Below are positions 1 to 43,916 of a stretch of 43,916 nucleotides of DNA, piece after piece. Both the position numbers and the translations under genes were made by a program. The DNA is from a virus: the IMG/VR virus record IMGVR_UViG_3300029813_000026, positions 1 to 43,916 of that record; one strand, given 5' to 3'. Position 1 is the stretch's first letter. The number at the start of each line of letters is the position of its first letter. Under the pieces are notes generated by a model. That model searched no databases. It was not told the DNA's origin and was given only the letters and a program-made list of their open reading frames with translations.

Positions 1-15
1 CGTCGGAATCAAAAC
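1..15. repeat. Terminal direct repeat, left copy
   Basis: The first 15 bases, CGTCGGAATCAAAAC, are identical to the last 15 (43902-43916). The repeat lies between the last leftward gene (ending at 58) and terS (starting at 43830). It could be an assembly overlap of a circular genome, a filled-in cohesive end of a cos phage, or an att core. Nearby genes support cos (GpA-type terminase next door) more than att (no integrase seen). A G-rich run follows at 19-33. Confidence 0.85.
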
Positions 16-57
16 TGCGTGGGGGTGGGGGTGGCTACACAGTACCTTAACGTTTTT

Positions 58-765
58 CTATCGGAACAGTCCAGCCCTCTTAGCCTGAAACTCTAACGAC
101 TCTTTATATATCTGTGGGATATGTTTCTCTGTTTGTTTAACAGCTGGAGCAAGCCAAGGGTTCTTAGGTATAACAACTGTCTTACGTGTTAGGTCATGCA
201 CCATCTTTATCTTAGGTCTGCGCTTACCGCCTATCACCTTGAAGATGGCCTGTCTTCTGCCTAAGTCTAAGTACACGTACTTGCTACCGCTTTGCGCGGC
301 TTCTCTAATGGCTATGAAGTTCTTTTGCTTACGGCTACGTGCTTTGGTCCCTTGCCTCTTAAGTCTAATACTTGCTAACTTATTGGGCTTTGTTGATAGT
401 CTTGTACGAGGCTGTGCGCTCTCTCCTTGACCTGCTGAGTATGATGTGGCTATTGATACACCTTGCTTGCCTGACTTACTCTTAGAGCCACCAAACTCTT
501 GATCTTCCATATAATCAGCCGTTGAGCCTACTGTTGCCTCTTGTCTGTTGACGTTTAGCGTTCTTGCTTGGTCTACTTGTATGCTCTGTACTGTGAATTT
601 ATTGCGCTGTATCATCTCATCTTTTACGATCTCACGTGATATTTGTTGCGCTTTAAATGCTGATCTGTTTATGGTTTGTTTGGTTGCGAAAGGGTATGCT
701 CTATCAGCGAAAACTTTTAAGTCTTCTTGGAGTTCTTTTATTTGATTTGTGTCTACTTCTATCAT
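58..765 (-). CDS. Minor tail protein, gpZ-like
   Basis: A 235-residue soluble protein. The N-terminal half resembles the lambda gpZ / prophage minor tail protein Z family, which acts at the head-proximal end of the tail during completion: an early alpha-helical DTNQIKELQEDLKVFADRAY segment, then a basic ATKQTINRSAFKAQQ helix. Residues about 90-150 are rich in Lys, Arg and Ser and look flexible. It is the last gene of the leftward operon before the genome joint, so on a circle or concatemer it lies directly upstream of terS. That is unusual, because gpZ normally sits between head and tail genes. The assignment rests on remembered family resemblance. It could be another tail-completion protein. 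Confidence 0.5.
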   Translation of the reverse strand: MIEVDTNQIKELQEDLKVFADRAYPFATKQTINRSAFKAQQISREIVKDEMIQRNKFTVQSIQVDQARTLNVNRQEATVGSTADYMEDQEFGGSKSKSGKQGVSIATSYSAGQGESAQPRTRLSTKPNKLASIRLKRQGTKARSRKQKNFIAIREAAQSGSKYVYLDLGRRQAIFKVIGGKRRPKIKMVHDLTRKTVVIPKNPWLAPAVKQTEKHIPQIYKESLEFQAKRAGLFR

Positions 766-805
766 GGTGCTTCCTTGGTGCTATGATAGCGTATTTTGCT
801 TTTCT

Positions 806-1000
806 CTAAAAATTATAATCCCCACTACGAGGCAAAACTCTAGCAATATGCTTTACACTTGCTTTATGCTTTTCCTCGTGTGTTGGGTCGATTGATTTGT
901 AGCTCTCGCACTTATCGCTATAATCCACACATGCACACGTTTCGCCTTTTTCTACTTTAGCTTTACAGTTTTTGTTGCTGCATTCTGCGTCACATTTCAT
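806..1000 (-). CDS. Small cysteine-rich protein
   Basis: A 64-residue protein with six cysteines in its first 31 residues (C3, C7, C12, C22, C24, C31). This suggests a small metal-binding or disulfide-rich fold. There is no signal peptide or membrane segment. It starts 3 bases after the stop of the preceding 33-residue peptide, with a GAGG ribosome site upstream, so it belongs to the same transcript as the SPFH/prepilin genes. I do not recognise the family. Confidence 0.6.
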   Translation of the reverse strand: MKCDAECSNKNCKAKVEKGETCACVDYSDKCESYKSIDPTHEEKHKASVKHIARVLPRSGDYNF

Positions 1001-1003
1001 GTT

Positions 1004-1105
1004 TTAATCCTCTTTATCGTAATGATTTACTATCCATGTGCTTATTAGTCTTAGTGTTACCATGTATATTGTGATTGATATTGCTGTTATTTGTAATGAG
1101 GTCAT
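1004..1105 (-). CDS. 33-residue membrane peptide
   Basis: The ATG overlaps the stop of the upstream 58-residue ORF as ATGA, which suggests translational coupling. The peptide begins MTSLQITAISITIYMVTLRL, a single hydrophobic helix, and ends in a short polar tail. It sits in a tight minus-strand run between the prepilin-like gene and the Cys-rich gene. Function unknown. The small size makes the call moderate. Confidence 0.45.
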   Translation of the reverse strand: MTSLQITAISITIYMVTLRLISTWIVNHYDKED

Positions 1106-1278
1106 CTTTTATTATTTCCCTTGATCATAGTCTCGAATATCTCTTCTTTTAGTAGCTTCTCGGCTAGTAGCCCTTTTTTTAGGAGTTCTACAAGTCTTGG
1201 CTTTTGTTTTTTTAGTGCGTAGAATTGCCCCTCGGTTAGTTTTGCCGATTGGTATGCTTCTCTGTTTGATATTTTCAA
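1102..1278 (-). CDS. Small charged helical protein
   Basis: A 58-residue ORF with a TTG start preceded by a good GAGGAG ribosome site. It is highly charged: Lys and Glu dominate and alternate with Leu, giving predicted helices. The N-terminal part (SNREAYQSAKLTEGQFYALK) resembles the small helix-turn-helix style of phage regulators, but this is only an impression. Its stop overlaps the next start by ATGA. It lies 61 bases after the prepilin-like gene, separated by a 7-bp hairpin. Confidence 0.5.
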   Translation of the reverse strand: MKISNREAYQSAKLTEGQFYALKKQKPRLVELLKKGLLAEKLLKEEIFETMIKGNNKR

Positions 1279-1324
1279 TTTAACTCCTCTTTATGCCTTA
1301 TTTATAAAGCATGGTTAAAGAGTT

Positions 1325-1344
1325 AGTAGGCGGTTAAGCCTACT
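1325..1344 (-). terminator. Hairpin at the end of the prepilin-like gene
   Basis: A perfect 7-bp inverted repeat, AGTAGGC (1325-1331) and GCCTACT (1338-1344), with a 6-base loop. It overlaps the stop of the prepilin-like gene. Only a weak T-run (CTCTTT) follows on the minus strand, so it may attenuate or stabilise the message rather than fully terminate. Confidence 0.4.
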
Positions 1345-1510
1345 TATACTCAGACCCAGCATTTTCGCTAGGTTGTTGTTGTTTTTCTTGCTTTCTCTCT
1401 TCTGCCTCTTTTGCTACTCCCTTTAATTTTGGTATAGCTACTGATGTCAGAATTCCTAGGATTGCGACGACGAATATTAATTCAATCATCGTAAATGCTG
1501 ATCGCTTCAC
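1340..1510 (-). CDS. Prepilin-like peptide (class III leader, no globular head)
   Basis: A 56-residue ORF with a GTG start overlapping the TAG stop of the SPFH lipoprotein (TAGTG), so translation is probably coupled. Residues 4-21 read SAFTMIELIFVVAILGIL: a short basic leader (MKRSA), a predicted prepilin-peptidase cut before Phe, Thr/Met at mature +2/+3, the conserved Glu at mature +5, and a hydrophobic helix ending in TSVAIPKL. This is the textbook N-terminus of type IV pilins and pseudopilins, and the KRSAF start is typical of Campylobacterota. After residue 30 only about 26 charged, Gln-rich residues remain, so there is no pilin head. It is predicted to be an inner-membrane peptide. Interference with pilus or type II secretion assembly is inference. 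Confidence 0.75.
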   Translation of the reverse strand: MKRSAFTMIELIFVVAILGILTSVAIPKLKGVAKEAEERKQEKQQQPSENAGSEYK

Positions 1511-2325
1511 TACTTAACCTTAAACATTGGTTGAGCGTTACCCATAATAATACTAACTTGGCTACCACTTTCAATTGCAAGCTTTTGGTTGTCTAGTTGC
1601 TTCATGGCTAGGTATTGGTCTGGGTTCATTCCAATAGCTCTCATGTATGCTTTATCTGCTTCTGCAGATGCCGTTTCTGCATTTTTTCTAGCTTTTTCTG
1701 CTTTAACGCGTTCATTTTGTGTTTTCACATTCTGCTTTTGAACACCTGTTTGTATAGTTGCATCAATTACCGCTTGTGGTGGCATAACTTTACCTACTGT
1801 TACTTTTACTAACTGAGTTGGTATGCCTTCGGCTTTTAGAAATTTTCTAACCTCTTCTGATACAATCTCCTGTAATGCATCTGTAGTCCTTCCATTTGTT
1901 GTCATATCAAACATTTTGTGATTTTTTGTAAATGATCTTACTGAATTTCTTAGTGGCTCTCTTACTTTATTTTTATACCACTTATGTTTTCCAAATTTTT
2001 CAACGAGAATAGGCGTTTTACCCTCTTCGTGCTTAAACGTTAAGTGCAACTTGAAGTCTACAGGGTTATTATCCTGCGTCACTAGGTCATCAAACACCTC
2101 GTCAATGTTAAATGGAAGCAATGTTACGCGCTCAACTGATGTACTCCAAACAGTCCATGTAAGACCTGTCTTAACTGGTGTTTCATCTACTCCACCATGC
2201 CCAAAAATCCACGGCTTATAAATAAGAACAGCCTCTTCACCTGCATCAACACTAGACGGGCTTAAACATCCCGTAAACATAAACATCGTAATCACACTTA
2301 ATAGTGCAAGTTTAACTTTTCTCAT
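1510..2325 (-). CDS. SPFH/Band 7-like lipoprotein
   Basis: A 271-residue protein with a lipoprotein signal peptide. A charged MRKVK start, a hydrophobic stretch and the lipobox FTGC place the lipidated Cys at residue 20. Residues about 25-185 look like an SPFH/prohibitin domain (GEEAVLIYKPWIFG, later LVKVTVGKVMPPQAVIDA). An Ala/Lys/Glu-rich coiled coil covers about 195-230. A phage SPFH lipoprotein could scaffold the envelope, protect FtsH substrates or exclude other phages. All three are inference. It has its own promoter (2353-2382) and a strong AAGGAAAG ribosome site, and it is coupled to the prepilin-like gene downstream. This suggests a separately expressed accessory unit (moron). Confidence 0.7.
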   Translation of the reverse strand: MRKVKLALLSVITMFMFTGCLSPSSVDAGEEAVLIYKPWIFGHGGVDETPVKTGLTWTVWSTSVERVTLLPFNIDEVFDDLVTQDNNPVDFKLHLTFKHEEGKTPILVEKFGKHKWYKNKVREPLRNSVRSFTKNHKMFDMTTNGRTTDALQEIVSEEVRKFLKAEGIPTQLVKVTVGKVMPPQAVIDATIQTGVQKQNVKTQNERVKAEKARKNAETASAEADKAYMRAIGMNPDQYLAMKQLDNQKLAIESGSQVSIIMGNAQPMFKVK

Positions 2326-2352
2326 CTTCTTTCCTTGTTTTTAAGATATCAA

Positions 2353-2382
2353 ATGATACCACACTATAAAAAGAAAAGTCAA
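2353..2382 (-). promoter_or_regulatory. Promoter for the SPFH lipoprotein unit
   Basis: On the minus strand: -35 TTGACT (2382-2377), an 18-base spacer, and extended -10 TGG-TATCAT (box at 2358-2353). The expected start is near 2346, about 20 bases before the lipoprotein ATG. It is one of the clearest sigma-70-like promoters in the genome and falls in the only sizeable gap (2326-2439) of this part of the operon. Confidence 0.6.
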
Positions 2383-2439
2383 GCTTTCTCTCAGTATATA
2401 CACAGTAAACACCGCCATTCTCTTTTTCACATAAGTGAA

Positions 2440-2761
2440 TTAAAAGTGAATAACTATCAAAGAAAAAGCCAATAAAGCAAGCAAGCCCCCATATAAAGCA
2501 TTTAAAACTTTCACATACCATGATGTTATCCCATGAGCTTCTCTATGATGTCGTCTACATAGCGTTACTAAACTACTCAAATCTTCGTTAAATATGGTCT
2601 TATAATTGAGGTGATGCACTTGCAGACGCTTTTGATCCGCATTTTGTGCATTGGTAGCCGTCACGCTTTAGGACTTCTTTGCGTTTGGCTTTCCATTGTG
2701 GAGATAGTAGGTATGTTTTGTAATTACGCTGTTTTAACGCTATGTTTTGCGATATGCTCAT
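2440..2761 (-). pseudogene. HNH endonuclease split by a +1 frameshift
   Basis: The gene starts at ATG 2761, inside the end of the zinc-ribbon gene. Its first frame gives WKAKRKEVLKRDGYQCTKCG, the N-terminal half of an HNH nuclease including the first CxxC. The second frame, +1, resumes with RLQVHHLNYK and then LVTLCRRHHREAHG, the HH and C..HH half. The two join perfectly if one base is skipped near the run at 2629-2633. The C-terminus ends in an unusual hydrophobic segment (NALYGGLLALLAFSLIVIHF). It may be a one-base insertion, a homopolymer sequencing error or a programmed shift. The intact family cuts DNA and often accompanies terminases or homing elements. Confidence 0.65.
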
Positions 2762-3383
2762 CGATCATGTTTCTTTGTTTTGGTGTTATCTCATCTTTTT
2801 TTGGTGTTTCTGCTCGTGGTGTTCCTGTGCTTGAAAACTCTTTTTCTAGCTGCTTCATCTCTTTTTCTAACTTTGTTAGCTTTTTTGGTGCGCTTTTAAG
2901 TACTGTTCCGTTCACTTTTGATACCTCACTTTCTTTTGGTTTTTTCGGATTCTTTACGATCTTTCTATATGATTCTAGCTTTCTGCATTTATGGGTATTA
3001 TATAGTTTTAATCGATTTGTAGTTTCAAATTCAACATTACAATATTCGTATTCACATGTTCTTTTGTATACTTCCTTGGCTTGTTTTGGTTGTTGCGTTT
3101 TACCGCTTTTACGCCTTGCTGTATACATTCTTTTGTTATATTCCTGTTGATGATCTTGACAGCAATATTTCATGTTTCTTCTAATCTGCATGTAATTATT
3201 GTCGCATCCTTCTAGTTGACATTTTTGCATTGATTGAGAAAACTTTTCACTTCTTAACTTTTTTCTTGTACCTTTGTAATTAAGTTCAAGTTCGGCACTT
3301 CTTAGCCCTTTGCATTTTTGATCGCCGCAGAGTGTTCTCTTGATTGGCGGTAATGGCTTTTCGCATATTATGCATTTTTTCAC
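2724..3383 (-). CDS. Triple zinc-ribbon-like protein
   Basis: A 219-residue, very basic protein with three Cys-rich modules. They are KCIICEKPLPPIKRTLCGDQKC (residues about 3-24), KCQLEGC..KYCCQDH (about 54-79) and RTCEYEYC..THKC (about 109-133). These match the C-x2/4-C...C-x-H/C pattern of small treble-clef or ribbon fingers common in phage accessory genes near HNH nucleases. A Lys-rich tail with a coiled coil (about 165-190) follows. It starts with GTG overlapping the TGA of the upstream transglycosylase (GTGA) and overlaps the start of the HNH gene downstream. It probably binds nucleic acid. The exact role is unknown. Confidence 0.6.
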   Translation of the reverse strand: MKKCIICEKPLPPIKRTLCGDQKCKGLRSAELELNYKGTRKKLRSEKFSQSMQKCQLEGCDNNYMQIRRNMKYCCQDHQQEYNKRMYTARRKSGKTQQPKQAKEVYKRTCEYEYCNVEFETTNRLKLYNTHKCRKLESYRKIVKNPKKPKESEVSKVNGTVLKSAPKKLTKLEKEMKQLEKEFSSTGTPRAETPKKDEITPKQRNMIDEHIAKHSVKTA

Positions 3384-3856
3384 TTCTTATTCCTTTTATT
3401 TAATACTCTATTCAAGTAAGGCTTATTAAGCTTACCACTCTTTAACCTCAATCCATTATAAGCCATAATAGCCATATCAATCGTTTTATGACGTTTTAGC
3501 AGTATCTTGAAGTAGAGGACACCTATTGTCATGTTTAGCTTGTCATCATGCTCTAGCCACTCCAAAATAGTCTCTTTGCTGACTTCTTTAAAGTGACCAT
3601 ACTTTTTAGGATACTTGTTTGCTACATCATAAGAAGCTCTCCATCCTAATTGTAAACACCCTTTACTTTTTCCATCATCACCATCTGAGTTTATACAATA
3701 GCTACTTTCTGTTTCTAAGAAGTTATCCATTAGCGTTCTAAACTCAGGCAAGTATTCTAAAGATATTTTTCTCATCGTGTCTTTAGCTTTTATCTGCTCA
3801 TATGTTAGTGCTTTAGCCGATGAGATGATTAATAGGGTGATTAGTATGTGTTTCAC
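3380..3856 (-). CDS. Exported lytic transglycosylase (SLT-like)
   Basis: A 158-residue protein with an N-terminal signal-like segment (MKHILITLLIISSAKA). A goose-lysozyme/SLT fold follows: FLETESSYC holds the catalytic Glu (E48 or E50) in the ES-S context, GCLQL (66-70) matches the GLMQ motif, and MAYNG is the conserved AYN motif. It would cleave peptidoglycan glycan strands in the periplasm. It is far from the main lysis cassette, so it may act in entry, secretion or a second lysis step. GTG start, overlapping the previous stop as TAGTG. Confidence 0.75.
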   Translation of the reverse strand: MKHILITLLIISSAKALTYEQIKAKDTMRKISLEYLPEFRTLMDNFLETESSYCINSDGDDGKSKGCLQLGWRASYDVANKYPKKYGHFKEVSKETILEWLEHDDKLNMTIGVLYFKILLKRHKTIDMAIMAYNGLRLKSGKLNKPYLNRVLNKRNKK

Positions 3857-4293
3857 TAAAGAACTTTCTCGTATTCGATTATTGCTCTTGCGCTCGGCTT
3901 ATCTGTTGTTACGTAATACTTGGCTACTTCTAAATTTATCCCATCTATTGTGCCTGTTTTTACTTCGCTTCCTCTTTGATAAGACACTTCGCACCCAATT
4001 TTCAACAGTGGTTCTACACCATTGTCTTTTACCCATTGTCTTTCCAGTCTGTCTTGTTCTCTGCCAACTAAAGTAGGTATATAGTCAAGCATTTCAACAA
4101 TCATTGTGTCAATATCTACATAGTACGAGTCCTCAATCTTTTTAGCTAACTCATACCCATCACTGTATCGATAGCAGTTTCTCGCTACGTATTCAAGCAT
4201 ATCAACTGTTATCCTTGCATCTTCAAAGTTCTTATTGTGAACTTCTTTTGCAATCTCTTTTGAATTTTCTGCTTTAAAATATGGTCTTTTCAT
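3856..4293 (-). CDS. Hypothetical protein, 145 aa
   Basis: A soluble protein rich in Glu, Lys and Tyr with no recognised motif. Residues about 95-145 look like a small beta-barrel (KIGCEVSYQRGSEVKTGTID), similar in feel to DUF-type translation-associated or KOW-like domains, but this is not secure. It has a good AAAGGAGA ribosome site. It overlaps the transglycosylase start by one base. It follows a 63-base gap containing a UUCG hairpin. Confidence 0.6.
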   Translation of the reverse strand: MKRPYFKAENSKEIAKEVHNKNFEDARITVDMLEYVARNCYRYSDGYELAKKIEDSYYVDIDTMIVEMLDYIPTLVGREQDRLERQWVKDNGVEPLLKIGCEVSYQRGSEVKTGTIDGINLEVAKYYVTTDKPSARAIIEYEKVL

Positions 4294-4342
4294 CTCTATC
4301 TCCTTTTACTAAGAACCAACCTTAGTTGACTCTATAATAAAC

Positions 4343-4358
4343 TAGAGCCGAAGCCCTA
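4343..4358 (-). terminator. UUCG-loop hairpin, weak terminator
   Basis: On the minus strand TAGGGC-TTCG-GCTCTA forms a 6-bp stem with one G-U pair and a UUCG tetraloop. It begins inside the stop codon of the 87-residue gene and is followed by GTTTATT. An almost identical hairpin (TTAG loop) lies at 17707-17724 on the plus strand. Confidence 0.5.
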
Positions 4359-4619
4359 AACTATGTAACCACATGACCCATTTTCTACTTTTGAAACTCC
4401 TGCTAACTGCTTTGTCTTTACAAAAAATTTAATCACATTACCGCATAGACTTTCTCCATCATTATCTTCTTCATTATATATTTCATTGTTACAAGTGATT
4501 TCATATTCTGTATCTTCACAAGTATAATTATCTACCTCGAAATAGTGAGGGCTTTCGCACTTATCGCAAATTAATTCTAATTCTCCACCTTCTTCTTGCC
4601 ACGCATCGAATGTTCCCAT
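4356..4619 (-). CDS. Zinc-ribbon-like acidic protein, 87 aa
   Basis: A small acidic protein with paired cysteines: ICDKCESPHYFEV near residues 18-30, then C34, C43, C59 and C83. The layout resembles a two-knuckle zinc ribbon. It begins MGTFDAWQEEGGELELICDK. It is isolated by hairpins on both sides. Function unknown. Confidence 0.55.
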   Translation of the reverse strand: MGTFDAWQEEGGELELICDKCESPHYFEVDNYTCEDTEYEITCNNEIYNEEDNDGESLCGNVIKFFVKTKQLAGVSKVENGSCGYIV

Positions 4620-4730
4620 TACCTATCCTTTTATCCCACACTTAAGGGGTTAGCTTATCCCAACTTAATGGGGTAGGTATGTGGACTTACATCAAAGAAT
4701 GCCACAACTGCTTAAACTCTAGCTACATCG

Positions 4731-4829
4731 TTAGCCATCACGTTCATCACAACCAACTGGCTTACATACTACTGAACGACAACCTGATAGAAAATCTCCA
4801 CCTTCACCGTTTGCAAATAAATCTTTCAA
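4731..4829 (-). CDS. Possible 32-residue peptide
   Basis: A TTG-started ORF with a GAAAGGG ribosome site six bases upstream, on the same strand as its neighbours. It encodes MKDLFANGEGGDFLSGCRSV and then VCKPVGCDERDG. Three cysteines in a short Gly-rich peptide could bind metal. It fills most of the 4620-4915 gap, which otherwise shows only AT-rich sequence and a possible ACCTATCC/GGGTAGGT pairing at 4621-4679. Weak evidence. Confidence 0.3.
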   Translation of the reverse strand: MKDLFANGEGGDFLSGCRSVVCKPVGCDERDG

Positions 4830-4887
4830 GATATACCCTTTCGATTTGTTAAAGGTCTTTACTGACCCTGTTTACTCATATACCTAA

Positions 4888-4922
4888 AACATAGGTAGGG
4901 ATGGTTGTTATTTACCTATGTT
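4888..4922 (-). terminator. 10-bp hairpin after the YopX-like gene
   Basis: Perfect inverted repeat AACATAGGTA (4888-4897) and TACCTATGTT (4913-4922) with a 15-base loop. It overlaps the stop of the 114-residue gene and continues into TTAGG on the minus strand. The position and short T-run suggest a partial terminator. Confidence 0.5.
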
Positions 4923-5260
4923 AGTAAATCTTTGTTTTCGTAGATATTGCCGATAACTTCTGAGCTTTCATAAAACTCTGCAAGATAAAAACTTGTGTCA
5001 GTTTCACTTACTGTTAATTCAAACCCATGTGTTCTGTAAATTATTACACCCCAATCACCATTCGGAGTTTTTAAAATATCACCCTCATAAATCTCAACAC
5101 CATTTTTATCTTTTAAGCCTGTGAATTGCATGAAAATTAAATCTTCATCTTCAAACTGGTCGTTAATATCCATAAACTCATGAAAATACACTTCATCATG
5201 CTTTAGCATTGTTGGTATTTCTTCTTTTCTCCACGCTCTAAACTTAATCTCTCTGCCCAT
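4916..5260 (-). CDS. YopX-family protein
   Basis: A 114-residue protein with the hallmark YopX start MGREIKFRAWRKEE and the core FMQFTGLKDKNGVEIYEGDIL, followed by the beta-strand half ending VIGNIYENKDLL. YopX proteins are widespread in phages of Firmicutes and Proteobacteria; their function is unknown. A second, more divergent member is at 15973-16374. Confidence 0.85.
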   Translation of the reverse strand: MGREIKFRAWRKEEIPTMLKHDEVYFHEFMDINDQFEDEDLIFMQFTGLKDKNGVEIYEGDILKTPNGDWGVIIYRTHGFELTVSETDTSFYLAEFYESSEVIGNIYENKDLLT

Positions 5261-5263
5261 AAC

Positions 5264-5614
5264 CTACTCCTCTTCCTTAATCATCTTGTGGTCTAAAACA
5301 AATTGGCAAGCTTCAAATACTGCTTCTGGTTCTGAATCCTCTGTGATTTCAGGTGTTTGAATATCTTTTAATCCTTTAGGTAAAGCTCTGTATGTTTGAT
5401 ATGCTCTTTTGTACGTTACCACTTCAACTCCTTGCTCAAAAGCCCACTCTTTACACTTATGAGCTAGTTCGTAGATGTTGATTTCTCCGCTATAAATATC
5501 ACGACCTAAGTGGCTTGAATAGTTTATGAAGGTAGGGTATTCTTTGTCTATTTCTAAAGTTCCTATCTCACCATCAAAATTCATTACTTTTCTAAATAAT
5601 TCCTTACTAATCAT
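5264..5614 (-). CDS. Hypothetical protein, 116 aa
   Basis: A soluble protein that begins MISKELFRKVMNFDGEIGTL. The pattern KECKEWAFEQGVEV-like (here HKCKEWAFEQGVEVVTYKRA) recalls small phage proteins of the phiSA1p31/DUF-type that pack an alpha-beta unit, and the C-terminal EAVFEACQFVLDHK is helical. It ends 3 bases before the YopX start. Role unknown. Confidence 0.6.
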   Translation of the reverse strand: MISKELFRKVMNFDGEIGTLEIDKEYPTFINYSSHLGRDIYSGEINIYELAHKCKEWAFEQGVEVVTYKRAYQTYRALPKGLKDIQTPEITEDSEPEAVFEACQFVLDHKMIKEEE

Positions 5615-5623
5615 AATGTCTCC

Positions 5624-5950
5624 TTAATCATCTTTTAAAATCTTTTCTATTTGGTCTTCTGTTAAAAGCTTATCAGATAGCCCAGCCTCTTCTATTATTT
5701 CATCAATTTCGTCTTCTGTCGGCATGATATCCTTAACACGCTCACCAAGTGCAACTAACTCTTCTAGCTCATCTTTTGAGTACCAATTTTCACCTACTTT
5801 TTGTTTTAGGGTTTGTGGGTTGATTTTAAAACCACCAGCACCGACCCCCATCTCAACATGAAAATCTGTAACTATTATTGACTTACCTCCACTACTACTT
5901 AGTAGCCCTTCAACCTCTTCACCATTGTCTAATCTATCTGCTTTAAACAT
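5624..5950 (-). CDS. Hypothetical acidic protein, 108 aa
   Basis: An N-terminal beta-rich part (VEGLLSSSGGKSIIVTDFHV, residues about 14-33) and an acidic helical C-terminus (ILKDD end). This is close to small YopX-like or DUF proteins that start with FKAxxLDNGEEVEG. Its ATG overlaps the stop of the 59-residue membrane protein by one base. Confidence 0.6.
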   Translation of the reverse strand: MFKADRLDNGEEVEGLLSSSGGKSIIVTDFHVEMGVGAGGFKINPQTLKQKVGENWYSKDELEELVALGERVKDIMPTEDEIDEIIEEAGLSDKLLTEDQIEKILKDD

Positions 5951-6129
5951 TAGTTGTCCTTTATAATATCAAGGTAAAACATATATCCAGCGATGCTAAC
6001 AAATATCATTATCCCACCACCAAAGCCAAATCCACTTGTAAAAACAATTTTCCCATACAGTAAAAAGTTTACATACCATGTGAATAATTGACCTGCTAAT
6101 ATGAATATTATAATTTGAAAAGTTCTCAT
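5950..6129 (-). CDS. Small two-helix membrane protein, 59 aa
   Basis: Begins MRTFQIIIFILAGQLFTWYV (helix 1). A second hydrophobic stretch with a GFGFGGGIMIF core follows, so it is predicted to span the membrane twice. It fits exactly between the 176-residue and 108-residue genes and shares the TAATG junction with the latter. Function unknown. Envelope modification or exclusion is possible. Confidence 0.6.
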   Translation of the reverse strand: MRTFQIIIFILAGQLFTWYVNFLLYGKIVFTSGFGFGGGIMIFVSIAGYMFYLDIIKDN

Positions 6130-6132
6130 CTT

Positions 6133-6663
6133 CTAATCCTTCTTTACTTTAGTGACTGTGACTGAACTATAAAGTCTCTCTAGTGCTTCATGTTCCCATT
6201 CTATGATTTTTCTATGTAACTGATATTTTACTTTTCCCATAGCATCCATATCATTACCATACATAACGCTAAAAAACTTATCTTTAAATAACTGTAATGA
6301 AACTTCACCTTTAGATGGGCTAGCCATAAAGCCGTTCATATAACCACTCATAAAAGATTGCTTATGGAGTTCATATGTTTTTCGTTTTGAACTTTCAATC
6401 TCAAAGCGTTGATCGCAGTGTTCTATTAATTCCGTTGAGTTTGGCATATCTTCAAACTTTAAATCAGAATATTTCCCCAACTGTTCCCGTAGCTTCGCAT
6501 TTTCATGTTCACAGTAAGTGAGTTCTTTGTTTTCTAGGTGTTCGATATAATCGGCTACACTATCTATATCAGCCTCCATTGAATACTTACTCATGGATAC
6601 GCTTGTATCTTTGTGATATTTCATAAGTAGGTCTTTTATCTCTTCTCTAGTAATTCTTTCCAC
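6133..6663 (-). CDS. Hypothetical helical protein, 176 aa
   Basis: A mostly helical, charged protein with a coiled-coil-like stretch around residues 40-70 (NKELTYCEHENAKLREQLGK). It starts with GTG overlapping the upstream TAG (TAGTG). No catalytic motif seen. Not recognised. Confidence 0.6.
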   Translation of the reverse strand: MERITREEIKDLLMKYHKDTSVSMSKYSMEADIDSVADYIEHLENKELTYCEHENAKLREQLGKYSDLKFEDMPNSTELIEHCDQRFEIESSKRKTYELHKQSFMSGYMNGFMASPSKGEVSLQLFKDKFFSVMYGNDMDAMGKVKYQLHRKIIEWEHEALERLYSSVTVTKVKKD

Positions 6664-7223
6664 TACTTATCCTTCATCTTTAATTTGACTAAAGCTATGT
6701 ATGGGCTCTTCTCGTAGAAGCCTTTGCCGTGTTGAGAGTTGAGCCAATCTTTAAAACCATCAGCCATCCCACATACTTTATTCTCATTAAAATTATTACA
6801 ATAATCAAGACCACCACAATCATTGCAATAATCGGAATTAGTTCTTGAAATATAATCATCTGTTAACTCTTGCACTCTCTTAACCTCTACAGATACAACA
6901 GTACCTTTGAAACGAGATTGTTCATAAGTCATTTCTGAGGCAGGTTCCCATTGATTAGCGTTTAAGTGCGAAGCTACTGGAGTTGTAAACTTAGAAGCTT
7001 TGTACTCTATATCACCATATTCATTATTACGAAACTCCTCTTGAAAATAAACCTCATCACCTTCTTGGAGAGGTAGAAACGGTAGTATAGATTTCTCTAC
7101 TCCAACTGTCTTATGGATATCAGAGCTTTGGATTGCCTTGCTGTCTATAGGCAACAACAGCATATCAGCGTTATTGCTAAATGCTTTGGCTTGGTGTTGG
7201 TTAATCTCTATATCTTCCATCAT
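6663..7223 (-). CDS. Hypothetical protein with Cys cluster, 186 aa
   Basis: I choose the ATG at 7223 because it overlaps the upstream TGA as ATGA; an ATG three codons earlier is possible. Residues about 50-110 contain a beta-rich segment (LPLQEGDEVYFQEEF and RFKGTVVSVEVKRVQELTDD) similar to phage hypothetical proteins with a small barrel fold. A Cys cluster, YCNDCGGLDYCNN...KVCG, follows and may bind metal. It overlaps the 176-residue gene. Confidence 0.55.
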   Translation of the reverse strand: MMEDIEINQHQAKAFSNNADMLLLPIDSKAIQSSDIHKTVGVEKSILPFLPLQEGDEVYFQEEFRNNEYGDIEYKASKFTTPVASHLNANQWEPASEMTYEQSRFKGTVVSVEVKRVQELTDDYISRTNSDYCNDCGGLDYCNNFNENKVCGMADGFKDWLNSQHGKGFYEKSPYIALVKLKMKDK

Positions 7224-7345
7224 ACCCACCATACTTTACGTTGTTTGAGATTGCTAATTGCGACAGACTGTAATACATCTGCTGTAATATATGTTCCAAC
7301 TGTCGTAGCTGTCATGTAGGCTTCTATAAGTTCTCTATTAGTCAT
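7220..7345 (-). CDS. Small protein, 41 aa
   Basis: Encodes MTNRELIEAYMTATTVGTYI and ends LKQRKVWWV. It is joined to both neighbours by ATGA-type overlaps, which supports real translation. Probably one helix plus a polar tail. Function unknown. Confidence 0.5.
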   Translation of the reverse strand: MTNRELIEAYMTATTVGTYITADVLQSVAISNLKQRKVWWV

Positions 7346-7503
7346 TTCTTCCCCCAATAGTTACTTATACTGTCATCATCTTTCCATGTGCTTTTTCTAG
7401 TTGCCATTTGGTATGCCATATAAATCAATATTGCACCCGTTATGCTTCCGCCTATCGCTAAGAAGAACATTGAACCCGTTCCTAAAGTCATTATTTGCTC
7501 CAT
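7342..7503 (-). CDS. Single-pass membrane protein, 53 aa
   Basis: A Gly/Ile-rich membrane helix (SMFFLAIGGSITGAILIYMA, residues about 11-30) is followed by a charged tail. ATGA junction with the downstream gene, and a 13-base overlap with the upstream one. Function unknown. Confidence 0.55.
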   Translation of the reverse strand: MEQIMTLGTGSMFFLAIGGSITGAILIYMAYQMATRKSTWKDDDSISNYWGKK

Positions 7504-7649
7504 TTCTTTTCAAGTATTTCAAAGGCTTCTCTCATAAATATTGATGCCATCTCATATCTTTCCAAAATCATCACTTTTAAGCTTATTCTATTTCTGTACG
7601 CATGACCGTCAAAGTAATCACGCTTAAATACTCTGTCGTATGTTGACAT
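7491..7649 (-). CDS. Small basic protein, 52 aa
   Basis: Begins MSTYDRVFKRDYFDGHAYRN. Soluble, Arg/Lys- and Tyr-rich, predicted helical. It lies between the LRR-like gene and the 53-residue membrane gene in the same tight series. Not recognised. Confidence 0.5.
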   Translation of the reverse strand: MSTYDRVFKRDYFDGHAYRNRISLKVMILERYEMASIFMREAFEILEKKWSK

Positions 7650-7660
7650 ATCATATCCTT

Positions 7661-8278
7661 TTAGCTTAATAATTCTCTGATTCTACTGCCACCATAAGCA
7701 CCTGATGTAATCTCTAATACTTTTTCAAGTGGTAATTCTGCAACTGTGATTTTATTTGATTCCATGAATTGTGAAACTCCCATCTTGCAAGCACCTGTTA
7801 ATAGTCTGTATTCTTCTACTGAAACCGTTTGTTTATCCTTGATCTCTTTTATCAATTCCGATAAATCAAAGTTTTCTTGCATATACTTAAAATTTACATC
7901 TGCAATTGCTTCTCTTAGTGTCTCTCCGTGTGAGTAAAATTCTCCTTTTTCTACTACGAAACATTTTTTTAGCTTTTCTATTTCCCCACCGCCCATGAAT
8001 CGTGCTGAGTAAATTATAAAGCCATCTTTTTCTTTTGTTGAGTTTACTATCATCGTGTATCCATCAACGTGCTTTAGTGATAATTCCATCCCTCTTGTTG
8101 TGATGCTTGTTAGGCTTCTGAGGTCGACGTTTCCTTGGTTCTCGAACTTGATATCGGTTGTGATGCTTGTTAGGCTTTCGAGGTCGACGTTTCCTTGGTG
8201 CGTTACTATAACCACTCCGTTCTTTTTATAGAACTTGTACTGTTTTTCTTTTAATAGTTTTTCTAATTCTGTCTTCAT
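7661..8278 (-). CDS. LRR-like repeat protein, 205 aa
   Basis: Residues about 28-70 hold two 20-residue repeats built on GNVDL(E/R)SLTSITT. This is the unit seen in the leucine-rich-repeat proteins of many phages. The C-terminal part (FYSHGETLREAIADVNFKY) matches the conserved tail of that same group as I remember it. Two copies are few; relatives often carry more. A role as a protein-binding accessory or decoy is inference. The repeat is also visible at DNA level (8097-8139 and 8157-8199). Confidence 0.65.
   Translation of the reverse strand: MKTELEKLLKEKQYKFYKKNGVVIVTHQGNVDLESLTSITTDIKFENQGNVDLRSLTSITTRGMELSLKHVDGYTMIVNSTKEKDGFIIYSARFMGGGEIEKLKKCFVVEKGEFYSHGETLREAIADVNFKYMQENFDLSELIKEIKDKQTVSVEEYRLLTGACKMGVSQFMESNKITVAELPLEKVLEITSGAYGGSRIRELLS
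8097..8199. repeat. Two 43-bp direct repeats, 60-bp period
   Basis: Copies at 8097-8139 and 8157-8199 differ at about two bases and begin GTTGTGATGCTTGTTAGGCT. They encode the two LRR-like units. The near-identity suggests recent duplication or copy-number change by recombination. Confidence 0.85.
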
Positions 8279-8303
8279 CTCAATTCCTTTTTATGTTATA
8301 CTT

Positions 8304-8378
8304 CTAAAATATCTTTTCGCCTACAGCGTTCAGATAACCTTCTAATTTGTCAAACCACTTTTCTACTTTTAATTTCAT
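8304..8378 (-). CDS. Possible 24-residue peptide
   Basis: Encodes MKLKVEKWFDKLEGYLNAVG and EKIF, an amphipathic helix. A GGGAG ribosome site stands six bases upstream. It fills the gap between the LRR-like and membrane protein genes. Small size limits confidence. Confidence 0.35.
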   Translation of the reverse strand: MKLKVEKWFDKLEGYLNAVGEKIF

Positions 8379-8402
8379 TTCGTACTCCCATACGTTTTGA
8401 GA

Positions 8403-9221
8403 TTAAAGAGTTTCGATTGCTTCCTTTACTAATTTCATTTTTGATAGACTGTATGCGTTTATGTCTCCATTCATTACATACCCTAATTTTGTAGGTACGT
8501 TTTTATTCAATGGCTTCTCATCTACTATCACAGTTACTATAAATTTGTTCCTAGTTAAGTAGCCTAGTTCCAATCTCTTTTTCTCGATTAGCTGTAACAG
8601 TTCCCTCGCTAATTCAGCGTTCTCGCTATTTAGAACAGCGTTCCTAGCTTTTTTCTTTGGTTGTTCCGCTTTTATTGCTTCATGTTCTGTGTTCTCCTTT
8701 TTTGGTGATGTTGTTCCCGCAACTCTAACTTTTGTTATCGCTAAAATCTGAGCTAACATTATAAGCACTAAGGCAAAAGCTTGAACGATTATTTTAATCC
8801 AAGTGATAAACATTGGCTCTTTTTTATCAACCACCGTCTCGCTCATAGAGTTTCTTAATAACTCCATTTGCTTCATTGTTTTTTGTATCGTAATCGGGTA
8901 TTTTTTATCTTTAATGCTGTCAAGTGTTTCAGTCAAAACTTTTAGCTGTTTCTCTTTTTCACTCTCTACTTTTTTATCTTCGATCAAATCAATACTTCCC
9001 GATGCCAAACTAAACAATGCACTTCCTACTACTACTAAAGAAGCTGATGTTGCTAGAATCTCATGTTTGTTATACCAAAAGTAAATCGCTACGGCTTCAA
9101 TCATCAATGAATACACTAAGCCACTCTCATATCCTGATACATCTCGCCAAAAACTGATAGAGTGCATCTGCAAGAGTATTGTTGTTCCTATTATGATTGT
9201 GTAGCTTAGTGTGTGTTTCAT
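8403..9221 (-). CDS. Multi-pass membrane protein, 272 aa
   Basis: I place the start at ATG 9221, one base after the upstream stop and with GAGAGG in range; a GTG at 9239 would add six residues. About three N-terminal hydrophobic helices (to residue about 80) precede a charged coiled coil (about 85-130). A further helix follows (IIVQAFALVLIMLAQILAI, about 145-165), then a Lys-rich cytoplasmic C-terminus with helices. No family recognised. The topology suits a sensor or exclusion protein, but that is speculation. Confidence 0.6.
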   Translation of the reverse strand: MKHTLSYTIIIGTTILLQMHSISFWRDVSGYESGLVYSLMIEAVAIYFWYNKHEILATSASLVVVGSALFSLASGSIDLIEDKKVESEKEKQLKVLTETLDSIKDKKYPITIQKTMKQMELLRNSMSETVVDKKEPMFITWIKIIVQAFALVLIMLAQILAITKVRVAGTTSPKKENTEHEAIKAEQPKKKARNAVLNSENAELARELLQLIEKKRLELGYLTRNKFIVTVIVDEKPLNKNVPTKLGYVMNGDINAYSLSKMKLVKEAIETL

Positions 9222-9222
9222 T

Positions 9223-9528
9223 TTATTTGTACCTCTCACACCATTTTACTGCACATCTTTTTTCTAACTCATCTACGCTTACATTGAAAAAATCGTAGTG
9301 TCTATATATCGTTTCCATTTTTACTTTTGACGAAAATGCTAACTGCTCCCAATCATTTGATATGTGCTTCGAGTATGGAATAAAATAAAAATACTTATTT
9401 CCTCTTAGATTTTCAATCCCAAGATATAACACATCCTCGGTCTGCTTACATTTTACTTTGATTAGTGTTTTGCCATTTTTCTTTTGAACTTTTAAAAAAT
9501 TTTTCTTTTCTTCTAATACCTCTATCAT
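9223..9528 (-). CDS. Hypothetical protein, 101 aa
   Basis: Lys- and Tyr-rich, with a beta-rich N-terminus (KVQKKNGKTLIKVKCKQTED). Its stop lies one base before the membrane protein ATG, and its start shares TAATG with the 51-residue gene. Not recognised. Confidence 0.55.
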   Translation of the reverse strand: MIEVLEEKKNFLKVQKKNGKTLIKVKCKQTEDVLYLGIENLRGNKYFYFIPYSKHISNDWEQLAFSSKVKMETIYRHYDFFNVSVDELEKRCAVKWCERYK

Positions 9529-9683
9529 TACTTCTCCTTCAAGCTTCCATCTTCATTTAGATAGTTCTGTTCTGTCATCCATTTCTCAATAGCTTGACCT
9601 TGTTTCAAAAAATTATCTTTACAATATTTCATAAAGGCTTTTTTCACGTTGTCTTTTACTGGTATCACTTCTTGCTTTGCCAT
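9528..9683 (-). CDS. Small helical protein, 51 aa
   Basis: First gene of the leftward operon, with a strong AAGGAAAA ribosome site. Begins MAKQEVIPVKDNVKKAFMKY. Soluble and charged. Its position next to the divergent control region would suit a small regulator, but no DNA-binding motif is clear. Confidence 0.5.
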   Translation of the reverse strand: MAKQEVIPVKDNVKKAFMKYCKDNFLKQGQAIEKWMTEQNYLNEDGSLKEK

Positions 9684-9829
9684 ATTTTTTCCTTAATTTT
9701 AAAAACTTATGAATGTATTGTTACATTTTTAAGCTTGTTCTTTCCTTAAGTTTTAAAGTAGTTTCTTTTATTCTTTCTTAAGCTTTAATCCTCTATACTT
9801 TCTCTTACATATACAAAAAAGGATAGAAG
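9684..9829. promoter_or_regulatory. Divergent early control region
   Basis: A 146-base AT-rich gap between outward-facing operons. It holds related elements CCTTAATTTTAA (9691-9702), CCTTAAGTTTTAA (9744-9756) and TCTTAAGCTTTAA (9776-9788), plus TTAAGCTT at 9729-9736. The spacings of 53 and 32 bases are close to whole helical turns, as expected for operators. A rightward -10 box TATACT is at 9794-9799, about 30 bases before the first plus gene. No clear leftward -10 was fixed. Confidence 0.55.
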
Positions 9830-10264
9830 ATGATACACGAAATTATAAACCCAAGTGATGCTTACACGATTGAGACTGATGATATGGCTTTACTTACTGC
9901 TTCCATATTTGCTCTTGGTGAAGGTATGTATGCTACAAGATCAGATGATACCGATTATGAAGTTCCAATGACTGCTTTTGGTGGTGATAATGCTATTGAG
10001 TTTTTTAAGAAAGAGTTTGATTTTGACTTCGCTGATTATGTTGGTGGTAACAAAGTTAAAATTGGAGAGTGCTTATCTACTGTTTGCCTTGGTGATGCTG
10101 ATGATAGATTACTTTACTTTTCAGCACTTGACAAAATTGAAGATGAAGCCAAAAAAGAAGAGTTTGTCAAAGAGTGGTATGATAAAAAACAATCTTCTAT
10201 GAATGGTATCGGTCAAAGAGCTATGGCTTTGTCAAAAGCGTTAAAGGGTAGCACCAATGAGTGA
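9830..10264 (+). CDS. Hypothetical early protein, 144 aa
   Basis: First gene of the rightward operon, with an AAAAAGGATAGA ribosome site. Acidic and soluble. Residues about 1-60 (ALLTASIFALGEGMYATRSD) and the FDFDFADYVGG segment resemble small phage proteins found just upstream of RecT modules. It overlaps the DUF1351 gene by 8 bases. Function unknown. Confidence 0.65.
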   Translation: MIHEIINPSDAYTIETDDMALLTASIFALGEGMYATRSDDTDYEVPMTAFGGDNAIEFFKKEFDFDFADYVGGNKVKIGECLSTVCLGDADDRLLYFSALDKIEDEAKKEEFVKEWYDKKQSSMNGIGQRAMALSKALKGSTNE

Positions 10265-11228
10265 TTTAATAACCCTAGATAAAAGAAAAAGCATTGCCAC
10301 TCTAATCGGCAATGATGAGGTGCAAGAATTAACGCTATCACTTGAAGCTGAACTTGCTAAACCTGAGTATAACTTTATTGTTACTCCTGAAACCGTTAAA
10401 GATGCTAAAGGTGTTATGGCAGACCTTAATAAAATCAAATCTCAAATCAAAGACTTTTCTAAGTTCAAGGTCGAGCAAGAGAGTGACGACATCAATAAGT
10501 TCAAAGGCACTTTCAAAGACTTCGAGGCTATGTGTCAAGCTAAACGTGATGAGATTGAATCTAAGGTTAAAGTCTTCACTGATAAATCAAAAGAAGCCCA
10601 TCGTACTAAACTTGTTACAGAGCTTAACCGTCTTTATGATGAGGCTGATATTCGATTAGAGTTTCGTGAAGTTAATGTTGAGCCTTTAGTTAATGCTACG
10701 GGTCTTACTTCTATCGGCGACCTTGTTAAGTCTTCTCGTGATAAAGTTGAGGCTATGATAGATGTTTCTAAAGGTAAGCAAGCTCAAGAAGATTTACGTA
10801 TCAAAGAAGCTGAAATCCAACGCAACAAAGAAATTCAATATGCTATCGAAGCAGACCGACTTAAACGTTCCGAGCAGGATGAAGCTAATCGCGTAAAAGA
10901 ACGTGAACGATTGGAACGAGAAAAGCAAGATGCACTAGAACAACAACGGAAAGATTTAGAACAAAAAGACGTTCCAAGTAGTTCTATTGCTGTTCCTACT
11001 GAAACAAAGCAACCTGTTCCCACATATACAGAACCACAAAAAGGAACTGTTGAGGAACAGAAAGAGCCTGTAAAAGTTGAAGGTAAAAAAGTTGTTCGTG
11101 TTGTGGCTACTTTTGATATTCCAGTTCCTACAAATATACCTGATGATGCGGTTGCTAATAAGGTCAAAAAGAGTCTTCTTGAATTTGGTATTGATGCTAG
11201 TCAACTTGTTTCTGTTGAGGCTTTGTAA
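10257..11228 (+). CDS. DUF1351-like recombination-associated protein
   Basis: A 323-residue, largely helical protein. The N-terminal ELAKPEYNFIVTPETVKDAK and MADLNKIKSQIKDF, with the following coiled coil, match DUF1351 phage proteins that are encoded beside RecE/RecT. A long charged coiled coil covers about 180-235, then a Pro/Thr-rich linker. The C-terminal beta-alpha domain (VVRVVATFDIPVPTN ... LEFGIDASQLVSVEAL, about 275-323) is typical. It probably assists recombination. The biochemical role is unproven. Confidence 0.75.
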   Translation: MSDLITLDKRKSIATLIGNDEVQELTLSLEAELAKPEYNFIVTPETVKDAKGVMADLNKIKSQIKDFSKFKVEQESDDINKFKGTFKDFEAMCQAKRDEIESKVKVFTDKSKEAHRTKLVTELNRLYDEADIRLEFREVNVEPLVNATGLTSIGDLVKSSRDKVEAMIDVSKGKQAQEDLRIKEAEIQRNKEIQYAIEADRLKRSEQDEANRVKERERLEREKQDALEQQRKDLEQKDVPSSSIAVPTETKQPVPTYTEPQKGTVEEQKEPVKVEGKKVVRVVATFDIPVPTNIPDDAVANKVKKSLLEFGIDASQLVSVEAL

Positions 11229-12142
11229 TGTTAGAATTTCATGAAGATGATTTTATTGATGTTGAGGTTGAAAATGTTTTAGATCATCTCAATAATGATG
11301 TTCTAGTTCTTGATGGCTTGCATTTCAATACCATGCTTGAAGGATTATCAAATGAGATGTACCACTCTCATGAAGCTACAAGTAGCACACAACTTCCCCT
11401 CATGGGATTGTCAAATACTATCTACGATAATCGTAAGTTTTTTCAAGTTCGCAAAAATGCTTACGATATTGGCTCTCTTATTCATGATGCTATCTTGCTT
11501 CCCGATTTAGTTGATAAAGACTACATCGAATGTGAGACAGTTGGCATGAGTACGAAGCAAGCCGATAAGCAACGTGAAGAAAACCCTGATAAGGTAGTTG
11601 TCGGTCAAGGTGATATTGATACTGCTAAGACTAGAGCCAAGCTAGTTCACCTAATTTTTGGTTGGTTACTTTTTAACCGTAATACCAAAAAGGAAGTGTC
11701 ATTTTTCCATAAGTACGAAGCGTTTAATGTTACAATTAGAATTAGACCTGATATTCTTAATCTTAATTGGGGCATGTTGCAGGACTTCAAAACCACTAAA
11801 GCCGAGAATCAAAGAGAGTTTGAGAAGCTTATCGAGCCTTATAACTATCATGTGTCTTTAGCTTTCTACTTTGATGCCTTGGTTTCTATGGGTCACAACA
11901 TGATAGTTGAGCGTTGTGGTTGGATATGCCAAAGCAATAGTGAGCCTTATCTTGTCTTTGGTGTTCGCATCACTGAGGAACTACTTGAAAAAGGTCGGTC
12001 AATTTATCAGAATCGTCTTAAGGACTATTTTGAGTTTAAGCAAAATCAAGCACAACATGGTGAAGACGACATAAATCTTCTGTTCGATGATCTCTTTTCA
12101 TATTCAGCACATAGTTTTGAATATAGAAAATCTAATTACTAA
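11228..12142 (+). CDS. RecE-like PD-(D/E)XK exonuclease
   Basis: A 304-residue nuclease of the DUF3799/RecE C-terminal group. The start module (LSNEMYHSHEATSSTQL) precedes the core motifs IGSLIHDAIL with H86, RIRPDIL with D175, and LQDFKTTKA with D186 and K188. These are the metal and catalytic residues. It would degrade one strand of double-stranded DNA ends to create single strands for the RecT/Bet annealase next door. Start and stop codons abut or overlap those of the DUF1351 gene. Confidence 0.85.
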   Translation: MLEFHEDDFIDVEVENVLDHLNNDVLVLDGLHFNTMLEGLSNEMYHSHEATSSTQLPLMGLSNTIYDNRKFFQVRKNAYDIGSLIHDAILLPDLVDKDYIECETVGMSTKQADKQREENPDKVVVGQGDIDTAKTRAKLVHLIFGWLLFNRNTKKEVSFFHKYEAFNVTIRIRPDILNLNWGMLQDFKTTKAENQREFEKLIEPYNYHVSLAFYFDALVSMGHNMIVERCGWICQSNSEPYLVFGVRITEELLEKGRSIYQNRLKDYFEFKQNQAQHGEDDINLLFDDLFSYSAHSFEYRKSNY

Positions 12143-12154
12143 AAAGGATAAATT

Positions 12155-12799
12155 GTGGATGAAAATAAAAACCTACCTATTGAGAAACGTGATGATTCTA
12201 GCCCTGAGTGGCTAACTGTAGAGGCTAAATCTGTTATCATGAAACAGTTTTTTCCCCCTAATACTTCAAATGAGGATATGATTTTTTGCATGAATGTTGC
12301 TAAAGAGTATAATCTTAACCCTATTACTCAGCAAATTTACTTTGTTCCAAGACGATCAAAAGTCGGTAATGATTGGGTTGAAAAAGTTGAGCCTCTTGCT
12401 GGTCGTGGGTCTTTCCTTACATTAGCTCACAGAACCGGCAAATTTGGTGGCATTGAAAGCGAATGTTCTATTAAGGATATTCCAATGTTAGATAAAGGCA
12501 AGTGGACTGTTACGCAAGACTTAGTTGCTACTGCTACCGTTTATCGAACCGATACTGAAAGACCTTTTGTTGTCGAGGTTAATTATTCTGAATATGCTCA
12601 AAAAAAGCAAGATGGAACTGCTACTAAGTTTTGGAAAGACAAGCCACATACCATGCTTAAAAAAGTTGCTGAAAGCCAGTGTTTGAGAAAAGCTTTTGAT
12701 ATCACAGGTCTTCATGATGAGGCAGAACTTGGTAGAGGCACTAAGACTGAAGTAGAACCCCAAACAAAACCAAAAGAGCTTCCAAAGATGGAGGCATAA
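12155..12799 (+). CDS. RecT/Bet-family single-strand annealing protein
   Basis: A 214-residue protein starting at GTG after AAAAAGGATAAA. The core fits the phage Bet family: VAKEYNLNPITQQIYFVPRR, then VEPLAGRGSFLTLAHRTGKF and GGIESE, later WKDKPHTMLKKVAESQCLRKAF. It anneals complementary single strands and pairs with the RecE-like exonuclease. The acidic tail (about 190-214) is disordered. Confidence 0.88.
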   Translation: MDENKNLPIEKRDDSSPEWLTVEAKSVIMKQFFPPNTSNEDMIFCMNVAKEYNLNPITQQIYFVPRRSKVGNDWVEKVEPLAGRGSFLTLAHRTGKFGGIESECSIKDIPMLDKGKWTVTQDLVATATVYRTDTERPFVVEVNYSEYAQKKQDGTATKFWKDKPHTMLKKVAESQCLRKAFDITGLHDEAELGRGTKTEVEPQTKPKELPKMEA

Positions 12800-12801
12800 T
12801 T

Positions 12802-13068
12802 ATGATAGAATTAAACTCAATCCAAGACCGTGATGATTTTTTTAATATTAATTGCGACAACTGCTCTTTGTCTATTGACTGTGGCATGAAGAAAGCTATC
12901 GGCACTAACTCATCCGTTGATGCTAGTGACGTAAATACTTACTTTGGTGGGCTTATCGTTGATTCATCGTCTGTTTGCTCTAAGAAAGCTGTTATGACTC
13001 CTGACGAGCTTACTATGAAGCAAGATGGCATAGGTCGGTTTGATACTCGAACCCCACAATTATTTTAA
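12802..13068 (+). CDS. Small Cys-containing protein, 88 aa
   Basis: Cysteines at about 18, 21, 27 and 59 (NINCDNCSLSIDCGMKK and SSVCSKKAV) could bind a metal or cluster. It starts 2 bases after the annealase stop and lies upstream of dUTPase, so it is part of the DNA metabolism operon. Not recognised. Confidence 0.55.
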   Translation: MIELNSIQDRDDFFNINCDNCSLSIDCGMKKAIGTNSSVDASDVNTYFGGLIVDSSSVCSKKAVMTPDELTMKQDGIGRFDTRTPQLF

Positions 13069-13077
13069 AGGAAAAAA

Positions 13078-13665
13078 ATGTTTAAATCAGTAAACGAAGG
13101 CAAACTCCCAACTAAAGGCAGTAAGTTCTCTGCTTGTGTTGATGTTTATGCCAATGAAGATATGGTTATAGGTGCTGGCGAAACTAAGATGATTGGTCTT
13201 GGTATTGCTATTGCAGATATTGAAAAAACCTCAGAAAAACATGCAAGAGTTCAGATGCTTCTCAACAATGAAGACTATCCAGTTTCACTCTATGAAAAGA
13301 TGGTTAAAAAGAGTAGTGACAACTTTAAGTTATCCCACTACCTACAACTAATGCTAAGAAGCTCTCTAGGCTTAAAAGGTCTTATCTTGCCTAATGGTGT
13401 TGGTGTTATTGATCTTGACTACAAAGAAGAGATTAAGATGATTGTTCATAATCCAAACGCAAGCAATGGAGTTTGTTTACTTTATGATGGTTGTGAAATA
13501 AATGAAGATGAATTGCCTGAAAATCATGATGAAGTTAAAGCATATAAAATCAAAAAAGGTGATCGTATCGGTCAAATAACACTCTTAGAGCATAAAGCTT
13601 ATTTGTTTGGTATTGAAACAGAAGTTGAGCGTGATGGTGGCTTTGGAAGTACAGGGGAGAAATAA
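13078..13665 (+). CDS. dut: dUTPase-like nucleotidohydrolase
   Basis: A 195-residue trimeric-type dUTPase with all five motifs. Motif 1 is FSACVDVYA (17-25), motif 2 RSSLGLKG (94-101), motif 3 NGVGVIDLDYKEE (106-118) with the catalytic Asp, motif 4 GDRIGQ (161-166) and motif 5 GGFGSTGEK (187-195). It converts dUTP to dUMP and PPi and protects the DNA from uracil. A roughly 40-residue insertion between motifs 1 and 2 (about 48-90) makes it longer than typical bacterial enzymes; this form occurs in phages. Confidence 0.85.
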   Translation: MFKSVNEGKLPTKGSKFSACVDVYANEDMVIGAGETKMIGLGIAIADIEKTSEKHARVQMLLNNEDYPVSLYEKMVKKSSDNFKLSHYLQLMLRSSLGLKGLILPNGVGVIDLDYKEEIKMIVHNPNASNGVCLLYDGCEINEDELPENHDEVKAYKIKKGDRIGQITLLEHKAYLFGIETEVERDGGFGSTGEK

Positions 13666-13736
13666 TGAGTAAATCAACCCTAATAAAAAAGCGTTTAAAA
13701 CGAGAAAAAAATAAGGATAAGAAAGATGGGATTTAA
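13665..13736 (+). CDS. Possible 23-residue basic peptide
   Basis: The ATG shares a base with the dUTPase stop (TAATG). The peptide MSKSTLIKKRLKREKNKDKK ends DGI and overlaps the SSB start by 11 bases. Strongly basic. It may only serve to couple translation of dUTPase and SSB. Confidence 0.4.
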   Translation: MSKSTLIKKRLKREKNKDKKDGI

Positions 13737-14280
13737 TAAAGTAATACTACAAGGTAATCTTGTCGAAGATATTTCTCTTCGGTACACTCAAAGCGGTACA
13801 GCAATCGCAACTTCTAAAATAGCAGTTGGTAAAAAATTTAAAAAGTCTGATGGTTCACAAGGCGAAAAAACTTTGTGGCTTAAATTTACTATGTGGGCTA
13901 GATCAGCTGAAATCGCCAACCAATATTTGAGAAAAGGAAGCAAAGTTCTCCTTGAAGGTTCTCTCGAAAATGAGGATTACACTGACAGTCAAGGTGTTAA
14001 AAAGTATGGGTTTAATCTTAATGTTGAGAGTATGACTATGCTTGATAGCCGTACAGATAACACCCCAAAAGACCAACCATATCAACCACCTCAACCTCAA
14101 CACGAAACCATACCACAGGACAATGCAAGTCAACACGTTCCACAGCAACAGCCACAAGGTCAGCCTCAACAGCCTAGCTATCAACCTCAACAGAGTATTC
14201 CTGAGTATGATATAGATGAGGACAATATTCCGTTCAGTCCTATTGGCTTGCAGTATCCTATGATATTGCATTGTATGTAA
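13726..14280 (+). CDS. ssb: Single-stranded DNA-binding protein
   Basis: A 184-residue SSB with an OB fold at about 1-110 (FNKVILQGNLVEDISLRYTQ; WLKFTMWARSAEIANQYLRK; VLLEGSLENEDYTDSQGV). A Pro/Gln-rich linker (about 115-165) and the acidic tip DIDEDNIPF follow. In most bacterial SSBs that tip ends the protein, but here 14 more residues (SPIGLQYPMILHCM) follow it. It coats single strands made by the RecE-like nuclease and should interact with the annealase and host replisome. Confidence 0.88.
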   Translation: MGFNKVILQGNLVEDISLRYTQSGTAIATSKIAVGKKFKKSDGSQGEKTLWLKFTMWARSAEIANQYLRKGSKVLLEGSLENEDYTDSQGVKKYGFNLNVESMTMLDSRTDNTPKDQPYQPPQPQHETIPQDNASQHVPQQQPQGQPQQPSYQPQQSIPEYDIDEDNIPFSPIGLQYPMILHCM

Positions 14281-14298
14281 AAATTTAAAGGATTTATT

Positions 14299-14496
14299 TT
14301 GAAAGAATTTTTTGTTAATCACATTGATGTTATTAGTTTCTTTATTGGCATCTCTATTTTGTTTATAACCTATAAGACTTTTTACCTATGGTATGAGACT
14401 AAATGGTTCTCTCCTATTGTTGTAGCCGTGGCTATTTCTGTATCTATCGGTTTTATTAGCATTATAAAATCTTTGATTTCATTTTTTATTAAATAG
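14299..14496 (+). CDS. Two-helix membrane protein, 65 aa
   Basis: TTG start after the recurrent AAAGGATTTATT leader. Hydrophobic stretches at about 10-27 (VISFFIGISILFITYKTFYL) and 38-62. First of four or five consecutive membrane micropeptides behind SSB. Function unknown. Confidence 0.55.
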   Translation: MKEFFVNHIDVISFFIGISILFITYKTFYLWYETKWFSPIVVAVAISVSIGFISIIKSLISFFIK

Positions 14497-14509
14497 TGTA
14501 GGTCTAATA

Positions 14510-14617
14510 ATGAAACGTATTAAAAGTGAAGATACTATGCTCTTAATTTTCTTGTTCGCGGGTATTATTATGGCACTTACTCCTATTACCATAGGACTAC
14601 TTGGCTTGATAAAATGA
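14510..14617 (+). CDS. 35-residue membrane peptide
   Basis: Begins MKRIKSEDTMLLIFLFAGII and continues MALTPITIGLLGLIK: a short basic start and one hydrophobic helix. It lies in the membrane micropeptide series. No clear strong ribosome site. Confidence 0.4.
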   Translation: MKRIKSEDTMLLIFLFAGIIMALTPITIGLLGLIK

Positions 14618-14650
14618 TATTATTTTATTCTCATTTAAAAAAGGATTGTT

Positions 14651-14974
14651 ATGGAATTATTTGCGCTAGCGGGGTTTAGTGGTTTTATATTTGGTGTTTT
14701 TACGGTATTTTTATTTCAACAAAAAGATATCCAATATTTCCCTACTCCTACTCTTGCCTCTATTATAGCTGACGAAGAAAAGTATCTCGTCGCTAAGAAT
14801 AGTGTTGTTATGCGTGGTTGGTATATCTCTGAGGATGGCAATGGCTTTCATATTAAAGGCGAAGGTGGCATGCCTACCACTATTATGAATTTAAAAACTC
14901 TAAATGATGCTAAATTGTCTTTTATTAAAATGTGTTATGGACGCTTAGATAACATTGAAATTAAGAAGTATTGA
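14651..14974 (+). CDS. Membrane-anchored protein, 107 aa
   Basis: An N-terminal membrane helix (LFALAGFSGFIFGVFTVFLF, residues about 3-22) is followed by a soluble domain (about 30-107) with beta character (VVMRGWYISEDGNGFHIKGE). AAAAAGGATTGTT leader. Most likely type II or N-anchored with a cytoplasmic or periplasmic domain. Not recognised. Confidence 0.6.
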   Translation: MELFALAGFSGFIFGVFTVFLFQQKDIQYFPTPTLASIIADEEKYLVAKNSVVMRGWYISEDGNGFHIKGEGGMPTTIMNLKTLNDAKLSFIKMCYGRLDNIEIKKY

Positions 14975-14987
14975 ATGAAGGATTATT

Positions 14988-15143
14988 GTGGATTTATTTT
15001 ATTTTGAGTTGGTTATGTTTTCAATGATTGCTTTGGCTACTTTATTTGTTGGTTTTTATATTTATAAGGTCTGTAAGGGCGATCTTGATAATATTCCTCG
15101 CAAGTATTATGGTATCAAAAATTTAAAGAATGATTTATTGTGA
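14988..15143 (+). CDS. Membrane peptide, 51 aa
   Basis: GTG start after GAAGGATTATT. A single helix (FELVMFSMIALATLFVGFYI, about 6-25) is followed by a basic tail. The stop overlaps the next GTG. Confidence 0.5.
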   Translation: MDLFYFELVMFSMIALATLFVGFYIYKVCKGDLDNIPRKYYGIKNLKNDLL

Positions 15144-15283
15144 ATAATAAAAAACCTAGTCTTAGCGACTTTACCCCTGATTGTGGTAAAATAGACTATC
15201 CTAGCCCTTTTGAATTATCCGTTTTAATCCCTATTGTCATTATCTTTATTATTTCTTTTCTAATTGGATTCTATTTTGGCTAA
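15140..15283 (+). CDS. C-terminal membrane peptide, 47 aa
   Basis: GTG start overlapping the previous stop (GTGA). A polar N-terminus containing one Cys precedes a terminal hydrophobic helix (SVLIPIVIIFIISFLIGFYF). Opposite topology to its neighbour. Overlaps the start of the Ref-like gene. Confidence 0.45.
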   Translation: MNNKKPSLSDFTPDCGKIDYPSPFELSVLIPIVIIFIISFLIGFYFG

Positions 15284-15716
15284 ACGTGATTTCTTCCCAA
15301 AAAGAACAGGAATAAAAGGCGAACCAATAAGCCAAAAAAACAAAGACCGCATAGAGCCTCGAATCAAAGAGGTTTTTGTTCATCAAAACAGCGATAAAAC
15401 TTTAGGCTTTAAATGTCAATCAAACTTGGATAAGGTTCACGAAATGCCTTGTTTGGTTTGTGGTTGTTATGGTGTTGAGGCTCATCATGTGAAGAATTCT
15501 GATATTGTTGGTCGTGATGATCGCTTTCTTGTTCCGTTGTGCAAAAAACATCATACTGGTTTAGTTATTCATGATCGTGGCGAAAAGCATTTTAGTGTTC
15601 ATGGTACGCCTAAAGCTTTTTATGAGAAGTTTCCAAAAGAAACACTTTTGAAGATTGCTAAGGGTATTTATGTGGGTGATTTGCTATGCCACTCTTTTGT
15701 GGTAAAATACATTTAG
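15264..15716 (+). CDS. Ref/DUF968-like HNH nuclease
   Basis: A 150-residue protein with a TTG start; a second TTG at 15276 would give MAKRDFFPKR and may be the true start. A basic N-terminal arm precedes the His-Me/HNH core: PCLVCG (C63, C66), EAHH (H74, H75), VPLCKKHH (C93, H96, H97) and a late FSVHG. This layout matches DUF968/Ref-type recombination nucleases. P1 Ref is a RecA-dependent nuclease, and lambdoid relatives sit in the recombination/nin region. It is expected to process recombination intermediates alongside RecE/RecT. Confidence 0.7.
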   Translation: MDSILAKRDFFPKRTGIKGEPISQKNKDRIEPRIKEVFVHQNSDKTLGFKCQSNLDKVHEMPCLVCGCYGVEAHHVKNSDIVGRDDRFLVPLCKKHHTGLVIHDRGEKHFSVHGTPKAFYEKFPKETLLKIAKGIYVGDLLCHSFVVKYI

Positions 15717-15811
15717 AGTTTACCTTTCGTACTTTCATCTACTTTTGGAAAAAGATTGAAATTGCAGCTAAGATGCTAAAGCGTTATGAGAAATTGTGTG
15801 GCACAGTTTGA
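15686..15811 (+). CDS. Possible 41-residue peptide
   Basis: A +1-relative ORF overlapping the end of the Ref-like gene: MPLFCGKIHLEFTFRTFIYF and then WKKIEIAAKMLKRYEKLCGT. Amphipathic and basic. A weak ribosome site (GGGTGAT) precedes it. It runs into the first hairpin of the structured gap. Confidence 0.3.
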   Translation: MPLFCGKIHLEFTFRTFIYFWKKIEIAAKMLKRYEKLCGTV

Positions 15812-15828
15812 AATTGCATTATGCCACA
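15797..15828 (+). other. 7-bp hairpin
   Basis: Perfect inverted repeat TGTGGCA (15797-15803) and TGCCACA (15822-15828) with an 18-base loop. It lies at the end of the small ORF above. No T-run follows, so a role as an RNA structure is more likely than termination. Confidence 0.6.
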
Positions 15829-15847
15829 ACTATAAAGCCTTTAAATA

Positions 15848-15917
15848 AGGACAGTTCAAGCCTTTGGTCGGGACGCTGTCTTTTTTTAAGTGCTTGATGT
15901 GAAGTCCCGACCAGTCC
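15848..15917 (+). ncRNA. Candidate structured RNA with competing stems
   Basis: Ordered pairing segments overlap. Outer AGGAC (15848-15852) could pair with GTCCT (15914-15918). GACAG (15850-15854) pairs CTGTC (15876-15880) and is followed by seven Ts (15881-15887), a terminator shape. GGTCGGGAC (15866-15874) pairs perfectly with GTCCCGACC (15904-15912). TCAAGC can pair with GCTTGA across the T-run. The terminator stem and the long stem form an interleaved (pseudoknot or mutually exclusive) arrangement, as in attenuators or small structured RNAs. This is intergenic, with no ORF across it. Confidence 0.5.
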
Positions 15918-15943
15918 TCACACGAAATCACCCACTTAAATTT

Positions 15944-15949
15944 TATAAT
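15944..15949 (+). promoter_or_regulatory. -10 box upstream of the YopX-like gene
   Basis: A perfect TATAAT at 15944-15949, 23 bases before the ATG, with an AT-rich upstream region but no good -35. It directly follows the structured element, so this may start a new transcript for the accessory genes. Confidence 0.45.
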
Positions 15950-15972
15950 GGTCGTATTTAAAGGTTACCAAT

Positions 15973-16374
15973 ATGAACGAATTTATTGTATGGGATAAAA
16001 ACTTTAAAAAGTTTATTGACTATAAGGTATGCGGAATATTAACTGATGGTGGTATCGCCATATTTAAAGAAGGTCATTTATCGTGTATTGATTATGAAGA
16101 CCACTTAGAAGCATTTAGCTGTGTAGGCAAAAAAGACATCAACGACAAAAAAATATATGCTGATTCAAGTATAGTTGAGTTTTATCTAACTCTATCACAT
16201 AACGAAATAATCAAAAAAGGTTTTGTTAAATTCAACAAAGAAGATGCTTGCTATGAAATACTAGTCGAAGATGCATTTGATGGATATGATAAATATAATT
16301 TTATTGATTATGAGATAAGAAACTTAAAAGTAATCGGCACTATTCAACAAAAACCAGAGTTAATGAAAGTGTAA
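15973..16374 (+). CDS. Divergent YopX-like protein, 133 aa
   Basis: Begins MNEFIVWDKNFKKFIDYKV, as in YopX proteins (xxFRVWDxxxxxFxD), followed by FSCVGKKDINDKKIYADSSI, the GLKDKNGxxIYEGDI core in divergent form. The C-terminus EIRNLKVIGTIQQKPEL matches the family end (VIGNIYE). A second, closer member is at 4916-5260. Confidence 0.75.
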   Translation: MNEFIVWDKNFKKFIDYKVCGILTDGGIAIFKEGHLSCIDYEDHLEAFSCVGKKDINDKKIYADSSIVEFYLTLSHNEIIKKGFVKFNKEDACYEILVEDAFDGYDKYNFIDYEIRNLKVIGTIQQKPELMKV

Positions 16375-16508
16375 CCGCCCGAAGACGGCACAAGGATAGA
16401 AGAGTGATGAAGCTCTTTTGTCGCAGTTGTGGTTGATAATGCCACTGTTCTACGAACGGCATGATTATATTGGTTTGTTGTTTGAATGTCAATGTGGAAA
16501 GGATTATT

Positions 16509-17006
16509 ATGCATAAAGCTAGATACTATTTATCATGGATACTTGTAAGACCGAGAAGACGTTTTTTTAATAAATTGGTAAGTGCACGCTTTGGAGTTCG
16601 ATGGAAGTTTAAAAAAGAATTTTATGGATGGACTTATCCGAACATTCACTGGTGGCTTTTATACGAAACCGTGTGGAGATTTTTTAAGTGGTTAAATTAT
16701 GATGCTTGGAGATATTTTTGCAAGTGGGGCAAACATAGCAGACTAACTTATCCGCTGATTGCTAGAATTATACACAGGATAGGTCAAACTACAGTAGGCG
16801 AAAGAATAAGTGGTGGAGAGTGTTACCATTGTGGTGCTGTCGAAGGATGCCAAGTCGAATTATCCAATGATGAAACTGGAGAGTTTTTTATTCTTAAAAA
16901 ATCTTGGAGTGAGGGAACAATGGACGGTACAGACCATAGATTTTGTGGCACTACTGTATGCCCTAAATGTGGATATAAAGCTTACTATGAAGATGGAAGC
17001 CTGTAA
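16509..17006 (+). CDS. Zinc-binding accessory protein, 165 aa
   Basis: I start at ATG 16509 because the AAAGGATTATT leader precedes it; a longer reading frame to 16461 lacks a ribosome site. The N-terminal half is unusually rich in Trp, Arg and Tyr (WILVRPRRRFFNKL; WWLLYETVWRFFKWLNYDAW). The C-terminal half has two knuckles, CYHCG (about 106-110) and VCPKCGYKAYYEDG, separated by about 45 residues. It could bind nucleic acid or fold near the membrane. Not recognised. Confidence 0.55.
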   Translation: MHKARYYLSWILVRPRRRFFNKLVSARFGVRWKFKKEFYGWTYPNIHWWLLYETVWRFFKWLNYDAWRYFCKWGKHSRLTYPLIARIIHRIGQTTVGERISGGECYHCGAVEGCQVELSNDETGEFFILKKSWSEGTMDGTDHRFCGTTVCPKCGYKAYYEDGSL

Positions 17007-17072
17007 GCAGTAAACAAGTTAGTTAAAGTCTTTGGCACTGCTAGACAGGTAAGCCCAACCAAAGGAATAGTT

Positions 17073-17408
17073 ATGAAAAACTATAATCCAATATCGTTGA
17101 CAATGGATATGCCATGCCAGTTTATCCCTTTAGATGGAGATTCAAGACAAGTCCTTACAGGTCATTTTGCATTTTTTAATGGAAAAGGCGAAGCTTACGT
17201 CTGGAAAGATGGTGGTACAAGCTACACAAGAAGAGCATCATTTAGAAATAGTGATGGGAGTCATGGCAAACCTGAAATGTCAGTAGACGGATACATTGAA
17301 TCGTTTGGGGAAAATAAAGTAACTAAGTGTAGCCATGTTTTCCCTCTAGCTACACATGACGAAGAGTGGAACGATAGAATGTCTGCTTTTAATTTAATTG
17401 TGAAGTAG
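17073..17408 (+). CDS. Hypothetical protein, 111 aa
   Basis: Soluble and beta-rich, with a core around VLTGHFAFFNGKGEAYVWKD and the end FPLATHDEEWNDRMSAFNLI. A clear CCAAAGGAATAG ribosome site. A 6-bp inverted repeat AGCAGT/ACTGCT lies in the leader (17008-17043). Not recognised. Confidence 0.55.
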   Translation: MKNYNPISLTMDMPCQFIPLDGDSRQVLTGHFAFFNGKGEAYVWKDGGTSYTRRASFRNSDGSHGKPEMSVDGYIESFGENKVTKCSHVFPLATHDEEWNDRMSAFNLIVK

Positions 17409-17415
17409 GTGTAAT

Positions 17416-17697
17416 ATGTATGATTGTGAAAAAGATAAAAAAGTAGATGATGGTTTACTAAAACAAGAATGGTGGAGCGATAAGAATAATTTCCCTGCTT
17501 ATGGTTTTATTATTGATGAGGATTATTTCCCTCCCGAACTACCTGTAATAATTGAAAAGGCTGAAGGTTCTAATGAGGCAGGAGTTAATCTTTTGTATTG
17601 TTACAATCCAATAACAAAGGAATATGACGGAGTTATCGCAAAAGAGTCCTTTAGATTAGCATCTGAGAATGAAAAGGAGACTTTATACGTAAGCTAA
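17416..17697 (+). CDS. Hypothetical acidic protein, 93 aa
   Basis: Begins MYDCEKDKKVDDGLLKQEWW. Acidic, soluble, beta-rich in the middle (LPVIIEKAEGSNEAGVNLLY). It follows the previous gene by 7 bases with only a weak ribosome site, and is followed by a 7-bp hairpin. Function unknown. Confidence 0.5.
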   Translation: MYDCEKDKKVDDGLLKQEWWSDKNNFPAYGFIIDEDYFPPELPVIIEKAEGSNEAGVNLLYCYNPITKEYDGVIAKESFRLASENEKETLYVS

Positions 17698-17706
17698 TCA
17701 TATTTG

Positions 17707-17724
17707 CTAGGGCTTAGGCTCTAG
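17707..17724 (+). terminator. 7-bp hairpin related to 4343-4358
   Basis: CTAGGGC-TTAG-GCTCTAG gives a 7-bp stem with one G-U pair and a 4-base loop, ten bases after the stop at 17697. The stem is the same as the UUCG hairpin on the opposite operon. No strong T-run. Confidence 0.5.
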
Positions 17725-17801
17725 TTGCATTCCCAACCTTCAATAGTGCATCTTAATGGTGTACTTTTGAGGCTTGACCTTGGAAAATTAAAGGATTTAT
17801 T

Positions 17802-18695
17802 ATGATCTATATATACATTCCCGAAGAAGGATATGGTGGTTGTTATGCCACAAGCGATAAGAGCCTTAAAGAAGTTCCTATGGCTTTTAAAGAGGTTAAG
17901 TCCTCTAACATTAGAAGGGTTGAGTGGGAAACAATCGGCATATACCATACTTTTAATATTCCCTACTTTGACAAAAAAGATGTTCCAAGCTATCTGTATA
18001 AGAATGGCATAAATGCTAAAATCGTTGAGGAACATGAGTTTAATGCTATATGTAAAGAGTTCACCAAGAACATAGTTCCTACAAATGAACTGGTGATTAG
18101 AGATGCCGTAAAAGAATATCTTGACAAAAAATATGATATTGCTCATATCCAAGATGAATACACTCATGCCTCTCTCCCTGTCCGTGCTGACCTATTCGCT
18201 GTGTCGCATGATAAAAAAGTTATCACGGTTGAGGTTAAATCAGATCGAGATACATTCACTCGCTTAAAGAAGCAACTTGAAGAGTACACAAAGTTTTCTC
18301 ACATAGTCTATGTTGCCATAGATATTGCACATCTTGTTAAATTTAAAAAAGGCTTTCCAAGTTACTACGGTGGAATATTGGTTTATGAAGATGGTGAGTT
18401 GATTCTTCATTCCGCTTGTCATAGCTCTAAAACAATTGAGGCTTCAAGGTTGCTTTGGAAACAAGAACTACAGCAATTTCTATGCTTCAAAGGTAGCTTT
18501 ACTAAGTACTGCATTGATGAGCTTGAATATTTTATTGAGAATATCTTTACTGTTTGTGAACATAAAGCTATTTCAGAGTTCTTATTTGTTAATAGATATT
18601 TGAAACATAAAAATGATTTTAAACATTTAATTAATGACTATGAATATAAGCAAAACTTGATTGAAAAACTTGTGAAAGAAAAAAAGAAGATGTAA
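17802..18695 (+). CDS. sce7726-like PD-(D/E)XK nuclease fusion
   Basis: A 297-residue protein. After an N-terminal region of about 85 residues with no recognised motif comes a nuclease-like core: LPVRADLFAVSHDKKVITVE then VKSDRDTF, giving D130, E144 and K146. LKKQLEEYTKF supplies the following Gln (Q158) and helix. This arrangement is that of sce7726/MmcB-type restriction-like endonuclease folds. It lies directly upstream of the HUH Rep gene, so it may process replication intermediates or act in defence or counter-defence. The function is inferred. Confidence 0.6.
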   Translation: MIYIYIPEEGYGGCYATSDKSLKEVPMAFKEVKSSNIRRVEWETIGIYHTFNIPYFDKKDVPSYLYKNGINAKIVEEHEFNAICKEFTKNIVPTNELVIRDAVKEYLDKKYDIAHIQDEYTHASLPVRADLFAVSHDKKVITVEVKSDRDTFTRLKKQLEEYTKFSHIVYVAIDIAHLVKFKKGFPSYYGGILVYEDGELILHSACHSSKTIEASRLLWKQELQQFLCFKGSFTKYCIDELEYFIENIFTVCEHKAISEFLFVNRYLKHKNDFKHLINDYEYKQNLIEKLVKEKKKM

Positions 18696-18704
18696 AAAGT
18701 AGAA

Positions 18705-18724
18705 CCTCTCTCGCCAAAGAGAGG
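18705..18724 (+). other. Hairpin in front of the Rep gene
   Basis: Perfect 7-bp inverted repeat CCTCTCT (18705-18711) and AGAGAGG (18718-18724) with a 6-base CGCCAA loop. It lies 41 bases before the Rep start in the 70-base gap. HUH Reps commonly nick at or next to hairpins, so this is the best candidate origin by position. It could equally be an mRNA structure. Confidence 0.5.
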
Positions 18725-18765
18725 CAAAGAACCAACGAAAGACCAAATTCTATGAAGGAACGTAT

Positions 18766-19887
18766 GTGACATTATATAGCAAAACCTGTACCAATGTCAA
18801 ATTCGTGGCTTCTAATGAACACGATGCCCTAATACAGTACCGAAAAAAGAACGCACAAAAGCGTTTTGACTACTACGATCTCGCACATAACAACTCACAC
18901 AAACAAAAGATGCTCATTACATTCACATACTCGGACGAGAACGCACTTTTTAAGATGCAAGTGATAAATGACATGCGTAACCACTTTAATAAGCTTATAC
19001 GCAATTTACGCAACGATAACATTAAGTTCTTTTCAAACATAGAGCTTGGAGAGAATTTTGATAACCCTCATGTTCATATTCAGTTATGGTTCGATGATGA
19101 TGCTGATAAATTCGATATAAGCCGTGTTTATGACAAAGTGGTGGCTAAGTATGGATTGATGTCTAGTCGTTGCGTAGTGAGCTTAGATGAGCGTGAAACT
19201 GATATGTTTCATTATGTGGTGAAGGACTATCGCAAAGATATTGGTGATAGTGAGTTGATTGAACTGAATAGCTGGAAAAGTTTTTATCGTAAAGAGCTTG
19301 GTAAGAGTATTCGATTTACTAGTCATAGTAAGGGTGAGCATAGTAAGGGACTTTATAAGAGGGCTTATGGTTTAGGGATTAAGAAATATGATCTTGATTG
19401 GCTCATTGAACGTGGGTTTGTCTCGGTTGAGTTGGTTGTTTGTGACGAATTGCTGGCTTTGTGTTGTGTTGAGCGGTGTTTTGGTAGTTTTTTAAGACAA
19501 GTATATAACAAGTGGATAGCTATTGAATTTACTTCTTATGTGCTTTCTTTTGAGGCTCATATTGACTTTGAGTATTGGGTGTTTGGGTTTATTGATCGGC
19601 TTCTATCTATCTCACAACAAAATTTAATTCAAAGGAGTCAAAATGTTTATATTGTTAATTTTTCAGGAGTTTGGTTGGAGAATGTGGATGGTTATGGTCG
19701 AGAGAGTTCGACCACCGCCTACCCTGCTTCTATTAATTCACCGTCTATCATCCACCATGCGTTATCTGGGATAATTGTTTCTTTTGGTAATGGCTTATTT
19801 AATTCAATCTGCACAACAAACTCACCTTCTATCATTGTTTCTTTGGCTTTATCTATATCGCTAAAAATGCCTTGTAACTCCCAATGA
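18766..19887 (+). CDS. HUH-type replication initiator (Rep)
   Basis: A 373-residue ORF with a GTG start after GAAGGAAC. Motif I is MLITFTYSD (49-57). Motif II is NPHVHIQLWF, with the HUH pair H102/H104. Motif III is FHYVVKDYRK, with Y150, K153 and a second Tyr at 155, close to the YVAKYVNK pattern of phiX174-type gpA. It should nick one strand at an origin, form a phosphotyrosine link and start rolling-circle replication. Residues beyond about 295 overlap a convergent gene and a strong antisense reading frame, so the natural C-terminus may be shorter or newly acquired. Confidence 0.75.
   Translation: MTLYSKTCTNVKFVASNEHDALIQYRKKNAQKRFDYYDLAHNNSHKQKMLITFTYSDENALFKMQVINDMRNHFNKLIRNLRNDNIKFFSNIELGENFDNPHVHIQLWFDDDADKFDISRVYDKVVAKYGLMSSRCVVSLDERETDMFHYVVKDYRKDIGDSELIELNSWKSFYRKELGKSIRFTSHSKGEHSKGLYKRAYGLGIKKYDLDWLIERGFVSVELVVCDELLALCCVERCFGSFLRQVYNKWIAIEFTSYVLSFEAHIDFEYWVFGFIDRLLSISQQNLIQRSQNVYIVNFSGVWLENVDGYGRESSTTAYPASINSPSIIHHALSGIIVSFGNGLFNSICTTNSPSIIVSLALSISLKMPCNSQ
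19643..19774 (+). CDS. Possible 43-residue peptide
   Basis: A very good AAAGGAG site five bases before the ATG gives MFILLIFQEFGWRMWMVMVE followed by RVRPPPTLLLLIHRL. It overlaps the end of Rep in another frame and the end of the 73-residue minus gene. The ribosome site is the main support. May be spurious. Confidence 0.25.
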   Translation: MFILLIFQEFGWRMWMVMVERVRPPPTLLLLIHRLSSTMRYLG

Positions 19888-19940
19888 TTCCCGTCTTCAC
19901 TTTTACTGCTTCCTGTATAGTATATTAAACCATCTTTCAT
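19719..19940 (-). CDS. Hypothetical protein, 73 aa
   Basis: Last gene of the late operon. It has well-formed protein character: LIYYTGSSKSEDGNHWELQG, then FVVQIELNKPLPKETIIPDN and AWWMIDGELIEAG. It starts 2 bases after the amidase stop. It convergently overlaps the Rep ORF by 169 bases. Function unknown, perhaps linked to lysis. Confidence 0.6.
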   Translation of the reverse strand: MKDGLIYYTGSSKSEDGNHWELQGIFSDIDKAKETMIEGEFVVQIELNKPLPKETIIPDNAWWMIDGELIEAG

Positions 19941-19942
19941 AT

Positions 19943-20431
19943 TTATCCTTCCTCATTTGGAAACAAAAACTTTGCTATATCATCTCTAAACTTATCCATA
20001 TCACCATTAGGGCAAGTTTTGTATCCATGTTCTTTCTCGTACCATGTTTCGCAGTGACCTATTACATCGTTTATTCTTAGGCTGTACTTTTTAAGTAGTA
20101 ATGCTATAAACTCGATACTTCCTATTCTCTGCTTTTCTGTAATATTATCCATACTTAATCCAGTAAATACTATACCTATACTGTCTTTATTGTGACCTTT
20201 TGCGTGTGCGCCAGCTCTTTCTACTGGTCTGCCTTTTTGAATCATGCCATCCATTGTTGCATCGTAATCATCATATTTGTGGACTACTCCGCTTGGAATC
20301 ACGAAATTGTAACCAATGTCCGACCATCCTCTTCCATAAGGCTTTTTATCAGTATGCCATTTTTTAAAAACCCCTACATCTCCAAAAGTGCTGTCTGAAA
20401 CGTGGATTATTATTTTATTTATTGCTCGCAT
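19943..20431 (-). CDS. N-acetylmuramoyl-L-alanine amidase (endolysin)
   Basis: A 162-residue protein colinear with T7 lysozyme. Zinc ligands are H10 (IIIHVSDST), H126 (VIGHCETW) and C140 (YKTCPNGDMD). Catalytic-type Y41 (DIGYNFVI) and K138 are present. The GRPVERAGAHAKGHNKDSIG segment is a family hallmark. It cleaves the amide bond between MurNAc and the stem peptide. No signal peptide, so it depends on the holin. It overlaps the o-spanin stop. Confidence 0.92.
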   Translation of the reverse strand: MRAINKIIIHVSDSTFGDVGVFKKWHTDKKPYGRGWSDIGYNFVIPSGVVHKYDDYDATMDGMIQKGRPVERAGAHAKGHNKDSIGIVFTGLSMDNITEKQRIGSIEFIALLLKKYSLRINDVIGHCETWYEKEHGYKTCPNGDMDKFRDDIAKFLFPNEEG

Positions 20432-20739
20432 TATTTCCCTTTATTATCTGCTAAATCGTTTAGATGGTCTGCAATCGCGTGACTGCTGATATCGTTTAAC
20501 TTTAGGTTTGTTGACTCTGACTCATAAGTATAAAAAGGTGAAAGATCTATTATTACAAAATCATAAGTATGCATATTTAAAATATTTGTTATATTTTGGT
20601 CTTTATTCGCAATAGTGTATTCAAAATCTGTCAATTCTACTGGTGACGGAAGCGGGACATGCGGGTGTATGTACTTTGTGCATCCAGTAAAAAAGCTAAT
20701 TGTTACTATGCTTAGGAAAATTAGTTTTATGCCGTCCAT
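20431..20739 (-). CDS. Outer-membrane spanin candidate (Rz1-like lipoprotein)
   Basis: A 102-residue protein with a lipoprotein signal MDGIKLIFLSIVTISFFTGC (lipidated C20) and a Pro-rich start of the mature part (HPHVPLPSPVEL). It overlaps the coiled-coil membrane gene upstream by 44 bases, the layout of Rz/Rz1. It would fuse the outer and inner membranes at the end of lysis. It is longer than lambda Rz1. Confidence 0.65.
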   Translation of the reverse strand: MDGIKLIFLSIVTISFFTGCTKYIHPHVPLPSPVELTDFEYTIANKDQNITNILNMHTYDFVIIDLSPFYTYESESTNLKLNDISSHAIADHLNDLADNKGK

Positions 20740-20983
20740 AGGTTCTCCTGTTCTGATCTTTTTTTAGTTCGTCAAGCTCTTTTTCTGATGCTCTATTCCC
20801 AACGTATGCCATATTTGCAAGGGCTATGCCTACTTGTGCGGTAGCTTCTGCTGATTGAAGTCTTTCTTCCATAACTCCTATCTCTTTAGATGCATATAAT
20901 AATGTAGCTACTAAAGCAATAAATGCAATAGTCACCCATATATTTCCATTGAAGTGTTTGGCTGCTGTTTCTTTTTTACTCAT
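20696..20983 (-). CDS. Inner-membrane spanin candidate (Rz-like)
   Basis: A 95-residue protein with an N-in membrane helix (IWVTIAFIALVATLLYA, about 15-31) and a coiled coil (MEERLQSAEATAQVGIALAN). It ends before the overlap with the lipoprotein gene. Rz proteins have the same design, though this coiled coil is short. Confidence 0.55.
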   Translation of the reverse strand: MSKKETAAKHFNGNIWVTIAFIALVATLLYASKEIGVMEERLQSAEATAQVGIALANMAYVGNRASEKELDELKKDQNRRTYGRHKTNFPKHSNN

Positions 20984-21199
20984 TTAGTCGCTCGCTTTTG
21001 TTTGAAAAAACCACTTCACGATGTATCCCCAAACCCCCAAAATTGAAGCCGATATTGCACTTAATAATCCTGCTGTAGCATTACTCATATTTTTTGTGGT
21101 AAATGCATATCCCATTATGTCTTGTATTGCGAAATATGTTAGCATTGATACTGCTATTAAAATAATGTATCTTAATGCATCTTTCGTTTTCTTATCCAT
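20984..21199 (-). CDS. Holin candidate, two helices
   Basis: 71 residues, with helices at about 9-26 (LRYIILIAVSMLTYFAIQ) and 42-65 (LLSAISASILGVWGYIVKWF), and a basic start MDKKTKD. Size, topology and place just before the spanins and amidase fit a class II holin. It starts inside the end of the 34-residue peptide. Confidence 0.65.
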   Translation of the reverse strand: MDKKTKDALRYIILIAVSMLTYFAIQDIMGYAFTTKNMSNATAGLLSAISASILGVWGYIVKWFFQTKASD

Positions 21200-21296
21200 T
21201 AAACTCTCCTATGAAAAAAATATGAACGCTTATCACAAAAAGCTCAAAAAATATTATCCATATTTCTTGATAGTACTTCCTGTATAAAGCTTTCAT
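21192..21296 (-). CDS. 34-residue membrane peptide
   Basis: Encodes MKALYRKYYQEIWIIFFELF and VISVHIFFIGEFNG, a basic start and a hydrophobic helix. It overlaps the holin ATG by 8 bases. It may be an antiholin or a translational leader for the holin. Unproven. Confidence 0.4.
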   Translation of the reverse strand: MKALYRKYYQEIWIIFFELFVISVHIFFIGEFNG

Positions 21297-21297
21297 T

Positions 21298-21369
21298 TTA
21301 CTTTTTAGGCTTTGGTTGCGTTTTTGGTTTTGTCTTTGGCTTTTTTTTCGGTTGTATTTTTGGTGCCAT
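21298..21369 (-). CDS. Lys/Pro-rich peptide, 23 aa
   Basis: Encodes MAPKIQPKKKPKTKPKTQPK with a PKK end. Its ATG shares a base with the stop of the 177-residue gene (TAATG). Very low complexity, and it may be a coupled leader or a DNA/RNA-binding tail peptide. Confidence 0.35.
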   Translation of the reverse strand: MAPKIQPKKKPKTKPKTQPKPKK

Positions 21370-21902
21370 TATCTTTCTCCTGCTCTTAATTTCGTTGTCA
21401 TATAGTTATGGATATGCGCTTTATCTTGAAGTGCTTTTACTTGCTGTTGTAGAATAGTTACTTGCTTTGGTATATTTTCCTCAAAAAGCATCCATTGTAA
21501 AGTTCCTTGGTTTTCCTCTGTTTTAGTTCCTATGGCTGATACTTCTTTATTTGTTAATTGAATTAGATTTGTATTTTGCATCATGTTTGATTGAATGGCT
21601 TGAATGGCTGTCACCATTTGCGTTCCTTGATTTTGCATGGCAATTGATAGTTGTTTGTTTTGTGCTTCAAGTGGCGATGTTTGAGAGTTTGCTATGAATA
21701 TAACCGTTATAAAAAGACCCGCTAATATTGATATTCCACCTGCTATCATTCCTATAATTGCAGGAATACTCATTGGCTTTGGACTTATTACATCTTTTAA
21801 TGCATCCATTTTTTCAAATAATTGGGGTATGGCTTCTTTTACCCAGTGGACTTCTCCCTCTAGTTTGCTTATACGCTCTTTGTCCTCTAGCCCTTCTACC
21901 AT
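21369..21902 (-). CDS. Membrane protein with flanking coiled coils, 177 aa
   Basis: An N-terminal coiled coil (ISKLEGEVHWVKEAIPQLFE) precedes a single membrane helix at about 46-71 (IPAIIGMIAGGISILAGLFI). A long Gln-rich periplasmic-style helix and a final coiled coil (VTILQQQVKALQDKAH) follow. It sits between the fibre chaperone and the lysis genes. It could regulate lysis or be a virion-associated membrane protein. Not recognised. Confidence 0.55.
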   Translation of the reverse strand: MVEGLEDKERISKLEGEVHWVKEAIPQLFEKMDALKDVISPKPMSIPAIIGMIAGGISILAGLFITVIFIANSQTSPLEAQNKQLSIAMQNQGTQMVTAIQAIQSNMMQNTNLIQLTNKEVSAIGTKTEENQGTLQWMLFEENIPKQVTILQQQVKALQDKAHIHNYMTTKLRAGER

Positions 21903-21903
21903 C

Positions 21904-22224
21904 TTATGCCCAACTTGGCTTTACTGGTAGAGTCCATGCACTTGTAGAATCTCTAAGGGCTTGCCTATAAGTTGTAATCTCATTTTTTTGATCTGCTGTT
22001 AATGGAAAATCTGAAACCATATATTTATCTGTATTTAATAATAATTGATCTCTTTCTGCTCTAAATTCACTTTCTTCTTGTGGCTGTGATTTCTCTGGAT
22101 TAGAAAAAGTACTATCACCATTATCTACCATTCCACAACATGTATCATTAGGAACTTTAATAAATCCATTTTGAGCATACTGTTGAGCCTGGACTACAAT
22201 ACCATCTTTTATAAGTGCAAACAT
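21904..22224 (-). CDS. Tail fibre assembly chaperone
   Basis: A 106-residue protein. The C-terminal half FRAERDQLLLNTDKYMVSDF and ITTYRQALRDSTSAWTLPVK is typical of tail fibre assembly/XkdW-like chaperones. The N-terminal half opens MFALIKDGIVVQAQQYAQNG. It lies directly after the fibre gene, as expected. It helps the fibre trimerise and is usually not in the virion. Confidence 0.8.
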   Translation of the reverse strand: MFALIKDGIVVQAQQYAQNGFIKVPNDTCCGMVDNGDSTFSNPEKSQPQEESEFRAERDQLLLNTDKYMVSDFPLTADQKNEITTYRQALRDSTSAWTLPVKPSWA

Positions 22225-22225
22225 A

Positions 22226-23209
22226 TTATCCTACCTTCCATATTTTGATTTCTGCATAAATTTCATTTCTTGCATCACTGACATTAAATCCTAGTGTTGA
22301 GCCAGCCACTTGTATCCATTGATTTAATTTAAAATCTTTTGGAGATGCTATAGTAAAAATACCACTTGTTTTTGCATCAACACTAAATCCTTCAGTAGTA
22401 GTTGCAACCCTAGCATTTCTCCCTTGTGTTACTTCTGCTGAATCGGTGTTGTTCCATAACCAACACCTTGTAGCCCTAGAAGATCCGTAAGCTGGTGCTT
22501 GACCTTCAGCGTAATATGTTCCTGCTGGTAATGTAATTATAGTTGCGGCTAATGATGCTCCTGATATGGTATTAGTTAATACTGTGTTTAAAATTCTTGT
22601 CTGCGGTCCAGCAACTGCTATTGGAGGATTAACTGTGGCAGCATACTGTTCTTGAATATGTAAGAAGTTATTTGTTGATAATTCTCCAGTTTCAAATTTA
22701 ATTACATCAGTTCCATCACAATATAATGTTATAGATATGCCTGGTTGTACTTGTACGCCACTCCCTAATGCTGTTTTAATTGTCAATATTTGTAATGTAT
22801 TATTTGTCACAATAATCATTCTTTCAACATCATCAATTATTACATTTTTTGCAGTGGTTAAAACTACTCCCGTATCAGTAATAATTAGTTTTCTCGATCT
22901 ATTCTCAACAGCGGTTAATGTCTTGTCTGCATCTGCTGTAAAGTTTATAGAAAGCGTTCTCATATTCGCAATAATTCTTACTGATTCTTTATATTGTGAT
23001 GTAGGTACTGTATCTGGTGATCCTGATGGAGATACTCCTGCTTCATCTAATAAAGATTGTTGGAATCCCCAATTGTCATTTACCCAAGCTTTTTCAAGTG
23101 GTGTTCCTGTTCCATCATTTGGTGCAGTGACATTCTTTGCAGATCCTTGCGTATAATTTGCATCTGCTGGGTTTGTATTCGCATAGTCATTCTCTGGTAC
23201 AATTGCCAT
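22226..23209 (-). CDS. Tail fibre protein
   Basis: 327 residues. The N-terminus (NDGTGTPLEKAWVNDNWGFQ; LLDEAGVSPSGSPDTVPTSQ) is the conserved baseplate-attachment region of Mu-like fibres. The centre is Thr/Ile/Val-rich beta sequence. The C-terminal 110 residues (ATIITLPAGTYYAEGQAPAY ... NEIYAEIKIWKVG) look like a C1q/TNF-type trimeric head, likely the receptor-binding tip. Short for a long fibre. Confidence 0.8.
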   Translation of the reverse strand: MAIVPENDYANTNPADANYTQGSAKNVTAPNDGTGTPLEKAWVNDNWGFQQSLLDEAGVSPSGSPDTVPTSQYKESVRIIANMRTLSINFTADADKTLTAVENRSRKLIITDTGVVLTTAKNVIIDDVERMIIVTNNTLQILTIKTALGSGVQVQPGISITLYCDGTDVIKFETGELSTNNFLHIQEQYAATVNPPIAVAGPQTRILNTVLTNTISGASLAATIITLPAGTYYAEGQAPAYGSSRATRCWLWNNTDSAEVTQGRNARVATTTEGFSVDAKTSGIFTIASPKDFKLNQWIQVAGSTLGFNVSDARNEIYAEIKIWKVG

Positions 23210-23218
23210 CTTTATCTC

Positions 23219-24034
23219 CTAAATATATTCTACAAGTATACCCAACCATTGTTGAGTAGGGCAAATTTTTAAGCATAATTCCTCAAATTCGTTTTTTCTA
23301 CTTGATGGTATGCTTGCTAGATCTCCAAATATTGAATCTCCTATATATAGAAAGTAAGACCATGTATTAGAATCTTTAGGAACTATGTATCTTATTGTGT
23401 CGTCAATATAAGCATTAAAATTTCCACATTGCGCATCCTCTTCTCCACATTGCGCATCCGCTTCTCCACATGCTATTGTGTAGTTTGGTCTTGTTCTTAA
23501 TATTTTATTTACTAATAAAGTCCCTTTTGGGTCAATTTGATTTCCGCATTGCGCAAAAGCCTCCCCACATTGTGCTGTCTCTTCTCCACATTGAACCCCT
23601 AATATAACGTTTGTATATTCATTATCTAATACTGTAACTGGATTTCTTGGCGTGACACATTGTTTTATCCCTACTGTTGGCTCTGTCCCAGGCTCCCACC
23701 ATTCATGGATGTATACATCAAATCCTCTATCTCTTAGTATATTTTGAATATAACTTGGGCTTTGTCCTCCAAGCTCTTTCCATGTTCCATCAAGCCTATC
23801 TCTTCTTTCTTGATCTGTTAAACCTGCCTCGCCTAATGCAAATTGATTTTCCCATAAATCTAATTGTGATGTTGTTTGTGGAAAAATATCTTCATAGATA
23901 TCATCGTAAAATTTCTTTACATCTTCATTTGTTCCTGTCAATCCGTCAAAAAAGTTTCTTAAATTTTTATCAGGTGTAATATTCCATGCTCTTGATTTTG
24001 GTAAAAGATGCTTGAAAATATTAAGAAAATTCAT
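23219..24034 (-). CDS. Baseplate protein, Mu gp48-like (DUF2313)
   Basis: 271 residues. It opens like gp48/YmfQ proteins (FLNIFKHLLPKSRAWNI; DVKKFYDDIYEDIFPQTTSQ; LDLWENQFALGE). A Cys-rich region at about 145-210 repeats QCGE/AQCG units (VQCGEETAQCGEAFAQCGNQ; ACGEADAQCGEEDAQCGN). It closes the baseplate region and links fibres. It overlaps gp47 by 4 bases. Confidence 0.8.
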   Translation of the reverse strand: MNFLNIFKHLLPKSRAWNITPDKNLRNFFDGLTGTNEDVKKFYDDIYEDIFPQTTSQLDLWENQFALGEAGLTDQERRDRLDGTWKELGGQSPSYIQNILRDRGFDVYIHEWWEPGTEPTVGIKQCVTPRNPVTVLDNEYTNVILGVQCGEETAQCGEAFAQCGNQIDPKGTLLVNKILRTRPNYTIACGEADAQCGEEDAQCGNFNAYIDDTIRYIVPKDSNTWSYFLYIGDSIFGDLASIPSSRKNEFEELCLKICPTQQWLGILVEYI

Positions 24035-25227
24035 ATAAAAACTACTGTCGATGCTTTTGATTTTTCGCCTATTCCTAGTGAATAAGCTTCTATATTTATT
24101 GAGTTTAGTTCTATTTGTGTTCCTGAGAAAATACCGCCTGATGCGCTTACTATGTCATCAACTACACCATCAACTCCCGTTCTTGTAATTCTATCTCTTC
24201 TAGGTAGTATTGAAAGGCCCACGATAAAAGGCTCTCTTTCTAAAAAGTAATTTTCTACACCTGTTATAATATTCGCTTGCACTATTGCTATATCATCTAC
24301 TTCCAGACCAGATACTCTTACATCAAACCCTAGCCTGTCTATTGGAAAAGCATTTACTAAAGCATTCGCTGGTCTTCTCGTTGGTATCCCTGCTTGATCT
24401 AACTCTATAGAGTCCAAAACTGCTTGCAATTGTGCAGTAGTTGGTATTCCGTCTGGGCTTCCTGAACTTGCTACTGTAGCTTCTGCATAAACATCAACTT
24501 GACCTGGGCAATCTGAAGTATATGGATAAACATTAATTATCCCTACAACCTCTTCTCCCCATTGCTCATAATCTGCATAAGCCCCACCTTGTGGTCTTTT
24601 TTGGAATCTATCAATTATTCTTTGTCTGTACGCTTCTGTTGATTCTGCATTTGCCCCTGTAGTTATTTGAGAGTTTACTACTGCATCTCTTGATACATTT
24701 GGAAGTGGGTTTGCAAAAGATACAATATCCCCTATTTCTAGGTTTCCAATGGCCCCCGCACCACCTCCGCCTGATTGATCTGAAACCGCTCTTATGTTTA
24801 CTTGAACTGTCGCTGCATTTAATAAAACTGATGCTATCGTGATATATGTGACCCCATTATCTGCATTTACCAATTGCGTTCCAGATGATAACGATCCTGT
24901 TTGATTTGTTACTGCAATATCTATTAATAATTCTGCGTTTGTGGCGGCTACTGGGTCTCCTATCCCTATTAATCTTCCCCATTCTATAATTGGGATAATT
25001 GTTTTGCCATTAATGATTGTTTCTTTATCGCTTGCAGTACTTACAAACATTTGTAGAAATATAAAGCCACCATACTTATAAAGAAGCATAAATACACCAG
25101 CTATAACTTTTGAAAGTACTCTTAAAAATGATTTTGGCATAAGCGGTATTGTTTGCCCCAATGATGCCTCTAGTTGAGCAATTATATTGTCGCTTATCTC
25201 TTTTGTTGTTGGTGTTTGTAGGCTCAT
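24031..25227 (-). CDS. Baseplate wedge protein J (Mu gp47-like)
   Basis: A 398-residue Baseplate_J family protein. N-terminal SLQTPTTKEISDNIIAQLEA, then the central signature SLSSGTQLVNADNGVTYITI, and NAESTEAYRQRIIDRFQKRP followed by GGAYADYEQWG. The C-terminal beta domains are conserved. With gp46 and gp48 it forms the wedge of the contractile-tail baseplate. Confidence 0.9.
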   Translation of the reverse strand: MSLQTPTTKEISDNIIAQLEASLGQTIPLMPKSFLRVLSKVIAGVFMLLYKYGGFIFLQMFVSTASDKETIINGKTIIPIIEWGRLIGIGDPVAATNAELLIDIAVTNQTGSLSSGTQLVNADNGVTYITIASVLLNAATVQVNIRAVSDQSGGGGAGAIGNLEIGDIVSFANPLPNVSRDAVVNSQITTGANAESTEAYRQRIIDRFQKRPQGGAYADYEQWGEEVVGIINVYPYTSDCPGQVDVYAEATVASSGSPDGIPTTAQLQAVLDSIELDQAGIPTRRPANALVNAFPIDRLGFDVRVSGLEVDDIAIVQANIITGVENYFLEREPFIVGLSILPRRDRITRTGVDGVVDDIVSASGGIFSGTQIELNSINIEAYSLGIGEKSKASTVVFI

Positions 25228-25640
25228 TTGTTTGCGCTCCAGTTTTCTATGAATTCCATTTGATTTTCACCAATTGTTATAGCTAATTTTACTCTATTCA
25301 ACTGTGGTATTGTAGCTAAAACTTCTATAGCGGGAGACATCCAGTCTAAATCTCTTTTTGCTGCATCTTCAATTCTTCTTAAATTTCCACTTGTTGCGGG
25401 TAATGATTTTAATAAGTTTTGCGTTTCGCTTACAAATTTTTTATCTTTTTCATTCTCATTTAAATTAGCCCACCAAGTTTTGTCATTATTTTCTAATCCA
25501 TTATCATCTTCATTCCCACCAAATAATGATAGATATGCAGAAGTTTCTAATCCGCTTGATGTTTCTACTATTCCGCCTGTTACGTTTATTTCTCCGTCTT
25601 CTATAGTCTGGAATAGTAAAACGTCGCCTTGTTGATTCAT
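25224..25640 (-). CDS. Baseplate protein, Mu gp46/gp25-like
   Basis: 138 residues. An opening GDVLLFQTIEDGEINVTGG, then KTWWANLNENEKDKKFVSET and the C-terminal AIEVLATIPQLNRVKLAITI match Mu gp46-type wedge proteins, which contain the GPW/gp25 lysozyme-like fold. Overlaps both neighbours by 4 bases. Confidence 0.8.
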   Translation of the reverse strand: MNQQGDVLLFQTIEDGEINVTGGIVETSSGLETSAYLSLFGGNEDDNGLENNDKTWWANLNENEKDKKFVSETQNLLKSLPATSGNLRRIEDAAKRDLDWMSPAIEVLATIPQLNRVKLAITIGENQMEFIENWSANK

Positions 25641-26149
25641 GATATTGCCTCTGGAAATGGTGTTGGTGTGCTTCCTACTAATTCAGTAACTACGCATGGA
25701 ATTGCGTTCACTATGGCTTCTGTATCTTCATAAAAAGTTACCCATCCGTTACTTGATGGATTATTTACTAACGCCTGTATAACTGCTTTCATGGCAGCTA
25801 TCATTGATGCACCGTTTATTACTACAGATATGACCACCGACCCCCCATGTGCTGGAACTCCGTTTGCGTTATTTGTAGACCAATAATTACATACTCCAGC
25901 CGCTAGACTATCAATCGTTGCCGCTGTATTGTCTGAAATAAATGCTGTATCTAATAACGCTTTTGTACCGCCTACAGTTAAATCAGCCCCTGGTAATGTT
26001 CCGCCTTTTGAATAATCAAGATATGCTTGTGCAAGTTCTTTCGCTATATCTGTTGGTGATAAAAGTGGGTCGCCGTCTATTCCTCTTTGTATTTGTGCGT
26101 CTACTGCTGCTTGCGTTAGGATTGCTCCGTTAGCTGGATCTAAACTCAT
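25637..26149 (-). CDS. Baseplate-region protein of unknown role, 170 aa
   Basis: Ala/Thr/Val-rich with short helices, including LSPTDIAKELAQAYLDYSKG and a middle VVISVVINGASMIAAMKAVI. It lies between the spike and the gp46 wedge. Mu has no gene here, so it is an insertion in the conserved order. Probably a virion or baseplate assembly protein. Confidence 0.55.
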   Translation of the reverse strand: MSLDPANGAILTQAAVDAQIQRGIDGDPLLSPTDIAKELAQAYLDYSKGGTLPGADLTVGGTKALLDTAFISDNTAATIDSLAAGVCNYWSTNNANGVPAHGGSVVISVVINGASMIAAMKAVIQALVNNPSSNGWVTFYEDTEAIVNAIPCVVTELVGSTPTPFPEAIS

Positions 26150-26637
26150 GGTAGTGGTGGCCCCGTTAGGCTTCCCATGTTTCCAACGTGTGTATGATTT
26201 GATAGGCTAATATTTGTTGATGAAAGATAATCTCCTGATGCGTCAAGCTTTGCGCCATTTGCAAAGTCTACAGAGCCGTCAGGGTTAAAAGTATTGTCAC
26301 CCCCATCATTAGTTACTATTATCGTTCCATCGCTTTTTAGCCAAATTTCAGCCGATACCGAACCATCCGCTTTTCTTGCATAGATTCTTTTTTCACCTTT
26401 TTCTGCTTTTGAATCGTTCTTTGGGTCTAAGTATGCAACTGCTACCATCCCACCGCTTTGTGGAATTTCTGAAGTAAATACGAAATCGTTTTCAAGTGGA
26501 GATGAATCATCTCCTAATGGTGCATAGTGATCGACGGTAATATTTGCCCCGCCTCCTGTGTCAATTTTTGATTGTGATACTTTGGTCCCGTTTTTATCTG
26601 ATCTTAAAAAAGATAGTAAAGTTCCTATTCGTCCCAC
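26146..26637 (-). CDS. Baseplate spike, Mu gp45-like
   Basis: 163 residues. An N-terminal OB-like part (NITVDHYAPLGDDSSPLEND) precedes a beta-helical stretch with Asp-Gly repeats (KSDGTIIVTNDGGDNTFNPD). The tip NHTHVGNMGSLTGPPLP has the HxH motif that binds iron in gp45/gpV spikes. It pierces the outer membrane when the sheath contracts. Confidence 0.85.
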   Translation of the reverse strand: MGRIGTLLSFLRSDKNGTKVSQSKIDTGGGANITVDHYAPLGDDSSPLENDFVFTSEIPQSGGMVAVAYLDPKNDSKAEKGEKRIYARKADGSVSAEIWLKSDGTIIVTNDGGDNTFNPDGSVDFANGAKLDASGDYLSSTNISLSNHTHVGNMGSLTGPPLP

Positions 26638-27863
26638 GGTAAAACCTCTGGTATTTTTCCACTAAATGAATTTGGGATAATTAAATTCAATGTGGCTGTC
26701 TGAGTTGATCTATCTTCAAGGAAATCAACCGATCTTATTTCAAACTCATAAGATGAGTATATCATGGCATCTTTTGCTTCTAGTTTAAGCGTTGTGCTTG
26801 GCTCCCATAAATTCCCCTGTGGGTCCCTCCAAGAAGATACACTAATTGAATATGAAGCCATACTTCCAAACATTCTACCCATTTTTGACTCTACTGCTTC
26901 TTTTGTGTCGCCGCCATTTGTATCTGATACATTAAAACTTAGCGGTCTTATTGAGCCTTTTAATCTTTCATTTTTAACTGTAAATTTTGAGCCTTTTAGC
27001 CCTGTTATTGCTGGTTCTATTCCCGTTATATGGCTATAGTATTGCTGTGGATTAAAAAGAGGTGTGACAGATAATAAAGGCGATTGCCCTTGGATTAAAT
27101 TTGCAACTGGCTTTCCTGTTTCTGCTGATTTACGGAAAAGAAGATTGCCTTTTGGTGTACTTGAAATAATTAAATTTCTTTCTTTTGCAAGTTTTATTAA
27201 GAATTCTAAAATCTTTTTTGTTGGCTCTATTGCAACTAAATCAAAAATTGCACCTTGATCGTCTTTAAATTCTGCACTAACCCCGAATGGCTCTAGTAAA
27301 GTTTTTGCAATTTCTCTTAAGCCTTGACCTTGAAACTCTAATAATTCTAATGTGCTTGCTGGTGAAGTACAATCATTTAAAACGCCAGGTAAAGAATACC
27401 CGCTAACCGCTATTACTTTTTTTGTGTTTTCCAAAACTGGGTTAATTGCAACCATTGTACCAGTAAAAAAAGTTTCTCCACCTACTGTTGCGTTTATGCT
27501 TTTAAATGAAAATGGCTTAAAGATCTCTCTAAAGTCTTTTGAATCTGCGTCGAATGGTGCGCCTAAATCTATGGTCCCTATTTTGTCTGCTGATTTTGTT
27601 ATTTTTACTTTGTCCCAAAATCTGAATCTTTTGCCATCGATTAAGATCGCTACTTCATCAACATTGCTTGATTCTGCATCGTGTGTTTTATTTTTTGGTG
27701 CTTCTTGTAGGTCTGGAATAATTATTGATATGCCGACTGTTAAAGGCTCAACTACTCCTGGATTAGCTTTTGCAATTTTTAAGGCTTCTTTTTCTGTTCC
27801 ATACTTTTTTCTCGATATTATGTCGAATGTGTCACCTAGCGTAACACTATATGTAGTAGACAA
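26625..27863 (-). CDS. Baseplate hub, Mu gpP/gp44-like
   Basis: 412 residues. It begins with a LysM-like module (TYSVTLGDTFDIISRKKYGT; VVEPLTVGISIIIPDL, about 3-50). The gpD/gp27-like hub follows with VDEVAILIDGKRFRFWDKVK, TFFTGTMVAINPVLEN and GLREIAKTLLEPFGVSA. Residues 330-400 hold the conserved beta end. It joins tube and spike. A fused LysM is unusual for Mu gpP itself but known in other Myoviridae tails. Confidence 0.82.
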   Translation of the reverse strand: MSTTYSVTLGDTFDIISRKKYGTEKEALKIAKANPGVVEPLTVGISIIIPDLQEAPKNKTHDAESSNVDEVAILIDGKRFRFWDKVKITKSADKIGTIDLGAPFDADSKDFREIFKPFSFKSINATVGGETFFTGTMVAINPVLENTKKVIAVSGYSLPGVLNDCTSPASTLELLEFQGQGLREIAKTLLEPFGVSAEFKDDQGAIFDLVAIEPTKKILEFLIKLAKERNLIISSTPKGNLLFRKSAETGKPVANLIQGQSPLLSVTPLFNPQQYYSHITGIEPAITGLKGSKFTVKNERLKGSIRPLSFNVSDTNGGDTKEAVESKMGRMFGSMASYSISVSSWRDPQGNLWEPSTTLKLEAKDAMIYSSYEFEIRSVDFLEDRSTQTATLNLIIPNSFSGKIPEVLPWDE

Positions 27864-29073
27864 TTTCTCTACCTTTTGGAAGCTCTAAAATCTCTGAGCC
27901 TGTAAGGTTGTTTGAATTTATAAAAAAGTCTAACTCATCATCGATGCTTCCATATAATTCTGCAACTAAATCTATCATGGTTCGATCTCTGTCTAATACT
28001 AAAATTACTTCTTGCTTTAACGAGAAAGATATCTGCACTAAAAAACCTGCTGTTAATGCTATGGCTTCTTGTAGTTGCTGGTATGATCCGCCTGTGTCTA
28101 TAACTGAAAGTGATACTAAATTATCATCTCTCCATGCTTGCAGTTCTTGAAATTGATTTAGTATAAATTCTGCTGCGCTTATCGCTTCTGATTTTGTTTC
28201 AAATTCGTTATTTACTGATGATAAAATAGATCCCGTTGTATATGTAGAAGCGTATAAATCTTTGGTTCTAAATTCGTTGTTGCCGCCATTTGTTGGAGTT
28301 GATACTGCTTTATCACCTGTGATTATAGAGTTTAATAGATTTCCATAAGCATCTAATCGTGCTTGAATGCTTGTTAATGCTCTCGCTGGTGATTGAATTA
28401 ACTGCGCTGTTTGTAGTGCTAAAGTTAAAGGCTGGCTTACTAAGATATCTATACTCTGATCGATTGAATCATATATAGCATTAAACTGTTTGTTAACATC
28501 TTCTTGTGCATCTGCGATATCTCTTAAGCCACCTTTTACACTATCTAAAAGTTTCCCGAATGCGCTCTTTTCAGTAGGTCCAGTTAAATCGGCTACATCT
28601 CCAAGTTCTTCTGCTAATGCTGTGTTATATTCGTCAACTGCTGTTATAACTGCGCTTGATGGGTCTGTTTGTGATGATGGATAAACAAGTCCTATCGTAT
28701 CAAAAAAAGTTACTTCTATTATTGCTTGATTGGCTGCTGTTTTTAGATCATCTCTTCTTTTTATCGTTCCGAAAGGCACTACATCTACGGTTCCGTAAAT
28801 TGGGTGTTCTAATTTTCCTACTCCAATTTCTCCTAATAAAGCTTCAAAAACATTGGCTTCTAAGTCGTAGTTATCTCCCCAAAAGAAAATTATCAATGGG
28901 TATCTTCTGCCACTACTTCCTAAATCCTGCACAAATGTTCCGTTAGCATCTGGAAACTCAAATGCACTTGTTTTTTTATCAAAAGATCGGCTTACGTTCT
29001 CATAATCGAATGTGGCTCTAACTCCACTTGGCGAAGTATATGCTGCCTCTTTTATTCTATCTAACCATGACAT
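27847..29073 (-). CDS. Mu gpN-like tail/DNA circularisation protein
   Basis: 408 residues. The N-terminal 120 residues (SWLDRIKEAAYTSPSGVRAT; FEFPDANGTFVQDLGSSGRR; EHPIYGTVDVVPFGTIKRRD) are the DNA-circularisation/gpN N domain. A helical middle follows. The C-terminal TMIDLVAELYGSIDDELDFF and NLTGSEILELPKGREIVYYI carry the tail-attachment end. In Mu this protein sits in the baseplate/tail tip. Confidence 0.85.
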   Translation of the reverse strand: MSWLDRIKEAAYTSPSGVRATFDYENVSRSFDKKTSAFEFPDANGTFVQDLGSSGRRYPLIIFFWGDNYDLEANVFEALLGEIGVGKLEHPIYGTVDVVPFGTIKRRDDLKTAANQAIIEVTFFDTIGLVYPSSQTDPSSAVITAVDEYNTALAEELGDVADLTGPTEKSAFGKLLDSVKGGLRDIADAQEDVNKQFNAIYDSIDQSIDILVSQPLTLALQTAQLIQSPARALTSIQARLDAYGNLLNSIITGDKAVSTPTNGGNNEFRTKDLYASTYTTGSILSSVNNEFETKSEAISAAEFILNQFQELQAWRDDNLVSLSVIDTGGSYQQLQEAIALTAGFLVQISFSLKQEVILVLDRDRTMIDLVAELYGSIDDELDFFINSNNLTGSEILELPKGREIVYYI

Positions 29074-30977
29074 TAAAAAGCCCCTGACGGTTGAAGCATT
29101 AAGCCGTTTCCAAGTGTTCCACCTGTTACTTCTGCTCGACCTGTTTCATCTTTTATTGTTACTTCTGCAGTACTAGTCGATCTTTTCTCTTCGATTGTTT
29201 TTGCTACACGTTCTTGTGGCGTCACTATGTTTGCGCTTTCGCTGGCTGATTTATTGCCTTGTTCTTCTTCATCGTCCCCGAACCCAAAAAAGTCTGCAAC
29301 TCCACCGCCTATGCTTGAAATAGTATCTACAATACCAGATGTTATGCTTGATACTTTATCTGCTATGCCTGTTATAATCTCAACTGCTGAATTGAATGTT
29401 TGAATTACTCCATCCCATAATGATCCAAAGAATTCTCCAACTGGCTCCCATGCTCCTTGAATTAAAAGCGCGGCCCCTTCAAAAGCTTTTATTATTGTTT
29501 GTACCCATCCTATTTCCATGAAAGATGCTTTAAGTTCATCCCACCAAATAATAGCTGTTGATACTATCGCTATAAGAGCCATTATGCCTAAAATAATCAA
29601 CCCTATAGGATTTGCTGCCATAACAAGATTTACAGCCGTCATGACTAATACAAGCGTTTTTAATACTGCTGTAAAAGCAAAGAATACTGCTAAACCTATT
29701 CCTATACGTTTAACCCATTTAACTATACTTTTAAAGTTTGTAATGAGTCCAGATATAAAAGCCCCTATTTTAGTTGCTATTACTTTTTGATTTGCTCTTA
29801 CCCATTCTGTCATTTTATCTACTGCATCCGATAGTGGTCCCGATGTCATGCTAAATATTTGAATCTTAACACCCTCTATTGCTGAGTTAAGAGACTTTAA
29901 TCTACCTTGTAAAGTATCTCGCATTACTGATGCCATTTTTGTTGAAGCTCCCGAAGCACCTTCAAGTTCTTTCCTATAAGCATTTAGTTTTTTTGCCCCT
30001 GATCCTAATAGAACATTTACTCCTGCGATTGGTATCTTTCCAAAAATTCCTTCTAATACTCCTGATCGTTCAGCCGTTCCAAGTCCATCTAATGATTTAT
30101 TTAAGCTTCCCAATACGTCCACAATATCAAGTAAGTTTCCATCTGCGTCTTGAGTTTGTACACCTAATCTTTTTAGTATCTTTGAAGCTCCTGCTGTTGG
30201 TGCTGCTAAACCTAAGAACATATTTTTTAAAGTAGTACCTGCTCGACTTCCTTTAATACCCGCGTTTGCCAATTCTCCTGCTAATGCCGAGAAAGTTTCA
30301 ATCGATGCCCCTGCTGTAGTTGCAACTGGACCACCCTCTTTCATCGCTTCAAATAGATCTTCTACTGTAGTATTCGCGCTTGTTGCTGTTTTGGCTATAA
30401 CGTCATTTACTCTTGCAAGATTTTTACCTAATTGAGCTGAGTCTTTTGTCATAAGATTAAATGCACCTAAAGAATCAGATGCTACATCTGTTGCGGTTGC
30501 TAGATCGATCTGCGCTGATGTGGCTAAATCAACAACGCCTGGAAGTGCTGCGACTGCTCCCTCTGCGTCAAAACCTGCCATCGCTAAGAAGTTTAGTGCT
30601 TGGGCTGCTTGGCTTGCTGTGAATTCTGTGGTAGCCCCTGTTTTTTTTGCTGCGTCTTCAAGAAGTTTAAAGGCTTCTGTGCCTTTTCGTATTTCACCAG
30701 GGAATTTTGCGGCGGCATTAACTAAGGTTTGCTCAAACTCTGCGCCTATACTTACGACATCTGCCATCGCTGCTGTTGTTAAAGCTAAAGAGGCTACAAC
30801 TGCTATACCACCCTTTTTTATGCCTGAGGAAAATTTGTCAACGGTCTTATTTAATCGCTGAAAACCTCTCCCCATTGATCGAGTAAGTTTCCCTACTCTG
30901 TTTTGCATGCGTGTAACTGGAGCTGTGACTTTATCGACTGCTTTGAATACTGCTTCAACGCTAAACCGACCTGCCAT
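29073..30977 (-). CDS. Tail tape measure protein
   Basis: 634 residues, TP901-type. The N-terminus is basic, VEAVFKAVDKVTAPVTRMQN. The core (AQALNFLAMAGFDAEGAVAA; AGELANAGIKGSRAGTTLKN) is highly conserved. Hydrophobic helices lie at about 420-490 (VFFAFTAVLKTLVLVMTAVN and following), and the C-terminus is Gly/Ser-rich. It sets tail length. The relatively small size predicts a short contractile tail. It follows the frameshifted chaperone gene, as in most tailed phages. Confidence 0.9.
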   Translation of the reverse strand: MAGRFSVEAVFKAVDKVTAPVTRMQNRVGKLTRSMGRGFQRLNKTVDKFSSGIKKGGIAVVASLALTTAAMADVVSIGAEFEQTLVNAAAKFPGEIRKGTEAFKLLEDAAKKTGATTEFTASQAAQALNFLAMAGFDAEGAVAALPGVVDLATSAQIDLATATDVASDSLGAFNLMTKDSAQLGKNLARVNDVIAKTATSANTTVEDLFEAMKEGGPVATTAGASIETFSALAGELANAGIKGSRAGTTLKNMFLGLAAPTAGASKILKRLGVQTQDADGNLLDIVDVLGSLNKSLDGLGTAERSGVLEGIFGKIPIAGVNVLLGSGAKKLNAYRKELEGASGASTKMASVMRDTLQGRLKSLNSAIEGVKIQIFSMTSGPLSDAVDKMTEWVRANQKVIATKIGAFISGLITNFKSIVKWVKRIGIGLAVFFAFTAVLKTLVLVMTAVNLVMAANPIGLIILGIMALIAIVSTAIIWWDELKASFMEIGWVQTIIKAFEGAALLIQGAWEPVGEFFGSLWDGVIQTFNSAVEIITGIADKVSSITSGIVDTISSIGGGVADFFGFGDDEEEQGNKSASESANIVTPQERVAKTIEEKRSTSTAEVTIKDETGRAEVTGGTLGNGLMLQPSGAF

Positions 30978-30978
30978 C

Positions 30979-31199
30979 TTAACTCCCTTTACTGTGTTGT
31001 TTTAATTCTGCCCTTAGCCCGTCATAAAAAAATCTTATTTCGTGTGCTTTGAGCGTTCTTACATCTGGCAAACCCGAATAATCTCTTGTAACTTGTATCA
31101 ACATTTCAGTATAAACAGGCTGGAAAGTGTTTCCTCCCTTTGGGATTCTTTGCTCTCCACCGTTACGGATTAAATTAGTCCGTACTAGCCCAAAAAAAG
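30979..31199 (-). CDS. -1 frame extension of the tail assembly chaperone
   Basis: The run of seven Ts on the minus strand (31198-31192), in CTT TTT TTG, is a classic slippery site just before the stop of the 141-residue gene. A -1 slip reads GLVRTNLIRNGGEQRIPKGG, then VYTEMLIQVTRDYSGLPDVR and ends LRAELKQHSKGS, about 70 extra residues. The FFYDGLRAEL ending is typical of the longer gpG-T/gp41-type chaperone. The stop is 1 base before the tape measure ATG. Confidence 0.8.
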
Positions 31200-31610
31200 C
31201 GTAGTGATCGCCATACAGATTTTTAAATCACCCATTTTCATTTTAGAAAAAATACCTGAGCTTTGACCTGTAATATCTGCCATCGTTGCATATAACTTTC
31301 CAACATCTTCAGTTCGCTTTTTTCTATCCATTGCCATAAGTGAAGCACCTGTCGGCTCACTGAAAGTGATTGGATTTACGTTTTCACCTGCACGTTGAGG
31401 TGTATAAACTGGCTCTCCATTTTCGTTAATAATCAAAGAGCCTGACATGATTGCTTTAATCAATCTGCCTTTTTGAGCGTCTAAACCTTTTTTATCTTCT
31501 GCATCCATATCAGCAGGTTCTAACTCTAAATCCATAGCTTCTGCAAAACGGTCAAATTCTGCTTCTGCTACTTCTTTTGCAATAACTTCTTTTTTCTTTT
31601 CACTCATCAT
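31185..31610 (-). CDS. Tail assembly chaperone, short form
   Basis: A 141-residue protein of the Mu gp41/phage tail protein E type. It opens SEKKKEVIAKEVAEAEFDRF and ends MADITGQSSGIFSKMKMGDL. It binds the tape measure and recruits tube subunits. The ratio of short to long form is set by the -1 frameshift at 31192-31199. Confidence 0.8.
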   Translation of the reverse strand: MMSEKKKEVIAKEVAEAEFDRFAEAMDLELEPADMDAEDKKGLDAQKGRLIKAIMSGSLIINENGEPVYTPQRAGENVNPITFSEPTGASLMAMDRKKRTEDVGKLYATMADITGQSSGIFSKMKMGDLKICMAITTLFLG

Positions 31611-31617
31611 CTACCCT

Positions 31618-32004
31618 TTACGATTGTTTTGTAAGTTTACCTGGTCCCATTAATGAAACTGCTGCTGTAGCGTTCTGGCTACTTACCTGTGTTTCGCCTA
31701 CGATCTGCGCTGAACCTTGATAGACTGAACCCGATGCATACGTGATATCAATTGGAAAATAATCTGTTCCATCTGATAAATCTTGTAAGAATTCTTGATC
31801 TGCACGATCATCATCAATTTCTAAAGTTAATCCATCTAGTGATAAAGGAACTCTCGTTTTAATGATACGGGCTGATCCGTCACCGTTTGATTGGACTTCA
31901 TTTTCAAATCCACCTAATTTACGTTGTGCTTCCGCATCGGCTGCAACTGCAAAGCTGCGACCCGATAACGTAATAGCTTCAATACTTCCGCCTACTGCTG
32001 CCAT
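31618..32004 (-). CDS. Tail tube protein, Mu gpM-like
   Basis: 128 residues of the tail-tube family, with SIEAITLSGRSFAVAADAEA at the start, then KTRVPLSLDGLTLEIDDDRA and VYQGSAQIVGETQVSSQNAT. Hexameric rings form the inner tube. Separated from the sheath gene by 17 bases. Confidence 0.85.
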   Translation of the reverse strand: MAAVGGSIEAITLSGRSFAVAADAEAQRKLGGFENEVQSNGDGSARIIKTRVPLSLDGLTLEIDDDRADQEFLQDLSDGTDYFPIDITYASGSVYQGSAQIVGETQVSSQNATAAVSLMGPGKLTKQS

Positions 32005-32021
32005 AGTTTCTCCTTAAATTT

Positions 32022-33509
32022 TTATGCCACTACTGTTGGAGTGCCAAAGAAAAATCCAAAATCAAGATCAACTGAAATGATATTTGAATTACCGCTTAAC
32101 TGTACCGTTGTACGTGCATCTAAACGCTTTGGATTAGTTGAACTAATCTCTGCGAATGTATTTGCTTTTGCCGTTGATGGATCGCTCAAGATCGCTTGTA
32201 GTGCCAAACTATCAATCATTGATGAAATAGCTGATACTGCCATTTTAGGCTTTTTAGCTGATCGATTAGCCGTTGGTTGATCGTTTGGAATAAGTGGCGC
32301 ACCATCCCATTCCGCTGTTGCAAAAATTAAATCTAAATTGAAGATAATATTTTGAAGCTTTACGATATCAACTACGAAACGATAAGCTGGTGTAACGTCA
32401 CCTGTTGGATGATAGAATGTAACTACATCTGAAATATTAACAACACCGTCTTTTACTTCGATTGTTGAGCTTCCAGCTTTTACCGCTGCATCTCTCTCTG
32501 GATAAGTCCATTGAACTCCATCTGCACCAGGTGTTAATCCTGTCGCTGCTTGGCTTCCATAGTCATGCGGTGGGTTGTTGTTTGCTAAAACTGCAATACG
32601 TGCAAGTTGTCGTGATGCTACCACAAAAGGAAGATCATTTGAACTTGGTGCTACTAATTGAGAGTTTGTTCGATCTGTTTTACGCGCATCTGATACCGCT
32701 GTTGCCAACGTTACTGTTGATGCTGTATTACCTGTAAATACTACTAAAGGTTTACGAACTAACGCACCCCAACGGCCATCTCCAAAAGTTGCATATTTTG
32801 TTAATGTCGCAGTGTCTGCAATATCTAAACAATTTAATACCATTGTTTCCCAGATGTTACCTACTTGTGCAAGTGCTGCATCGATATTAGGGTTAATTAA
32901 ACCTCCTACAGGCTGTGTTACTACAAAAGAATTTCCAACTGTAGCTGATCCAATAACTTCTACATAGATATCATTGGCACTTGTTCCTTCCCATTTGGAA
33001 GTTAAGTTTGTTACTGTCGCTCCATCTGCTGCAATAACTGGCATTTCAAGTGTTGCATTGATTGCATTTGTCATCAATAAAGTTACGTCTGCAACTGATG
33101 CCCCTAATGGGATAACAAATTGCTCGGAGTCAATATTATTGATTCTAACAATATATGAAGCTGCTTCTGTTGGTACTACTGTTGGGGTAATATCACCTGT
33201 TGATGGTGCGCCCCCTCCATCGTCATCTAAAGGATAAACCGTTACTGGAATAGTGCCAACACCGTCTCCATTAGTAGGAAATAGTTGCAACGCTGCTAAA
33301 TGCAGTGGGCTACCAAATCCGTATGTTTGCGCCACTTCTAATGCGCTCGTTACTTGTGCTTTATCGTTGCTGTAAACTGATAAAGATGAACCTTGACCTA
33401 CGATTGCGATTCTTTGTGGTAAAAGTGCTACTCCACCTCTTAAATTAACAAACGATGTTTTAATTCCGACTACTCTTGCTACTGCTGAAGCGTCAACTGC
33501 TGTACTCAT
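32022..33509 (-). CDS. Tail sheath protein, Mu gpL-like
   Basis: 495 residues. It opens VVGIKTSFVNLRGGVALLPQ RIAIVG. The domain of variable beta sequence (about 100-230) is surface-exposed. The conserved C-terminal half includes NNPPHDYGSQAATGLTPGAD and VVDIVKLQNIIFNLDLIFAT. It is the contractile outer cylinder and confirms a myovirus. Confidence 0.9.
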   Translation of the reverse strand: MSTAVDASAVARVVGIKTSFVNLRGGVALLPQRIAIVGQGSSLSVYSNDKAQVTSALEVAQTYGFGSPLHLAALQLFPTNGDGVGTIPVTVYPLDDDGGGAPSTGDITPTVVPTEAASYIVRINNIDSEQFVIPLGASVADVTLLMTNAINATLEMPVIAADGATVTNLTSKWEGTSANDIYVEVIGSATVGNSFVVTQPVGGLINPNIDAALAQVGNIWETMVLNCLDIADTATLTKYATFGDGRWGALVRKPLVVFTGNTASTVTLATAVSDARKTDRTNSQLVAPSSNDLPFVVASRQLARIAVLANNNPPHDYGSQAATGLTPGADGVQWTYPERDAAVKAGSSTIEVKDGVVNISDVVTFYHPTGDVTPAYRFVVDIVKLQNIIFNLDLIFATAEWDGAPLIPNDQPTANRSAKKPKMAVSAISSMIDSLALQAILSDPSTAKANTFAEISSTNPKRLDARTTVQLSGNSNIISVDLDFGFFFGTPTVVA

Positions 33510-33523
33510 GTGGTTTCCTTTCT

Positions 33524-34189
33524 TTATGGTGTAGATTCATAATCAGCATTTATGACAATTTCGCCATCTTCTGCTCTGATTACATTTACTGACACTAATT
33601 CTAGCACAACTGGAACGACTTGCGGGCTAAATTCATTAAATTCTACCCTTAAAGCTATTCTTGCGCCTACTATTTGCTGAATTGGTCTACCTTCTATAGG
33701 TGGTTGAAAAGATGTTACCGATTGGGGCCATCTTTGACCTACTAATCCTCTAAGCCCTAAATATGTATATTCTGCGGCCATTAGAATGTTTCTCACTAGC
33801 CTTAATGCTCTTTGGGCCTTAAATGCCGCCTCTCTGTCTCCTGGATTATGTCCTGTTCCACCATCGTCTGAACTTATGCCAAACCCTATGCAATCTATAT
33901 TAAAAATTGCTGTAGTTCCTTGACGCTCCATGATGTTACTTTTGCTTTGATCGAAGTTTGAATTATCATACCAAACATTTACGATTGGACTTTGATCGTC
34001 TTGTTTATTTAAAAACTGTTCCCATGGGTTTGATCTCTCTACGAATACTCTTAATTTCCAATCGTCTGGGTCTTTTGCTGCGGCTGTTGCTAAAGCTTCT
34101 TGATTTGTGCTTTCTGTTTTTAGGATAGCTGCTATCTGATCTCTTATGACTTCAAAATTGTCTTGTTTATCTATTAATGTTTCTATCAT
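33524..34189 (-). CDS. Tail terminator/head-tail connector candidate, 221 aa
   Basis: The start at 34189 (ATGA overlap with the previous stop, GGAG upstream) is preferred to an ATG seven codons earlier. It opens MIETLIDKQDNFEVIRDQIA and has WKLRVFVERSNPWEQFLNKQ and ARIALRVEFNEFSPQVVPVV. This is close to the tail-terminator-type proteins found upstream of sheath genes. Its place between capsid and sheath supports a neck role. Confidence 0.6.
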   Translation of the reverse strand: MIETLIDKQDNFEVIRDQIAAILKTESTNQEALATAAAKDPDDWKLRVFVERSNPWEQFLNKQDDQSPIVNVWYDNSNFDQSKSNIMERQGTTAIFNIDCIGFGISSDDGGTGHNPGDREAAFKAQRALRLVRNILMAAEYTYLGLRGLVGQRWPQSVTSFQPPIEGRPIQQIVGARIALRVEFNEFSPQVVPVVLELVSVNVIRAEDGEIVINADYESTP

Positions 34190-34566
34190 TGGTATAGCTC
34201 CAGTAAACAAGTTACTAATCCCAAAGCACGATCTGGATTAGATTGAGATACTTTAAATTTGAAAGGGTTTCCATTTATGTCATTAAACTCTATAATCCAA
34301 GGCTTTTTGTTTGAATCTGCAATACCTACAGGGAGTGTCATCCCTGCTAAAGTTAATGATGAAATTCTTATCGCTACCGATGCTAAACGGCCACTTACAG
34401 CTTCTCCAGTATCAGGGTCAATTAATTGACTGATATCATCTGAAAAACCAGTAAAAGGCTTATTTAATCCACTTGGGTCTGTGATTGAGATAGTCCAACC
34501 AAAGCCCATAGCTCCATCTTCTAAAATGGCTCCTAGGTCTTCTTCGGCTATCTGTCTCAAACTCAT
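34186..34566 (-). CDS. Head-tail joining protein candidate, 126 aa
   Basis: A beta-rich small protein (GFGWTISITDPSGLNKPFTG; GRLASVAIRISSLTLAG; KPWIIEFNDINGNPFKFKVS). The size and fold suit the gpFII/head-tail attachment family. It overlaps its neighbours at stop/start codons. Assignment by position and fold only. Confidence 0.55.
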   Translation of the reverse strand: MSLRQIAEEDLGAILEDGAMGFGWTISITDPSGLNKPFTGFSDDISQLIDPDTGEAVSGRLASVAIRISSLTLAGMTLPVGIADSNKKPWIIEFNDINGNPFKFKVSQSNPDRALGLVTCLLELYQ

Positions 34567-34919
34567 TACTTAACTTCTACGATTGTTCCGCGTTTTACAT
34601 GAAAGTCAATTGTTTCTTGACCTCCACTAACAAACTCTGGCTTAACTTCTGCGCCTGGTGCCAAAATGCCTTTTTTAGAGGTCATTGATTTACCTTCAGC
34701 GATGAAAAAACCTTTTTTCTTTGCTTCCGCCTTAGCTTTTGCTTCGGCTTCTTCTTGGGCTTTTTTTTCTGCTGCTTTATCTGCTGCCACTTGTTCCGCC
34801 TTAGCTTTTGCTTCGGCTTCTTCTTGGGCTTTTTTTTCTGCTGCTTTATCTGCTGCCACTTGTTCCGCCTTAGCTTTTGCTTCGGCTTCTTCTTGGGCTT
34901 TTTTTTCTGCTTGGTTCAT
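34566..34919 (-). CDS. TolA-like repeat protein in the head-tail operon
   Basis: 117 residues. The first 70 consist of about 2.7 copies of a 23-residue unit, such as KAEQVAADKAAEKKAQEEAE, a rigid charged helix. The C-terminal 48 residues (SMTSKKGILAPGAEVKPEFV; ETIDFHVKRGTIVEV) are a small beta domain like those found next to head-tail connector genes. A helical stalk attached to a connector domain is a plausible reading. Role unknown. Confidence 0.65.
   Translation of the reverse strand: MNQAEKKAQEEAEAKAKAEQVAADKAAEKKAQEEAEAKAKAEQVAADKAAEKKAQEEAEAKAKAEAKKKGFFIAEGKSMTSKKGILAPGAEVKPEFVSGGQETIDFHVKRGTIVEVK
34725..34911. repeat. 69-bp tandem repeat, about 2.7 copies
   Basis: Copies start at 34725, 34794 and 34863 (partial). 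They are nearly identical, such as TTCCGCCTTAGCTTTTGCTT, and code for the 23-residue helix unit. This points to recent slippage or recombination, and copy number may differ between isolates. Confidence 0.9.
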
Positions 34920-34928
34920 CGATTATCC

Positions 34929-36011
34929 TTAAATAAGAGTATCTAAACACCCGAAAGTGTCGATTGCAGTTGGGATCAATAGAGGACGTGTTGCAACTTG
35001 TACGAACATTGTCTCGCCATCTTCTGTAATCCAAGCGTTATTTTGAATGTCAAAAGTACGCCCTGGGATACTTACGCGCTCTGTTAATTGAGCAGGTACG
35101 CGTGGATCACGACCACCAATACGAGGAACACCACCAAAAGTTGCATCTAAGCGACCTTTTGAAGCACGAACAACAACTTTATCATCTGCGATAAATTGAA
35201 CGATATCTCCTGATTGTGGGTCTTTGTATTGACCGTCATAAGTCCAGATATCTAACTTATAGTTACCTACTTCAACAACACCACGGTAAATACCACCGTC
35301 GCCCATGCGATCCAATGGAACGATGCCATTGCCCTCAATACGACGGTTATCTAAACGCTCTTGCACATCTGCATCTTGAATGAAAAGCTCATAAGAACCT
35401 TCGCCCATGATTAACATATCTGGTGTAAGTTTACCATCTGTTTTAATTACTCTACATAGTGCAAGTAAGTCTGCAATTTTCGTAGATGAAGCATTATCCC
35501 ATGCTACAGCTGCATTTGGAAAGTGAGTTGCTTTTGGCTTATAATCAATTGTATAAACCGCTACCCCGTTTTCATCTGTAAGTGTAACCGTACCAGTTGT
35601 AAGAACCTGGCTTGCTTGAACTTCGATTGAACGTAAAATTTTACGAAACATTTTACTTCCAAGTTTAATACCGCGTTGAATTGCATTTGCAATAAAATCA
35701 ACCATTTGAAATGGATCTTCACCAGGATTACGAGTAATTAACGTATGAGCGTTAATAGGCCCTTTTTCTTTGTGAATAGGTGGCTTAAACTCTTTGTTCG
35801 TGTAAATATCAGCCGCATTATTTCTGCCGCTTGAACTTAAATCTTGAACAACGATAGAGATATCTTCATCTTCTCTCTCGATGTCAATCTCAACTGACTC
35901 TGAATTGTGAAAGTTTTCACGCGGTGATTGAAACATCCCCGCAAGAAATAAAGTTACTGTTGATAACTGCTCGTAAGCAGTTAGCATTACTTTTGTTGTT
36001 TTTCCGCTCAT
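34929..36011 (-). CDS. Major capsid protein, lambda gpE-like
   Basis: 360 residues, Phage_cap_E family: TAYEQLSTVTLFLAGMFQSP; ARDPRVPAQLTERVSIPGRT-type segment (here IGGRDPRVPAQLTERVSIPG); YKLDIWTYDGQYKDPQSGDI. The HK97-fold shell protein. A strong ribosome site and the gene order (protease, decoration, capsid) match lambda-like head modules. Confidence 0.92.
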   Translation of the reverse strand: MSGKTTKVMLTAYEQLSTVTLFLAGMFQSPRENFHNSESVEIDIEREDEDISIVVQDLSSSGRNNAADIYTNKEFKPPIHKEKGPINAHTLITRNPGEDPFQMVDFIANAIQRGIKLGSKMFRKILRSIEVQASQVLTTGTVTLTDENGVAVYTIDYKPKATHFPNAAVAWDNASSTKIADLLALCRVIKTDGKLTPDMLIMGEGSYELFIQDADVQERLDNRRIEGNGIVPLDRMGDGGIYRGVVEVGNYKLDIWTYDGQYKDPQSGDIVQFIADDKVVVRASKGRLDATFGGVPRIGGRDPRVPAQLTERVSIPGRTFDIQNNAWITEDGETMFVQVATRPLLIPTAIDTFGCLDTLI

Positions 36012-36020
36012 TTGTTCCCC

Positions 36021-36719
36021 TTATTGGTTATCAAGAATATTTAGTTCGTTGACTTTTTCAGCCACGATACTATAGTCACGAAGTGAATCAACAATATCAT
36101 CTGTTACTGTTCCACCTGCATCGATTACAAGTCTCTCACGTCTTACTCTACCGCTAACCATAACACGAGCTGAAACATCTGCTACCCCTGTTGTTGTGAT
36201 ATCGTAAGTAAGAACTAAAGAAGCAACTTGCGCGCCACCTGCACCATCTACTGCATAAATAACTACGTCACCATCTGCTGCTACTGTCATAGTCGCAAAG
36301 TCTGCTACTGCAAAGTCTGCTACTGTTCCCTCTAGGACTGTAAACGCTAGTCCCGCTACTTCGAAGTCTGTCGTGCCTCCGTCTGCAACCGTTAACGTTA
36401 ATTCCGTAGCTACAATAGCTCCATTTGGGTCTTCGAGTTTAAATACTCCCCCATTAGCTACTGCCGCCGTACACGTAAGAGCATACGCTCCTACTATAGG
36501 CACAACTTGACCCGATGCAACTACAGAAGCCGAAATAGTTCCTGACCCTGTACCTGTAAAAGCCGAGGCTGTTACCGCGTCCGCTACTTGTTTACGTGCA
36601 AGGATTGTACCTTCAACATAAGTATCAGCACCAGGGAAAGCAATAATTGCATCATCATGAATTGCATCTGCTAAAATTACCGTACCTTGGTCTACGTTTG
36701 TGATTACTGGATTAGACAT
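36021..36719 (-). CDS. Head decoration protein, gpD-like, extended
   Basis: 232 residues. An N-terminal gpD-type part (VDQGTVILADAIHDDAIIAF PGADTYVEG) is split by a long beta domain (about 50-160, AYALTCTAAVANGGVFKLED) and ends with the C-terminal half (VMVSGRVRRERLVIDAGGTV). The insertion is seen in many gpD relatives. It stabilises the expanded capsid from outside. Confidence 0.75.
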   Translation of the reverse strand: MSNPVITNVDQGTVILADAIHDDAIIAFPGADTYVEGTILARKQVADAVTASAFTGTGSGTISASVVASGQVVPIVGAYALTCTAAVANGGVFKLEDPNGAIVATELTLTVADGGTTDFEVAGLAFTVLEGTVADFAVADFATMTVAADGDVVIYAVDGAGGAQVASLVLTYDITTTGVADVSARVMVSGRVRRERLVIDAGGTVTDDIVDSLRDYSIVAEKVNELNILDNQ

Positions 36720-37047
36720 CTTCTCCCCCTGTAAGTTTCGCTAAAGCTGTTGCTACTGCATCATCTTTTGTGTTAGCAGCTACTGCTTCTGTTTCAAGAT
36801 TGCCTTCACTCTCATCTCCTCTTGCTTCAACTTGATTTTTTTTCATGCTAGCAGCCATGTATTTTGCATTTACATTTGCGCTCATTTCTGAACCGTCTTT
36901 AATACATACTACAGCGAAAGCCATATCGCCCGATGCTTCGCCCATTGTTAAGTGAGCTTCTGCACGTTCACGCTCTTGTGAAGCTCCAACATTTACCGCC
37001 TCTTGGAAGATAGCAGGATGTTCGGCTTTTAATGTGTTTAAATCCAT
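36712..37047 (-). CDS. Nested scaffold protein (Nu3-like), internal start
   Basis: An in-frame ATG at 37047 (Met315 of the protease) has a GGAGAAAA ribosome site nine bases upstream and begins MDLNTLKAEHPAIFQEAVNV. The product would be 111 residues, mainly helical. Lambda Nu3 is made in the same way from inside gene C. Confidence 0.65.
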   Translation of the reverse strand: MDLNTLKAEHPAIFQEAVNVGASQERERAEAHLTMGEASGDMAFAVVCIKDGSEMSANVNAKYMAASMKKNQVEARGDESEGNLETEAVAANTKDDAVATALAKLTGGEDV

Positions 37048-37989
37048 AGATTTTTCTCCGTTTATATTTCCGCCATTGGCGGCTTCTTGTTGAAGAGTCT
37101 TTTGACTCTCTACGCTTGTTTCGTTCTCTGCCAAATTATAGCGTAATTCGTTCTCCTTCGCTATAATTGCACTTTCTGTGCTTTCTATTGATTGTGATGA
37201 GCTGTTTTCAATGCCATCGATCATACCAACCGAAATAGCATCTGGTTTTTCTTTGTCTGGGTCTTGTGCTATTAGCATTCCACCTTTTCCGAAATTTTCA
37301 ATGATGTGTTCGGCTGTGGTATTTCTATCTTCGGCAATTGCTGCCATAAAAACACGTTCAGCTGCATCAATTTCTTCCTGTAGTCTCTCTCTACCTTTTT
37401 CTGTTGTCGGGTCAGATTGTTTATTTGGGGCATTTTTTGAAACAATCTTTATTTTCTTAATGCCCTCTCTTGCCATAGCTTCTGTTACATCAAGCCCTGC
37501 AATAACTACACCGATTGAACCAGTAATTGCAAAAGGAGACATTGCTATAATTTTTGTTGCTGGACCTGCAAGTAGATATCCTGCTGATGCAATTTGCCCG
37601 TGATTTTCTGCTATAACTGTTTTTTTAGATGCTAAATCTTTGATCGCTACTCTGGCTTCGTTAGCCATCTCGACTGTTCCGCCTGGTGTTTTCATAATGA
37701 GTCTAACTTTTTCAATTGAATCATCATCTTTTAGGCTTTTAGCTTCTGCAATAATATCATTATATGAAGTTCCACCAAATCCGAAAAATCTAGCTAAAGG
37801 GCTTGGACCATCTGGAGTTAATACTCCTGATATTGTGATCGTTCCAACTCCACCATCAACTGAAGAGATACTTGCTTGATCTTCATTCCCAAACATTTCT
37901 CTTGCTGCTGAAATATCTTCATTGGTTGCGTTTTCTAATTTTGCTAGATAGCCTTCTAAAAAGCCTTCATCTGCTGCATAAAGTTTCAT
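36712..37989 (-). CDS. Prohead protease (S49) with C-terminal scaffold
   Basis: 425 residues. Residues about 40-270 are an S49/SppA-like protease: TPGGTVEMANEA, the nucleophile S135 in GQIASAGYLLA, and the base K190 in KNAPNKQSDP. The C-terminal 110 residues are an Ala/Glu-rich scaffold. This is the lambda gpC arrangement, in which the scaffold is also made separately from an internal start. It digests scaffold during maturation. Confidence 0.85.
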   Translation of the reverse strand: MKLYAADEGFLEGYLAKLENATNEDISAAREMFGNEDQASISSVDGGVGTITISGVLTPDGPSPLARFFGFGGTSYNDIIAEAKSLKDDDSIEKVRLIMKTPGGTVEMANEARVAIKDLASKKTVIAENHGQIASAGYLLAGPATKIIAMSPFAITGSIGVVIAGLDVTEAMAREGIKKIKIVSKNAPNKQSDPTTEKGRERLQEEIDAAERVFMAAIAEDRNTTAEHIIENFGKGGMLIAQDPDKEKPDAISVGMIDGIENSSSQSIESTESAIIAKENELRYNLAENETSVESQKTLQQEAANGGNINGEKSMDLNTLKAEHPAIFQEAVNVGASQERERAEAHLTMGEASGDMAFAVVCIKDGSEMSANVNAKYMAASMKKNQVEARGDESEGNLETEAVAANTKDDAVATALAKLTGGEDV

Positions 37990-37990
37990 T

Positions 37991-38776
37991 TTATTCCACC
38001 AAATCTTCTAAAATTCCGAACCAATCGCCTGAAATTACTGATGATTTATCGGTTGTTGCCCTCATTGCCAAAATTGTTCCTGGTTTAAATTTTCCTGGAG
38101 TAGGAAATGTGTATGCTTCACTTCCATCTTGAACGCCTATACTTGGATATGGGATAAAAATATATGGATCAATGTATTGATGTGAATCTAGTTCAGTTGC
38201 TACAATTTCAACATTAGTTCCTGCTGCTGCTGTTCCGCTTACCGAACTTCCTACAGCTCCTAAAAGCATCAATTGCTTACCTGCTGGAACCATTCTTGCA
38301 GATGAAGTACATCTAACTGCAGCAACTTCTATTAGACTAAATATAATTGTAGGTGCGCCCTCTCTATATACTTCTATTAGCCCTGCCGCTGCTGCTCCTG
38401 ACCCTGCTGTATGAACATGCAAACATTGTATAAATCTTACTCCTGTTAAGAAGCTCGCAACTGGTGTAACACCATTTAAATCTATAGTAATGCTTTTTTC
38501 TGCTAAATCTACATCTACATAGTGCATCTCAATTGATCGTATTCCTGTTCCGCCTGGCTTATCTTGATCGCTTGAACTTACTATAGATACCGTGTCACCA
38601 GTAATAAGTGGGATATTAAAAGCACCATTAGGCCATATAATATTATTTGTCACTGCCCCTGCTGTTACTAATCTTCCAATCCCTTGAATTGGTTTTGCAC
38701 CATTCACTCTTCCTCTTGATACTTCTAGTGCGTAATCTTGGACTGTTCTTAGTGGTCCATTCATGCTATTGTTCAT
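37991..38776 (-). CDS. Virion-associated protein of unknown role, 261 aa
   Basis: Beta-rich, Ala/Thr/Ile-rich. It opens MNGPLRTVQDYALEVSRGRV and carries IRSIEMHYVDVDLAEKSITI and VRFIQCLHVHTAGSGAAAAG. It lies between portal and protease, where some phages carry capsid fibres or plugs. Not recognised. Confidence 0.5.
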   Translation of the reverse strand: MNNSMNGPLRTVQDYALEVSRGRVNGAKPIQGIGRLVTAGAVTNNIIWPNGAFNIPLITGDTVSIVSSSDQDKPGGTGIRSIEMHYVDVDLAEKSITIDLNGVTPVASFLTGVRFIQCLHVHTAGSGAAAAGLIEVYREGAPTIIFSLIEVAAVRCTSSARMVPAGKQLMLLGAVGSSVSGTAAAGTNVEIVATELDSHQYIDPYIFIPYPSIGVQDGSEAYTFPTPGKFKPGTILAMRATTDKSSVISGDWFGILEDLVE

Positions 38777-38786
38777 CTTAACTTCC

Positions 38787-39044
38787 TTAGAGTGTAGTTA
38801 TTTTAATATTACTATCTGCACCTACTGGCCAAATATATAGATCTAATTGATCTACCCCATCATCAACCAATGTTCCGCACATCATTTTTCCGTCTTCAAT
38901 TACTGTTGGTGCGGCTGATCCTGTTGCAACTGATGCAAAATAGTATAGGTTCGCATTATTATCTAAACGTTGCGCCCTTCCATTTGTTATAGCTGTTGCA
39001 ACTTTCGTCCATTGACCTCCTATACAATTTACTATTTCAGCCAT
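38787..39044 (-). CDS. Small virion-associated protein, 85 aa
   Basis: A compact beta-rich protein (IGGQWTKVATAITNGRAQRL; DGVDQLDLYIWPVGADSNIK). It sits just after portal. Possibly a head fibre, plug or decoration partner of the gene after it. Not recognised. Confidence 0.5.
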   Translation of the reverse strand: MAEIVNCIGGQWTKVATAITNGRAQRLDNNANLYYFASVATGSAAPTVIEDGKMMCGTLVDDGVDQLDLYIWPVGADSNIKITTL

Positions 39045-40670
39045 TTAGTTTTCCTCATCTATGTCTGTTTCTTCTGTGTCTGCATTTTGATCTTTAATCA
39101 AACCTGTGTTGATTAAAGGCTGTAACGCTTTTCCTAAATCTTCGTTTTCTCTCACTAGCTGTTGAACTACTTTTGAATACTTCATGCCTGTTAATTCTCT
39201 AGCTGCTCTATCTCTAGTTATCCAACCTGAATTTACTAACTCCATATATGCTCTTACCTCTTTAAGTAAGTCCACATTAGGCTTAATTGCCCCCGCCCAA
39301 TCTGAAAGAATCCATGCGCCTAAAATATCCCATTCGTTAATGTTCGCCCATGCGTCTAAAAATCCATCTGCTGAGATATTATTTAAAAGTATTTCAGAAA
39401 GTAACCAATCTTGATAAATAGGTGCGTTAAATTCCTCTCCAAAACCTGTTCTTGCTCTTTCAAGATACATTTTAAATTCATTTGTAGCCCCGCGGCTTGC
39501 TGAATAGTTATTTTGAAACTGCAAAAAAAGTGTTTCTGGTGGCATTTCATGAGACCATGCAATCGCGCTTAATGTCGCTGTCTCAAATACTCCGAAGTTT
39601 ACATTTGGTCTGCGTGTATCATAGCTTACTGGCTCTTCGCCTGTTTGAAGTTCTTGCATAACCATACCTGGAAGATTAGAAGAAAATTGCACATCTTTAC
39701 GACCTTGTGAGTCATTTTGCGTTTCTACTGAATCTTTTCTAGTTGCTCCCCCACCCATCGGCAAAGTTCCTGGCTTATCATCTGTTTTCTTTACCCACAT
39801 TGCAATCATTGAGTTAATAACTGCTGCGCGCTGTTCTGCATCTCTATATCTGTCGATCTCTTTAAGTGATTGGATAACTACTGCTAAAAGTGATTGACCC
39901 CGTACATCATCAAGAAGCTTTTCAGACCCATATAGAAGCCATGCTTGCTTTCTGCCTGTCTTTGAGCCTTTTGCCGTAACTCTTTTATGGGTTCCGTTTG
40001 ATTGTCTGATAAAGAAAGCTATATGTCTGCCAGCTGCATCCAATTCTACACCATGCTCTACGGTGTTTCCTCTGCTTGTAACTGCTCTTAATTGCTTATC
40101 TGTTTGAGGGTTTTCTACATGGTCCGCATCAATTAAATCCACTAATGGTAATCCTGTTATCCCTTGTCTTAATAATACTAAGACATCTCCCGAAATAATA
40201 GCCATCATGCGGGCTTGTCTTTGCTTTTTCCCGAATGTTTCTAGCCCTTTATAGTCGCTAATCTCTGGATTTTTTCCCCAAATATTAAAGCGTCTCTCTG
40301 TGTTTTCAGACCAATCGGCTAAAGTATCGGCTTTAATACTTAAAATTTCTGCGTCTGGTGTCGATTCAAGAGCTAACCCTTTGTTGATTTCGTTTGTGAT
40401 TAGTCTTTTAATAAGACCTTTTGCATAAAGATTTTCTGTAAAAAGTTGTTTTGAGCGTGTTCTTATTAGGTCATAATCAACAATATCGTAATCTTTTGTA
40501 AGCCCGAAGCCGCCTACAAACTTATCTCCACTCCAAGATGATGATTGACTTGATTCATAACTTGCCATTTGATCTATGTTTATTTTTTGTGGTAATGATC
40601 CACTATTGAAAGTTTCTAATATTTGTTTGGTTTGTTCTTGAATATCTGAGAAATTTTGTTGATCTACCAT
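39045..40670 (-). CDS. Portal protein, lambda gpB-like
   Basis: A 541-residue Phage_portal_2 family protein: DYDLIRTRSKQLFTENLYAK; KQRQARMMAIISGDVLVLLR; LPLVDLIDADHVENP; FLQFQNNYSASRGATNEFKM. The dodecamer forms the DNA entry vertex and binds terminase. The acidic tail (DADTEETDIDEEN-like) is typical. Overlaps gpW by 7 bases. Confidence 0.92.
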   Translation of the reverse strand: MVDQQNFSDIQEQTKQILETFNSGSLPQKINIDQMASYESSQSSSWSGDKFVGGFGLTKDYDIVDYDLIRTRSKQLFTENLYAKGLIKRLITNEINKGLALESTPDAEILSIKADTLADWSENTERRFNIWGKNPEISDYKGLETFGKKQRQARMMAIISGDVLVLLRQGITGLPLVDLIDADHVENPQTDKQLRAVTSRGNTVEHGVELDAAGRHIAFFIRQSNGTHKRVTAKGSKTGRKQAWLLYGSEKLLDDVRGQSLLAVVIQSLKEIDRYRDAEQRAAVINSMIAMWVKKTDDKPGTLPMGGGATRKDSVETQNDSQGRKDVQFSSNLPGMVMQELQTGEEPVSYDTRRPNVNFGVFETATLSAIAWSHEMPPETLFLQFQNNYSASRGATNEFKMYLERARTGFGEEFNAPIYQDWLLSEILLNNISADGFLDAWANINEWDILGAWILSDWAGAIKPNVDLLKEVRAYMELVNSGWITRDRAARELTGMKYSKVVQQLVRENEDLGKALQPLINTGLIKDQNADTEETDIDEEN

Positions 40671-40918
40671 GCTGCTCTCACTACTGTTGTACCGTTTCCA
40701 GTTAACCGTGCTTCAAGTGTAACTAATCGGTTCATGAGTGAGTCGATTACTTTTTGCATCTGATTAATATCAAGCTTTGTTACCCTTTGACGGCTTTGCC
40801 CTGTGTCTAATTCATAGGATTGAACTCCGCCCGTAGTTACCGCTAAAATAGCGTCCTCGTAGGCTATGATCAAAGCTTTAGTTGCTGTAATTCGATCTAA
40901 AGTAAATGCTCTTGTCAT
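40664..40918 (-). CDS. Head-tail joining protein gpW-like
   Basis: 84 residues with the gpW pattern: DRITATKALIIAYEDAILAV followed by GQSRQRVTKLDINQMQKVID. The small alpha-beta protein closes the DNA-filled head and starts the neck. The gene is between terL and portal, as in lambda. Confidence 0.85.
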   Translation of the reverse strand: MTRAFTLDRITATKALIIAYEDAILAVTTGGVQSYELDTGQSRQRVTKLDINQMQKVIDSLMNRLVTLEARLTGNGTTVVRAAW

Positions 40919-40967
40919 TAAAAATAGTCACCTTTTACTGCGTTCTTATCGTAGTATATCATAAAAT

Positions 40968-42953
40968 TTATTCTTGAAAGTACAATTTTTCTCTTTCTAT
41001 GTACTCCCAAAACTGATCGTAGTCTACTTTTTCAAGCTCAAAGTGCTTAATACAAATCGCCCATGCCAACATTTCAACCGCTGCACTCCCATATACAAGT
41101 AAATCCCAAAGTTCATTTTGTGCGCCGCCCGGTCTATGCCAAAAGTAAGTGTCTTGACCTTTATCGTCGGTCTTTTTTCTTCGTGTTTCTACTGTAAGCT
41201 CTTTTAATTGTTTATCTGTTATGTCTACTGGTGCATTGAAGTGATACTGTTTTTGTTCTCCAGATTCTTCATACCATTGTCTTCTAAGAACAGTTGCTAG
41301 CCTGTCTTTGTAATGGTCTACCACAATCTTATAACCTACAGTACCCGACTGAGTTGTGAACTCTGAGAACTCTTTTATCGATTGGTTTTTACCTGGTCTA
41401 TCACGTCCTAAAATTGGGTAAACACCCTCTTGATAATCTGCACAAAAACTTGTAACTGTATCATTTGCGTATCCTGCATCTATGAATGTTATAGAAATTC
41501 TATACTTTTTACCGTCATCGGCTATATATTCTTTCTCTTCGATTAGTTCTCTTAACCTACCCCAAACTTTATTGTTTGCATCTTGACAATCTTCGTCCTC
41601 TTTTTCTGTCTCAAATCTCCAGTAATCAATTACATAAGGCTTTAATCCCTTTGTCCATCCCATAACTGAAACGGCTAAATTTCTTTTATGAACGTCCACT
41701 TGGCAAGTTAATAAAAGTATTGGTGATCCTGAGTGTTGCTTTGCGTATAGGTTTGGAATTTGCCCTAGTCTGTAAACTGATCTTCTGTGAGCTGATACGC
41801 TTGTAAAGGTAATTTTTGAACCCATTATCTCGAAAGGTTCTGCCAATACATTGTTATAAAATACTTGATAAAGCCCCATGTCTTTTACTTTTTTCTCTAT
41901 ATTGTCATAGGCATCAAGATAATCTGAAACTAAACTTGACCAAGGGGCCATACCAATTGGCGAATACATTGCTGGTAAATGATACGATCTTATCCCTGGT
42001 TCCGCTGGGTTCGCTGTCGGCTTCCAATATGCGCCAAATTCTGCTGAAAAAAGTCTCTCTTTGTCATATTCATAATGCTCATGACCACATTTTTGACAAC
42101 AATATCGTACTGATTCTAAGTCTAGTGTTCCATCCACTATTTCCCACTTAAAACCGCCTTCGATATCTGTTTCTTTGTCCCTCGTACTCCATTTTAAATA
42201 CTGCTCGTGCTTGCACTTTACACATAGGACTATATATCTTCTTTGATCGCCTCTCAAATATGCTTTGTGAATTTTCGAGATGCCTTTTATTAGTGGTGTT
42301 GATCCTCTAAAAATCTTTCTTCTATCCCAGTATCCTTTTAAGCGACCATCTGATAGCTTGTCTGGGTCCCCGTCTTTTCCAACCGTATCGGGCCATGCGT
42401 CTATTTCATCTTTTAGCATAAGCGCGATTGAATACGATCTCATCTTATTTGCGTTAATTGCACCAAATGGAACTAAATATGCTCCACCTGCGAATTGTAA
42501 ATGGTTAGCCGTGCTACCTGTTTTACGGCTGTTCCCTTCGTCGCTTGATCGAATGATATCGCCTAAGCTTGATTGATTGAACATTGGCAAAAAGTTATTT
42601 TCTATCCTTGCTTTTGCAAGTTCTTTATCGGCTGTCATGTACATCATTGGAAGTGTTTTAACGTGCGCTGCAAAGTAAAGTACAATCGATTCAAGCACCG
42701 TTGAGTAAGTAATCTGAACACCCTTCATAAGATTTACTTCTCTTACTGGACTATCGATATCCGCGCAATCAATAATCTCTCTCATAAATGGGTTTACGTC
42801 ATATCTTATGTATCCTGGTATCGAAGTTACTGACTCTGGAAGGTATCTATTTTCTTCATTAAAATCTGATGGCTTAGTATGCTTTACATAATCCGTTAAC
42901 CCCTCTACTTCTTCGACTATCCAATCAGTTCCTATACTGTCAATATCAAACAT
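40968..42953 (-). CDS. terL: Terminase large subunit, GpA-like
   Basis: 661 residues of the lambda GpA family. The ATPase has a deviant Walker A/Q region (NLMKGVQITYST, K77, Q80) and Walker B IALMLKDEID (176-185). A zinc ribbon follows (LCVKCKHEQYLKW, CCQKCGHEHY). The nuclease core includes LTCQVDVHKRNLAVSVMGW and ITFIDAGYANDTVTSFC. It packages DNA and makes cohesive ends in relatives. Overlaps terS by 8 bases. Confidence 0.93.
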   Translation of the reverse strand: MFDIDSIGTDWIVEEVEGLTDYVKHTKPSDFNEENRYLPESVTSIPGYIRYDVNPFMREIIDCADIDSPVREVNLMKGVQITYSTVLESIVLYFAAHVKTLPMMYMTADKELAKARIENNFLPMFNQSSLGDIIRSSDEGNSRKTGSTANHLQFAGGAYLVPFGAINANKMRSYSIALMLKDEIDAWPDTVGKDGDPDKLSDGRLKGYWDRRKIFRGSTPLIKGISKIHKAYLRGDQRRYIVLCVKCKHEQYLKWSTRDKETDIEGGFKWEIVDGTLDLESVRYCCQKCGHEHYEYDKERLFSAEFGAYWKPTANPAEPGIRSYHLPAMYSPIGMAPWSSLVSDYLDAYDNIEKKVKDMGLYQVFYNNVLAEPFEIMGSKITFTSVSAHRRSVYRLGQIPNLYAKQHSGSPILLLTCQVDVHKRNLAVSVMGWTKGLKPYVIDYWRFETEKEDEDCQDANNKVWGRLRELIEEKEYIADDGKKYRISITFIDAGYANDTVTSFCADYQEGVYPILGRDRPGKNQSIKEFSEFTTQSGTVGYKIVVDHYKDRLATVLRRQWYEESGEQKQYHFNAPVDITDKQLKELTVETRRKKTDDKGQDTYFWHRPGGAQNELWDLLVYGSAAVEMLAWAICIKHFELEKVDYDQFWEYIEREKLYFQE

Positions 42954-43830
42954 TTTTAAAGGCTTTTGCTACTTTAGATTTTACGGGTCTAATGAAAGAA
43001 GATAATTGATCTTTAATAAATTCTTCGATTTCTGTTAGGTCCTTACCTGCCTTACTTAGTGCCATCGATCTTCTTGCGATTGTCTTAGCCCCATCGGTTA
43101 GCATTCTTGTGTGTGCTGCGTCTATAGGGTCTACTATCCCGATCTTTACGGCTTTACGGCTTACAAGTTCACCCCTTAATTGTGCATTTTTTACACGTTT
43201 TTCGTCAATATTCTCTATCTCTTTTGTTGCTTTAAGCCAATCTAAAAAGCGCACATCTGTTCCGTATTGCTCTATTATTTCTCTTAGAGATAATTCCGCT
43301 AACTCTCCGATATATTCAGGAACTACGAATGCCCCTATATCAAATCTACCTTGTTTTTTTGATTCGTTTTTTGATGCGTGGCCTCTTTGGTGAGGCTCAC
43401 CATCGTCACCCATCCCGATTTCATACTCTATTACTTTTTCTTTTATTTTCGGCTTATCTTCTTTTGGATCCGCTTTTGGAAAATTTTTATTTTTAATCCC
43501 TGCTGCTTCGATCATGCTTATAATTGACTTGGCTCGCTCCCATCCTATGCCTAATTTTCTTTGTAAATTAGTCGCGCTATAGTTTCCCGTCTCTTTACAT
43601 AGTAAAACTGCTTCTTCGTATTTTGAGTCTATGCCGATTGCTGGAGATTTACTTGTTTCTTTTTTTGGTCTTTTTGAATTTAAATATTTAACTGCGGTGG
43701 GGTGTGCTGCGTCGATTCTTTTTCCTACTACAGCTTCTTTTAAAATTGTCTTGCAAGCCTTTGTTATGGCGGCTGCGCTTACATTTGCTAAATCTGCGAA
43801 TTCTGATTTACTTATTAATTTTTTAACCAT
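42946..43830 (-). CDS. terS: Terminase small subunit candidate, long
   Basis: 294 residues. N-terminal helix-turn-helix (LISKSEFADLANVSAAAITK), then a second winged-helix-like part (about 60-110, LQRKLGIGWERAKSIISMIE), a Lys/Glu-rich linker and a helical C-terminus. It is longer than lambda Nu1, but its place directly before terL and its DNA-binding head support the call. The promoter is so close that the message may be leaderless. Confidence 0.75.
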   Translation of the reverse strand: MVKKLISKSEFADLANVSAAAITKACKTILKEAVVGKRIDAAHPTAVKYLNSKRPKKETSKSPAIGIDSKYEEAVLLCKETGNYSATNLQRKLGIGWERAKSIISMIEAAGIKNKNFPKADPKEDKPKIKEKVIEYEIGMGDDGEPHQRGHASKNESKKQGRFDIGAFVVPEYIGELAELSLREIIEQYGTDVRFLDWLKATKEIENIDEKRVKNAQLRGELVSRKAVKIGIVDPIDAAHTRMLTDGAKTIARRSMALSKAGKDLTEIEEFIKDQLSSFIRPVKSKVAKAFKNV

Positions 43831-43836
43831 AGGGGC

Positions 43837-43845
43837 ATTATATCA
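43837..43845 (-). promoter_or_regulatory. Late promoter with perfect extended -10
   Basis: On the minus strand TGATATAAT (43845-43837) is a perfect extended -10. TTTAAC 17 bases upstream is a weak -35. Only six bases separate the box from the terS ATG, so transcription would start at or near A of ATG. It probably drives the head and tail operon. Confidence 0.6.
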
Positions 43846-43901
43846 TAAGACCCCCCTAGGTTAAAGAGGCTTTGAAAGTTGCTTTGTGTTCGAGGCTCGC
43901 T

Positions 43902-43916
43902 CGTCGGAATCAAAAC
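43902..43916. repeat. Terminal direct repeat, right copy
   Basis: Identical to bases 1-15. It lies 72 bases upstream of terS, in the position of a lambda-type cos region. See the left copy for the alternatives. Confidence 0.85.

Follow-up and report, generated by a model that had tools for sequence, protein, structure and literature searches.

The rep gene of the phage genome analysed here probably encodes the phage's HUH-family replication initiator, and the small hairpin just ahead of it is best read as the terminator of a leftward antisense RNA of ~70 nt that would block Rep translation. The genome is an IMG/VR virus record, IMGVR_UViG_3300029813_000026, which was analysed over its whole length of 43,916 bases (the window). 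Plasmid textbooks describe both HUH initiators and copy control by antisense RNA; judged from their sequences, eight phages most likely share such a layout, known until now mainly from plasmids. The gene and its parts are placed as follows.

18766-19887 (+): HUH Rep gene, an ORF of 373 codons with a conserved part at residues 1-276 (PF23343, identity with relatives, AlphaFold core)
18754-18759 (+): Shine-Dalgarno GAAGGA of rep, within the region complementary to the predicted antisense RNA (sequence)
18919-18939 (+): motif I, TFTYSDE, residues 52-58 (translation, alignment)
19063-19077 (+): motif II, NPHVH, residues 100-104, the HUH metal site (translation, alignment)
19213-19236 (+): motif III, Y150VVKDYRK157 (alignment)
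19594-19887 (+): C-terminal extension, not conserved, residues 277-373, partly antisense to ORF 19719-19940

The rep ORF is open throughout and begins with GTG, with the Shine-Dalgarno sequence ahead. In a profile search its product matched PF23343 (REP_ORF2-G2P) at an E-value of 3.3e-8 and 34.1 bits, above the curated cut-off of 27.8, which the Reps of the related contigs G014 and G015 likewise exceeded in separate scans. Motif I, HVH and YVVKDYRK, which a sequence-only reading of this DNA had assigned to the protein, were all found in place. Across six aligned Reps, His-102 and His-104 of the HxH metal site are invariant, as are Tyr-150, Lys-153, Asp-154 and Tyr-155 of motif III. The AlphaFold model has an HUH core at residues 20-130 (pLDDT about 80-93), with HVH on a strand and Tyr-150 on a helix. 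A fold search of the PDB gave individually weak E-values; several of the leading matches were HUH nucleases (AAV Rep, Vientovirus Rep, a REP-associated transposase, and geminivirus and circovirus Rep). The corresponding sequence search of the PDB returned chance matches only. Homologues and the structural model both end at about residue 276; the residues beyond have a pLDDT of about 30, and the convergent ORF 19719-19940 overlaps the 3' part of rep in antisense. By motifs, fold and family, Rep is an HUH-family protein, for which nicking and covalent attachment are the predicted activities.

A tblastn search of 50,697 phage records with Rep returned only the Microviridae initiators (VP4), at about 30% identity over 75-150 residues. 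The plasmids searched for Rep homologues gave no match, scans that used Rep or the exonuclease as a single protein yielded no relative, a VP4-dominated alignment search recovered only contigs of about 2-8 kb, mostly Microviridae-sized, and none of the 41 pattern matches of a loose genome scan was a true relative. True relatives were reached among viral contigs through a hand-made codon pattern for ELGxxxxNPHVH followed by alignments; in bacterial genomes this pattern gave chance matches only. Seven relatives were obtained, all on uncultivated-virus contigs from several metagenomes and 38-45% identical to the window Rep.

G014: 33.1 kb contig with portal, head protease and a long tape measure
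G015: 30.7 kb contig with sheath, terminase and portal
G016 (L133): 44.0 kb contig with head protease
G017 (L134): 19.4 kb contig with portal; the sequence upstream of rep is cut by the contig end
G018 (L136): 25.9 kb contig with structural genes in common with G015
L147: 4.5 kb fragment
L151: 8.1 kb fragment

All the relatives whose type could be told are tailed phages, both sheath-bearing and siphovirus-like. rep is the sole gene common to the six longest genomes, whose structural genes are otherwise mostly unrelated, and in the relatives it is the last or nearly the last gene of the early operon, facing the late genes; in G015 the early and late operons abut at 24150/24151. Exonuclease and SSB or RecT-like genes stand alongside rep in at least G014 and G016. 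Separately, G015 carries its own complete DNA polymerase III beta sliding clamp (L131:13482-14543, minus strand), which suggests use of the host polymerase III; ORF 2965-4041 of L151 resembles, by eye, another beta sliding clamp; and near-perfect tandem repeats at 8261-8647 of G016 (in L133) give rise to a repetitive ORF (FNRFECDCFGLVFHI...).

In a tree, the eight Reps form one clade (100/100) separated from VP4 by very long branches. Profile comparison of the Reps gave a probability of 94% against VP4 and of <1% against P2 gpA, PM2 P12 and pUB110 Rep, each of these three being represented by a single sequence; in the low-power hhalign test of Rep against the single P2 gpA sequence the value was 0.5%. 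These figures, together with the tblastn result, bear out the earlier impression that the protein is nearer to the Reps of ssDNA phages than to P2 gpA. A Rep taken up only recently from a filamentous phage or a plasmid fits them poorly, the Reps being a distinct phage-borne clade far from VP4 and without a plasmid match. With VP4 of the Gokushovirinae type (PF23343), the tailed-phage Reps have in common the HUH fold family, an aligned motif I (TxTYxDE), an aligned ExG...PHxH stretch, and the first Tyr and the Lys of motif III. They differ by the absence from all eight of the N-terminal PCGxCxxC cluster that is invariant in six aligned VP4s. Motif III is YxxxYxxK in VP4, whereas the Reps (YxxKDYxK, or YxxKDYxN in two) have an Asp at the second catalytic Tyr and the next Tyr five residues on. 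The short span of the 30% identity, the separate clade and the occurrence in tailed phages further set the two apart. P2 gpA and PM2 P12 are also HUH initiators of dsDNA phages with a PHxH motif, but they are far larger and show no detectable profile similarity outside that stretch.

The replication genes and the structural module of the window have different affinities. Identical 15-nt repeats at the two ends indicate that the window is probably a complete circle, in which the following regions were recognised.

22226-43830 (-): myovirus structural module in common with SppYZU01-like phages (protein comparison, synteny)
10257-11228 (+): DUF1351 early gene (profile match)
11228-12142 (+): RecE-like exonuclease (DUF3799; PHROG 412 exonuclease VIII; profile matches)
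12155-12799 (+): RecT annealing protein (profile matches)
13726-14280 (+): single-strand binding protein (profile match)
17802-18695 (+): sce7726-family/MmcB-like putative nuclease, directly upstream of rep (profile matches)

The structural module, which also includes gene 58-765 and in which sheath, tape measure, capsid, portal and terminase were recognised, is syntenic with Shewanella phages SppYZU01 and SFCi1, Acinetobacter phage Scuro, Oceanospirillum PD0307, Aeromonas AeroV_348, Pseudoalteromonas PY6, and Vibrio 97.13 and 367.14. Most proteins of the module are 34-80% identical to those of the SppYZU01-like myophages; the annotated phages of that group differ in having DNA polymerase, helicase and mostly primase genes. 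In a gene-by-gene comparison, the polymerase, primase and helicase genes of three structural relatives had no homologue in the window, and a PF23343 scan of eight structural relatives gave no match. The replication module of the window is altogether different from the one in its structural relatives. Profiles of DNA polymerase A and DnaB matched neither the window nor the five longer Rep relatives, a search that covered these two families on metagenomic fragments, where replisome genes may sit off-contig. No alternative initiator was recognised in the window. As the sequence-only reading had it, the RecE-like nuclease, RecT and SSB occupy the same rightward early block as rep, which also holds a dUTPase and a weak match to the HNH-type DUF968. 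An assembly chimera was considered and rejected, given the continuous GC content and the same placement of rep in independent contigs. The window further encodes a Band 7/SPFH-domain protein at 1513-2325 (-) (PF01145, E 3e-17) and contains a 17-nt inverted repeat at 15666-15682 and 15925-15941 (94% complementary, 242 nt apart).

The hairpin ahead of rep, CCTCTCT-CGCCAA-AGAGAGG at 18705-18724, is a perfect 7-bp stem, just as had been claimed. As bare DNA it is unremarkable (z -1.2; 22 of 200 shuffles fold equally well). In a terminator scan it comes out on the minus strand as GCCTCTCTTTGGCGAGAGAGGT-TCTACTTTTT, followed by TTCTACTTTTT, a weak terminator tract. Taken as a hairpin with a T-tract downstream of an antisense promoter, it is equalled in score by 6 of 400 random stretches from the same genome. 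The predicted elements are as follows.

18771-18800 (-): antisense sigma-70 promoter TTGACA-18-TATAAT (12/12), its -10 overlapping the first rep codons (promoter scan)
18704-18725 (-): hairpin and T-tract, the intrinsic-terminator-like end of the predicted antisense RNA (terminator scan; equivalents in six relatives)
18693-18765 (-): predicted ~70-nt antisense RNA over the rep ribosome-binding site, with ends estimated from promoter and terminator

Two promoters scoring 12/12 occur in the whole window genome, where 0.15 are expected. Since the -10 of the antisense promoter lies on the first rep codons, its RNA would start at about 18765 and cover the rep Shine-Dalgarno sequence; hairpin and T-tract lie at +40..+61 from this start, and the predicted 3' end roughly coincides with the upstream gene's stop codon. 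The predicted RNA matched no Rfam family. A second small terminator-like hairpin is found on the same (-) strand at 18865-18850. The other perfect promoter, TTGACA-17-TATAAT at 16464-16492 (-), lies in the interval that separates ORF 15973-16374 from ORF 16461/16509-17006; as RNA, the sequence downstream of it folds better than shuffles (z -2.6), has no Rfam match and is possibly another small antisense RNA.

The promoter is present in all eight phages, with an invariant TATAAT and a -35 element 17-18 nt away, and a hairpin with a T-tract follows within about 100 nt in 7/7 phages that have the sequence, in L136 by eye.

Promoter, 12/12: TTGACA-18-TATAAT in the window; TTGACA-17-TATAAT in G014 and L147
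Promoter, 10/12: TTTGCA-18-TATAAT in G015 and L134; TTGTCT-17-TATAAT in L133; TTGCTA-17-TATAAT in L136
TATAAT with a weaker -35: TTGTTT-17-TATAAT in L151
Hairpin and T-tract in G014: +54..+88
Hairpin and T-tract in G015: +59..+84
Hairpin and T-tract in G016: +36..+66
Hairpin in L147: +23..+55, 15 bp, with a T-run
Hairpin in L151: +15..+59, then T8

The hairpins of L147 and L151 are textbook examples of 13-15 bp with T-runs. Random stretches of the same genome scored equally high in 3, 3 and 7 of 400 cases for G014, G015 and G016, respectively; for the interrupted hairpin of G018 (L136) the automatic test gave 286/400. The hairpin sequences differ completely between phages and their loops have no common motif, while position and T-tract are kept. 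In every phage the whole Shine-Dalgarno sequence falls within the predicted RNA, whose 5' end lies at the rep start codon, whereas the upstream genes differ between phages and overlap with it is nil or marginal. An architecture retained while its sequence varies is the expected outcome of selection for an antisense RNA, although the phages share ancestry at the rep locus and the eight cases are only partly independent.

Rep appears to start at AUU in the relatives. In all seven, the rep frame contains no ATG, GTG or TTG ahead of the conserved N-terminal helix, and an in-frame ATT ATA follows the Shine-Dalgarno sequence by a few bases; in the window, where rep has its GTG, the ATT falls in another frame. 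ATTATA is also the promoter -10 read from the other strand, so that it may be conserved for either of two reasons. Conservation of the ATT is by itself no proof of its use as a start, and the lack of other starts is the stronger argument for it. A programmed frameshift from an ATG or GTG in another frame was rejected as the source of the missing starts, since L133, L134 and L136 have no ATG or GTG near the Shine-Dalgarno sequence. Among known genes, infC of E. coli starts at AUU and is regulated through discrimination by IF3 (PMC5472188).

Hairpins near rep serve as origins in some rolling-circle systems, and the perfect stem in the window could likewise be a double-strand origin nicked by Rep, in a system recently taken up from a filamentous phage or plasmid, which is how the sequence-only reading had tended to see it. 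We regard this as improbable: what is kept among the Rep-sharing phages is the hairpin's place relative to the antisense promoter and T-tract, not its sequence or any loop motif; the phiX/pC194-like nick core CTTGATA is absent between 15.1 and 21.2 kb of the window; no plasmid matched Rep; and the annotated nick sites of P2, PM2 and phiX174 lie inside the initiator gene. The hairpin is thus better explained as the terminator of the antisense RNA. An equally improbable proposal is that promoter-like and hairpin elements only terminate readthrough from the convergent late operon and shield the early operon, with no regulatory RNA. rep does face the late operon, and the hairpin at 18865-18850 on the same strand could serve such an end, but a terminator alone would not call for the invariant TATAAT, with a -35 element spaced by 17-18 nt, that stands next to it in eight phages.

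If the leftward RNA exists, its main target might be the 3' end of the upstream gene, or it might act as a primer or replication inhibitor like lambda OOP, rather than on Rep translation. In lambda, the OOP promoter stands next to the initiator gene O and the RNA overlaps the end of cII (PMC3349717), and the window RNA would end about where the upstream gene stops. This alternative is unlikely, if the least so of those weighed here, because coverage of the Shine-Dalgarno sequence from the rep start codon is common to all the phages and appreciable overlap with an upstream gene is not. Finally, Rep might be a non-essential passenger or an assembly artefact in a phage that replicates by another route, as the closest structural relatives do with their own polymerase module and without Rep. 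We consider this very improbable, given that rep recurs as the closing gene of the early operon on independent contigs of several metagenomes and that the circle is apparently complete, with rep as the only initiator recognised in it.

Blockage of Rep translation by an antisense RNA thus stands as the preferred reading. We infer the initiator role of Rep from the lack of polymerase A and DnaB matches and of counterparts to the polymerase, primase or helicase genes of three structural relatives, from rep being the sole common gene and from its closing the early operon. In the mechanism we propose, Rep would nick an origin and attach to the 5' end through Tyr-150; host replication proteins would then copy the genome, and the RecE-like nuclease, RecT and SSB would be available for concatemer formation. 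By the example of the annotated nick sites of P2, PM2 and phiX174, this origin may lie inside rep or close to it. A hybrid mode of rolling circle and annealing is possible. The leftward RNA, transcribed from the promoter inside the rep start, would cover the Shine-Dalgarno sequence and block translation, so that the supply of Rep would be limited as genome copies rise; the AUU start of the related phages would also keep Rep low. As to the origin, a scan of synonymous-site conservation had its top stretch in the AT-rich, poorly aligned C-terminal part and was not convincing. A perfect 7-bp hairpin near the end of conserved rep, TGGTCGA-6-TCGACCA at 19694-19713, has no T-tract on either strand and is a candidate origin structure. 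CTTGATA occurs 16 times against 8.4 expected at 5.9-41.9 kb of the window, with none near rep.

The layout has partial parallels in known systems. The countertranscribed RNAs of rolling-circle plasmids are short antisense RNAs over the region before rep (PMC4485353, PMC5703833); RNAII of pMV158, which lies before repB, has an unpaired 5' tail and an intrinsic terminator (PMC4485353). The phages resemble pMV158, at the sequence level, in a promoter opposite rep and a short RNA with an intrinsic terminator. They differ in that the predicted RNA has its 5' end on the first codon of rep and extends over the Shine-Dalgarno sequence, no CopG-like repressor was seen, Rep falls outside the pMV158 family and the genome is a dsDNA of 30-44 kb. 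Lambda OOP, a 77-nt self-terminating antisense RNA whose promoter lies beside the initiator gene O and whose target is cII (PMC3349717), is likewise short, self-terminating and adjacent to a phage initiator gene; in contrast to the rep ribosome-binding site and HUH nuclease here, it hits cII and O works at a theta origin. Searches of an open-access library gave no report of antisense control of an HUH initiator in a tailed phage, which is weak evidence of absence.

On a wider reading, to which we give slightly less than an even chance, a tailed-phage lineage has adopted a complete plasmid-style rolling-circle replicon, with an HUH initiator under a countertranscribed RNA and, in most members, an IF3-discriminated AUU start. 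Together these would act as an intrinsic brake on copy number, which could take the phage from early copying driven by Rep to concatemers formed later by recombination, in a cassette that moves between tail types and replaces the polymerase-primase-helicase module. If rep does start at AUU in the seven relatives, as it appears to, these genes would join the very few known to be initiated at AUU. The layout also raises the question of why a phage should limit its own initiator. If correct, it would explain how replication starts in phages without recognisable replisome genes, and the presence of one conserved cassette across tail morphologies would tie the control of phage replication to that of plasmids.
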